A stretch of DNA of 37,827 nucleotides from Deltaproteobacteria bacterium (GTDB taxonomy: Bacteria; Desulfobacterota; Syntrophorhabdia; Syntrophorhabdales; Syntrophorhabdaceae): NCBI GenBank assembly GCA_022711595.1, contig JAKLET010000032.1, positions 1-37,827 on the forward strand. Reading direction: 5' to 3'. The translations under genes and the position numbers were made by a program. Numbering within the stretch: position 1 is the first letter of the stretch; every line of letters begins with the position of its first letter. Below are positions 1 to 37,827 of this stretch, in pieces. A model generated the notes under the pieces. The model did not search any database and was not told the DNA's origin. It was given only the letters and a program-made list of their open reading frames with translations.

Positions 1-95
1 TCTACAACAGGCAGCGGACACAGGCACGGCTGGGATATCTATCCCCCGTTGCCTATGAACAGAAATATTACAGGGAGAGGATCACAGCGGCATGA
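1..95 (+). CDS. IS3-family transposase OrfB, C-terminal fragment (cut by window edge)
   Basis: The frame starting at base 3 gives about 30 residues ending in a TGA at 93-95. It contains the stretch RLGYLSPVAYEQKYYRE, which matches the typical end of the rve/DDE integrase domain of IS3-family OrfB (family pattern: HSALGYLSPxxYE). OrfB catalyses cut-and-paste or copy-paste movement of the element. Only the tail is visible, so the catalytic DDE residues and any frameshift site cannot be assessed. It would be read in the same direction as the gene at 133. Confidence 0.75.
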   Translation, partial: YNRQRTQARLGYLSPVAYEQKYYRERITAA

Positions 96-131
96 TTGTT
101 CATGTCCATTATTGACATCAGGGGTCAAGCA
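1..131 (+). mobile_element. Right end of an IS3-family insertion sequence (left part outside window)
   Basis: The first 95 bases encode the C-terminus of an IS3-type transposase. They are followed by about 36 noncoding bases ending in GGGGTCAAGCA at 131, which fits an IS3-type right terminus that ends in CA. The left end, and so the terminal repeat match and target duplication, lie outside the window. The exact end is inferred. Confidence 0.65.
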
Positions 132-132
132 G

Positions 133-1113
133 ATGCTACTGACTGAGCTCATATCTATCACCAAGAACTTGTTTGACAGGAAAGTTCTAATCGCTGTGTG
201 CAATAAATACCGCAACCTAGCTTTGCAGTTCGGAGAGTTTGAAACTTATGTTTATGCAACAGCAAAAATCAGAGCTTCGGAAGCTTACATTTTGTATAAA
301 CCAAACTTGGAAGCCCTTGCTCTTTATGAGCAATTGGCTCAATGCCACGAGGATAATAAAGTAAAGGCCATTGCAACGGTCCAAGCTGCATGTAGTATAG
401 CGATGATATATAGGAATCCAGAATCGATACAAACAGATTTTACGCAGAGAGTTGTACAACGCCATATAGGAACAACGCTTTCATCGGAGGCCGGACTCTC
501 TAGCTTCTTGCGAAAAAAATTCACATTAGCTTTAAATCTTGCCACCGACCGTCAGATTTCAGAAAGCGCTGTGTTGAAAGAAGCTGCTAAAGTTATCGGT
601 TCCAAGAAGTTACCTGAAGCAATTGCATTTGCTTTAGTTGGTCTAGCAAATGAGTCAAGAGCAACCGAGGATGAATTGGATGCATCGTATGTTATCTATA
701 TGAATGTTATTGATAACATTGATCCTAATTGGTATGTGACTCACTTATTTGCTGCTTGTAATAGGTTGTGCGCTTACCAATTCACAAGAAATGAAGATGC
801 CCTCGAAGAGTGTCGGGGTCACTACCAGGCAATTGTAAATGTCTGTAAGTCATTCCCCAACTCACCATTGAACCTAGCAGAAATTGAAAATATGGAGAGG
901 GATCATATTGCATGCCAACTCAAACCGGCCATTGAGGGTCCATTGCATGATTTTGCGCATCAAATGATATTGGCGCTAGAAAGGTTGAACATAACCGAGC
1001 TCAGCCCGAAGTTATTTGCAGTATCACCAATCAAATCTATCCTACATAGCCCAACTTCAGGTAGACATGTGCGTTGTACAGCCTTGGATTCTTGGTGGAA
1101 AACCATTGGCTAG
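133..1113 (+). CDS. Hypothetical helical protein, possibly 5'-truncated by the IS element
   Basis: I do not recognise the family. From the ATG at 133 it is a 326-residue, mostly alpha-helical soluble protein. Alternating aromatic and alanine positions, for example around residues 40-90, look like TPR-type helical repeats. There is no signal peptide or membrane segment. An open frame runs back to an ATG at 49, but those 28 codons are an out-of-frame reading of the transposase tail, so 133 is the first codon outside the IS. No convincing ribosome-binding site precedes it. The true start may therefore have been lost or separated by the insertion. Base composition is visibly AT-richer than the rest of the window, consistent with recent acquisition. 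It may be the C-terminal part of a larger protein. Confidence 0.55.
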   Translation: MLLTELISITKNLFDRKVLIAVCNKYRNLALQFGEFETYVYATAKIRASEAYILYKPNLEALALYEQLAQCHEDNKVKAIATVQAACSIAMIYRNPESIQTDFTQRVVQRHIGTTLSSEAGLSSFLRKKFTLALNLATDRQISESAVLKEAAKVIGSKKLPEAIAFALVGLANESRATEDELDASYVIYMNVIDNIDPNWYVTHLFAACNRLCAYQFTRNEDALEECRGHYQAIVNVCKSFPNSPLNLAEIENMERDHIACQLKPAIEGPLHDFAHQMILALERLNITELSPKLFAVSPIKSILHSPTSGRHVRCTALDSWWKTIG

Positions 1114-1260
1114 TTTTCTTATTGGGGAACCGAAGGGGACGTTCCCAAAAAAACAAAAAACTCAACCCCTTGGCTCCCCTCCACAGTTTTAGGCAGGTAG
1201 GGGACGTTCATTAAAAGTAAATAACTCAGCCCCTCAGGTGCCCTCCATATCTTTTTATTC
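1114..1260 (-). repeat. Tail module of the promoter-cassette repeat, two tandem copies
   Basis: Two related units, about 1130-1200 and 1201-1258, each end in GGGGACGTTC on the plus strand and contain AACTCA(A/G)CCCC and CCCTCCA blocks. The same blocks recur at 4190-4265 and, inverted, at 6850-6895. In promoter orientation (minus strand here) they follow the cassette at 1260-1375. No gene is visible in this stretch. Confidence 0.6.
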
Positions 1261-1375
1261 TTTCTTCTACCGATTGTGAGCGAGCGATGATGGGTGTCAA
1301 TGGTATTAGGTACATGGTATCCCTCTCCATCGAGAAAGTCAATGATATGTGTGTCTTGCATGGTATTGCGTTCCG
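1260..1375 (-). promoter_or_regulatory. Promoter-cassette repeat, copy 1 (orphan)
   Basis: On the minus strand it carries TTGACT (1337-1342), a 17-bp spacer and TACCAT (1314-1319). Other TACCAT words lie upstream of the -35 and 14-15 bp downstream of the -10. The homology with copy 2 also extends about 30 bp upstream of the -35. Unlike the other copies it points toward the 3' end of the AT-rich gene at 133-1113, so it has no proper target gene. Confidence 0.6.
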
Positions 1376-1440
1376 GAGGGCAGGGGGGCGCCGTTGTTTC
1401 TTATGCTGGGGATCTCTCTTTGCCTTTGGAACCATAAATG

Positions 1441-1480
1441 AAAAGAGCGGCCTCGATTGTTATCGAGGCCGCTCTGGTTT
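1441..1480 (-). terminator. Rho-independent-type terminator for the acetyltransferase/SEC-C unit
   Basis: A perfect 14-bp stem (1444-1457 with 1462-1475) closes a 4-base loop. On the minus strand it is followed by CTTTTCATTT. It lies about 25 bases downstream of the SEC-C reading frame. Confidence 0.75.
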
Positions 1481-1500
1481 GTTTGCGATTGGATCAGTTT

Positions 1501-1621
1501 CTAAAAGTAATGGTCGCGGAGTGAACCGTCGAACCGGTTCTTTTTCATGCAGCAGTTCTTAAAACCGGCGATTCGAGCCGCACGGACACAGGTCGTTCCT
1601 GCCGAGCTTTTCGGGGATCAT
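1501..1621 (-). pseudogene. Small SEC-C motif peptide, coupled to the acetyltransferase, with a 1-base frameshift
   Basis: The minus-strand ATG (1621-1619) overlaps the TGA stop of the acetyltransferase as ATGA, a typical translational-coupling junction. The frame reads a SEC-C zinc-binding motif start ([14 protein letters not shown]) and then hits TAA at 1559-1561. Removing one T from the TTTTAA run restores KNCCMKKNRF and a 39-residue peptide ending at 1501. SEC-C motifs, as at the SecA C-terminus, bind one zinc through CxC...CC. As it stands the second CC pair is lost. It could be a decayed gene, a sequencing error, or programmed slippage. A standalone SEC-C peptide behind an acetyltransferase is unusual. 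Confidence 0.6.
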
Positions 1622-2256
1622 GTGCTGGTAAGGGTTTTCAATGCCTCGATGTCCGCAGAGACTATGATATCCAGGTTCCTGGAGATCTTCTCGATCGGCC
1701 AATTCCACCAGGCGATCGCCTCAAGTTCCGATACGGTATGAGATGGAAACCGTTCCTTAATCAGCCTTGCTGGATTGCCTCCAAAGACCGTATAAGCAGG
1801 AACATCGCCGGTGACAACAGACCGTGAGGAGATGATCGCGCCATTGCCGATATTCACACCGGGCATAACAAGCGAATCATAACCGATCCAGACATCATTC
1901 CCGATAACGGTGTCGCCCTTGTAGGGGAGATCGCCCGGCTCCGGCGCGACTTTCTCCCATCCATTCCCAAAGATCTGAAACGGATAGGTCGAGAAACCGG
2001 AAACCTTATGGTTTGCGCCGTTCATGATAAACTTGACACCCCTGGCGAGGGCACAGAACTTTCCAATGATCAGACGGTCACCTATGAACGGATAGTGATA
2101 CAGGACATTGCGCTCGAAGTTCTCGGCGTCGTCCGGATCATCGTAGTAGGTATAATCTCCGATGATAATGTTGGGGTTCGATACGGTGTTCCTGATAAAA
2201 CACACCTGGGGGAAACCTGCCATGGGGTGCTTCTCTGATGGATCCGGACCGTTCAT
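1618..2256 (-). CDS. Vat/CatB-type hexapeptide-repeat acetyltransferase
   Basis: This 212-residue left-handed beta-helix acetyltransferase belongs to the xenobiotic acetyltransferase group (CatB chloramphenicol and Vat streptogramin A enzymes). It transfers acetyl from acetyl-CoA to a hydroxyl group. Visible signs are the MNGANH segment around residues 78-83 holding the family's catalytic histidine, hexapeptide turns such as VIGNDVWIG and [20 protein letters not shown], and the family's [12 protein letters not shown] segment. Length is normal (about 210). The ATG at 2256 has GAAGGA nine bases upstream. Its stop overlaps the start of the SEC-C peptide. The name implies resistance, but chromosomal members often have unknown natural substrates, so the drug specificity is not claimed. 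Confidence 0.85.
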
Positions 2257-2416
2257 GTGAGTTCCTTCGCTTCATTTATTAACAGAATATCGGATGTTTT
2301 GCAAGAAACGGCGGTTCAAACGGCAGGAGATGCACATGAGGGCAGATCAGTGTTTCAAAAAAAGTATGTATGTATAAGAACGTTCCCTTTGACTCCCTTG
2401 TTGCGCTCAGCTTCGA

Positions 2417-2941
2417 TCATGGGTTCTTCAAGAACCATTCGATCTCCTGTTTGTGCCCGGCAACATAACTGCAGCTCGGTTCTTCGCCGCATTTCCTGCA
2501 TTTCAGGTCATACGCGGAATTGATACTCTCGCACCGGGGACAGGTATAGTTTTCCCTGGCTTCCTTTAGCCATTCTTTATAACCGATTGCCCTGATCTGC
2601 TCCAGGTCGTCCCAAAGCTCTAATCGGTGAGGCCGCCCTTCAGATTGAAACTGTTTCAGGTCATCGCAGGGATACTCGGTGCATTCAACGCAAAAATCTA
2701 TTCCTCGCTGAGCGGCACAGGCGAACATTTTGCATTTCTCGCAATAGGGCCCCCTCTTGGCCGAACGGCATCCGTAACACGTAATGGCTTCCACTGTAAG
2801 CAGGTATCTTTTTGCGATATCCTCGAGTCTTTCCGGGTCTTCCTTCGTAGCAATAAACAGAGTGCATGCCTCACAATAAAGGCCGCATACACCGGCCGTT
2901 TTTTTATCAGGTTCTACAGTGCGGTCTTTTTTCATTTGCAT
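2417..2941 (-). CDS. DUF3795-type cysteine-rich protein
   Basis: A cytoplasmic 174-residue protein with at least a dozen cysteines in CxxC-like pairs. They form a GLYCEACTLF motif near the N-terminus, CYGC and CEKC in the middle (the usual DUF3795 pattern) and a C-terminal zinc-ribbon-like pair (CPRC ... CRKCG). The cysteine spacing suggests zinc or Fe-S binding, but the biochemical role of the family is unknown. I chose the ATG at 2941, which has AGGGA seven bases upstream. The longer frame to 2968 would need a TTG inside the upstream gene. It follows the aldo/keto reductase by 13 bp, so the two are very likely co-transcribed. Confidence 0.75.
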   Translation of the reverse strand: MQMKKDRTVEPDKKTAGVCGLYCEACTLFIATKEDPERLEDIAKRYLLTVEAITCYGCRSAKRGPYCEKCKMFACAAQRGIDFCVECTEYPCDDLKQFQSEGRPHRLELWDDLEQIRAIGYKEWLKEARENYTCPRCESINSAYDLKCRKCGEEPSCSYVAGHKQEIEWFLKNP

Positions 2942-2954
2942 GGCAGTTCCCTTT

Positions 2955-3935
2955 TTATTTTCCTGCAAGTTTCGCCAGGTTTTCTTCGTAACGGGGACCG
3001 GTATGAGGGAAACGGTCCAGCAGCGATTCTACATCGCTGAGATCGGTTGGCGAGAGATTGACGTCCACGGATCCGACATTGTCCTCAAGGTATCTGCGCT
3101 TTTTTGTCCCGGGAATGGGAATGATCTGGTCCCATTGGGCGAGGATCCACGCAAGGGTTAATCGGGCAGGTGTTAAGTTTTTGCTGGCGGCAAGATCCGC
3201 GAACGCCTGTGCCAATTTATGATTGTTTTCCCAGTACTTCCCCGTGAAACGGGGATTTGTCTTCCTGTAATCGCCGTCCTGCAGATCATTTTTGTCGATG
3301 GTGTTCGTGATCAATCCGCGTGACAGCGGGCTGAATGGAACAAATGTTATTTCCAGCTTTTTGCAGAGGGGCAGGATCTCCTTTTCCACATCACGCGTAA
3401 GCAGGGAATATTCACTTTGCAGTGCTGAAATTGGATGAACCGCGTGGGCTTTTTTGATGGACTCGGCAGATGCTTCCGATAACCCGAGGTAACGGACCTT
3501 GCCTTCCTTGACAAGATCGCCCATGGCCCCGACCATTTCTTCAACGGGCACTTTCGGATCGATCCGGTGAGCATAATACAGGTCGATAGTATCTGTTTTC
3601 AGCCTTCGCAGACTGGCCTCAACGGCAGTTTTCATGTAGGCGGGCGACACATCCAGATGGAACGGATCTTCGGGTGTTGACCGAAAGCCAAACTTTGTAG
3701 CAATGAAGATCTTGCCCCGATTAGGCGCCAGCACTTTTGAAATAAGGATCTCATTTTCACCATTACCATAAAAGTCAGCCGTATCCCAGAAATTTATCCC
3801 AGATTCCAGCGCCTTTTCGAGTGTCGCCATGGATTCACTGTCATCTCTGCCTGCATAAGCATGATTCATGCCCATGCACCCCAGTCCGATTGCCGATAGT
3901 TTAACGTCGGTGTTCCCAAGTCTCCTGTATTTCAT
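2955..3935 (-). CDS. Aldo/keto reductase
   Basis: A 326-residue NADPH-dependent (beta/alpha)8-barrel oxidoreductase that reduces aldehydes or ketones, in the AKR group that includes YhdN and IolS. The catalytic tetrad is visible: Asp51 and Tyr56 (DTADFYG), Lys81 (ATKFG) and His123 (YYAHRID). The C-terminal [13 protein letters not shown] segment is the nucleotide-phosphate-binding signature. Length is standard. The ATG is preceded by GAAAGGAACG. It is the first gene of a two-gene unit with the DUF3795 protein and lies downstream of promoter-cassette copy 2. The substrate cannot be told from sequence. Confidence 0.9.
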
Positions 3936-4047
3936 ACGATACGTTCCTTTCTCATGGTGTGATCCCGAGAGGCGTCCTTGAGTACTCCAATTGAGCGCCT
4001 CTTTGCCGCCGGTCGATTTGGAAAATCAGCAAGTAATATTCAACTTC

Positions 4048-4163
4048 CTTCTACCGATTATGAGCGGACGATGATGAGCGCAAATGGTATCAGGCAAATG
4101 GTATTCCTCTCCCCGGAAAATGTCAATAATATGTGTGTTTTGCATGGTATTGTGTTCTGGACG
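4048..4163 (-). promoter_or_regulatory. Promoter-cassette repeat, copy 2, upstream of the aldo/keto reductase
   Basis: The minus strand shows TTGACA (4121-4126), exactly 17 bp, then TACCAT (4098-4103). A second TACCATTTGC begins 14 bp downstream of the first, giving tandem words over the -10 and start region. The end of the cassette lies about 110 bp before the ATG at 3935. Confidence 0.7.
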
Positions 4164-4189
4164 ACGAAAGATTGTGGTGTATCCGGTTT

Positions 4190-4290
4190 GTTCGGTTTAG
4201 GGAAATTAGGGGACATTCCAAAAAAACAAGAAACTCAACCCCCAGACGCCCTCCACAGTTTTATATCCTTCTTTCTACCGATCATGAACG
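4190..4290 (-). repeat. Truncated promoter-cassette element (tail only)
   Basis: This holds the GGGGACATTCC end, the AACTCAACCCC and GCCCTCCACAG blocks and the TTCTACCGATCATGAACGGG block of the repeat. The part with the -35 and -10 hexamers is missing. It lies next to an intact copy, suggesting repeated insertion or recombination at this site. Confidence 0.55.
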
Positions 4291-4307
4291 GGTATGAGAC
4301 AAAAGGC

Positions 4308-4443
4308 AGTTTGAGAGTTTAAAGTTTGAAAGTTTAGGAAGCGTTAAAAAAAAGAAGGAAGAACTCCTTATAAATCGGAGAAACCAAAGAAACCGTATAA
4401 ACCAAAGAAACCGGAAAAACCGGAAAAACCAGACAAACACGAA
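4308..4443. repeat. AGTTTGA element followed by a 9-bp AAACCRNAN tract
   Basis: Bases 4308-4350 hold AGTTTGAGAGTTT-type words and GAAGCGTTAAA. From 4372 to 4443 there are eight consecutive 9-bp units (first aaatcggag, then aaaccaaag, aaaccgtat, aaaccaaag, aaaccggaa twice, aaaccagac, and a decayed one). This is the best-preserved example of the composite also seen at 20229 and 30280. Confidence 0.8.
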
Positions 4444-4532
4444 AATCAACTTTGGGGACGCCCTGGTTTCAGCTGAAAACCCCTTGCCTTCCTTAAGACT
4501 GCCTTTTTTTCATATCAATTCTTCTATTGCCT

Positions 4533-6299
4533 CTATGGTGCCGGCGGGAATAGCGTCTTCAGCTTGTTTACCATATCGGGCCGCAGTTTTTTAACGAGCA
4601 CCGCATTGTACGAGCCGTTCGGCATTGGCCTTATGGATGGGTCTTTGGTCGGGTTTGGACCCACATCATTTTTGATGATCTGCTCCGTCGCGATAGCATA
4701 AGAACGCGATCTTGCGGCAGGTGTTCCTTCTTTGACTGCCGGATCAACGTTCGTTGTAACGATCGAAATTGTGTAATCGCTGTTAAGAACGATCTCGAAC
4801 ATACGGAACTGCTGAGGGAAATCCCTTAATGACGCGGTCTCGACCTGCCAGAAACCATTTTCGGGGGTGGTGTGGGGAAACGCCTTGATGGTGTTCAAAT
4901 GACGGTGTCCCGCGATCCACATGATAAGATTCGGGTATTCGTGAAGCTTGGCGATCAGGTTACCCTCGGTCGCATAAGCGACAGCGTTGCTCCAGCCGAC
5001 AAACGATCTTGCCGATGACCTGGACGTCGATGGTTCAGTCTCTTCGACGCCTATCGGAATGTGTGCGGCGACGATCATGAGCTGACCGGCGGCCTGACCA
5101 TTCTCAAGTTCTTTTATAAGCCATTCATAACGTTCTCTGTCAAGAGAACCATGCCCATAGCCATGAACATCGGCATCATCGTCCCTCTGGGTATCGTCGA
5201 GCACGATCACCTTGACCGGTATGGTCATCCTGGGCTGAAAACTGTAACAGGCAAAGCCTTTTTGCGCGTCGATCATGTTGAAGCCGTGACCGACAGGATT
5301 TGACGATGTCTTAAAAAACTCGTTCATCCACTCCATCCGCGAAAGTGAACGGCGCTTTGGATCGGCCGTGATCTTCGGAGGACTGCGGAAGCTCTTGACA
5401 GGCCCCGCATGCCTGATGTCACCGTACGGGGTAGAGCCGTCGATCACTCCCATATAGAAATCGCGCTTCCTTATGCCATTCGGATCGCCGAGGATGTCTC
5501 CCATGACAAGGACCGTGTCGCTGACGTAGGACTTCCGGAGGTAATCACCGACGGGGTTTGTGCCTATCCAGAAATGGTCGTGATTTCCCAGGGTCTGATA
5601 CCATGGGATCGTCTTGTCAAGTCCTGCAGCCTTGTACGGTTTCTGGTAATCGATAGAACCGGCTCCGAGATGGGCACCGGAGCTCGGGGTAATAACCTTA
5701 CCGTCAAGGACATCAATATACCATCTGAGTTCGTTGTACTGCGTGTTGTTGCATGTATCGCCGAGGGATATGCCGAAGTCGATCGGGTCCTTTTTGTGCA
5801 GGGCGTTTATTGTCTGGACGGCTGCGTCGAGCACGTGAGTTGTATAGAGCATTACCGGTGAATATGCCGACGTGACGAACGGGTATTTCGATTGTTGAAG
5901 ATAGATCGCCTGAGAAGGGGATTCCTTGTCGGCGATATGGATGTCGCTTATGGTAAAAAAACTCAGCAATTTTAATTTCCTGGCAGCTGATCCACCATCA
6001 TAGCCAGCCGGCATGATATCGGTGCGTGTTTCGGAAGGGAGACCCGGGCCATAGCTCCAGGTGCCGTAGCCGTTCTGCCTGAATTTTGAGATCTCCTCAA
6101 TACGGACCTTTGAGCCCGCAGGTACCTTGTCAGGGATAACCGTCCTCTGGAGAGTTGTAAAAACATCTGAAGCGATCGGGTATCTTTCGGGTTCACCTTG
6201 CCGACCGGCATAGCTCTTTGAGTATCCAGCAAAGGAGAAGATCAGGACGCCCAGCAGCAGGACTAAAAAGGATCTCTTGTATATATATGACAGCTCCAT
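4533..6299 (-). CDS. Exported calcineurin-like metallophosphoesterase
   Basis: From the ATG at 6299 (AAGGAG six bases upstream; the longer frame to 6338 lacks a good site) this is 588 residues with a signal peptide cut after about residue 31 (SYA). The metallophosphoesterase motifs appear in order: SDIHIAD (Asp119, His121), SLGDTCNN (Asp181), LGNHDHF (Asn239-Asp241), AAHIP (His413) and AGHRH (His465, His467). These bind a two-metal centre that hydrolyses phosphoesters. Length and layout fit the large secreted bacterial class described in TIGR03767/TIGR03768-type models rather than small cyclic-nucleotide phosphodiesterases. The substrate is unknown. It stands alone behind promoter-cassette copy 3 and presumably acts in the periplasm. 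Confidence 0.85.
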   Translation of the reverse strand: MELSYIYKRSFLVLLLGVLIFSFAGYSKSYAGRQGEPERYPIASDVFTTLQRTVIPDKVPAGSKVRIEEISKFRQNGYGTWSYGPGLPSETRTDIMPAGYDGGSAARKLKLLSFFTISDIHIADKESPSQAIYLQQSKYPFVTSAYSPVMLYTTHVLDAAVQTINALHKKDPIDFGISLGDTCNNTQYNELRWYIDVLDGKVITPSSGAHLGAGSIDYQKPYKAAGLDKTIPWYQTLGNHDHFWIGTNPVGDYLRKSYVSDTVLVMGDILGDPNGIRKRDFYMGVIDGSTPYGDIRHAGPVKSFRSPPKITADPKRRSLSRMEWMNEFFKTSSNPVGHGFNMIDAQKGFACYSFQPRMTIPVKVIVLDDTQRDDDADVHGYGHGSLDRERYEWLIKELENGQAAGQLMIVAAHIPIGVEETEPSTSRSSARSFVGWSNAVAYATEGNLIAKLHEYPNLIMWIAGHRHLNTIKAFPHTTPENGFWQVETASLRDFPQQFRMFEIVLNSDYTISIVTTNVDPAVKEGTPAARSRSYAIATEQIIKNDVGPNPTKDPSIRPMPNGSYNAVLVKKLRPDMVNKLKTLFPPAP

Positions 6300-6509
6300 A
6301 GAATTTCTCCTTTTCTTGATCATTGAACAGAGTTTCACCCTCGGTACCTTTCCATAATTCTCAAGGGCCGAGGCAATCCCTCACCATCAGGGCAGGGGTC
6401 CATTTCCCGCTCTTAACGGACGGGCGGCTCTCTTCTCAACTGTTTATCGGACAAACGGGGATTGCCTAAAGGGAAACTCAAGCCTTGGGAACGTCCAGCA
6501 CATTTCCAC

Positions 6510-6600
6510 ATTCTTTCTTCTGCCGATCATGAGCGGCCAATGATGAATAAAGGCAGTATCAGGCAAATGGCATCCTCTCCCCGAAAAAAATGTCAACAAG
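6510..6600 (-). promoter_or_regulatory. Promoter-cassette repeat, copy 3, upstream of the metallophosphoesterase
   Basis: On the minus strand TTGACA (6591-6596) is followed by an 18-bp spacer and TGCCAT (6567-6572), the weakest -10 of the set. The GCTCATGATCGG block is kept. It lies about 210 bp before the gene start. Confidence 0.6.
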
Positions 6601-6744
6601 GTCATATTCCCCACCGCAGGCGGGATTGAATCTCGCCTAACGAGTTTCTCGCTTTCCCGGGAATGTTCCCCTCGATAGATGTCTCCCTGGTTTCCTGGTT
6701 TTCTCTGAAGCTTTTTATTATTGAAGAACGCCGCCTGCCCACCT

Positions 6745-6895
6745 ATTGTTGACTTTTTCGATTGAGAATAATACCATTTGCCTTATTCCATATACAACCA
6801 TTACGATCGTTTAAGTCTGTAGAAAGATGGATGCGAAAATGTGAAAGGAATCAAAGGGGTTGAGTTATCTATATTTTTTTAAAGAACGCCCCCTG
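6745..6895 (+). promoter_or_regulatory. Promoter-cassette repeat, copy 6, inverted, upstream of the Cys-repeat protein
   Basis: This is the only plus-strand copy. TTGACT (6749-6754), 17 bp, TACCAT (6772-6777), then a degenerate GTAGAAAGATGG block and the tail GGGGTTGAGTT ... GAACGCCCCC. Its orientation is flipped to match the plus-strand gene at 7036. The rest of 6601-7035 holds no gene except a possible short leader frame. Confidence 0.65.
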
Positions 6896-6961
6896 GCCAT
6901 TGATTTTGAACTGCTTCTCCGATATATTTACCTTCAAATCTGATTGAATTAAAGGAGGGAT

Positions 6962-7039
6962 ATGGGCGGTAAAATGAAGTATGGTTTAAAACTGAATCGA
7001 GTATATTTATTATTCAATTCGAAGGGGAGAAAAAAATGA
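6962..7039 (+). CDS. Possible 25-residue leader peptide
   Basis: An ATG directly behind AAAGGAGGGAT opens a 25-codon lysine-rich frame (MGGKMKYGLKLNRVYLLFNS...). Its TGA overlaps the ATG of the Cys-repeat gene as ATGA. The Shine-Dalgarno is strong but only about three bases from the ATG, and the downstream gene has its own site (AAGGGGAG). It may be a coupling leader or chance. Confidence 0.3.
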   Translation: MGGKMKYGLKLNRVYLLFNSKGRKK

Positions 7040-8094
7040 AAAGAAGAATGATGACTGGTCTCTGCAAAACCTTCACGCTGTTCCTTTTGTCACTCGTTGG
7101 CGTGATGATGTTCACCGCATCGTCATTCGCCCTGAAGCCGCTCGGGTCGAAATGCACCACCCACCAGGAGTGTACTTCCGGACGCTGCGATAACCGGCCG
7201 CTGGCGGGTTGCGTTCCCCAGGACGGCACCGGTAACTCCGGTGAATTTTGTTCAACGCACCAACAGTGCCGCACGGGCTTATGCAGCATTTCTCAAGGCC
7301 GTTATACCGGAGTGTGCTCAGGCGGAAACCGCGCGCTCGGGCAGCAGTGCACGACTCACCAGGAATGCCGTTCCGGGCGCTGCGATAATCGGCCAGGATC
7401 GGGTTGCGTTCCCCAGGACGGCACCGGCAATACAGGCGATTTCTGTTCAACGCACCAACAGTGCCGCAGCCAGCTATGCACGATCGCCAGCGGCAAATTT
7501 ACAGGCCAATGTGCCGCCAACAATAAACCGCTCGGTTCTCCCTGCTCGTCGCACGGAGAGTGTATCTCGAAGCGCTGCGATAACAGGCCGGGGGCAGGCT
7601 GCGTCTCCCAGGACGGAGCAGGTAAAGCGAACGATTTCTGCACCACCCATCAGCAATGCCGCAGCGGCTATTGCCAGATAATAAGCGGACTCCGCGGGAC
7701 ATGCTCGGCAGGCGACCAGGGAATCGGGAAACCCTGTCATGTTTCGTCGGAATGCGCGTCAAAATATTGTGACAAGGGGGTGTGTGCCCAGCCGAAATCG
7801 AGCCAGGGAAATATGCCGCCGGCCAGCACCTGTCCGGGAGGCAAATCTTTCCAGGGTTTCGCATACGTCGGTCAGCCAAGCTGTGCGGGTGTAATGGGAG
7901 GATACCTGCAGTGCGATGCGCGAGGTTATTTCTGCTGTGCATCATCGAGCGGGGCAAAATCTCCCAGATGCGGCGGTACGGGTAAATATGAATATCAACC
8001 CGGATGCTCACAGTATAGTTCCGGGGGAGGAAGCAATATCGGTCCGCTCCTCAGGGACGGAATATTTTACGGCTGCTACAAACCTGTTTTCTGA
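7036..8094 (+). CDS. Secreted protein with 65-residue, 8-cysteine tandem repeats
   Basis: A 352-residue exported protein with a signal peptide ending near FA at residues 31-32. Three near-identical 65-residue repeats follow (36-100, 101-165, 166-229), then a shortened fourth (230-251). Each full unit has eight cysteines at fixed spacing and the words CTTHQEC, GRCDNRP, CVPQDG and FCSTHQQC. The pattern resembles Dickkopf-type cysteine-rich modules and is presumably held by disulfides outside the cytoplasm. Residues 264-352 form a different glycine- and cysteine-rich domain. I cannot assign a function; adhesion, carbohydrate binding or toxin-like roles are all open. It is expressed behind promoter-cassette copy 6, with AAGGGGAG as ribosome-binding site. 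Confidence 0.8.
   Translation: MKRRMMTGLCKTFTLFLLSLVGVMMFTASSFALKPLGSKCTTHQECTSGRCDNRPLAGCVPQDGTGNSGEFCSTHQQCRTGLCSISQGRYTGVCSGGNRALGQQCTTHQECRSGRCDNRPGSGCVPQDGTGNTGDFCSTHQQCRSQLCTIASGKFTGQCAANNKPLGSPCSSHGECISKRCDNRPGAGCVSQDGAGKANDFCTTHQQCRSGYCQIISGLRGTCSAGDQGIGKPCHVSSECASKYCDKGVCAQPKSSQGNMPPASTCPGGKSFQGFAYVGQPSCAGVMGGYLQCDARGYFCCASSSGAKSPRCGGTGKYEYQPGCSQYSSGGGSNIGPLLRDGIFYGCYKPVF
7141..7722 (+). repeat. 195-bp in-gene tandem repeats
   Basis: Three direct copies of about 195 bp encode the 65-residue units of the secreted protein. Nucleotide identity between units 1 and 2 is high, so copy number could change by recombination or slippage. Confidence 0.8.
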
Positions 8095-8119
8095 TCAATT
8101 CTTGCATAGACGCCGGACG

Positions 8120-8145
8120 GGCCGGGGGTTTCATGTCCCCCGGCC
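8120..8145 (+). terminator. Terminator-like hairpin after the Cys-repeat gene
   Basis: A 9-bp GC-only stem (8120-8128 with 8137-8145) around an 8-base loop, 26 bases after the stop codon. The following T-run is weak. A perfect 18-bp palindrome follows at 8161-8178 (GACGGGGAC/GTCCCCGTC). Confidence 0.6.
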
Positions 8146-8186
8146 TGCTCCTATTTAGAGGACGGGGACGTCCCCGTCCGTCTGAT

Positions 8187-8247
8187 CGCTTGTTCTCCAT
8201 CCGAGGCAATATCACGGCATGTTGACGGAGATATTGACTGAAAATAC
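8187..8247 (+). pseudogene. Remnant copy of the 3' end of the methylmalonyl-CoA epimerase-like gene
   Basis: These 61 bases match the last 60 or so bases of the gene at 11595-12017 with few differences. They read LHPRQYHGMLTEI against LHPRQCHGVLTEI, and then a one-base deletion breaks the frame. Homology stops abruptly on the 5' side. It lies 3.77 kb from the intact copy, in direct orientation, just past the stop codon of the exported protein on the other strand. Confidence 0.75.
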
Positions 8248-8258
8248 AAGAGCCTTCC

Positions 8259-9155
8259 TTATTCTGTTCTGTCCATGATGGGATATAACCATTCGTGCCG
8301 AACTTTCCAGTGCGGGTGTTCCCTTGACGTCGAGCGCTGGTAATTGTACAGGATCTGGTTCCTGTTCTGGAAGCCGTAATTGACAGCGCCCCAATTCGAT
8401 TGACCGACATCTATTACGATGTCCCTGAGGGATTCTACGGCGAAATGCCTGAAGCCCGTGAGGTACTGCTCAAACCAGGATTTGCCACAGGATTTGTAAT
8501 GCTTCAGGTTGTCGCGGTAATTAACTTCCTGCAAGTGAAAACGGCCCTTGGTCCTTTCCCCCGATCTGCCTTCGACATTGATCGCGCCCACAAAGACCTG
8601 TGCCTGGCCCTTCAGATCTTCCCACCTGCCGTCCTCATGAAGGACCTTGCGATTGGTGAATCCCAGGCTGAACATTTGCCGGCCCAGCGTGACCCTCCCT
8701 GTCCCGTCCCTGTACGGGCTGGGTTCATATAATTGCCCTGCGCAAAAAACGCTGTCGCTGTCACTCTCCTCCCAGGAGATGATTTTTGTGGACGGATGGC
8801 CGCTGCAGCGGTCGTCCAATTCATAACGGTGAGAAGAACGCCAGGCAGTTCCCCGGACAAAGGCGAGAACGGTCCCCTGCAAGGTCCCGCCGTATCGCCG
8901 GGCCGTTTGGGCTTCCGCGGGGAACGCCTTTTCTTTCGGCATTTCAACCATCGTCACCCAGGCCCACTCGACGGCGTTGCGGTCAGGCATATGGACAAAG
9001 GCCTTGAAGATAAAGTGCCAGTATATCTTCTGTGTATTGTCGGCGCGGGCAGGAGCAACGTGTACCATTGCAGTCATGGAGATGACAGAAACCACCAGGC
9101 AAAAGAAGAGGGACGCCTTAATACCGTGCGCCGCGATCATTGTGGTCTTTTTCAT
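8259..9155 (-). CDS. Exported protein of unknown function
   Basis: I do not recognise this family. The 298-residue product starts with a clear signal peptide: KK, a hydrophobic core at residues 14-32, and a likely cut after PARA near 38. The mature part has no further membrane segment. It is rich in Trp, Tyr and His and has three cysteines at irregular spacing that could form disulfides. The sequence looks like a folded periplasmic or secreted domain rather than a repeat protein. It is a single minus-strand gene behind promoter-cassette copy 4, and its stop codon is 12 bp from the decayed epimerase fragment. Confidence 0.7.
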   Translation of the reverse strand: MKKTTMIAAHGIKASLFFCLVVSVISMTAMVHVAPARADNTQKIYWHFIFKAFVHMPDRNAVEWAWVTMVEMPKEKAFPAEAQTARRYGGTLQGTVLAFVRGTAWRSSHRYELDDRCSGHPSTKIISWEESDSDSVFCAGQLYEPSPYRDGTGRVTLGRQMFSLGFTNRKVLHEDGRWEDLKGQAQVFVGAINVEGRSGERTKGRFHLQEVNYRDNLKHYKSCGKSWFEQYLTGFRHFAVESLRDIVIDVGQSNWGAVNYGFQNRNQILYNYQRSTSREHPHWKVRHEWLYPIMDRTE

Positions 9156-9229
9156 GAAACCCTCTCTTGCTTTGAACCTTTAAAGGCCGAAATGCTTAAT
9201 CGATTTTGGGGACGACATCCCTTACATTC

Positions 9230-9335
9230 TTCCTTTTAGCGATTATGAGCGGGCGATGATGACTGTAAATGGTATCAGGCAAATGTTATTCCTCTGTCCG
9301 GTAAATGTCAATAACAAGCACATCTTCCACCGGGC
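9230..9335 (-). promoter_or_regulatory. Promoter-cassette repeat, copy 4, upstream of the exported protein
   Basis: On the minus strand TTGACA (9306-9311), 17 bp, TAACAT (9283-9288), followed 14 bp later by TACCATTTAC and then the TCATCATCGCCCGCTCATAA block. The element ends about 75 bp before the ATG at 9155. Confidence 0.7.
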
Positions 9336-9426
9336 GGGGACAAATGTGAGACGGGGGACATCCTGTGGTCCTCCTTTGCGCTCCACCGATGGAGGTTTTG
9401 CGTCGCAAGAAAAAAATTGAATGGCC

Positions 9427-9467
9427 TTGACATAACGAGCGCAATAATGGTAAACATGTTTAATTAA
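9427..9467 (+). promoter_or_regulatory. Candidate promoter and TetR operator
   Basis: TTGACA at 9427-9432 could pair with TAAACA at 9451-9456 (18-bp spacing, weak -10). The -10 region is inside a perfect 12-bp palindrome, TAAACATGTTTA (9451-9462), followed by TTAATTAA. A palindrome over the promoter just upstream of a TetR gene suggests autoregulation. Confidence 0.45.
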
Positions 9468-9485
9468 TAAACGAGGTTAATTATT

Positions 9486-10094
9486 ATGAATCGTCGTGAA
9501 GCGTCGAAAGCAGAGACAAAACGTCTTGTGTTGGAAGCCGCGCGGGAACTCTTCTCCCAAAAAGGTATGCAGGATTGTACGATCAGAGAGATAGCCGGGA
9601 AGGCGGGGGTTTCGCCGGCGTCCGTGGTGGTGCACTACAAGAGCAAGACAGCCCTGCTGGAAGAAGCCCTTGTAGACGATATCAAGGATGCCGTTTCACG
9701 CCTCATGGACTCGATGCCGAAAGGCGCAAGCCTCCTCGACCGTATGATGCACATGTCGGAAGGGATGTTGAGGTTCTATGACAAGGACAGAAAGCTTTAC
9801 AGGTCCCTGATCAGCCTGACCATATTCGAGCCCGTCAGTGAAACCCCCGGTATGACAAAGCAATCTGAAGAATATGTGCGGTTCCTGTCGGGCATGATCG
9901 AAGAAGAGAAGGCCTCCGGGGCGATCGGCAAGGGGATAGACCCCATGTTTGCCGCCGCTTCGGTCTTCTTCCTTTACCTCGGCGCGCTGACGATGCTGTT
10001 CCGCATGCCGGAAATGAGCGTGGAAACCATAGTGGACGCACTTTCTTCCATGATGGGTCAATATCTCAACGGGATCAAAAGGGAGCATTCATGA
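9486..10094 (+). CDS. TetR/AcrR-family transcriptional regulator
   Basis: A 202-residue one-component regulator. Residues 10-57 form the TetR DNA-binding domain: RLVLEAARELFSQKG, then the helix-turn-helix around IREIAGKAGVSPASVVVHYKSK. The variable C-terminal half is the ligand and dimer domain. The family usually represses its own promoter and adjacent genes until a small ligand binds. The ATG sits behind AACGAGGTTAATTATT. Its stop overlaps the start of the B12-radical SAM gene as ATGA, so the two are translated together. That makes the enzyme, or the metabolite it makes, the likely subject of control. Confidence 0.9.
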   Translation: MNRREASKAETKRLVLEAARELFSQKGMQDCTIREIAGKAGVSPASVVVHYKSKTALLEEALVDDIKDAVSRLMDSMPKGASLLDRMMHMSEGMLRFYDKDRKLYRSLISLTIFEPVSETPGMTKQSEEYVRFLSGMIEEEKASGAIGKGIDPMFAAASVFFLYLGALTMLFRMPEMSVETIVDALSSMMGQYLNGIKREHS

Positions 10095-11452
10095 AGATAC
10101 TTCTCATACAACCCGCGAAACCCGAGAAAGCGCTCGGTGGAGAGGATTTTTCTATCTTCGAGCCCCTTGCCCTTGAATATCTCGCGGCGGGTGTTGCGTC
10201 GCATCACGACATCCGGATCCTCGATATGCGCCTCGATGGCGATCTCGACCCTGAGCTTCGCGATCATCGGCCTGACATCGTCGGGATCACGTCGTTCACT
10301 GTCCATGTGAACACCGTAAAGGACCTGTTCCTGAAGATCAAGTCCTTCGACCCGGAGATCCTGACGGTGGTCGGAGGACATCATGCCACTATAATGCCTG
10401 AAGATTTCCACACGCCCGGGATAGACGTCGTCGTCAGGGGGGAAGGCGTGCACATCTTCCGCGAGATCGTTGAGCACAAGGAAAAGCAATTGGACCTGTC
10501 CGGGATCGAAGGCGCGGCCCTTATCGAAAACGGCCCTGTGGTGATCGGGCAAAACGGCAGCAGTTTCGATCTTGACGGGCTCCCCTTTCCCCGAAGGGAC
10601 CTTACGGCCCGTTACAGGGGATCTTATTTCAGCGAATGGATGAAGCCCCTCGCGTCGGTCCGCACATCCAAGGGATGTCCCAACAGGTGCCGGTTCTGCG
10701 CCCTGTGGAAACTGACCGGCGGGCGATATTTTACGCGCAGGCCGGAGCGTATTGTCGAGGAATTGTTGACGATCAAGGAGAAATACGTCTATTTCTGCGA
10801 CGATGAATCGATGCTGGACAGCAGGCGCATGGAGGTCCTGGCGGATCTCATCGACAAGGCTGGCGTCAGAAAACATTACTTTCTCTATGCACGCACCGAT
10901 AGCATCGCGCGGCACCCGGGGTTGATCGAAAAATGGAAGAAGATCGGATTGGAGCGGGTCTTTGTAGGCTTCGAATTCTACCGGGACCGCGACCTGAAGA
11001 TGATCAACAAGGGAACGACCTCCGAAACCAACGCCAGGGCTCTGGATGTTCTCAAAGCTCTCGAGCTTGATATGTTTCCAATGTTCATCGTCCGGCCGGA
11101 ATTCGATCGTCAGGATTTCGAGGAATTGCGCAAACACTGTTTTTCCCTTGGCCTCGACTTCATAGGTTTTTCGGTGCTTACCCCCCTGCCCGGAACGGAC
11201 CTCTACGAGGAGACCAAAGACGATCTGATCAGCACGAATTACGACTTCGTCGATTTCTTCCATACACTCCTGCCGACGAAACTGCCTGTGCAGGAATTCT
11301 ACAAAGAGCTTGTCAGACTGTACAAGCGTTCAAGGCCGATAAAGAACCAGTTCAAGCTGTTGAGAAAATACCCCCTGCGGGAACTGCCTGCGTTATTGAA
11401 AAAACACCGCTATTTCATCGAACGCCTGAAAACATTAGAGAAGGATTACTGA
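10091..11452 (+). CDS. Cobalamin-binding-domain radical SAM enzyme (class B type)
   Basis: A 453-residue protein with an N-terminal B12-binding-like Rossmann domain (about 1-140, with FEPLALEYLAAG and VVGGHHAT). A radical SAM domain follows, with the cluster motif CPNRCRFC at Cys196, Cys200 and Cys203. Such enzymes use a 4Fe-4S cluster to split S-adenosylmethionine, and many transfer a methyl group from methylcobalamin to an unreactive carbon, as HpnR and HpnP do on hopanoids. The C-terminal third includes FIGFSVLTPLPGTDLYE, common in this class. The classical DxHxxG cobalamin loop is absent, as in many class B members. A HpnR-like role is possible but unproven; no hopanoid gene is nearby. 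It is translationally coupled to the TetR gene. Confidence 0.8.
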   Translation: MKILLIQPAKPEKALGGEDFSIFEPLALEYLAAGVASHHDIRILDMRLDGDLDPELRDHRPDIVGITSFTVHVNTVKDLFLKIKSFDPEILTVVGGHHATIMPEDFHTPGIDVVVRGEGVHIFREIVEHKEKQLDLSGIEGAALIENGPVVIGQNGSSFDLDGLPFPRRDLTARYRGSYFSEWMKPLASVRTSKGCPNRCRFCALWKLTGGRYFTRRPERIVEELLTIKEKYVYFCDDESMLDSRRMEVLADLIDKAGVRKHYFLYARTDSIARHPGLIEKWKKIGLERVFVGFEFYRDRDLKMINKGTTSETNARALDVLKALELDMFPMFIVRPEFDRQDFEELRKHCFSLGLDFIGFSVLTPLPGTDLYEETKDDLISTNYDFVDFFHTLLPTKLPVQEFYKELVRLYKRSRPIKNQFKLLRKYPLRELPALLKKHRYFIERLKTLEKDY

Positions 11453-11535
11453 ACCTTCTCTCCCCGAAAAAATGGTCCGCTGTTCCTTCCTGAAAACGTG
11501 TTTCCTGTCGCTTCGGACGATGTCCAGTGCTATAA

Positions 11536-11541
11536 TCGGCA
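11536..11541 (+). promoter_or_regulatory. Candidate -10 box for the epimerase-like gene
   Basis: In the region about 11530-11541 the sequence GTGCTATAATCGG holds a perfect TATAAT, about 55 bases before the start codon. No good -35 is seen 16-18 bp upstream. Confidence 0.35.
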
Positions 11542-11594
11542 ATGTAAGGTGGCTGTATTAAGAATGCTGCGATTTTTACGGGAGGCAGGCAGGA

Positions 11595-12017
11595 ATGACA
11601 GAGAAGCTGAAAGTGAACTGTATCGATCATATCAGCATAGCGGTCAAAGACCTGAAAAAGGCCGAAGAAGATTTCAGGCGGGATTTTGGCTGGGAGGTTG
11701 ACGGCCGCTACTCGGACCACGATGAGAAGATCAATGTGGCCTATTTTATGATCGGCCCGACTGCCCTGGAGATCATGGAAGATATGGATGGGACAGGCGA
11801 GGTCGCAAAATTCATAGCAGAGCATGGAGAGGGGGTCATGGTCCTTTCCATGAACGTGGACAGTGCGGCCGGGTCATTGGAACTCCTCAAGAGAAATGGG
11901 GTTAATTCAATCGACCGTAAGCCACGGTTCGCTAAAGAATTGAACAGGCACTTTGCTTTTCTCCATCCGAGGCAATGTCACGGCGTGTTGACGGAGATCA
12001 TTGACGGAAAATACTAA
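11595..12017 (+). CDS. Methylmalonyl-CoA epimerase-like VOC protein
   Basis: A 140-residue vicinal-oxygen-chelate protein close to methylmalonyl-CoA epimerase, which interconverts the R and S forms of methylmalonyl-CoA in propionate metabolism. The N-terminal IDHISIAVKD (His12), the ALEIME segment (Glu59/Glu62) and the C-terminal FLHPRQCHGVLTEI (Glu134) match the family. The usual central HHIAxEVDD is replaced by GVMVLSMNVD, so the second metal-binding histidine appears to be missing (near residues 82-84). It may bind its metal differently or have another substrate. GGGAGG lies 10-15 bases upstream of the ATG. A decayed copy of its 3' end lies at 8187-8247. Confidence 0.75.
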   Translation: MTEKLKVNCIDHISIAVKDLKKAEEDFRRDFGWEVDGRYSDHDEKINVAYFMIGPTALEIMEDMDGTGEVAKFIAEHGEGVMVLSMNVDSAAGSLELLKRNGVNSIDRKPRFAKELNRHFAFLHPRQCHGVLTEIIDGKY

Positions 12018-12120
12018 GGAATAACAGGAACCTTCTTCAAGAATTTAACAAGTTCATTAGCTGTCTGTTGAGAAAAGGGACGGAAGGGGATAACGGGGTG
12101 TTCCCTTGGCTGAAGTCACG

Positions 12121-12152
12121 AATATGACGAACCGGGGTAGGTTCGTCATATT
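12121..12152 (+). terminator. Long hairpin downstream of the epimerase-like gene
   Basis: A perfect 13-bp stem (12121-12133 with 12140-12152) closes a 6-base loop, about 100 bases after the stop. There is a TTTTT tract 20 bases later but no immediate T-run. It could be a terminator, an RNA-stability element or an operator. Confidence 0.5.
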
Positions 12153-12250
12153 GAGTGGGTGATTCATAATTTTTATATTGCATAAAAAGTCAGAAATATG
12201 GATAAGAAACTAATAAAGTTTGTGACAGGTGACGGCCCCACGTTTTTTTG

Positions 12251-12256
12251 TATAAT
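12251..12256 (+). promoter_or_regulatory. Candidate -10 box for the ThiF-like gene
   Basis: A perfect TATAAT, preceded by TTG, about 70 bases before the chosen start. A partial -35 (GGTGAC) lies 17 bp upstream. Confidence 0.4.
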
Positions 12257-12327
12257 TTAAGAGTACATAGTTTTCCGGTTGTATCCCGATAGTTTCATTG
12301 TGAATGAAGGAAAGGTCAGGTGTGTCT

Positions 12328-13119
12328 ATGCAGGGTTTTCTTGATCGTACGTTTCTTGTATTAGGGCACGAAGGAATTGAGGCGCTTTCAGCCCCCCTCA
12401 TCGCACTGTCAGGCCTGGGAGGAGTGGGCGGAGGAACCTTCCTGAGCCTTGTTCGCTCAGGGGTAAAGCGGTTTCGACTCGCCGAGAACGGCGTATTCGA
12501 TCCACCTGATATGAACCGTCAGGCCGCGGCCTTTGCATCGACTCTGGGGAGGCCGAAGATAGAAGTGTACGAAGAACTTGCCCGGGGCATCAACCCCGAG
12601 ATCGAGATCGAGCTCTTCCCCGAAGGGCTATTGGCCGGCAATCTCGAACGGTTCCTCGAAGGCAGCGATGTCTATGTTGGCGCCATGGATTTCGAAAAAG
12701 GCGCGGATGTCAAGGCAAAGACCCCGGACCTGCTCAAACGCTTCAATGTTCCCCTCTTCTCATCCATGGTGCTTGGTTTTGGCGCGGCGCTGGTAGCCCA
12801 TCATCCGGAAGGCATGATGCCCGGTGAGTTCTGGGGGCTGGTGAGGGAAAGATCCGCCGGTGCGGATTTCCCGACCTTTATGTCCGGCAGGTTCGGACCA
12901 GCCGTAGCTGAACGGATAGAGAATTCCATCGCGGCCGGCAAGAGCCCTTCAACGAGTATCGGCGGCGCCTTCGCAGGGACGGTCCTTGCTTCCGAAGTTA
13001 TGGTTTATCTTCTTCAGGGGACCGGTCTTGTCAGCAGGGAAGCCATTTTCGCGCCCAGGTTCATGGTGGTCGATCCCATGAGGCCCGCCCTGGAAGTGGT
13101 CGACGTTACGGCCCATTGA
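12328..13119 (+). CDS. ThiF/MoeB/HesA-family protein without cysteine
   Basis: From the ATG at 12328 this is a 263-residue E1-like adenylating-fold protein. It has the glycine-rich nucleotide loop GLGGVGG (29-35), a degenerate AENGVFDPPDMNRQ strand (family: DxDxVxxxNLxRQ) with Arg64, Lys77 in GRPK, and AMDFEKG in place of the usual acceptor-side Asp motif. Classical members adenylate the C-terminus of a ubiquitin-like sulfur carrier such as ThiS or MoaD. No cysteine occurs anywhere in the protein, so neither an E1-type thioester nor a CxxC zinc site is possible. A carrier protein gene is not nearby. It may be a TcdA-like or regulatory relative. An ATG at 12304 would add 8 residues but has no ribosome-binding site. 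Confidence 0.75.
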   Translation: MQGFLDRTFLVLGHEGIEALSAPLIALSGLGGVGGGTFLSLVRSGVKRFRLAENGVFDPPDMNRQAAAFASTLGRPKIEVYEELARGINPEIEIELFPEGLLAGNLERFLEGSDVYVGAMDFEKGADVKAKTPDLLKRFNVPLFSSMVLGFGAALVAHHPEGMMPGEFWGLVRERSAGADFPTFMSGRFGPAVAERIENSIAAGKSPSTSIGGAFAGTVLASEVMVYLLQGTGLVSREAIFAPRFMVVDPMRPALEVVDVTAH

Positions 13120-13197
13120 TCTGTTCGACGGCAGGCAAGAAAACCGTAAGTGACCCAAAAAATATTTGCTTCTACCCCGCGGGGAGATGTCGAAAAA

Positions 13198-13293
13198 ACA
13201 GTTTCAAAGTTTGTGAACCGTTTCTGCGGGAAAGGAGAAGCTTCTTTCCTTTCAACTTGAAACGCTTTATAAACTTTTAAACTCCGGAACTGT
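13198..13293. repeat. AGTTTGA-type inverted element between convergent genes
   Basis: An imperfect 96-bp inverted repeat. It begins ACAGTTTCAAAGTTT and ends in AAACT...GGAACTGT, with GAAGCTTC at the centre (13237-13244). It sits between the ThiF-like gene (plus) and the small membrane protein (minus), so it probably terminates both. Confidence 0.6.
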
Positions 13294-13313
13294 TTTTAAA
13301 TAGCGTCCCCTGG

Positions 13314-13511
13314 CTACTCCTTTTTTGTCAGGACATTGACAGCGAGCGGGATGGTCGTTGCGGCCCCTATGATGGTAAGGGTCCAGCCGATGGCTTTGCG
13401 TTGTTCCTCTGGTATCTTGTCGGCCAAAAGCAGGCCGATCCCGGCCCCAAGCATCGCCCGGGTGCCGGCAATAAGCGCCAATTCCGGTAATGTCACATCA
13501 CGTTTCTTCAT
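13314..13511 (-). CDS. Small membrane protein, two predicted helices
   Basis: A 65-residue protein from the ATG at 13511, which has GGGAGGA five bases upstream (a GTG at 13523 would add four residues). Two hydrophobic segments, about 13-31 and 42-60, are rich in glycine and alanine (GTRAMLGAGIGLLLAD, TIIGAATTIPLAV), like a helical hairpin. The loop PEEQRK and the basic C-terminus suggest topology with the loop and tails on opposite sides. I cannot assign a function. It stands alone behind promoter-cassette copy 5. Confidence 0.6.
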   Translation of the reverse strand: MKKRDVTLPELALIAGTRAMLGAGIGLLLADKIPEEQRKAIGWTLTIIGAATTIPLAVNVLTKKE

Positions 13512-13557
13512 GGTTCCTCCCACGATCTATATTTATGAACTTCAGGTATGCCTTCCA

Positions 13558-13640
13558 CATTTTCAAATCCTTCCTTCCACCAGGTTTGAGCGGGCAATGA
13601 TAATCGTATATGGTATTCCTCTCCCTTAAAAATGTCAATT
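13558..13640 (-). promoter_or_regulatory. Promoter-cassette repeat, copy 5, upstream of the small membrane protein
   Basis: On the minus strand TTGACA (13633-13638), 17 bp, TACCAT (13610-13615), then the ATCATTGCCCGCTCA block. It ends about 47 bp before the start codon at 13511, the shortest distance of the set. Confidence 0.7.
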
Positions 13641-13708
13641 CGAGGGCAACGGGATAAGCGGACGCTGAAGGTGAAAATGTGGAGAGCGTTCCCTAAATTG
13701 CACTTAAA

Positions 13709-14296
13709 TTGAGAAACCTGCCCAAGAGGTGGTACGATAGATGGGAACAATACCAGAAGGCAGGGCTGTTTCACCAGCCCGAAGAGGGATATCTTCGAGG
13801 AGATTCTATACGCGCTATGATATTCGATGATGACATACAGGCCGGTTTCGATTATATGGACCGCACCCGTCTCCATCAGCCGGTGGGGAACGGCGACACC
13901 GACCGCGTCCGCGAACTCATCGAGAATGGAGCGGACGTGAACGGAAAGGACAGGGCCGGCAACACCCCCCTCCACTGTGCCTGCGAGGGAAAGAATGTAG
14001 AGATAGTCCGGCTCCTCCTCGAAGCCGGTGCTGACGTGAACGGGGACAATACCGGCAACGACGCGACGCCCTTGCACCGGGCGTGTTCATACCGCCGCGT
14101 CCAGGCTGTCAAGCTCCTTCTCGAGCATGGCGCGGACCCGTATGCCAGGACCGTATCGGGCGACACACCGCTGGACAGGCTGGCCCCGATCCCGTACGTG
14201 AAGGACGAGGAAGAAGTTGAGGCGATCATCGAGCTCTTCAGAGAATACGCCCCGGAACTTGACACAGGGAAGTACCGCAGGAAAAAACTTGAGTGA
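13709..14296 (+). CDS. Ankyrin-repeat protein
   Basis: A cytoplasmic protein of up to 195 residues with three ankyrin repeats between about 55 and 155. The GADVNGKDRAGNTPLHCAC, GADVNGDNTGNDATPLHRAC and GADPYARTVSGDTPLD segments are classic. Ankyrin repeats bind partner proteins, so the partner is unknown. The start is uncertain: a TTG at 13709 is the only non-AUG option before an upstream stop at 13694, and the first in-frame ATG is 13817. Neither has a good ribosome-binding site. The first 35 residues (WYDRWEQYQKAGLFHQPEEG) look protein-like, so a longer form, or a gene whose 5' end was changed by the repeat just upstream, is likely. Confidence 0.75.
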   Translation: MRNLPKRWYDRWEQYQKAGLFHQPEEGYLRGDSIRAMIFDDDIQAGFDYMDRTRLHQPVGNGDTDRVRELIENGADVNGKDRAGNTPLHCACEGKNVEIVRLLLEAGADVNGDNTGNDATPLHRACSYRRVQAVKLLLEHGADPYARTVSGDTPLDRLAPIPYVKDEEEVEAIIELFREYAPELDTGKYRRKKLE

Positions 14297-14612
14297 TAAA
14301 AGCGGATTGATCACTTGAGTAGAAAAAACAGACAAACCAGATAAATTAAAGAAACCAAAAAAACTGGAACAGCCGTGTATATCAGCAACAATATTGTCGT
14401 GAAGCTTTGTTCTATTCGACACTATTTCCGTGATACATGACCTGCCTTTTAGGGACACAACCGCAGAGAACCGGCAATATCAGCAGTTTCAATAGTTCCT
14501 CGGAGTATGGCGTGTCGATTGCTTAATATACGCAGAACACTTTCAGATAGCGTCTTTTCTTCCCCTGGGCGGACACGCAGGCGGAACTGGCAAAAAACTG
14601 CCGCCCGGACTT
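14297..14612. other. Intergenic region with a 9-bp repeat tract
   Basis: Apart from five units of the 9-bp AAACCRNAN repeat at about 14325-14369, I see no gene, RNA or convincing promoter here. Confidence 0.5.
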
Positions 14613-14798
14613 TTGCTCCGTGCTTTGCCAGAGGCTTCCTTTGCGACTATGGCAAAGATAGCCCTGCACGACCCGGATGACCTGATGAAGGAGCTTGGAT
14701 CGAAGGGCGTTGTTGTTAAGGATAAGGAAGAGGCCATTCGGGAGATCGCGCAGAATAACAATAAAGAGAATGTCGAGATCCTGAACCTGATCTTTTGA
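14613..14798 (+). CDS. Small hypothetical protein
   Basis: A short frame of 49 residues from the ATG at 14649, or 61 from a TTG at 14613. It reads MAKIALHDPDDLMKELG and continues as charged, helical sequence (EEAIREIAQNNNKENVEIL). The amino-acid mix looks like real protein, and it ends in a clean TGA. There is no strong ribosome-binding site for either start, so it may be the 3' remnant of a larger gene. No family recognised. Confidence 0.35.
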   Translation: MLRALPEASFATMAKIALHDPDDLMKELGSKGVVVKDKEEAIREIAQNNNKENVEILNLIF

Positions 14799-14984
14799 AA
14801 CAATTCCCTGTTGTTATCTCACGCCCGTCCCCCCGCATAGAGCGGAGGCGCTGGGGACAAAAGGATATGATTCATCTGGTTTCTCCTGTTTCTTTGGTTA
14901 ATTAAGAATCGGACAACAAACCATTGCAACATTCAAACTGTCTTTAAACATCTCTCCGCGTTTTAAGCGGCTCGTGCAGCGTGT

Positions 14985-15629
14985 TCATTTTCTGATGAAT
15001 CTGTCCCTGTAAAGGGGATTCTGACTGAGATACAACGCTGCCACGGGATTATGCCCAAGCGCCCGGTCTTTGACCACGAAAGGCGTTGTCTCCGCTTCGC
15101 AATGACGGAGGAAGAGTATGTCGTGTCCCAGGCAAAGCCCCACCATCAAGTTCAGTTCCGTTTTTTCTCGGTTGAGCACCTCTGCCTGCATTATCGGGTT
15201 GCAGATCTTATTCCCCGGCATGCCTATCTCCTGCGGGTCCGTTTCACCGCAGAGGCATATTACGGAGACGGCCTTAAATCCGTTGCTTTCAAGAATGTCT
15301 GATAACAGCTTCGATTCAGGCATCAATTCCCCGCACGTCGCAATGCCCAGCTTTGTCATACCGCGTATCCTGGCGTACTCCATGATCTCATCAAGCCTTG
15401 TCCAGGACAGCATTTCTTTTGGTTTTTCCGGATCCATGACTTTGCTTATATAGCCAATCCAGCCTTTATTTACAGCCTGATTTTCGGGCAGCATAAATTT
15501 ATCCACTGTTTCCTTGACCAGGCCACGATACTTTTCCGTAGGGCAGAATACCGGCACCTTTTTGTCCTTTTCTTTAGAGCGACACCGAATGACCGTGCAT
15601 TTCACACATTGTGGATATTGATCTTCCAT
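14985..15629 (-). CDS. DUF1847 metal-binding cysteine-rich protein
   Basis: A 214-residue cytoplasmic protein matching the DUF1847 layout. It has an N-terminal CVKCTVIRC cluster, a central LGIATCGELMPESKLLSDIL segment, an SVICLCGETDP segment and a C-terminal NLMVGLCLGHDILFLRH segment followed by KDRALGHNPVAALY. These proteins occur mostly in anaerobes and are predicted to bind metal; the reaction is unknown. Length is normal. AAAAGGGG precedes the ATG by six bases. No operon partner is visible on the same strand. Confidence 0.85.
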   Translation of the reverse strand: MEDQYPQCVKCTVIRCRSKEKDKKVPVFCPTEKYRGLVKETVDKFMLPENQAVNKGWIGYISKVMDPEKPKEMLSWTRLDEIMEYARIRGMTKLGIATCGELMPESKLLSDILESNGFKAVSVICLCGETDPQEIGMPGNKICNPIMQAEVLNREKTELNLMVGLCLGHDILFLRHCEAETTPFVVKDRALGHNPVAALYLSQNPLYRDRFIRK

Positions 15630-15763
15630 TTTAGGCCCCTTTTCTTTTGCTCGAATTTGCCATATGCCTCCGCCTGACTGCCTGCATGTTTGTTCTCATC
15701 TTATTCTTGCAAGGTGCCATGGTCAAGGAAAATCACCTATCAAGACCGGGAGGGACCAGGAAA

Positions 15764-15862
15764 GGCAGTTCGACAGTTTGAATGTTTAAGAGTCCTAAAG
15801 CGATCTAAAAAAGAATGGAGAATTCCTTATCGTACAAACCACAGAAACCGTATAGACCGAAC
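15764..15862. repeat. AGTTTGA element with a short 9-bp tract
   Basis: GGCAGTTCGACAGTTTGAATG at 15764-15784 is followed by AAGCGATCTAAAAAAGAATGG and three 9-bp units at 15836-15862. Same order as at 4308 and 20229 but more decayed. It lies in a divergent intergenic space. Confidence 0.6.
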
Positions 15863-15952
15863 GAACAATAAAATCGATCCCCGGCGGTATGGAAAAAGGA
15901 TCGAGGAAATATTATAATCAAAGGGAAAACGAGTCCCTGGAGGTGAGAGAAG

Positions 15953-16132
15953 ATGCCCGGGAAAGAATATGAGTGCAAGGATTGCGGCAGGGCCTTCCTG
16001 GTATACGAAGATGAAAAGAGAGGGCCGAAGTGTCCCAGCTGTGAAGGAGAGAACGTGGCGCCGAAGGCGGCAAAACCGCTGCCGGAGTGGATAATACGAA
16101 GAAACAACTCGAACTGTTCGGGCTGTAATTGA
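15953..16132 (+). CDS. Small zinc-ribbon protein
   Basis: A 59-residue protein not apparent from longer reading frames. CKDCGRAF (Cys8, Cys11) and CPSCEG (Cys27, Cys30) form a rubredoxin/FmdB-like zinc ribbon, and a second pair (CSGC) sits at the C-terminus. Zinc ribbons of this size often regulate or chaperone other proteins; no partner can be named. The start is clear: TGGAGGTG lies seven bases before the ATG. It is followed immediately by a very strong hairpin, so it forms a complete single-gene transcription unit. Confidence 0.75.
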   Translation: MPGKEYECKDCGRAFLVYEDEKRGPKCPSCEGENVAPKAAKPLPEWIIRRNNSNCSGCN

Positions 16133-16182
16133 TAATTGCTCGGAATAAGACGCAAGGTGCGTCAATATTCCGAGCAATTATC
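16131..16182 (+). terminator. Very long hairpin after the zinc-ribbon gene
   Basis: A perfect 17-bp stem (16131-16147 with 16166-16182) continues inward as a 5-bp GACGC/GCGTC stem with an AAGGT loop. It overlaps the stop codon. There is no T-run on the plus strand, so it may protect or process the short mRNA as well as end it. Confidence 0.65.
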
Positions 16183-16311
16183 ATGGTTCAAGGAAAAACA
16201 TCTCCTTTTTTGCTAAAGGATTGTGCCATGGGAGGATTTGTTATATGCTTTTTTATAAGCTCATAAAGACTTTCTTCTGTATGGGCAATTTATAGTTCAT
16301 CGCACGATTTT

Positions 16312-16500
16312 TTATCGCTCCCCGGGGAGGTCTTGAATGATGTCCCGCAGATCTATCCAGTCGCTGTCCCCTTGAAATATCATCGTCCTGCCGTTGAGTA
16401 GCTTTGGAAGGCAGTCGGATGTCAGGAAGTACGCTTGAATGGGCTTAAGGTCGTTATAGACGGGCGGTTGCCCGAAATCATGGACCAGGAGGCAGTATGG
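16312..16500 (-). pseudogene. C-terminal remnant of an unidentified gene, antisense to the decarboxylase leader
   Basis: The minus strand has 63 open codons with strongly protein-like sequence (PYCLLVHDFGQPPVYNDLK ... RTMIFQGDSDWIDL) ending in TAA at 16312-16314. No start codon is available: the frame runs into the decarboxylase gene and meets a stop there. It looks like the 3' end of a gene whose 5' part was replaced. Family not recognised. Confidence 0.35.
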
Positions 16501-18125
16501 CCGAAAGCGTGATAGGGTATGTCCTCGGTTGTTTGAAGAAGCTTGGCATCAATAAGGTCTTCGGTGTTCCCGGTGATTATGCCTTTGCGGTGGACGATGC
16601 GGTCTGCAACGACAAGGAGATGCAATGGATCGGCTGCTGCAACGAATTGAACGCCGCGTATGCTGCCGACGGCTATGCGCGGATCAAAGGCCTCGCGGCC
16701 CTCTCCACGACATTCGGTGTCGGCGAGCTCTCCGCATTGTGCGGCATTGCGGGGTCTTTTACCGAGCACGTGCCCGTTATTCATATAGTGGGTATGCCGC
16801 CTGCAACGACACAGCAGGAACACAAGATAGTACACCACACCCTCGGCACAGGCCGGTTCGATCTCTTCGCGCGGATGGCTGAGCCGGCGGTCTGCGCGAG
16901 CGCCATCCTCACTCCTGAGAATGCCATCGCTGAAACGGAGCGCGTTATCAACGCGGCCCTCATGCACAGGCGCCCCGTTTATCTGGCCGTGCCCATCGAC
17001 TATGCCGAAATGCCTGCCGCTGATGTTGTCTGCCCGTCCCACGCCCCTTCGATGAGCTCTCCCGATACCCTCGAGGCAGCGGTTAACGCCATAGTAGAGA
17101 AACTCGAAGGAGCCGAAACTGCCGTCATCCTTGCCGGTTATCTCCTGAGTCGCCTGGGCCTTAAGGGCGAGGCGCAGGAACTTATCGAAGCGACGGGCCT
17201 TCCCTTTGCCACCATGGTCATGGACAAGACGTCCCTTGATGAAACACATCCTCAGTTCATGGGCATGTATGTCGGCGCCAAGATGAATCCCGAGATCAGG
17301 CAATTCATAGAGAGCTGTGACTGCGTGTTGAACCTGGGAGCACTCTGGAGCGATTTCAACACGGGTTTTTTCACGGCCCGCCTGGAAAAGGCCCGGACCA
17401 TCGCGGTACAACATCATTCCGTAAGGGTCGGTCATGCGGTCTATCCCGACGTGGAGATGGGAGACCTTATGCCAGCGCTCGCTGCGAAAGTCAGGAGAAG
17501 GAGCATCGATGTACCAAAGACCCATGGCCTTTCAGGGTCCGCGGCAGGGACCGGCGACAGGATCACGCCTGAATATCTCTATCCCCGGTGGGAGAGATTC
17601 CTTAAACCCAACGATATTATTATCGCCGAGACAGGAACAACGTCAATGGGCTTGCAATGCGCGTCGATCCCGAAAGGTGCAGTTTTTCATAACCAGACCT
17701 TGTGGGGGTCCATAGGCTGGGCCACTCCCGCAGCCTTTGGGGCGGCCATGGCTGACCCCGGCCGCCGCACGGTCCTCTTTACCGGCGAGGGATCCCATCA
17801 GCTTACCGCTCAGGAGATCAGCCAATTCGGCCGTTTTGGTCTCAAGCCCGTCATCTTCTGCCTTAACAATGATGGCTATCTCATTGAACGGTTACTTTGC
17901 AAGGAGCCGATGATCTATTACAACGATCTCGCGTCCTGGAATTATACAAAACTGCCCGAGGCCCTGGGCTGCGAGGGCTGGTATACCGCTAAGGCCGCCA
18001 GCAGGGCCGAACTTGAAGAGGCCCTGGAGAGGGCCGATACTTGCGGCACCGGCGCTTATATCGAGGTGGTGATGGATAAGATGGCCGGTCCGCCGCTGGC
18101 CATGAAGATACGCGAAGACGGATAG
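16497..18125 (+). CDS. Thiamine-diphosphate 2-keto acid decarboxylase (pyruvate/indolepyruvate decarboxylase family)
   Basis: A 542-residue enzyme that decarboxylates a 2-keto acid to an aldehyde using thiamine diphosphate and magnesium. The catalytic residues fall at the same numbers as in Zymomonas pyruvate decarboxylase: Asp27, Glu50 (CCNELNAAYAADGYAR), and His113-His114 (KIVHH). The cofactor motif GEGSHQLT...LNNDGYLIE near residues 427-460 includes the active-site glutamate. This HH pair separates decarboxylases from acetolactate synthases. The start has AGGAGG four bases upstream. The next gene, AtuA-DUF4387, begins 56 bp later, so co-transcription is likely. Pyruvate, phenylpyruvate, indolepyruvate or a branched keto acid could be the substrate. 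Confidence 0.88.
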   Translation: MAESVIGYVLGCLKKLGINKVFGVPGDYAFAVDDAVCNDKEMQWIGCCNELNAAYAADGYARIKGLAALSTTFGVGELSALCGIAGSFTEHVPVIHIVGMPPATTQQEHKIVHHTLGTGRFDLFARMAEPAVCASAILTPENAIAETERVINAALMHRRPVYLAVPIDYAEMPAADVVCPSHAPSMSSPDTLEAAVNAIVEKLEGAETAVILAGYLLSRLGLKGEAQELIEATGLPFATMVMDKTSLDETHPQFMGMYVGAKMNPEIRQFIESCDCVLNLGALWSDFNTGFFTARLEKARTIAVQHHSVRVGHAVYPDVEMGDLMPALAAKVRRRSIDVPKTHGLSGSAAGTGDRITPEYLYPRWERFLKPNDIIIAETGTTSMGLQCASIPKGAVFHNQTLWGSIGWATPAAFGAAMADPGRRTVLFTGEGSHQLTAQEISQFGRFGLKPVIFCLNNDGYLIERLLCKEPMIYYNDLASWNYTKLPEALGCEGWYTAKAASRAELEEALERADTCGTGAYIEVVMDKMAGPPLAMKIREDG

Positions 18126-18181
18126 ATGTTCGAAACCCACGGATGGAGACAAATTTCAATCCATCCGGGAAAGGAGGCGTC

Positions 18182-20224
18182 ATGTCGTATCGCATTTTAT
18201 CGTTGAACGGTGCAGTAGGATACAGTTTCCCCGAAGAGTCCCTCCAGGAGGCCATGAAGACCAGGCTGGACCTCATTGCCGATGATGGCGGAACAATGGA
18301 TGGCGGCCCCTATTACCTGGGGGAAGGGATAACGGGATTTAAGCGGCCCTCTCTGAAGCGCGACCTGTCCCTGATGATAGGTGCAGCCCTCAAGCAGGGC
18401 TGTCCCCTTGTTATCGGGACCTGCATCATGTCCGGCGACACTCCCCACATGAAGCTTACCGTCGACCTTGTAAAGGAGATATTTATAGAGCAGGGCGTGG
18501 AAAACGTGAAGGTCGCGGTCATAGAGTCCCATATCGATCCCGCCCTGATAGTCGACCGGCTCGGTGAGATAACTCCCCTGGGGCACATGCCTGCCCTCAC
18601 CCGGGAGACCGTGGAGAAGAGCAGGATAGTTGCGGCCATGGGCGTAGCCCCTTTCATCACCGCCTTGAACGAAGGAGCGCAGATAGTGCTGGCAGGGAGA
18701 GCGTGTGATGTGGCGATCTTCGCGGCCGACCCGGTGAGGCGGGGGCTGGATCCCGGTCTTGCCTATCAGACCGGGCACGTGTTGGAGTGCGGGGCCCTTG
18801 CCTGTGACCCGGGGTCTGCAAGCGACTGCCTCATGGCCGAGTTCATGGACGATGGCTCGGTGGTCTTTACGCCGCCAAACAAGGGCCGGAAGGCCACCTC
18901 TTATTCCGTCGCCGCCCATAGCCTCTATGAGGAAAACCATCCAGCCCTTCAATCGTATCCCGAGGGCGTGCTCGTCATGGAGAACACGGAATATTTCGAT
19001 GTCCCCCCGAGGTCCGCGGGCATACGAAATGCCGGGTTCATAAGCGGGCCTCTTAGCGTCAAGATCGAAGGCAGCATGTGCATCGGGGTCCGGATGGCCT
19101 CCTTCCTCTCCCTCAAAGGAACAGCGGCACTTGCAGAAGACCCTTTCCTGAGCAAGTATCTGGTCTATGGGGTCAACGCGGTGGAGAGAAACAGGCTCCT
19201 TCCCGGTGAGGAGGAACTCGGCATACTCCTCGTGGTAAGGGGAAAGGACGAGGAGACCGTAGCTTCCCTGGCAAGCACCCTGAAAGGATATCTCCTCCAC
19301 TTCGGTTATCCCGGCAGACTCACCACGGCGGGCAACATCGCCTTTCCTCTATCGCCGATCGAAGTTATACGGAAGGAGAATGACGGGCACTTTACGGGCC
19401 TCGTTATTGGAGGAACGAGAGAGCCCCTCTTCATAAAAGAAAAAGACGCTATCTTCGCAAGTGTCCTGGAACTGGGACGACAGCAATATCCGGAGTTGAT
19501 GGATGCCTGCGAGGTTGCCTTCCTTACTTCAGACAGAGAACATCCCATGATGTTCCTCGACACCATAGGGGATACCCGGGAGGAAGCGGAGAAACTTCAC
19601 GATGAAGCGCTCGCAAGGGTGAAGGATCACGTCGATCCGGACCGTCCCTCCTACCTCGCGGTGAATTGCGGGAATACCTATATATGGAGCATTTACCACA
19701 TATGGAAGAACGGTGACGCTATAAAAGAGCACCTGTTCCCGATCAAGCTTTTTAACGCCCGGGGCAGGGAGTGGGAGCTTTTGAAAGAGGTAAGACCTGT
19801 TTATGAAGAGGTGGGGGACAAGAACTATACCGGCAGCCTGGACGAGAAGGTGCTCGACGTGATCCTTGAAGTAGACCACGAAGGAAAACTGCCCGTTGGT
19901 GAAAGGCCGCTTGTTGATATGGTCAAGGTGTTGAGGAGCAAGGATGCCGGGGTGAACACCATTATCTACGACATTTTTTTCAAAGATGAACCATCTTACC
20001 GACAGGCCCTCGCATCCAACATTTTCACAAAAAGGTCCATGGCAAAGATCCTGAATATACCGGAGACGCACATTATCGGCACATACCGGGCCGATCCCTG
20101 CCATGCCATAAAGATCTCCAGGTTCCGGGAAATGATATCAGGCACTCCGGGGAGCCCGGACGGTTTCGGCGCACAGCAGCACATGAGGGTCGAGAGGATC
20201 ATCTTGCCGATCTATGATGGTTGA
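18182..20224 (+). CDS. AtuA-type (DUF1446) protein fused to DUF4387
   Basis: A 680-residue cytoplasmic protein. Residues 1 to about 440 match the acyclic terpene utilisation AtuA/DUF1446 family (ADDGGTMDGGPYYLG, LAGRACDVAIFAADP, GHVLECGALACDPG). The last 100 residues match DUF4387 (VKVLRSKDAGVNTIIYDIFF ... FGAQQHMRVERI). These two are normally separate neighbouring genes, so the fusion indicates they act in one complex. AtuA is needed for citronellol/geraniol breakdown in Pseudomonas, but its reaction is not established. I chose the ATG at 18182, with AAAGGAGG five bases upstream, over an ATG at 18143 without one. Lying behind the keto acid decarboxylase, it may take part in a catabolic pathway passing through an acyl-CoA or aldehyde. 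Confidence 0.8.
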   Translation: MSYRILSLNGAVGYSFPEESLQEAMKTRLDLIADDGGTMDGGPYYLGEGITGFKRPSLKRDLSLMIGAALKQGCPLVIGTCIMSGDTPHMKLTVDLVKEIFIEQGVENVKVAVIESHIDPALIVDRLGEITPLGHMPALTRETVEKSRIVAAMGVAPFITALNEGAQIVLAGRACDVAIFAADPVRRGLDPGLAYQTGHVLECGALACDPGSASDCLMAEFMDDGSVVFTPPNKGRKATSYSVAAHSLYEENHPALQSYPEGVLVMENTEYFDVPPRSAGIRNAGFISGPLSVKIEGSMCIGVRMASFLSLKGTAALAEDPFLSKYLVYGVNAVERNRLLPGEEELGILLVVRGKDEETVASLASTLKGYLLHFGYPGRLTTAGNIAFPLSPIEVIRKENDGHFTGLVIGGTREPLFIKEKDAIFASVLELGRQQYPELMDACEVAFLTSDREHPMMFLDTIGDTREEAEKLHDEALARVKDHVDPDRPSYLAVNCGNTYIWSIYHIWKNGDAIKEHLFPIKLFNARGREWELLKEVRPVYEEVGDKNYTGSLDEKVLDVILEVDHEGKLPVGERPLVDMVKVLRSKDAGVNTIIYDIFFKDEPSYRQALASNIFTKRSMAKILNIPETHIIGTYRADPCHAIKISRFREMISGTPGSPDGFGAQQHMRVERIILPIYDG

Positions 20225-20228
20225 AAAG

Positions 20229-20363
20229 ATAGTTTAACAGTTTGAGGGTTTGTGAGGCGGTTTAAAAAGAACAAGGAGCTTCTTTCCTTATAAACCAGAA
20301 CAACCGAACAAACCAGAGAAACCAGAGAAACCGAACAAACCGTATAAACCGAACAAACCGCTG
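20229..20363. repeat. AGTTTGA element followed by eight 9-bp units
   Basis: ACAGTTTGAGGGTTTGTGAGG at about 20238 is followed by GGAGCTTCTTTCC and then eight 9-bp units from 20292 to 20363 (aaaccagag, aaaccgaac, aaaccgtat and variants). It fills the gap between two plus-strand genes, showing the composite is not restricted to convergent pairs. Confidence 0.8.
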
Positions 20364-20406
20364 CCCGAAGGGAACGCTATGGTTATGTCTTGAAAAGAAG
20401 GCTGGA

Positions 20407-21231
20407 ATGGCGTATAGAAATCACACCATGAAGATCGATTTCCATACCCATGTTTATCCAGATCACGTGGCCCTCAGCACGGTTTCGGCGGTTCGTCAGC
20501 GGGCGGGGATCGATGCCTATGCGGACGGCACCCTGGAGGGACTGAAAAGGTCCATGGCGGCTGCCGGGATCGATCTTTCCGTCGTGGCGGCGGTGGCGAC
20601 AAAGCCTGAACAGGTCGCGTCCATTCAGCGATGGCTGACAGGCATCCGGCAACCCGGCATTGAAGCGCTGGCCGCCATGCACCCGGCCGATCCCTTGAGC
20701 TCCGGACAGATGAAAATGCTCAAGCGGGAGGGGTTTCGCGGCTTTAAACTTCACCCTGATTATCAGGATTTCTTTGTTGACGATCCCCGGATGTATCCTT
20801 TGTATGAGAAGGTGGCGGCAGAAGGCATGTTCATTCTCTTCCACGGCGGGATGGACCGCGGGCTTCCCCACCCCGTTCATGGAACACCGAAGCGTTTTGC
20901 TGCGGTTCACAAGGCCGTTCCGGAACTCTGCATGATCGTCGCCCACCTGGGAGGGGAAGATGCTTACGAGGAGGCGGTGGAACATTTACTGGGGCGGGAC
21001 GTCTATCTGGACACGTCCTTTGTGCTGCGCAAGATGCCCGGGACATTCCGGGAACGCTTCCTCAAGGGGCATCCCCCGGAACGTTTGCTTTTCGCATCGG
21101 ACAGTCCGTGGACGGATCAGGGGGAAGAACTGCGGTTCCTCCTGCAACTGCCCTACCTGACAGAGAGCGAAAAGGAAAAGATCTGCCTTTCCAACGCGGC
21201 CCGACTGCTGGGGTGGGGAAAAGCAGTTTGA
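20407..21231 (+). CDS. Amidohydrolase-superfamily metal-dependent hydrolase
   Basis: A 274-residue TIM-barrel protein of the amidohydrolase 2 (ACMSD-like, COG2159) group. Metal and catalytic positions are visible: His13 and His15 in DFHTHVYPDH, the FKLHPDYQ strand, FHGGMD near 140, VAHLGG near 179 and the final Asp in FASDSPW near 232. Members hydrolyse or decarboxylate small ring or carboxylate substrates. The start at 20407 has AAGAAGG ahead of it; an ATG at 20428 is the alternative. It follows the decarboxylase/AtuA pair by 180 bp of repeats, so a shared transcript is possible but not shown. Confidence 0.8.
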   Translation: MAYRNHTMKIDFHTHVYPDHVALSTVSAVRQRAGIDAYADGTLEGLKRSMAAAGIDLSVVAAVATKPEQVASIQRWLTGIRQPGIEALAAMHPADPLSSGQMKMLKREGFRGFKLHPDYQDFFVDDPRMYPLYEKVAAEGMFILFHGGMDRGLPHPVHGTPKRFAAVHKAVPELCMIVAHLGGEDAYEEAVEHLLGRDVYLDTSFVLRKMPGTFRERFLKGHPPERLLFASDSPWTDQGEELRFLLQLPYLTESEKEKICLSNAARLLGWGKAV

Positions 21232-21238
21232 GATAAAG

Positions 21239-21324
21239 ACAGTTTCAAAGTTTGAAAGTTTATGGAGCGTTTAAAAGAAGAGGGGCTTTTTTCCCGCTGT
21301 TAAACTTTCAAACGCTCAAACTGT
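21239..21324. terminator. AGTTTGA-type inverted repeat, bidirectional terminator
   Basis: Bases 21239-21262 are nearly the inverted complement of 21301-21324 (three mismatches in 24), with GGGGCTTTTTTCCC between. It separates the convergent amidohydrolase and methyltransferase genes. The right arm encodes the last residues (FERLKV) and the stop codon of the methyltransferase, so the repeat has become part of that gene. Confidence 0.7.
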
Positions 21325-21893
21325 TTTTCGGCGATGAGGAGGTAGTGGTACTTTCCCACGTCAGATACGCTGCCAATGTGAAAGCCAAAGGGTACAAGGA
21401 GGTTTCGAACGTCCTCTTCCGAGAGTCTTATATGAAGCGGAGGGCCGGGGCCGTCCCCGATCTTTTTGAATTCCAGCAACGCGAGCCTGCCACCTGGCTT
21501 CAACACCCTCAGCATTTCACGGATGACCGTCTCCCCTGTCGCCTCACGCAGCAGGTCGTGCAGGACATTCGCTATAAGGCAGATATCGACGGTTCCGTCA
21601 GCCACCGGGATGTGTTCGTTCGCGTCGGCCTCAAGCGTGCTGACGTTGTTCAGATGTTTTTCTGAAGCGCGCGCTCTCACCCTGGCGAGCCCTTCTTCCC
21701 ACGCGTCTAAGGCGTAGATGTGGCCCCCCGGCCCGATGGCCTCAGCGAGAGGTATCGTGTAATCACCGCTGCCCGCTCCGATATCGAGCAAAACCATGGA
21801 TTTTTCCACATTGAGAATTTCGAAGAACCGTTCTGTGTCGATAAGTTCGTATGTGCTGCGGCCTGCACCGTGCGGTTTTCGTGACTCGTTCAT
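21300..21893 (-). CDS. Class I SAM-dependent methyltransferase
   Basis: A 197-residue Rossmann-fold methyltransferase of the UbiE/methyltransferase-11 type. Motif I is VLLDIGAGSGDYTIPLAE (residues 34-51), followed by the acidic strand IYALDAWEEGL and motif II/III around VDICLIANVLHDL and LKPGGRLALLEFKK. The substrate is unknown. The C-terminal FERLKV is written by the arm of the AGTTTGA repeat, so the original C-terminus may have been altered. Upstream (plus-strand 21939-21988) lies a 9-bp repeat tract in place of an obvious promoter. It lies downstream of the HD-GYP gene on the same strand, 97 bp away. Confidence 0.85.
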   Translation of the reverse strand: MNESRKPHGAGRSTYELIDTERFFEILNVEKSMVLLDIGAGSGDYTIPLAEAIGPGGHIYALDAWEEGLARVRARASEKHLNNVSTLEADANEHIPVADGTVDICLIANVLHDLLREATGETVIREMLRVLKPGGRLALLEFKKIGDGPGPPLHIRLSEEDVRNLLVPFGFHIGSVSDVGKYHYLLIAEKQFERLKV

Positions 21894-21910
21894 AATATGC
21901 GATCCCCCTG

Positions 21911-21988
21911 AACGGTTTTTGTAGTTTCTCTGGTTATTGAACCGTACAAACCGAACAAACCGTATAAACCAGACAAACCAGAGAAACC
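21911..21988. repeat. 9-bp repeat tract with an inverted leading arm
   Basis: Five to six AAACCRNAN units at 21939-21988 are preceded at 21913-21936 by the inverted form (GGTTTTTGTAGTTTCTCTGG), which can pair with AAACCAGAGAAACC. The tract lies between two minus-strand genes and ends directly at the HD-GYP stop codon. Confidence 0.7.
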
Positions 21989-21989
21989 A

Positions 21990-22781
21990 TCAAGACGCGT
22001 CTTTGTTTGCCAGTACCCGTTCCAATGCCTGGACGATCTCGATCCTGACGCGTGTGTTCGAAATGTCATAGAGGATCGCAAGGGCCTCGTCGGAGGTTTT
22101 TGTTTCCTGGTAGGGGCGTTCCGATGTGATGGCGTCGTAAATGTCGGCAACGGACACGATCTGGGCCCCCAGGGGAATTTGGTCGCCTTTAAGCCCCCGG
22201 GGATAGCCCCTTCCGTCGAGCCGTTCGTGATGGGCGCTGACATAGTCGATGGCGGGCCCCAGGAAATCGAGGGGCTCGAGGATCTTCACGCCTATGGCGG
22301 GATGGCGGTTTATTTCCTTTACGAGGTTTGACGGAAGCCTTTGTTCATGACTGGAAAAGAGTATGTCAGGGAACCCGATCTTCCCGATGTCGTGAAGGGC
22401 CCCTCCGAGGCGGACGTATTCCAGCGCTTCCCCTTCAAAACCAAGTTCGCGCGCGATGGCATACGAAAACTCCGCTACCCGTGACGCATGGCCTTCGGTG
22501 TAGGCGTCCCGTGCCGCCAGGGCCTGGGCCATGGCGGTGACTACGGCAATAGTGTTCTCCTTGATCCTTTTGTTGAGTTCCTTGAGCTGATCCACAAGCT
22601 GCTGGAGCTGGAACTCTCGGGCCTCGACCTTGACCATCATGAGGGCCACCGCTTCCGCTATGGTGCGGACAGGGTCCGGCACGTCGTTCCTGGTCAGCTC
22701 CATGATGTCGTCAGAGTAGCGTCCCTCGGAAATGTCGGAGATGATGCTCAGAAGCTTATTTTCAAGTTCGCCGGCATTCAT
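21990..22781 (-). CDS. HD-GYP domain protein, probable cyclic-di-GMP phosphodiesterase
   Basis: A 263-residue cytoplasmic protein. Residues 48-78 look like a coiled coil and 80-250 form an HD-GYP domain. Metal and catalytic residues are present: His98 (GHASRV), His130-Asp131 (LHDIGKIG), His160, His184-His185 in HHERLDGRGYP, the GYP triplet at 192-194, and Asp213. HD-GYP enzymes degrade cyclic di-GMP to pGpG or GMP. The first 47 residues carry no recognised sensor domain and there is no receiver domain, so the input is unclear. The start has no strong ribosome-binding site. It is upstream of the methyltransferase on the same strand. Confidence 0.88.
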   Translation of the reverse strand: MNAGELENKLLSIISDISEGRYSDDIMELTRNDVPDPVRTIAEAVALMMVKVEAREFQLQQLVDQLKELNKRIKENTIAVVTAMAQALAARDAYTEGHASRVAEFSYAIARELGFEGEALEYVRLGGALHDIGKIGFPDILFSSHEQRLPSNLVKEINRHPAIGVKILEPLDFLGPAIDYVSAHHERLDGRGYPRGLKGDQIPLGAQIVSVADIYDAITSERPYQETKTSDEALAILYDISNTRVRIEIVQALERVLANKDAS

Positions 22782-22962
22782 ATGTGGTCACACGGGGTGC
22801 GTTTAATCACAGGCATTCGTTTTTTGTACAACATGGCCTCAGGTGGAGTCAACAGGAAACGGCGGAAAAGATAAAGACGGCTTGAACGGCTTGAATGCTT
22901 GAGCCGCTTGAACGGGAAAGATAAAGACCTTTACTCTTGACACCGGGTGCTGATCTATATTA

Positions 22963-23322
22963 ATGCTTGATGTTGAAATGAAGATAAGGATCAGGAGGAC
23001 GGATTCGAGGGCGCTGACGGGCAACATATCGGGAACCGTCAATACATACATGGTTATAGAGGACGGAAGGGAGTTCCTGCTTACCCGCACGTCGCATACA
23101 CATGGCGGCAGCACCGGCATCGACGGCAAAGAGGGCATTCTTTATGTGGACAGCGATGACAACAGGGTCCACCGCCAGGTGGCGGTTCCAGGCAGCGCCT
23201 GCGGGTTGAATACCGACGATGAAGTGGTGGAAGGGCTCTCGCCTCTTACCCTCCGCGCGGTGCTTATGGCGGACCAGTGTAATGAATCCGGTGAAATTAC
23301 GATAACAACAAAGGAAAAATAG
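22963..23322 (+). CDS. Hypothetical protein
   Basis: A soluble protein of 119 residues (or 114 from a second ATG at 22978). It is rich in beta-strand-like stretches and contains RTSHTHGGSTGIDGKEGILYV and GSACGLNTDDEVVEGLSP. No family, signal peptide or membrane segment is recognised. A TTGACA at 22936-22941 lies just upstream, with TATATT 13 bp further on (too short a spacer for a standard promoter). Neither ATG has a good ribosome-binding site. The gene converges on the YkgJ-type gene, the stops being 18 bp apart. Confidence 0.6.
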   Translation: MLDVEMKIRIRRTDSRALTGNISGTVNTYMVIEDGREFLLTRTSHTHGGSTGIDGKEGILYVDSDDNRVHRQVAVPGSACGLNTDDEVVEGLSPLTLRAVLMADQCNESGEITITTKEK

Positions 23323-23340
23323 CACGGGGAAGAGATAGCC

Positions 23341-23751
23341 TCATCGATCGGGGATCACGCACGAACTCAGCGGAGGCAGATACCCGCTTTGCTCCCACAT
23401 TCCCGCGGCCTCCGAGATGGTGGTCCCTTCCGGTTTGCAATGTTCGCCGTCGCGCTCCCGCGGCCGAAGCATACGGCAGCCATAGGGCCTGTCCTGCCAG
23501 GGCAGTTCGCATCCGTTCGAATTGAGGAATATGCAGCCCGTTCTCTTTGCAGGATCTTTATAGTGCGGCCGGACCACACGCGCCTTTATCTTCGAATCGA
23601 GCAAGAGCACAATGGTATATTTGCCGCTGGTGACCGCGGCCCTGACGGCCAGCGCCGATCCAAACTCTGACGGCAGACAGTGGCCGGGCTGTACACGGCA
23701 GCAGCTCCCGCCGCAGTGCACGCACATCTCTGTTTCCCGATAGCCTTCCAT
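23341..23751 (-). CDS. YkgJ-family cysteine-cluster protein
   Basis: A 136-residue protein from the ATG at 23751 (AAGGAAAG ahead of it; the longer frame to 23814 lacks one). The N-terminal CVHCGGSCCRV and later CIFLNSNGCELPWQDRPYGC give the CxxCxxxCC...C...GC...C pattern of the YkgJ/FliB-type cluster family. The family's cysteines are predicted to bind zinc or an Fe-S cluster; its role is unknown. A histidine- and cysteine-containing C-terminus (EHCKPEG) adds another possible ligand. It is a single minus-strand gene. Confidence 0.8.
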   Translation of the reverse strand: MEGYRETEMCVHCGGSCCRVQPGHCLPSEFGSALAVRAAVTSGKYTIVLLLDSKIKARVVRPHYKDPAKRTGCIFLNSNGCELPWQDRPYGCRMLRPRERDGEHCKPEGTTISEAAGMWEQSGYLPPLSSCVIPDR

Positions 23752-24017
23752 GCTTCTTTCCTTCCGCGCACTGACCCCGCACGTGGCCGCTGAGGGCCGG
23801 ATGGTACAGCGCATAAGATCACATGATAATTAAGTGCACCGGCCCCCGATTAGTCAAGATAAATGTCCGCGGTGTTCTCCTGTGTTACGGGCTGGATGGG
23901 GGACGTCGATAATCCAATTGGCCCAATTGCGGCAACTTTGCAGGCTGGCAGGCGGGCTCGGTTTGCCCGCGCGACGGCAATTGGAGTATACTTGATATGT
24001 TTTTGAACGGGAAGGAC

Positions 24018-24815
24018 ATGGACAAGGATTATTACGAAATACTCAAGGTGGACGTCCGGGCCACTGCCAGGGAAATAAAGGAAGCGTACCGCAGGCTTGC
24101 GCTGCAGTATCACCCGGACAGGAATCCCGGAGATCCCGGCGCCGTAGAGCATATGAAAAGCATTAACGAGGCCTATGCCGTTCTGTCTGACCCAGCAAAA
24201 AGGCAGAGGTATGACAGCCTCAGGCAGAGCTACGGTAATTCCGCCTATGACAGGTTCAGGGAAGGTTATTCCGAGAACGATATTTTCAGAGGGTCCGATA
24301 TCAACCAGATATTTGAGGAGATCTCACGGTCATTCGGTTTCAGGGGTTTTGAAGATATTTTCAAGGAAGCCTATGGTTCCGGTTACAGGACCTTTGAATT
24401 CAGGCAAGGCGGTCTTTTCGGGCGGGGTTTTATATTCACCGGTGGCATGAACCGGGATACCCTTCACTCAGGGGTGAAGCAGGGGGCGGCCTCCCGCCTT
24501 CTGGGGAGGTTCGCGGGATATGTCCTGAAAAAGATGCTCGGCGTCGAAAACGGCCAGGACAATGACAGATATGATTCGTTGCGGCTCACGCCTGCCCAGG
24601 CGAAAAGCGGGGGGAAAGTGCCTTATACTGATAAAGACAACTCCAGGAATATCCTCATTACCGTCCCTCCCGGCGTCACCGATGGACAGACTATCCGCCT
24701 GAGAGGCCTGGGGTTTCAGAATGACCATACACCCGGAGACCTCTATTTGAAAGTGGAGATCGCCAGGCCTTTCTTGCAAACGATCAAAGGCTTTCTTAAA
24801 AAGAAAATAGATTAA
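24018..24815 (+). CDS. J-domain protein, CbpA/DnaJ-like without zinc region
   Basis: From the ATG at 24018 it has 265 residues. Residues 3-70 are a J domain (DYYEILKV, the HPD triplet at 33-35, and [18 protein letters not shown]) that stimulates DnaK ATPase activity. A Gly/Phe-rich linker with [10 protein letters not shown] and [10 protein letters not shown] follows, then a short C-terminal substrate-binding half ([21 protein letters not shown] ... GDLYLKVEI). There are no CxxCxGxG zinc repeats, so it is a type B or reduced co-chaperone. An ATG at 23997 would add seven residues. No DnaK or GrpE gene is nearby. Confidence 0.85.
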
Positions 24816-25235
24816 TCGCGACCGCCAGGCTGATCAGCCTTTCGACGGCAGGCACAACTGGTCCGCGAAATGCTTCCCGGACAGCAATCTTTCCACTGCA
24901 TCCAGGTTTCACTATGACCGCAGAAGGGGCCGGTCCATCGACTGGATTTCGATCTGCCCGGGAAGGCGCAGAACGGTCGCAAAAATGCTTCCGTATGGCT
25001 ATTTTTTATGTTGTGTTTTTTCCGGACGAGGTGGTATCCTCAAAAAATACAGTGTCGTGCAAGTCGCAAGAAAACTACATCATTAATTTTCCAAGAAGGG
25101 GGTACGGATACCGTAAATTCAAGCAGTACACTGCAGCCCGTTCCCCGGGCTTGTGTTTGATCTGTCGCAGGTTGGATTCCGGCGCTTTTGTGTATCCTGG
25201 CCAGTGTGTTCATAACAAATCAAAAAGGGGGACGA
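24816..25235. other. Intergenic region without a recognised gene
   Basis: About 420 bp. The open frames here lack protein-like composition. A GCCCG-TTCCC-CGGGC hairpin lies near 25137-25151. I see no clear promoter for the PAS gene. Confidence 0.4.
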
Positions 25236-26384
25236 ATGGAAGATACGAAAAAAACGCACCAGCAACAAACAGAGGCGGCTCAGAAAAAGAAAAAGGGCAA
25301 GACGGAGCATGAAAAGAATCCATTTATCGACTCCATGACACTGATCAATAAGTCCTATGTGTATGAATTTGCCAGCGAGGCCTATTGCAGGGACCATGGA
25401 AGGATAAGGAAAGAAGTGGTTGGCAGTTCCGTCGCCCAGATCTGGGGCGAAACAAACTTCAAGTTTATCAAGAAACACCTGGACCAGTGTTTTTCCGGTA
25501 ATGTTGTACGATACGAGAACTGGCTGGAATTTCCCGGCGAGGAACCGAAATTTTACCGTGTTACCTATTCACCGTACTTCAATCCTGCCGGTTACGTCAC
25601 CCACGCGGTAGTGGCATCCGAGGATATTACCGATTTTAAAAGGGAAGAAGAGTCCCTGGAGAAGAGCGAACCAGGCTTCAGGGCTATTTTAAAGAACATG
25701 CATTACGGGGTTTTTACGTTCGATCTCGATGGGAGATTCACCTTCGTGAACGATGTGATAGTGAAGAGGTCAGGGTATCCCCGGGAGTGGTATGTGGGGA
25801 AAAGCCTGTTCGATGTGGTCAGGCCTCAGGAAAGAGATGCGGTTCGGAAGCATTTCCAGGCAACGGTGCGCGGCGAACCGGTAGCACCCTACGAGTTCTC
25901 CTTCCTCAAAGCCGCTGACGAGGTAGCGTGGGCCCATATCAGCACGACGCCTGTACGGGAGGCCGGGCAGATAGTGGGGGTTCTCGGCGTCATGCTGGAT
26001 ATTACAAAACGCGTCCAATCGGAACAGGCGCTTATCGAAAGCGAGGAGAAGTACAGGAGGCTTTTCGAGGAAATAAGAGATGCCATATTCATTACCGATA
26101 ACGAGGGAAGGCTTACCGATGTCAACCGTTCTTTTCTGAAGCTGTTCGGTTACAAGAAGGAAGAGATAGAAGGGTTGCGTGCCATCGATACCTATGTGAA
26201 CAAGGATGAGTGTATCAGTTACATGAAAGAGGTCGAAAAGAAAGGTTTTGTCGAAGACTTCGTGGTAAAGCTTAAAAAGAAAGATGGAACGGTAATGGAA
26301 TGTCTTCTCAACGGGACGCCGCTGCGAAACGTTGACGGGGCGATCAGGGGCTACCAGGGAATCGCGAGACAGATATCGAAATAA
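25236..26384 (+). CDS. Triple-PAS protein without output domain
   Basis: A 382-residue cytoplasmic protein from the ATG at 25236 (AAAAAGGGGG upstream; an earlier frame start at 25188 is less likely). After a lysine-rich first 25 residues come three PAS modules: about 35-130 (ends FNPAGYVTHAVVASEDITD), about 145-250 (YGVFTFDLDGRFTFVNDV ... VGVLGVMLDITKR) and about 260-380 (DAIFITDNEGRLTDVNRSFLKLFGY). PAS domains bind ligands, haem or flavin, or mediate contacts. No kinase, GGDEF or methyltransferase domain follows, and a stop with a hairpin comes immediately. It may act by binding a separate partner kinase, which is not encoded nearby. Confidence 0.85.
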   Translation: MEDTKKTHQQQTEAAQKKKKGKTEHEKNPFIDSMTLINKSYVYEFASEAYCRDHGRIRKEVVGSSVAQIWGETNFKFIKKHLDQCFSGNVVRYENWLEFPGEEPKFYRVTYSPYFNPAGYVTHAVVASEDITDFKREEESLEKSEPGFRAILKNMHYGVFTFDLDGRFTFVNDVIVKRSGYPREWYVGKSLFDVVRPQERDAVRKHFQATVRGEPVAPYEFSFLKAADEVAWAHISTTPVREAGQIVGVLGVMLDITKRVQSEQALIESEEKYRRLFEEIRDAIFITDNEGRLTDVNRSFLKLFGYKKEEIEGLRAIDTYVNKDECISYMKEVEKKGFVEDFVVKLKKKDGTVMECLLNGTPLRNVDGAIRGYQGIARQISK

Positions 26385-26403
26385 CCGTGTGTGAGACCCA
26401 TAA

Positions 26404-26435
26404 GCTGGAGAGCTCCCGTGTGTGGGCTCTCCAGC
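26404..26435 (+). terminator. Hairpin after the PAS gene
   Basis: A 10-bp stem, GCTGGAGAGC (26404-26413) with GCTCTCCAGC (26426-26435), closes a 12-base loop 20 bases past the stop. No T-run follows, so termination is likely but not certain. Confidence 0.55.
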
Positions 26436-26537
26436 ATTGCCAGCTCCGGTGAAACGCCGGCGGAAGCCCATGCTTTTATATCCATGGAGTGAAGGCTGCA
26501 TGGCGCCGGGGGAAACAACGAAAGGATCCTGACAGGC

Positions 26538-27713
26538 ATGGAACGGGAAGAGAAATTTGCCCTTGCGGCGGACATCATGGAACGGTTCGCGGAGCTCACC
26601 GGACTTTCACCGGAGGGCAGATCTCCGAAGCGCTACCTGTGGACGGATGCCTACGGTGTCTGCAACTTCCTCGGGCTTTACCTTGAGACGAAGGACGATC
26701 GGTACAGGGACCTGGCATTGAAACTGGTCGATCAGGTGCACAACGTACTCGGCAGGCATCGTGAAGGCGGAGAGTGGACCGGCTGGATCAGCGGACTGCC
26801 GGATGGGGAGGGAAGGGCTCACCCTACCGCAGGAGGCTTGAGGATCGGCAAAACCCTCGATGAACGCGGCCCGACGGAGCCTTATGACGAGCGAAAAGAG
26901 TGGGAGAGGGACGGACAGTATTACCACTATCTCACCAAATGGATGCACGCCCTTAACCGTGTGAGTGCGGTTACTGCCGACTTTACATACAACAGGTGGG
27001 CGATGGAACTGGCAAAAGCCGCCCATGCCGGGTTTGTTTATACCGATGAAGGAACAGGCCTGAAGCGAATGTACTGGAAAATGAGCACAGACCTGTCCTG
27101 CCCGCTTGTGTCCTCCATGGGACACCACGATCCGCTGGACGGCCTCATCACCTTCATCCAGCTTCAGGCTGCCGGGCAACAGGATCCCGAAAGGCCGCAG
27201 TCCCTTGATCTCAGCGAAGAGATAAGCGAAATTGCCGGTATCTGTGAAGGGAGAGACTGGCAGACGGATGACCTCCTCGGTCTCGGCGGTCTCCTGTCCG
27301 ATGCCAGCAGGGCGGCCCAGCTCTTCATTAAAGGGGTCCTTGACGGATGTGACACGCTCAGGGTCATTCTCGACGCCTCCCTGCCGGGCCTGAGGTATCC
27401 TGGAAGGGAAAATTTCCTCCACGCTCCGGCCAGGTTCCGGCTTGCCTTTCGCGAGCTCGGGTTGTCGATCGGACTGCATGCCCTTGAAGGGCTGGCGGAG
27501 CTCATCAGGCAGAACAGGCCTGTTTTCGAAGACGATCAGGATATAGCCATCCTCCTCAAGACCCTCTGGAAGTACCTGCCGATAGGGGAAAAGATAGAAT
27601 TATTCTGGATCGACCCTGAAAACCAGAGATCACCCTCATGGAAAGAACATCGCGACATCAACATGGTAATGCTGGCGACAAGCCTGGCACCGGACGGGTT
27701 TCTTACACTATAG
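26538..27713 (+). CDS. Large hypothetical protein, probable alpha/alpha-barrel fold
   Basis: A 391-residue soluble protein with no signal peptide. Helices and turns such as YLWTDAYGVCNFLGLYL, RYRDLALKLVDQVHNVLG, YYHYLTKWMHALNRV and NRWAMELAKAAHAGF resemble the six-hairpin (alpha/alpha) toroids of carbohydrate- and N-acylglucosamine-type enzymes. Conserved-looking acids and histidines (SMGHHDPLDG) could be catalytic. That fold guess is inference only, and I do not recognise the exact family. The ATG follows TGACAGGC, a weak ribosome-binding site. It stands alone and its stop lies inside a terminator hairpin. Confidence 0.65.
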   Translation: MEREEKFALAADIMERFAELTGLSPEGRSPKRYLWTDAYGVCNFLGLYLETKDDRYRDLALKLVDQVHNVLGRHREGGEWTGWISGLPDGEGRAHPTAGGLRIGKTLDERGPTEPYDERKEWERDGQYYHYLTKWMHALNRVSAVTADFTYNRWAMELAKAAHAGFVYTDEGTGLKRMYWKMSTDLSCPLVSSMGHHDPLDGLITFIQLQAAGQQDPERPQSLDLSEEISEIAGICEGRDWQTDDLLGLGGLLSDASRAAQLFIKGVLDGCDTLRVILDASLPGLRYPGRENFLHAPARFRLAFRELGLSIGLHALEGLAELIRQNRPVFEDDQDIAILLKTLWKYLPIGEKIELFWIDPENQRSPSWKEHRDINMVMLATSLAPDGFLTL

Positions 27714-27756
27714 AAAAGATATCGGGGGGAGATCCCTCCGGATGTCTTTTCTATAG
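27708..27756 (+). terminator. Long inverted repeat overlapping the stop codon
   Basis: CTATAGAAAAGA at 27708-27719 pairs with TCTTTTCTATAG at 27745-27756, and an inner GGGGGGA/CCCTCC stem ends near GTCTTTT. It covers the TAG of the preceding gene and probably terminates in both directions. Confidence 0.7.
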
Positions 27757-27768
27757 ACGGAAAGAGAC

Positions 27769-27893
27769 CGGGCGCTTTTTGCTCCTGACTTTGTTGCCTG
27801 CGGGTTCGTACATCCTCAACGTATCAGCAATACGCTTCCGGTGCCCTCACCCTTGTCGCCTCGTCATCAATCAAAAATCCCTCCGGCCAGAAA
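27769..27893 (+). repeat. Direct repeat left of traX-like gene (pair A)
   Basis: About 125 bp, starting GGGCGCTTTTTGCTCCTGAC and ending with TCAAAAATCCCTCCGGCC. It matches 28779-28903 in the same orientation, with both ends offset by 1010 bp. No gene is seen in it. Confidence 0.75.
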
Positions 27894-27953
27894 CAAAAAC
27901 ATCACGTAATTCCGGTGAACTTTTTTTCGTTTCTTCAGTTTCTCCGGTTGTTC

Positions 27954-27998
27954 AAACCAGATAAACCAGATAAACCATAGAAACCGTACAAACCGGTC
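27954..27998. repeat. 9-bp repeat tract, five units
   Basis: aaaccagat twice, aaaccatag, aaaccgtac, aaaccggtc. It ends directly at the stop codon of the TraX-family gene and is preceded by GGTTGTTC and TTTCTTCAGTTTCTCC, an inverted-like lead. Confidence 0.75.
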
Positions 27999-28697
27999 TT
28001 ACCGTCCCAGGTACCAGCGTATTGCGCCCAGTATCGCCAGATGCCCGGGATAAAAGGCGTAGAAGAAGTATTTCAGTTTCGGGCCGAGCTTTCCGTTGTA
28101 CATGGAGATTATGGGGACTGACAGGGCGGCCAGGGGCTCCATGAGTGAGACACGGGCATGCGGCAGTATCCAGTCGAGCGTGAACTGAAAGCCCGGGTCC
28201 TGGAAATAGCGCGAGATGATCCCGCGCAGAGTGCATAGTATTGCCGTTATGAGGACCCAGAGGAACATCTTCTTGTGGTTTCTCATGAAATAGTGCATGG
28301 CGAAGATCATGAAAACTCCCGGCATGCCATATGATGCCGATACGAACTCACAGGAGGCCCCGGCAAGAAAAACGGAGAGAAAACTCTTCTTTTTCTCATA
28401 TGCGTATATTGCGTAGAGACCGGCCGCCAGCGTGAAAAAGACATTGAAATGCACCACCGGATATTTAAAGGCGAACATGTAAAAGGGCTGGGAAACCATC
28501 GAAAAGAGAAAGAGCCGCCCCAGGTAGGAGGTCTTGTCCTTTGAATGACTGTAACCTTCGGCAATGAGATAGGCGAACATGGGATAGGCGAGTCTGCCTA
28601 TGGCGCGCATTACCGGTTCGTGGGGGAAAAAGATGGACCCCAGGTGGTCAACGACCATGAGGGCGCAGGCAAGCAGTTTTAATGCGGCTGAGGTCAT
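27999..28697 (-). CDS. TraX-family membrane protein
   Basis: A 232-residue polytopic membrane protein with about six to seven hydrophobic helices. The opening LKLLACALMVVDHLGSIFFP and the following RAIGRLAYPMFAYLIAEGYSHSKD are the TraX signature. TraX acetylates the N-terminus of F-type pilin; many chromosomal relatives exist whose acyl acceptor is unknown and could be a glycan or lipid. No conjugation gene is present here, so a surface-modification role is more likely. The ATG is preceded by GGGAGATAAAGGA. The gene sits alone between two 125-bp direct repeats. Confidence 0.85.
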   Translation of the reverse strand: MTSAALKLLACALMVVDHLGSIFFPHEPVMRAIGRLAYPMFAYLIAEGYSHSKDKTSYLGRLFLFSMVSQPFYMFAFKYPVVHFNVFFTLAAGLYAIYAYEKKKSFLSVFLAGASCEFVSASYGMPGVFMIFAMHYFMRNHKKMFLWVLITAILCTLRGIISRYFQDPGFQFTLDWILPHARVSLMEPLAALSVPIISMYNGKLGPKLKYFFYAFYPGHLAILGAIRWYLGR

Positions 28698-28717
28698 ATT
28701 CCTTTATCTCCCTTCCT

Positions 28718-28764
28718 TTAAAGGGCAAGTATCACGAAAATCTTTAGGAAACTTGCCCCTTTAA
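28718..28764 (-). promoter_or_regulatory. Inverted repeat in the TraX leader
   Basis: TTAAAGGGCAAGT (28718-28730) is complementary to ACTTGCCCCTTTAA (28751-28764) apart from one extra C. It lies 20 bases upstream of the TraX-family start, where it could be an operator or a leader hairpin. A TATAAT for the minus strand lies at 28837-28842, inside the right direct repeat. Confidence 0.45.
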
Positions 28765-28778
28765 CTTAAGATACGGCC

Positions 28779-28903
28779 GGGTGCTTTTTGTACCTGACTG
28801 TGTCGATTTCGGGGATTGCTCGATCCTCAATGTATCATTATACACCTCCGGTCGGCAACCCCTCATCTCCTTGTCATCCATCAAAAATCCCTCCGGCCTG
28901 AAA
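28779..28903 (+). repeat. Direct repeat right of traX-like gene (pair A)
   Basis: This is the partner of 27769-27893, diverged in the middle but nearly identical in GCTTTTTG and in the last 23 bases. Both copies are followed, at slightly different distances, by CGTTTCT...GGTTGTTCAAACC and a 9-bp tract. Confidence 0.75.
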
Positions 28904-28988
28904 AGATCCATTTTCGTTCTGCATCAAGATCTGCTTCGCCCTTTAGAAGACACAAACAACACGTATCTTTTCGTTTCTCTGGTTGTTC

Positions 28989-29033
28989 AAACCAAACAAA
29001 CCGGATAAACCAAAGAGACCGTACAAACCAAAG
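28989..29033. repeat. 9-bp repeat tract, five units
   Basis: aaaccaaac, aaaccggat, aaaccaaag, agaccgtac, aaaccaaag, followed by ATCCCTTCTTTAGAGG. It closes the right flank of the TraX cassette, in the same order as on the left. Confidence 0.75.
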
Positions 29034-29183
29034 ATCCCTTCTTTAGAGGACACACACAATAATATCGGAATGCCCTCCTTTTTGGCAACCCCTTAACTCA
29101 GGAATTTTTTTTATTTCATGCCTGTCTTTTTAAAAAAAAATAGCAGATGCTCGGGGCGGCATGGTAATATGAGCGGGTCCGTA

Positions 29184-30200
29184 ATGAACAAGACGAAAAA
29201 AATAAATTTACGATGCCTGGCGGGGCTTGGTTTTCCGGTGGTCTTAACCCTGGTGTTCCTTGTTATTTTTATTGTCTCCAACTGTTCGGCATCGGCCCTT
29301 GAAAAAAATGGCCCCGTTTCCCTGACGGAGCATTTTTCACTGGGCGCGAAGGTGAAATATTATTTCAGGAGCCATACCTCCTATGAGTTCGGCAATCCCG
29401 TTCCCCCGTACCAGGCCCCGTTGAGCCGGCTCGAATTTCCCTTGAATTCCTGGTGGGGCGGACTCGAGATGAGACTGAACTTCCCCCGGTTCTCAGTGGG
29501 ATTGGAAGCCCTCACAAATATATCGCAGAATGCCCACGGGAATATGGAGGATTCGGACTGGGATGATGACGCCAGACCGGACGTGAAGACCATCTACAGC
29601 CAATCACAGATGCGTGTCGGCCCGAGCTATATGGCGCGGGCCGATGTGGACCTTGAGGTTGCCGATTGGTTTGGATTGCCGAAATGGCTGAGCATAAGGC
29701 CCCTGGTCGGGATGAGGTGGCAGAAGTTCAACCTTATGGCGCACGACGGCATACAGTACGATTATCCGAGCGGGGCCACTCCTCTTATGCTTTATGGTGA
29801 TTCGATCCGCTTCAAGCAGACATACTGGCAATATTTCGTGGGGATACGCGCGAACATGGACCTGACAAAGCTCACCGGCGTCCCCTCTTTGAGACTGCTT
29901 GCGCAGTTCGACTGGGCATATGTGGAGGGGCAAAATGAAGATAATCATCTGCTCAGGGCGGGTCATAGGTTCACCTGCGAAGATACATACGGCCACGCCT
30001 GGCATGGATCCATTGGCCTCAAAAAGGACCTGTGGAAGAATTTTACGATCGGCCTTGATGCCGATTATCTTGCCATATCGACAACCGGCAACCACCGCAT
30101 GCTCAATCGCCCGATGGGTATTGACATGAGTTTATCTAACGGTGTCAAGGTCTGGTCTGACCAGGCGAGTGTATCCTTGACCCTGGGATACCGTTTCTGA
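29184..30200 (+). CDS. Omptin-like outer-membrane protease
   Basis: From an ATG at 29184 the product has 338 residues: a positively charged start, a hydrophobic signal segment ending near SASA, then a beta-strand-rich barrel ending in aromatic Phe (LGYRF). Omptin landmarks are present: LSRLEFPLNSWWGGLEMRL, HGNMEDSDWDDD with the Asp-x-Asp pair (Asp123, Asp125; OmpT Asp83/Asp85), and NEDNHLLR with Asp-x-His (Asp253, His255; OmpT Asp210/His212). Omptins cut peptides between basic residues and inactivate cationic antimicrobial peptides. ATGs at 29118 and 29169 are alternative starts. It is a lone gene, and the family is best known from Gammaproteobacteria. Confidence 0.78.
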   Translation: MNKTKKINLRCLAGLGFPVVLTLVFLVIFIVSNCSASALEKNGPVSLTEHFSLGAKVKYYFRSHTSYEFGNPVPPYQAPLSRLEFPLNSWWGGLEMRLNFPRFSVGLEALTNISQNAHGNMEDSDWDDDARPDVKTIYSQSQMRVGPSYMARADVDLEVADWFGLPKWLSIRPLVGMRWQKFNLMAHDGIQYDYPSGATPLMLYGDSIRFKQTYWQYFVGIRANMDLTKLTGVPSLRLLAQFDWAYVEGQNEDNHLLRAGHRFTCEDTYGHAWHGSIGLKKDLWKNFTIGLDADYLAISTTGNHRMLNRPMGIDMSLSNGVKVWSDQASVSLTLGYRF

Positions 30201-30257
30201 ACCCGATAACAGGTTTATACGGTTTCTATGGTTACTATGGTTGCAACCAAATCGAGC

Positions 30258-30386
30258 AAACCGAACAAACCCAGAAAGACAGTTTGAGAGTTTATGGAGC
30301 GTTTGAAAGTTTGTGAGGCGTTAAAAGAAGGAAATCCTTATAAACCGAAGAAACAGAACAAACCGAATAAACCGAATAAACCAGAT
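30258..30386. repeat. 9-bp tract, AGTTTGA element, second 9-bp tract
   Basis: Two 9-bp units (30258-30275), then ACAGTTTGAGAGTTTATGGAG (30279-30299) with TTTGTGAGGCGTTAAAAGAAGG, then five units at 30342-30386. It lies between convergent omptin and solute-binding genes. Confidence 0.75.
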
Positions 30387-30418
30387 TATAACATTTGAAT
30401 GGATGAGAGACGAGATGG

Positions 30419-30490
30419 ATCCAGGAGATGCGCCGCGTTGCCTTGAGCCGTGCGGCCTTTATGGGCCTGCCACGCGGCGCATGCCTGGAT
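30419..30490 (-). terminator. Large hairpin downstream of the solute-binding protein gene
   Basis: A 7-bp outer stem (30419-30425/30484-30490) and an 11-bp GC-rich stem ATGCGCCGCGT/ACGCGGCGCAT (30428-30438/30472-30482) enclose about 33 bases that can fold further. It lies 30 bases past the stop codon. There is no T-run on the minus strand. Confidence 0.6.
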
Positions 30491-30520
30491 CGTAAGACCC
30501 CTTACCCCAATACCCTGCTG

Positions 30521-31327
30521 CTATTTTACCTTCGCAGGGCTCCCCTTCTTCTTCTGGATCAGAACAGTCTTTCTATACTGGTCTGAATATTTATCGATAA
30601 GCTTGTCCACAGTCCCGTTCATGATCAGTTCATCGAGTTTTTTGTTGATCTGGGGAAGATATTTTACGTAGGGCGATTTCTTGGAGATCCCGATATAGAA
30701 ATTTTCAACCGATGCGTTCACCGGAAGAAACTCCACCTTGTCCGCTATCCCGAGCCGCTCCGATTCAAAGAGGCCTGAGTACATGGCGTAAATGAAATAG
30801 TCGGCTTGTCCGCCGGTGAGTTTCGCGAAATTCTCTTCAACCTTTGCCGAACGTGTTACCGTGAGCTTTTCAGTAATGAATTTATCAAATGCCTGGCCGA
30901 AGCTGTCGCCAACAGTTGTGGTGCCTTTTTTGCCGGCCAGGTCATCCCATTTTGCGTACTTGAAGGCCTTGCCTTTCGCGACAAAGATCACCACAGGGTC
31001 CTTGGCGAAAGGGTTTGAATATTCAAAATATTTTTTTCTTTCCTCGGTCATATAGATGCCGACAAGGACATCGATCTTTCCCTGTTTCGCTTCTTCCTGG
31101 ACCTTGTCCCACCCTCCTTTATAGGGTGTTTTTACGGTCACTTTGAGATCCTTGAAGAGCAGGTTGACCAGTTCGGGACCTACACCGACGATATTGTTCT
31201 TTTCTTTCCACATGATAGGTGGATACTGCGGGTGACCCGAGGCGGTGAGGTTCTCAGCGGCAATGAGCGGTGTGCCGGCTGACAGCAGAATTACAACAGC
31301 GAGTGCAAACAGAAGGAACTTTTTCAT
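30521..31327 (-). CDS. Periplasmic solute-binding protein, family 3
   Basis: A 268-residue protein starting at the ATG at 31327 (AAGAGGTAGAG upstream; the frame continues to 31648 but without protein-like sequence). A signal peptide covers about residues 1-23 (LLSAGTPLIAA). The mature part has the amino-acid-type binding fold: VGVGPELVNLLFKDL, VLVGIYMTEERKKYFEYSNPF and VEFLPVNASVENFYIGISKKSPYV. Such proteins deliver polar amino acids or similar ligands to an ABC permease, or to a sensor. No permease or ATPase gene is adjacent, so it is an orphan. It is divergent from the cytochrome operon. Confidence 0.85.
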   Translation of the reverse strand: MKKFLLFALAVVILLSAGTPLIAAENLTASGHPQYPPIMWKEKNNIVGVGPELVNLLFKDLKVTVKTPYKGGWDKVQEEAKQGKIDVLVGIYMTEERKKYFEYSNPFAKDPVVIFVAKGKAFKYAKWDDLAGKKGTTTVGDSFGQAFDKFITEKLTVTRSAKVEENFAKLTGGQADYFIYAMYSGLFESERLGIADKVEFLPVNASVENFYIGISKKSPYVKYLPQINKKLDELIMNGTVDKLIDKYSDQYRKTVLIQKKKGSPAKVK

Positions 31328-31433
31328 TTTCTCTACCTCTTGATTGGTTAGGATAATATCGTTTGAAAACTGGAAAATACTATCATAAAAAAAGATGATG
31401 TTAAATGCATTTTTAAAACATTCCCGCGGTTCC

Positions 31434-31462
31434 TTGACACGGACCTTTCCGTCTGCTAATGA
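31434..31462 (+). promoter_or_regulatory. Candidate promoter for the cytochrome operon
   Basis: TTGACA (31434-31439), 17 bp, TAATGA (31457-31462). The predicted transcript start would be only about 7 bases before the ATG at 31476, leaving little room for the AAGAAGG ribosome-binding site, so this assignment is weak. Confidence 0.35.
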
Positions 31463-31475
31463 ATGAAGAAGGCCC

Positions 31476-32717
31476 ATGAAAATCATATACTCCCTGGCGG
31501 TCATCGCTTTTTTGACTGTATGGCCCATCGCGGGCGGCGGCGAAAGCTGTGTTGAGTGCCATACCGACGGATCGATCATGAGCTCGCTTGTTGAAATGCC
31601 CGCCAAAAGAACAAACGGCTCCCCTGGTGCCATAGGGCCCGCCGGCATTCCCGCCTTGATAAAGCCTGACGTGTATTACATGAGATATTACGTCGACAAG
31701 TCCCTGACCGACAAGGACCCTCATTTTGGCAGGGGCTGCGTTTCGTGCCATAAGGGTGACGGCAAGGAGGCTGACAAGGACAAGGCACACAAGGGTTTCG
31801 TGAAAAGGCCCTCCGCCGACCTGAAAACATGCGGCGGCTGTCATGAAGACATTACCGGGAACTATCAGAACTCGCTGCATTATACAGTTTCAGGTTTCAC
31901 AACAAAAGTCTCCATGAGGTTCTCGGCAAAAGAGGAGGCCGTTTTCAAAATGGAGATCTTCGGCAAGTCCTGCAGGAGCTGCCACGCAGCTTGCGGTGAC
32001 TGCCATGTGAGCTCTCCGTCCATCGACGGGATCCGCAGCGGTTTTTTGAAGGGCCATGCCTTTGTGAAAAGGGATGAGGGGAAAACATGCGGCATCTGCC
32101 ATGGCGGCAGGGTTTACGCGGAGTATACGGGCAGGTACGGAGCCGGGGCGGACGTCCATTATCAAAAGGGGATGATGTGCACAAACTGCCATAAAAAAGG
32201 TCGTCTCCATGGTGAAGGAGGTATGTACGCGGGTAAGGACTCCCCGAGGGGCAGCCCGAAATGCAAGGACTGCCATAAGGCCGGGTCCGAGAAAAGACCA
32301 GTAGCTAAACTGGCCCATTCAAAGCATGAAGGAAGAGTGAGCTGTTATGGCTGTCACGTCCGGGGTGAATACCGCAACTGCTCCGGGTGTCATGAAGGGA
32401 AGGCCTCTTCTTCCAGGGCCGGATTGATCCTCGGCGCCGACCCTGAGAATAAAAGGCTCCTCACCACCTTGCGGCAGATACCCGTCTCCCGGGACACCTT
32501 TTCAAAGGCGGGCATAAAGATGGAACGGTTCGATGATGTCACGGATTACAGGGCGGCCCCCGTTCACAACATCCAGAGAGTGACAGCGAGGACCCGTTCA
32601 TGTGACATCTGCCATGTAAACAAAAAAGATCTTCTCACGAAGGGATCGCTTATAAAGAACGGCTCGAAGGCCAACGAGGGCCTGATCTTCAGGATGCCTC
32701 CTCTGGAAATCAACTGA
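31476..32717 (+). CDS. Exported multiheme cytochrome c, 11 CxxCH motifs
   Basis: A 413-residue protein with a signal peptide at about 1-21 and no other membrane segment. I count eleven CxxCH haem c sites: CVECH, CVSCH, CGGCH, CRSCH and CGDCH almost touching, CGICH, CTNCH, CKDCH, CYGCH, CSGCH and CDICH. It is thus a periplasmic electron carrier or terminal reductase module. The last haem lies 30 residues before the C-terminus. It does not match known nitrite, hydroxylamine or tetrathionate reductases by eye. It starts an operon with a rhodanese lipoprotein and a membrane cytochrome b/c protein, the natural electron donor. AAGAAGG lies three bases before the ATG. Confidence 0.88.
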   Translation: MKIIYSLAVIAFLTVWPIAGGGESCVECHTDGSIMSSLVEMPAKRTNGSPGAIGPAGIPALIKPDVYYMRYYVDKSLTDKDPHFGRGCVSCHKGDGKEADKDKAHKGFVKRPSADLKTCGGCHEDITGNYQNSLHYTVSGFTTKVSMRFSAKEEAVFKMEIFGKSCRSCHAACGDCHVSSPSIDGIRSGFLKGHAFVKRDEGKTCGICHGGRVYAEYTGRYGAGADVHYQKGMMCTNCHKKGRLHGEGGMYAGKDSPRGSPKCKDCHKAGSEKRPVAKLAHSKHEGRVSCYGCHVRGEYRNCSGCHEGKASSSRAGLILGADPENKRLLTTLRQIPVSRDTFSKAGIKMERFDDVTDYRAAPVHNIQRVTARTRSCDICHVNKKDLLTKGSLIKNGSKANEGLIFRMPPLEIN

Positions 32718-32730
32718 GAAGGGGAGAACA

Positions 32731-33486
32731 ATGACAGTCGCGCAGCGCAACCGGGGAATAACAGCATGTATTCTTGTTTTTCTCGCTCTTTTTTCCTGTT
32801 CGGCAGACACTCCTTCAAAGGAGAGGGGGCGTCGATATGTGGACCCGGAGGGGACCCTCTCTTTAATAAGGGACAAGAAAGCGGTGATCGTTGATACGAT
32901 GAGCGATCTCGAATGCATGGACCACAGGATACCCGGGTCCCTCTGTTTACCCCTTGAAGAATTTGAGAACATGGCGCGGGAATTGCTGAAAGACAAAAAG
33001 CGGCCCGTGATCTTTTACTGCGAATCTGATGAATGCCTCAGGGCGGGCGTGTCATACGATAAGGCCAAAGCCGCCGGTTATGGAGAGATATATATTCTGA
33101 GAGGGGGCCTTCCCGCATGGAAGAGGGCGGGATATGACGTGGAATCAGTTGAGCGGGTAAAAAGAGAGCCTGTCGTGTCCGTTAAGCGCGGTGCCCTGGA
33201 GAAAATGGCAAAGAAAAAACAGGGCATTTTCATTCTCGACATCAGGTCTGAAGATGATTACTCGAAAGGCCACCTTGCCGGCGCGGTCAACATCCCCCTT
33301 TACAAGCTCCGGAAAAGGCTCAAAGAGATACCGGGGAACCGTACGGTCCTTGTCGTTGATGAGAACGGGAAAAGGTCATTTCTCGCAAGCTGCTATCTCA
33401 TCAATCACGGTTTTAGCGACGTGGTAAGGCTCTATGGCGGGATGGAATACGAAGAGCCTCAAAAGTGGAAGGGGGGAAAAGGGTAG
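32731..33486 (+). CDS. Lipoprotein with two rhodanese-like domains
   Basis: A 251-residue exported protein. LFLALFSC-type residues near 17-23 (ALFSC) form a lipobox, so Cys23 is probably lipidated. Residues 35-140 are a first rhodanese domain, with FYCESDECLRAG giving a cysteine in the active-loop position and LRGGLPAWKRAGY its usual end. Residues 150-240 are a second rhodanese domain (LDIRSEDDYSKGHLAGAVNIP) whose loop (VVDENGKRSF) lacks cysteine and should be inactive. Rhodaneses carry sulfane sulfur. Lying between two cytochrome genes (13 and 3 bp gaps), it may handle sulfur or help redox-protein assembly. Confidence 0.85.
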   Translation: MTVAQRNRGITACILVFLALFSCSADTPSKERGRRYVDPEGTLSLIRDKKAVIVDTMSDLECMDHRIPGSLCLPLEEFENMARELLKDKKRPVIFYCESDECLRAGVSYDKAKAAGYGEIYILRGGLPAWKRAGYDVESVERVKREPVVSVKRGALEKMAKKKQGIFILDIRSEDDYSKGHLAGAVNIPLYKLRKRLKEIPGNRTVLVVDENGKRSFLASCYLINHGFSDVVRLYGGMEYEEPQKWKGGKG

Positions 33487-33489
33487 CAT

Positions 33490-35346
33490 ATGGTACACAC
33501 GGGCCGGACAAAAACTCTTTTGTTCTGCGTTCTTTTCCTGGTGTGCTCCGGCCACGTTTTTGCCTCGAACACAAGGATAAACTGCGTCGACTGCCACGAC
33601 AGCCCCAGGTTCAAAACCGCCTACAAAGGATCGGTGCATGGGAACATCGGGTGCACGGGCTGCCACAAGAGCTTTGAGAGCCTGGACAGGCATGTCATGT
33701 TGAAAGAAAGACCGGCGCTTCTCTCGTGTGGAACATGTCACAGCGAGATCGAAAAGGTCTACAGGAACAGCTTTCATTACCTCTATGAGGATTTCCGCTG
33801 TTATGACTGCCACTACGAGATCCATTCACTGAAAAAAGAGAGGGGCAACTTTAAGATCGCCGTGACGAACAACTGTACGAGGTGCCACGCGAACGATGAA
33901 TATGTCCTCTCAGGCCACGGGGCCGCGGTCATGAAGGGCAACAAGGATTCTGCGACGTGCAGCGACTGTCACGGCCTGCACGATACCAGGGCCTATCACA
34001 CCTCCGGAGAGAAATACATCCTTGAGGCACGCGAGTTCTACAACAAAACATGCAAATCCTGTCACTCCAACAGGGAAATGATGGTCCGCAACAACATCTC
34101 CCCCGACAACGTCAGGTATTACGAGGAGACCTACCACGGCAAGGTCCAAGACCTGGGATACTCAACGAGCGTGGCGGGATGCGCGGACTGCCACACCGCC
34201 CACAATATCCTTCCCCAGTCCGATCCGGGATCGACCATCAACCCGAAGAACCTCGTGAGGAATTGCGGCAAGTGCCACCCCGGTATCCATCCGCGTTTCG
34301 CGCAGTACAAGGCGCACCCCGATTACAGGGACATAAGAAGGTACCCCCTGCTTTATATAAGTTTTATCAGCATGGTGGCGCTCCTGCTTGTGACGTTCAC
34401 CTTCTACTGGACCCACACCGTCCTCTGGTGGAGAAAGGTCTACTGGGAAAAACACAGGCTGGAAGAGCTCGGCATAAAACTCGAAAGCCCCCTTACCCAC
34501 GAAGAAGGGATCCAGGAGGTCAGGCGGTTCGCTGTGAAGGACCGCGTTATGCACCTCTTTCTCGTTCTCTCGTTCTTTGGTCTTGTCATCACCGGTTTCC
34601 CGATAAAATACCATGATACGCTCTGGGCGAAGGTTCTCATTCAGGTGATGGGCGGCGCCCATAACGCGGGCCTGTACCACAGGGCCGCGGCGGTTGTCCT
34701 TATCGTGCTGTTCTTTATCGCCCTGTGGAGATGCTTCCGTTTCATCTTTCCAAAAGGCCTTGGCTCGAAAGGCAGGAGCGGCTGGAAGGAGAGACTTTTC
34801 GGGCCTGATTCTCTTGCGCCCAACATGAATGACTGGCGGCAATTCAAGGGAATGGTCAAATGGTTCTTCAATAAGGGTGAATACCCGAAGTTCGACAGGT
34901 GGACCTACTGGGAAAAATTCGACTTCCTTGCCGTCTTCTGGGGCATGGTCGTCATCGGCGGCTCGGGTGTCACTCTGTGGGCCCCGGAGAAGGCATCTTA
35001 TATATATCCGGGATGGGTTTTCAATATCGCGAGCATCCTTCATTCCGAAGAGGCCCTGCTGGCGGCACTTTTCATATTCACGGTCCATTTTTTCAATACG
35101 CACCTCATTCCCACGAAATTCCCCATGGACCCGATCATCTTTACGGGCAGCTATCAGCTTGAGGAACTCAGGAGGCTGCGGGCCCTCGAATATGAGAGGC
35201 TGGTAAGGGAAGGCAGGCTGGATGAACTGAAGATCAAACACCCGGGCATATCGCTAAAGCTTGTTTCCGCCTTTTTCGGTCATGCCAGTTTATGGATCGG
35301 CCTTCTCTTCACCCTCATTCTCCTGTGGACCTTCTTTTTCGGATAG
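33490..35346 (+). CDS. CbcL-like inner-membrane cytochrome: nine c-haem motifs fused to cytochrome b
   Basis: A 618-residue protein. A signal peptide (about 1-25) leads to a periplasmic domain with nine CxxCH motifs (CVDCH, CTGCH, CGTCH, CYDCH, CTRCH, CSDCH, CKSCH, CADCH, CGKCH; about residues 32-265). Then come six membrane helices of the HydC/FdnI cytochrome b type (about 285-612), with histidines placed to hold b haems (RVMHLFLVLS, GLYHRAAAV, FTVHFFNTH). Nine c haems plus an FdnI-type b domain is the layout described for Geobacter CbcL, an inner-membrane quinol oxidase used for low-potential extracellular electron acceptors. It should pass electrons between menaquinone and the 11-haem cytochrome encoded upstream. 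Start: GGGAAAAGGG upstream. No outer-membrane porin is encoded here. Confidence 0.85.
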   Translation: MVHTGRTKTLLFCVLFLVCSGHVFASNTRINCVDCHDSPRFKTAYKGSVHGNIGCTGCHKSFESLDRHVMLKERPALLSCGTCHSEIEKVYRNSFHYLYEDFRCYDCHYEIHSLKKERGNFKIAVTNNCTRCHANDEYVLSGHGAAVMKGNKDSATCSDCHGLHDTRAYHTSGEKYILEAREFYNKTCKSCHSNREMMVRNNISPDNVRYYEETYHGKVQDLGYSTSVAGCADCHTAHNILPQSDPGSTINPKNLVRNCGKCHPGIHPRFAQYKAHPDYRDIRRYPLLYISFISMVALLLVTFTFYWTHTVLWWRKVYWEKHRLEELGIKLESPLTHEEGIQEVRRFAVKDRVMHLFLVLSFFGLVITGFPIKYHDTLWAKVLIQVMGGAHNAGLYHRAAAVVLIVLFFIALWRCFRFIFPKGLGSKGRSGWKERLFGPDSLAPNMNDWRQFKGMVKWFFNKGEYPKFDRWTYWEKFDFLAVFWGMVVIGGSGVTLWAPEKASYIYPGWVFNIASILHSEEALLAALFIFTVHFFNTHLIPTKFPMDPIIFTGSYQLEELRRLRALEYERLVREGRLDELKIKHPGISLKLVSAFFGHASLWIGLLFTLILLWTFFFG

Positions 35347-35363
35347 GGATAGCATCGATAAAT

Positions 35364-35422
35364 AAGATCATTGCCGGCGCAGCACGCTATTTATGAGGCC
35401 CGGCCTCGCGGGCGGTGATCTT
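35364..35422. terminator. Bidirectional terminator between convergent genes
   Basis: AAGATCATTGCC (35364-35375) pairs with GGCGGTGATCTT (35411-35422) with two weak pairs, and a GCCCG/CGGGC hairpin is nested inside (35398-35413). It lies between the cytochrome operon and the membrane-protein gene on the other strand. Confidence 0.6.
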
Positions 35423-35813
35423 ATGTATCTTCTTTCTGACCCGGGTCGCCATCTGCCCATTTTCTCTTTCCTGCAGTTGCAAAGGGGATGAAAATGGGCG
35501 CTATCAGAAACACGTTCCACCAGTTGAGATCCATATTTTCTATAGTGGCGCCATATGACCATATCGCCCACGCGGCCGAGACGAGGAATATCACGTAGGG
35601 TGCCGTCATGAGCTTCCAGAAAGGTGTTAAAGGATGGCGCCATGGTGCGAGGAGGATAATGACTGCAAAGGCAATGCAGACAATGATGATGCCCATGAAA
35701 CCCTGGAGCGTTTTGTTCTGGATGATAAAAATAATGGAAAGGATGACCACCCAGATGAAACCGCCCATCCAACCGGCAGTCCAGCCGATCTTTTCACCTG
35801 TTCTGTCTGGCAT
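35421..35813 (-). CDS. Small membrane protein, four predicted helices
   Basis: A 130-residue protein. The ATG at 35813 has AAAGGAG six bases upstream; the ATG at 35819 would leave no spacing. Hydrophobic segments lie near 14-31 (GGFIWVVILSIIFII), 38-56 (FMGIIIVCIAFAVIILLAP), 68-86 (LMTAPYVIFLVSAAWAIW) and 96-112 (NVFLIAPIFIPFA). The polar N- and C-termini suggest both are cytoplasmic. No family recognised. It is second in a minus-strand pair after another membrane protein, 41 bp away. Confidence 0.7.
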   Translation of the reverse strand: MPDRTGEKIGWTAGWMGGFIWVVILSIIFIIQNKTLQGFMGIIIVCIAFAVIILLAPWRHPLTPFWKLMTAPYVIFLVSAAWAIWSYGATIENMDLNWWNVFLIAPIFIPFATAGKRKWADGDPGQKEDT

Positions 35814-35854
35814 ATTCATCTCCTTTCGACTGCGGCATTGGTTTTTTGTTCATT

Positions 35855-36307
35855 TCAGACGAAGATGTCCTGGCCGTGATGTTTCCCCGAACGTTTGATC
35901 AATTCCGTGATGCCTCCGGCAACAGCCCCGATCAGGAGGTAGATGACCACGGACGGGATGAGGAGCATCCCAATGCTTCCTCCCGCGTCACCCCCGAAGT
36001 ACCCGAGAAGGCCCCGTGAGTCGAGCGTCAAAAGGACGGCAAGGACGACGGCCGTCTGCAGGAGGTAGGTGCCGCATAGCAGCAGGTATCTCCGCCAGTA
36101 CCCGTACCTTTCCCAAAGCCCCCGTTTCCTGTCGGCAAAGCCAAGGGTGACAGCAAAGAGAAGAGAAAAAAAGATGATCACCACATAAAGCAGATGGGAA
36201 CGGAAATGAGCGAGAAGCGGATAGACAACGAGATGCACGACAAAGAAGGGAATGACCCACCAGAGTGACATGCAGAGAAGCACTATGCCTGCTTTTACCC
36301 GCCTCAT
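35855..36307 (-). CDS. Small membrane protein, four predicted helices
   Basis: A 150-residue protein from the ATG at 36307, though no ribosome-binding site is seen and the open frame continues far upstream against the next gene. Four hydrophobic segments are visible (VKAGIVLLCMSLWWVIPFF; LLYVVIIFFSLLFAVTLGF; YLLLCGTYLLQTAVVLAVLL; MLLIPSVVIYLLIGAVAGG). The arginine-rich loop RKRGLWERYGYWRR should be cytoplasmic. Not recognised. It pairs with the gene at 35421-35813 and is divergent from the acetolactate decarboxylase. Confidence 0.6.
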   Translation of the reverse strand: MRRVKAGIVLLCMSLWWVIPFFVVHLVVYPLLAHFRSHLLYVVIIFFSLLFAVTLGFADRKRGLWERYGYWRRYLLLCGTYLLQTAVVLAVLLTLDSRGLLGYFGGDAGGSIGMLLIPSVVIYLLIGAVAGGITELIKRSGKHHGQDIFV

Positions 36308-36493
36308 GATAATGATTATAGGCGCAGGAAGCAAAGCGGTCAAGTGCGCAAGACGGTCTTTCCTGGCAGGCCGCGGGGCCGGCAGGTTTTTTATTGCATA
36401 ATGGCAGGAATTCAGGGATGATAAAAAAGGTGGCACAAGGTGCTTGAATGAGAACGGCCTTAAAGCTGACCCGGCGGATACCTGGAGCAGAAC

Positions 36494-37342
36494 GTGGCAG
36501 ATGATGAGAATGTAACACATCTTGAAATATTGTTGTCGTACGATATCCTGAAACAGCTTACCGGCGCGATGGAGCGCACGGGATGTTCGGCGGCGGACCT
36601 TGTCGAACAGGCGCTGAGACAGCTGCTTTCGGAAAAAGAGAAAGCTAACGCCGTCTATCTCTCGGCGCCAATCAACGCGCTCGTGGAAGGACTTTACGTG
36701 GAGAACACCACCATTGCCCAGGTAAGGAGCCGCGGCGATTTCGGTCTTGGTACGTTCAACTACCTCGATGGAGAGATGGTCCTGCTCGACGGAAAAGTTT
36801 ACCAGATAAGGTCCGACGGGAATGTGTACGACGTCGGTGACGATGAGAAGTCGCCTTTTGCCTGCGTCACGTTTTTCAGCCCCGACACCTATGACGATAT
36901 CGAAGGAGACCTGGCTTCGAAGGACCTCGTCAGCCTCCTCGACGGTCTCATACCTTCGCAGAACATGCTTTATGCGATCCGCATCGACGGCACATTCAGC
37001 CATGTGAGAACAAGGGCCGTCCCGAGATCAGAAAATTACAGGCCCCTCGTGGACGCCACAAAGGACCAGCCTGTTTTTGATTTCCACGATGTTGCGGGAT
37101 CACTCGCAGGGTTTTACACCCCCTCTTTCATGGAGTCCCTGAACGCGCCGGGCTATCACCTGCATTTCCTCACTGAAGACCGTAGGCGCGGAGGTCATCT
37201 CATTGGATGCACACTGAAAAAAGCGCGTATAGGCATCCAGCATGTACCGCAGCTGGAAGTGGGTCTGCCCGTTACGTTCGACTACCTTACCACCGACCTT
37301 ACGAGGGACATAGGCAAGGACCTGGACAAGGCCGAGAAATAA
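36494..37342 (+). CDS. Acetolactate decarboxylase with N-terminal ribbon-helix-helix-like segment
   Basis: A 282-residue protein. Residues about 55-275 are alpha-acetolactate decarboxylase (BudA/AlsD), which converts 2-acetolactate to acetoin: TIAQVRSRGDFGLGTFNYLDGEM near the start and the zinc site HLHFLTEDRRRGGHL near residues 223-237, with three histidines. Residues 8-46 (EILLSYDILKQLTGAMERTG, CSAADLVEQALRQLLSE) look like a ribbon-helix-helix DNA-binding fold of the CopG/Arc type, not the signal peptide seen in some family members. This fusion is unusual. Start is GTG at 36494 with GGAG six bases upstream. No acetolactate synthase is nearby; the keto acid decarboxylase at 16497 is 18 kb away. 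Confidence 0.8.
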   Translation: MADDENVTHLEILLSYDILKQLTGAMERTGCSAADLVEQALRQLLSEKEKANAVYLSAPINALVEGLYVENTTIAQVRSRGDFGLGTFNYLDGEMVLLDGKVYQIRSDGNVYDVGDDEKSPFACVTFFSPDTYDDIEGDLASKDLVSLLDGLIPSQNMLYAIRIDGTFSHVRTRAVPRSENYRPLVDATKDQPVFDFHDVAGSLAGFYTPSFMESLNAPGYHLHFLTEDRRRGGHLIGCTLKKARIGIQHVPQLEVGLPVTFDYLTTDLTRDIGKDLDKAEK

Positions 37343-37372
37343 TCACAGGTGCAGCAATCCGCCAAGAGGCTT

Positions 37373-37827
37373 ATGTTCCGAACGACATTCAGCATATCAA
37401 AGATGGATTGTCCTTCCGAAGAGCAGTTGATACGGTCAAAACTGGAGGGAGCGGCAGATATTCAAAGGCTGGAGTTCGATATACCCGGACGCCGGTTGCA
37501 CGTATACCACATGGGTGGTTACGATGGTCTCCTGGCAGCGCTTGAAAGCCTTCGGCTTGATACAAAGTTCGTTTCATCGGAAGCGATAGGGCAGATCGAT
37601 ATGGGCGAAGACCGGCAGCTGCAAAGCAGGGTTTTATGGCAGGTCCTCGCCATCAACTTCTTCTTTTTTGCCTTCGAGATCATCTCGGGCCTGATGGCGG
37701 GTTCGATGGGACTTGTGGCTGACAGCATTGATATGCTGGCTGACAGCATCGTCTACGGCCTTTCATTGCTTGCGGTGGGAGGGACCGCCGCGCGTAAGAA
37801 GAAGATCGCGGGTGCGGCTGGTTATTA
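37373..37827 (+). CDS. CDF-family cation transporter with HMA-like N-terminus (cut by window edge)
   Basis: The first 151 residues of a cation diffusion facilitator. Residues 1-70 look like a heavy-metal-associated ferredoxin-like fold (FSISKMDCPSEEQLIRSKL) with a single cysteine in the usual CxxC site. After about residue 90 come the first membrane helices (VLAINFFFFAFEIISGLMAG) and the metal site GLVADSIDMLADS, with aspartates at the HxxxD/DxxxD position of this family. CDF proteins export zinc, cobalt, cadmium, iron or manganese by proton exchange. The start has AAGAGG three bases upstream and follows the acetolactate decarboxylase by 30 bp. Confidence 0.8.
   Translation, partial: MFRTTFSISKMDCPSEEQLIRSKLEGAADIQRLEFDIPGRRLHVYHMGGYDGLLAALESLRLDTKFVSSEAIGQIDMGEDRQLQSRVLWQVLAINFFFFAFEIISGLMAGSMGLVADSIDMLADSIVYGLSLLAVGGTAARKKKIAGAAGY

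Follow-up and report, generated by a model that had tools for sequence, protein, structure and literature searches.

In the clostridial methylaspartate pathway, citramalate is cleaved by an ACP-dependent lyase. Proteins of the AtuA (DUF1446) and DUF4387 families are found widely and usually carry the labels 'acyclic terpene utilization' or 'unknown function'; one protein of each type forms the two-subunit citramalate lyase CmlA/CmlB, for which structures are available (PDB 9erq and 9evf). The identity of this enzyme is taken from the titles of the PDB entries, that of 9evf describing a complex of citramalate lyase with ADP and pyruvate. In one report, Escherichia coli O157, which has a DUF1446 (AtuA) gene, showed no citramalate lyase activity, and expression of the pathway was not achieved (PMC4682846). 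Our literature search for the solved lyase, for DUF4387 or for the gene pairing described below returned no paper.

In this study, we analysed a stretch of 37,827 nucleotides from a member of the Syntrophorhabdaceae (the window), in which the gene of a 2-oxo acid decarboxylase (KDC) is followed by that of a single protein joining AtuA and DUF4387 (Table 1). We think it fairly probable that the fused protein is a citramalate-lyase-like enzyme and that KDC decarboxylates the 2-oxo acid which it releases.

Table 1. Positions in the window of the two genes, their spacer and the segments of the fused protein
Feature	Position	Strand	Basis
KDC, ThDP-dependent 2-oxo acid decarboxylase, pyruvate/indolepyruvate decarboxylase type, 542 aa	16497-18125	+	ORF, Pfam, family models
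Intergenic gap, 56 bp, with ribosome-binding site AAAGGAGG	18126-18181	+	without terminator-like site on + strand
AtuA-DUF4387 single-chain protein, 680 aa	18182-20224	+	ORF, Pfam, alignment, structure model
AtuA (CmlA-like) core, residues 1-395	18182-19366	+	aligns with 9erq/9evf chain A
Insert, residues about 400-490	19379-19651	+	alignment, structure model
C-terminal AtuA strand (SIYH segment), residues 500-535	19679-19786	+	alignment
Linker, residues 536-576	19787-19909	+	alignment
DUF4387 (CmlB-like) domain	19910-20191	+	Pfam, PDB matches

A sequence-only reading of this DNA had described the first gene as encoding a pyruvate-decarboxylase-type enzyme with Asp27, Glu50 and His113-His114, and we find the ORF intact, the TPP_enzyme N, M and C domains present in the correct order according to Pfam, and all of these residues in place together with a catalytic Glu at position 464 (E464). 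That the catalytic set is full holds for D27, E50, H113, H114 and E464, with the qualification that the ThDP/Mg motif reads GEG...NN (E431) and not GDG. In the KDC tree the protein falls into a clade of 12 members with a support of 100/100, eight of which (the window and seven of its 11 mates) have GEG and four GDG. Its best family model is the indolepyruvate decarboxylase equivalog TIGR03393, at 489 bits and thus under the cut-off of 946. The earlier reading held such enzymes to be uncommon in strict anaerobes. At E<=1e-60, a KDC is found in 16 of 148 related genomes, the source genome included, and six of 11 congeners carry one, with an identity to the window protein of just 38-40%.

For the second gene, the start in the ORF list is 18143. 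The ATG at position 18182, however, sits behind AAAGGAGG and yields the 680-residue protein, and with this start the 56-bp spacing noted earlier is exact. AtuA (E 4.9e-13) and DUF4387 (E 5.5e-22) were both identified by Pfam in one open frame, which bears out the earlier description of the fusion. The same reading held that the two are normally separate genes, which is only partly so: besides separate pairs there is a large clade made up of fused proteins. We searched the + strand between KDC and the fusion for a terminator-like site and found none, and the two genes are probably made from one transcript; an Rfam scan of the window gave no match. The structure model of the fusion has a pLDDT of 93 and a pTM of 0.92. 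The insert is present in all 42 aligned fused proteins and in none of ten separate AtuA proteins, and together with the segment before it (from about residue 344) it is modelled as a ferredoxin-like fold.

The only PDB sequence matches of the AtuA and DUF4387 parts are chains A and B, respectively, of the one citramalate lyase, with family-profile E-values of 1.8e-158 and 1.4e-23. The model superimposes on 9evf_A with a Z score of 51 and an rmsd of 2.0 over 419 residues, and matches 9evf_B with a TMt of 0.92. When the alignments were read by eye, all 33 columns that are invariant in our alignment A2 were also found in CmlA. Rows of the VIA-align comparison besides 9evf_A were dropped as kin, as they match mainly the ferredoxin-like part. 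Since the separate AtuA and DUF4387 proteins are subunits of one enzyme, the fusion mirrors a physical complex, as the sequence-only reading had argued.

Based on these matches, we propose that the fused protein is a single-chain form of CmlA/CmlB, which would cleave the C2-C3 bond of citramalate or a close 2-substituted malate to give acetate and a 2-oxo acid, the latter being pyruvate if the substrate is citramalate. An adenine nucleotide probably participates in this step. The neighbouring KDC would then decarboxylate the 2-oxo acid to an aldehyde, and housekeeping alcohol or aldehyde oxidoreductases may reduce or oxidise the product; the genome encodes two Fe-ADHs, two AFORs and one class I fumarase subunit. 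It had been suggested instead that KDC acts first, converting a 2-keto or amino acid to an aldehyde, with AtuA-DUF4387 handling the acyl product. This order would agree with two adjacent and probably co-transcribed genes and with the name AtuA, which comes from acyclic terpene catabolism; however, the nearest homologue of known structure, which holds pyruvate and ADP, is a lyase and not an acyl-CoA enzyme, and the core of AtuA is filled in each of the 42 aligned fused proteins, so that we regard this order as improbable. Because the solved AtuA-DUF4387 lyase yields a 2-oxo acid, the type of substrate used by KDC, the likely order is the reverse, with the lyase acting before KDC.

Neither the fusion nor the pairing is confined to the window. 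A scan of one collection revealed 51 further loci encoding fused AtuA-DUF4387, from many phyla, and KDC adjoins the fusion in 10 of the 52 loci (window included), in both gene orders; the remaining 42 have no KDC within the available flanks, and a KDC match was found in none of the other 29 loci examined. These counts were obtained with a codon-usage ORF caller and checked by tblastn. It replaced a longest-ORF caller, which took antisense frames in GC-rich loci and gave 38 fusion and seven KDC loci. One locus (L096) that resembles a truncated fused ORF was excluded from the fused count. Alignment A2 and the fusion tree hold 42 fused rows and 10 of the separate-AtuA loci; the ten fused loci left out (L020, L021, L029, L044, L045, L047, L048, L050, L055 and L095) are broken, at contig edges or near-copies. 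We also dropped a selenoprotein reading, prompted by one in-frame TGA in two fused homologues: the TGA of L006 is merely the terminal stop, and that of L005/L010 falls in a variable loop, the copy itself being out of frame as well.

None of the 11 congeners examined has the fusion. Orthologous KDCs of the window type stand without a fusion alongside in four stretches examined, and most fusions lack a KDC, which counts against our reading and would suit the idea that the two genes form a shared regulatory unit with no common metabolite. However, the adjoining KDCs derive from at least two lineages of the KDC tree and occur in both orders, and nine adjacencies in 50 genomes compare with about 0.03 expected by chance (a rough estimate); we therefore give this idea very little weight. 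The pairing, from which a pathway had been suspected earlier, is real and conserved, and a shared pathway is therefore likely.

The distribution of the pairing also bears on the substrate. KDC neighbours are confined to a 33-row subclade of the fusion tree and do not occur in the 9-row subclade, and they are found in Variovorax, Bosea, Bradyrhizobium and Nitrobacter; in Desulfobacca, the fusion locus has a KDC of another lineage with an Fe-ADH and a D-2-hydroxyacid dehydrogenase. The four former genera respire, with direct oxidation of pyruvate; they need no pyruvate decarboxylase, and a bulkier 2-oxo acid is therefore possible. The fused clade might thus cleave a larger 2-substituted malate (2-isopropyl-, 2-ethyl- or benzyl-type), and KDC would be needed because the bulky 2-oxo acid has no ready oxidative decarboxylase. 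This is a tentative reading, with which the indolepyruvate decarboxylase model as best family match would agree; however, none of the genes adjoining the pair points by name to a substrate of this kind, the homologue of known structure binds pyruvate, and the substrate pockets of KDCs are not reliably readable from sequence. More speculatively still, the KDC-linked fusions could be a separate enzyme class whose members cleave bulky 2-alkyl- or 2-arylmalates (2-isopropylmalate, for example, or eucomic acid and similar benzylmalates of plants) in an ATP/ADP-linked reaction, and form with KDC an undescribed two-enzyme catabolic module that soil and sediment bacteria exchange.

Other neighbourhoods bear on the reaction and its direction. 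TctC, for carboxylate uptake, lies beside the fusion in 13 of 52 loci and TRAP, likewise for carboxylate uptake, beside two fusions. In support of the lyase reading, a glutamate mutase/methylaspartate ammonia-lyase/fumarase cluster of Prevotella has separate AtuA and DUF4387 genes in the slot of the citramalate lyase, and a planctomycete has a fused gene that overlaps one for a class I fumarase (mesaconase family). AtuA-DUF4387 could also condense pyruvate and acetate to citramalate at the cost of ATP while KDC drains pyruvate, the two enzymes then sharing a substrate and not a sequence of steps. The ADP in the solved complex fits an ATP-linked reaction either way, but a citramalate synthase is already encoded in the genome (770 bits against a cut-off of 450) and the TctC and TRAP neighbours suggest uptake and breakdown, which makes the synthetic direction unlikely.

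Downstream of the fusion, an amidohydrolase gene (20407-21231) is kept in eight of 11 congeners at 82-86%. At these congener loci, the amidohydrolase has none of the other tested window genes beside it, save that two loci have a methyltransferase and one has the gene at 23341-23814. There is therefore no clean empty site, and the amidohydrolase probably does not belong to the KDC-fusion module. Near one separate AtuA pair (L004) there is an amidohydrolase-like gene, named by eye, which we take as chance.

The link to a solved lyase, the large single-chain clade and the recurrent decarboxylase together offer a testable reaction and pathway order for AtuA/DUF4387 genes. The lyase link would put the 'terpene utilization' label in question, and a substrate bulkier than citramalate, if true, would mean a new catabolic route.

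Compared with described systems, KDC has its best matches, spanning nearly its full length, in the ThDP-dependent indolepyruvate and pyruvate decarboxylases 8zk6, 1ovm and 1qpb, with which it has the three domains, D27, E50, H113-H114 and E464 in common; unlike these enzymes it has GEG for GDG, and it scores below the equivalog cut-off given above. The clostridial citramalate lyase, of the CitDEF type (PMC4682846), would be expected to catalyse the same overall reaction as the fusion, which in contrast has no citrate-lyase-type domain among its Pfam matches, these being AtuA and DUF4387 only. With CmlA/CmlB the fusion shares the AtuA sequence and fold, the 33 invariant residues and the DUF4387 domain. 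However, CmlA/CmlB consists of two chains, whereas the window protein is one, with an insert of ~90 residues, a linker of ~40 residues and a KDC neighbour; as it is one 680-residue open frame and not two subunits, we term it CmlAB-like and not a CmlAB. Across the aligned residues its identity to CmlA is 35%, and there is an extra domain besides, so that its substrate may differ.

By sequence, the fused AtuA-DUF4387 protein matches nothing in the PDB except the two chains that make up citramalate lyase CmlA/CmlB, an enzyme for which entry 9evf holds the complex with ADP and pyruvate. The structure model of the fusion is confident (pLDDT 93.1, pTM 0.92); its match to subunit A spans 419 residues (Z 51), and its match to subunit B has a TM score of 0.92, normalised by target length. 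In addition, 33 columns are invariant across 52 AtuA proteins, fused and separate, and all 33 are kept in CmlA, as read from alignments. Gene neighbourhoods give independent support for the lyase reading of AtuA-DUF4387. In Prevotella nigrescens, AtuA and DUF4387 are separate genes amid those for glutamate mutase, methylaspartate ammonia-lyase and fumarase, and they occupy the spot at which the methylaspartate pathway requires a citramalate lyase. On a Klebsiella plasmid a separate pair is close to genes for a fumarate hydratase and for aldehyde dehydrogenases. In a planctomycete the fused gene and a gene for a class I fumarase overlap, and in L019, the locus whose fused protein is nearest to the window's in the tree, the fusion is followed by an aspartate ammonia-lyase gene. 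A 2015 paper describes, in Enterobacteriaceae, a DUF1446 gene without an explained role that lies downstream of the gene for methylaspartate ammonia-lyase, and its authors could not find the citramalate lyase itself (PMC4682846).

Searching with the fusion at E<=1e-30 gave three matches among 148 relatives, namely the window's genome and two genomes with separate genes, and none in the 11 congeners. Across 395 genomes of the phylum (E<=1e-20) eight match, three of them with the fused form: the window's own genome, G207, and G403, whose copy is broken. A wide scan with three fused proteins as queries, in which each of 84,980 species was represented by one genome, yielded 84 relatives, of which 80 were kept and 51 carry the fused form. 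By record titles these belong to Desulfobacterota, Alpha-, Beta- and Gammaproteobacteria, Acidobacteriota, Mycobacterium, Verrucomicrobiota, Planctomycetota, Latescibacterota and Bacteroidota. In an unrooted tree of the AtuA part, a branch with 100/100 support parts 42 fused from 10 separate rows.

Features in the window
Feature	Position	Strand	Length
Decarboxylase (KDC) gene	16497-18125	same as fused gene	542 aa
Fused AtuA-DUF4387 gene	18182-20224	same as KDC gene	680 aa
9-base-period array	4372-4445
9-base-period array	20292-20360
9-base-period array	21940-21989
9-base-period array	27953-27994
9-base-period array	28988-29034
9-base-period array	30340-30382

The 56-bp gap from the 2-oxo acid decarboxylase (KDC) gene to the fused gene bears a strong ribosome-binding site and no terminator-like site on the genes' strand. 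A perfect 18-base inverted repeat lies about 310 bp upstream of KDC (16130-16183). With the window counted, KDC adjoins the fusion in 10 of 52 loci (Bradyrhizobium, two Bosea, Variovorax, Xenophilus, Nitrobacter, Caballeronia, a Terriglobales MAG, a Desulfobacca MAG and the window), and the other 29 of the 80 fetched loci gave no KDC match at E<=1e-10. The fusion precedes KDC in eight loci, and the window and the Terriglobales MAG have the reverse order; directly adjacent pairs with clear starts have gaps of 16-69 bp. KDC at E<=1e-60 occurs in 15 of 50 fusion-bearing genomes (17 copies), and nine copies are no more than 3 kb away from the fusion, against about 0.03 expected by chance on a rough estimate. 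Eight of the ten fusion-linked KDCs form one clade (100/100 support); that of Desulfobacca falls in a distant clade, so KDC and lyase came together on at least two occasions, and placement of the Caballeronia KDC is uncertain because of its long branch. In Desulfobacca an iron alcohol dehydrogenase stands between fusion and KDC, and a D-2-hydroxyacid dehydrogenase follows; near this cluster is an RRXRR and HNH protein (L010, 3285-4691), which we take to be IscB-like. In Variovorax L033 a 30-residue KDC remnant (10061-10150) directly follows the fusion, its frame running on into TctC, which suggests that KDC was lost from an older fusion-KDC-TctC operon like that of Xenophilus. Two Comamonadaceae loci, L025 and L067, hold fused and separate AtuA genes together; in L067 no gap exceeds 16 bp in the series fusion, KDC, TctC, separate AtuA.

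The window KDC has all three TPP-enzyme domains (Pfam) and residues D27, E50, H113-H114 and E464, and among solved structures it is closest to indolepyruvate decarboxylases and to the pyruvate decarboxylase of yeast. Its ThDP/Mg motif is GEG, not GDG (residues 430-432, window 17784-17792), as in 8 of 12 members of its clade, and SMG is conserved at residues 383-385, where indolepyruvate decarboxylase has AFG; these motifs possibly mark a distinct substrate pocket. The indolepyruvate decarboxylase model scores 489 bits, far under its cut-off of 946, and the substrate therefore cannot be named from sequence. The window's genome has one DUF4387 and one KDC at E<=1e-60; a KDC is also present in 6 of the 11 congeners, but theirs is distinct from it (38-40% identity).

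The sequence-only reading had KDC first, making an aldehyde from a 2-keto or amino acid, and AtuA second, taking up an acyl intermediate. We reverse this order. A carboxylate transporter, where its genes lie nearby (TctC at 13 of the 52 loci, TRAP in L022 and L023), would import the substrate, the fused lyase would cleave it, yielding acetate and a 2-oxo acid, and KDC would convert the latter to CO2 and an aldehyde; import, lyase and KDC is probably the order of working. Against this scheme, KDC is absent from most fusion loci and also occurs alone, without the fusion. The window's genome encodes citramalate synthase (770 bits, cut-off 450), a class I fumarase subunit, two Fe-ADHs and two aldehyde:ferredoxin oxidoreductase-family proteins, so a citramalate source and aldehyde sinks exist. 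Citramalate synthase makes the (R) form. The methylaspartate pathway uses the (S) form (PMC4682846). The lyase product may be a 2-oxo acid larger than pyruvate, mainly because those carriers of the pair that respire have no need of KDC to oxidise pyruvate.

Elsewhere in the window, intergenic gaps hold 9-base-period arrays of AAACCNNAN units, some near inverted arms. A run of four such units is found at 80 sites (overlapping matches) in the window's genome and never in the 11 congeners or with a reversed-pattern control; the arrays are a species-specific dispersed repeat. An ORF with no Pfam match (7036-8094) contains a 195-base unit in two tandem copies (7138-7535) that are 73% alike.

Searches for literature on DUF4387, DUF1446, AtuA with decarboxylases, citramalate lyase and its PDB entries, in a collection that covers few subscription journals, turned up no account of the fused form, of the pairing or of the solved lyase. 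Compared with separate AtuA, the fused form has an extra insert of ~90 residues (42 of 42 fused rows, 0 of 10 separate rows), which in the model builds a ferredoxin-like fold together with the segment before it, and compared with the separate pair it has an extra linker ahead of DUF4387.
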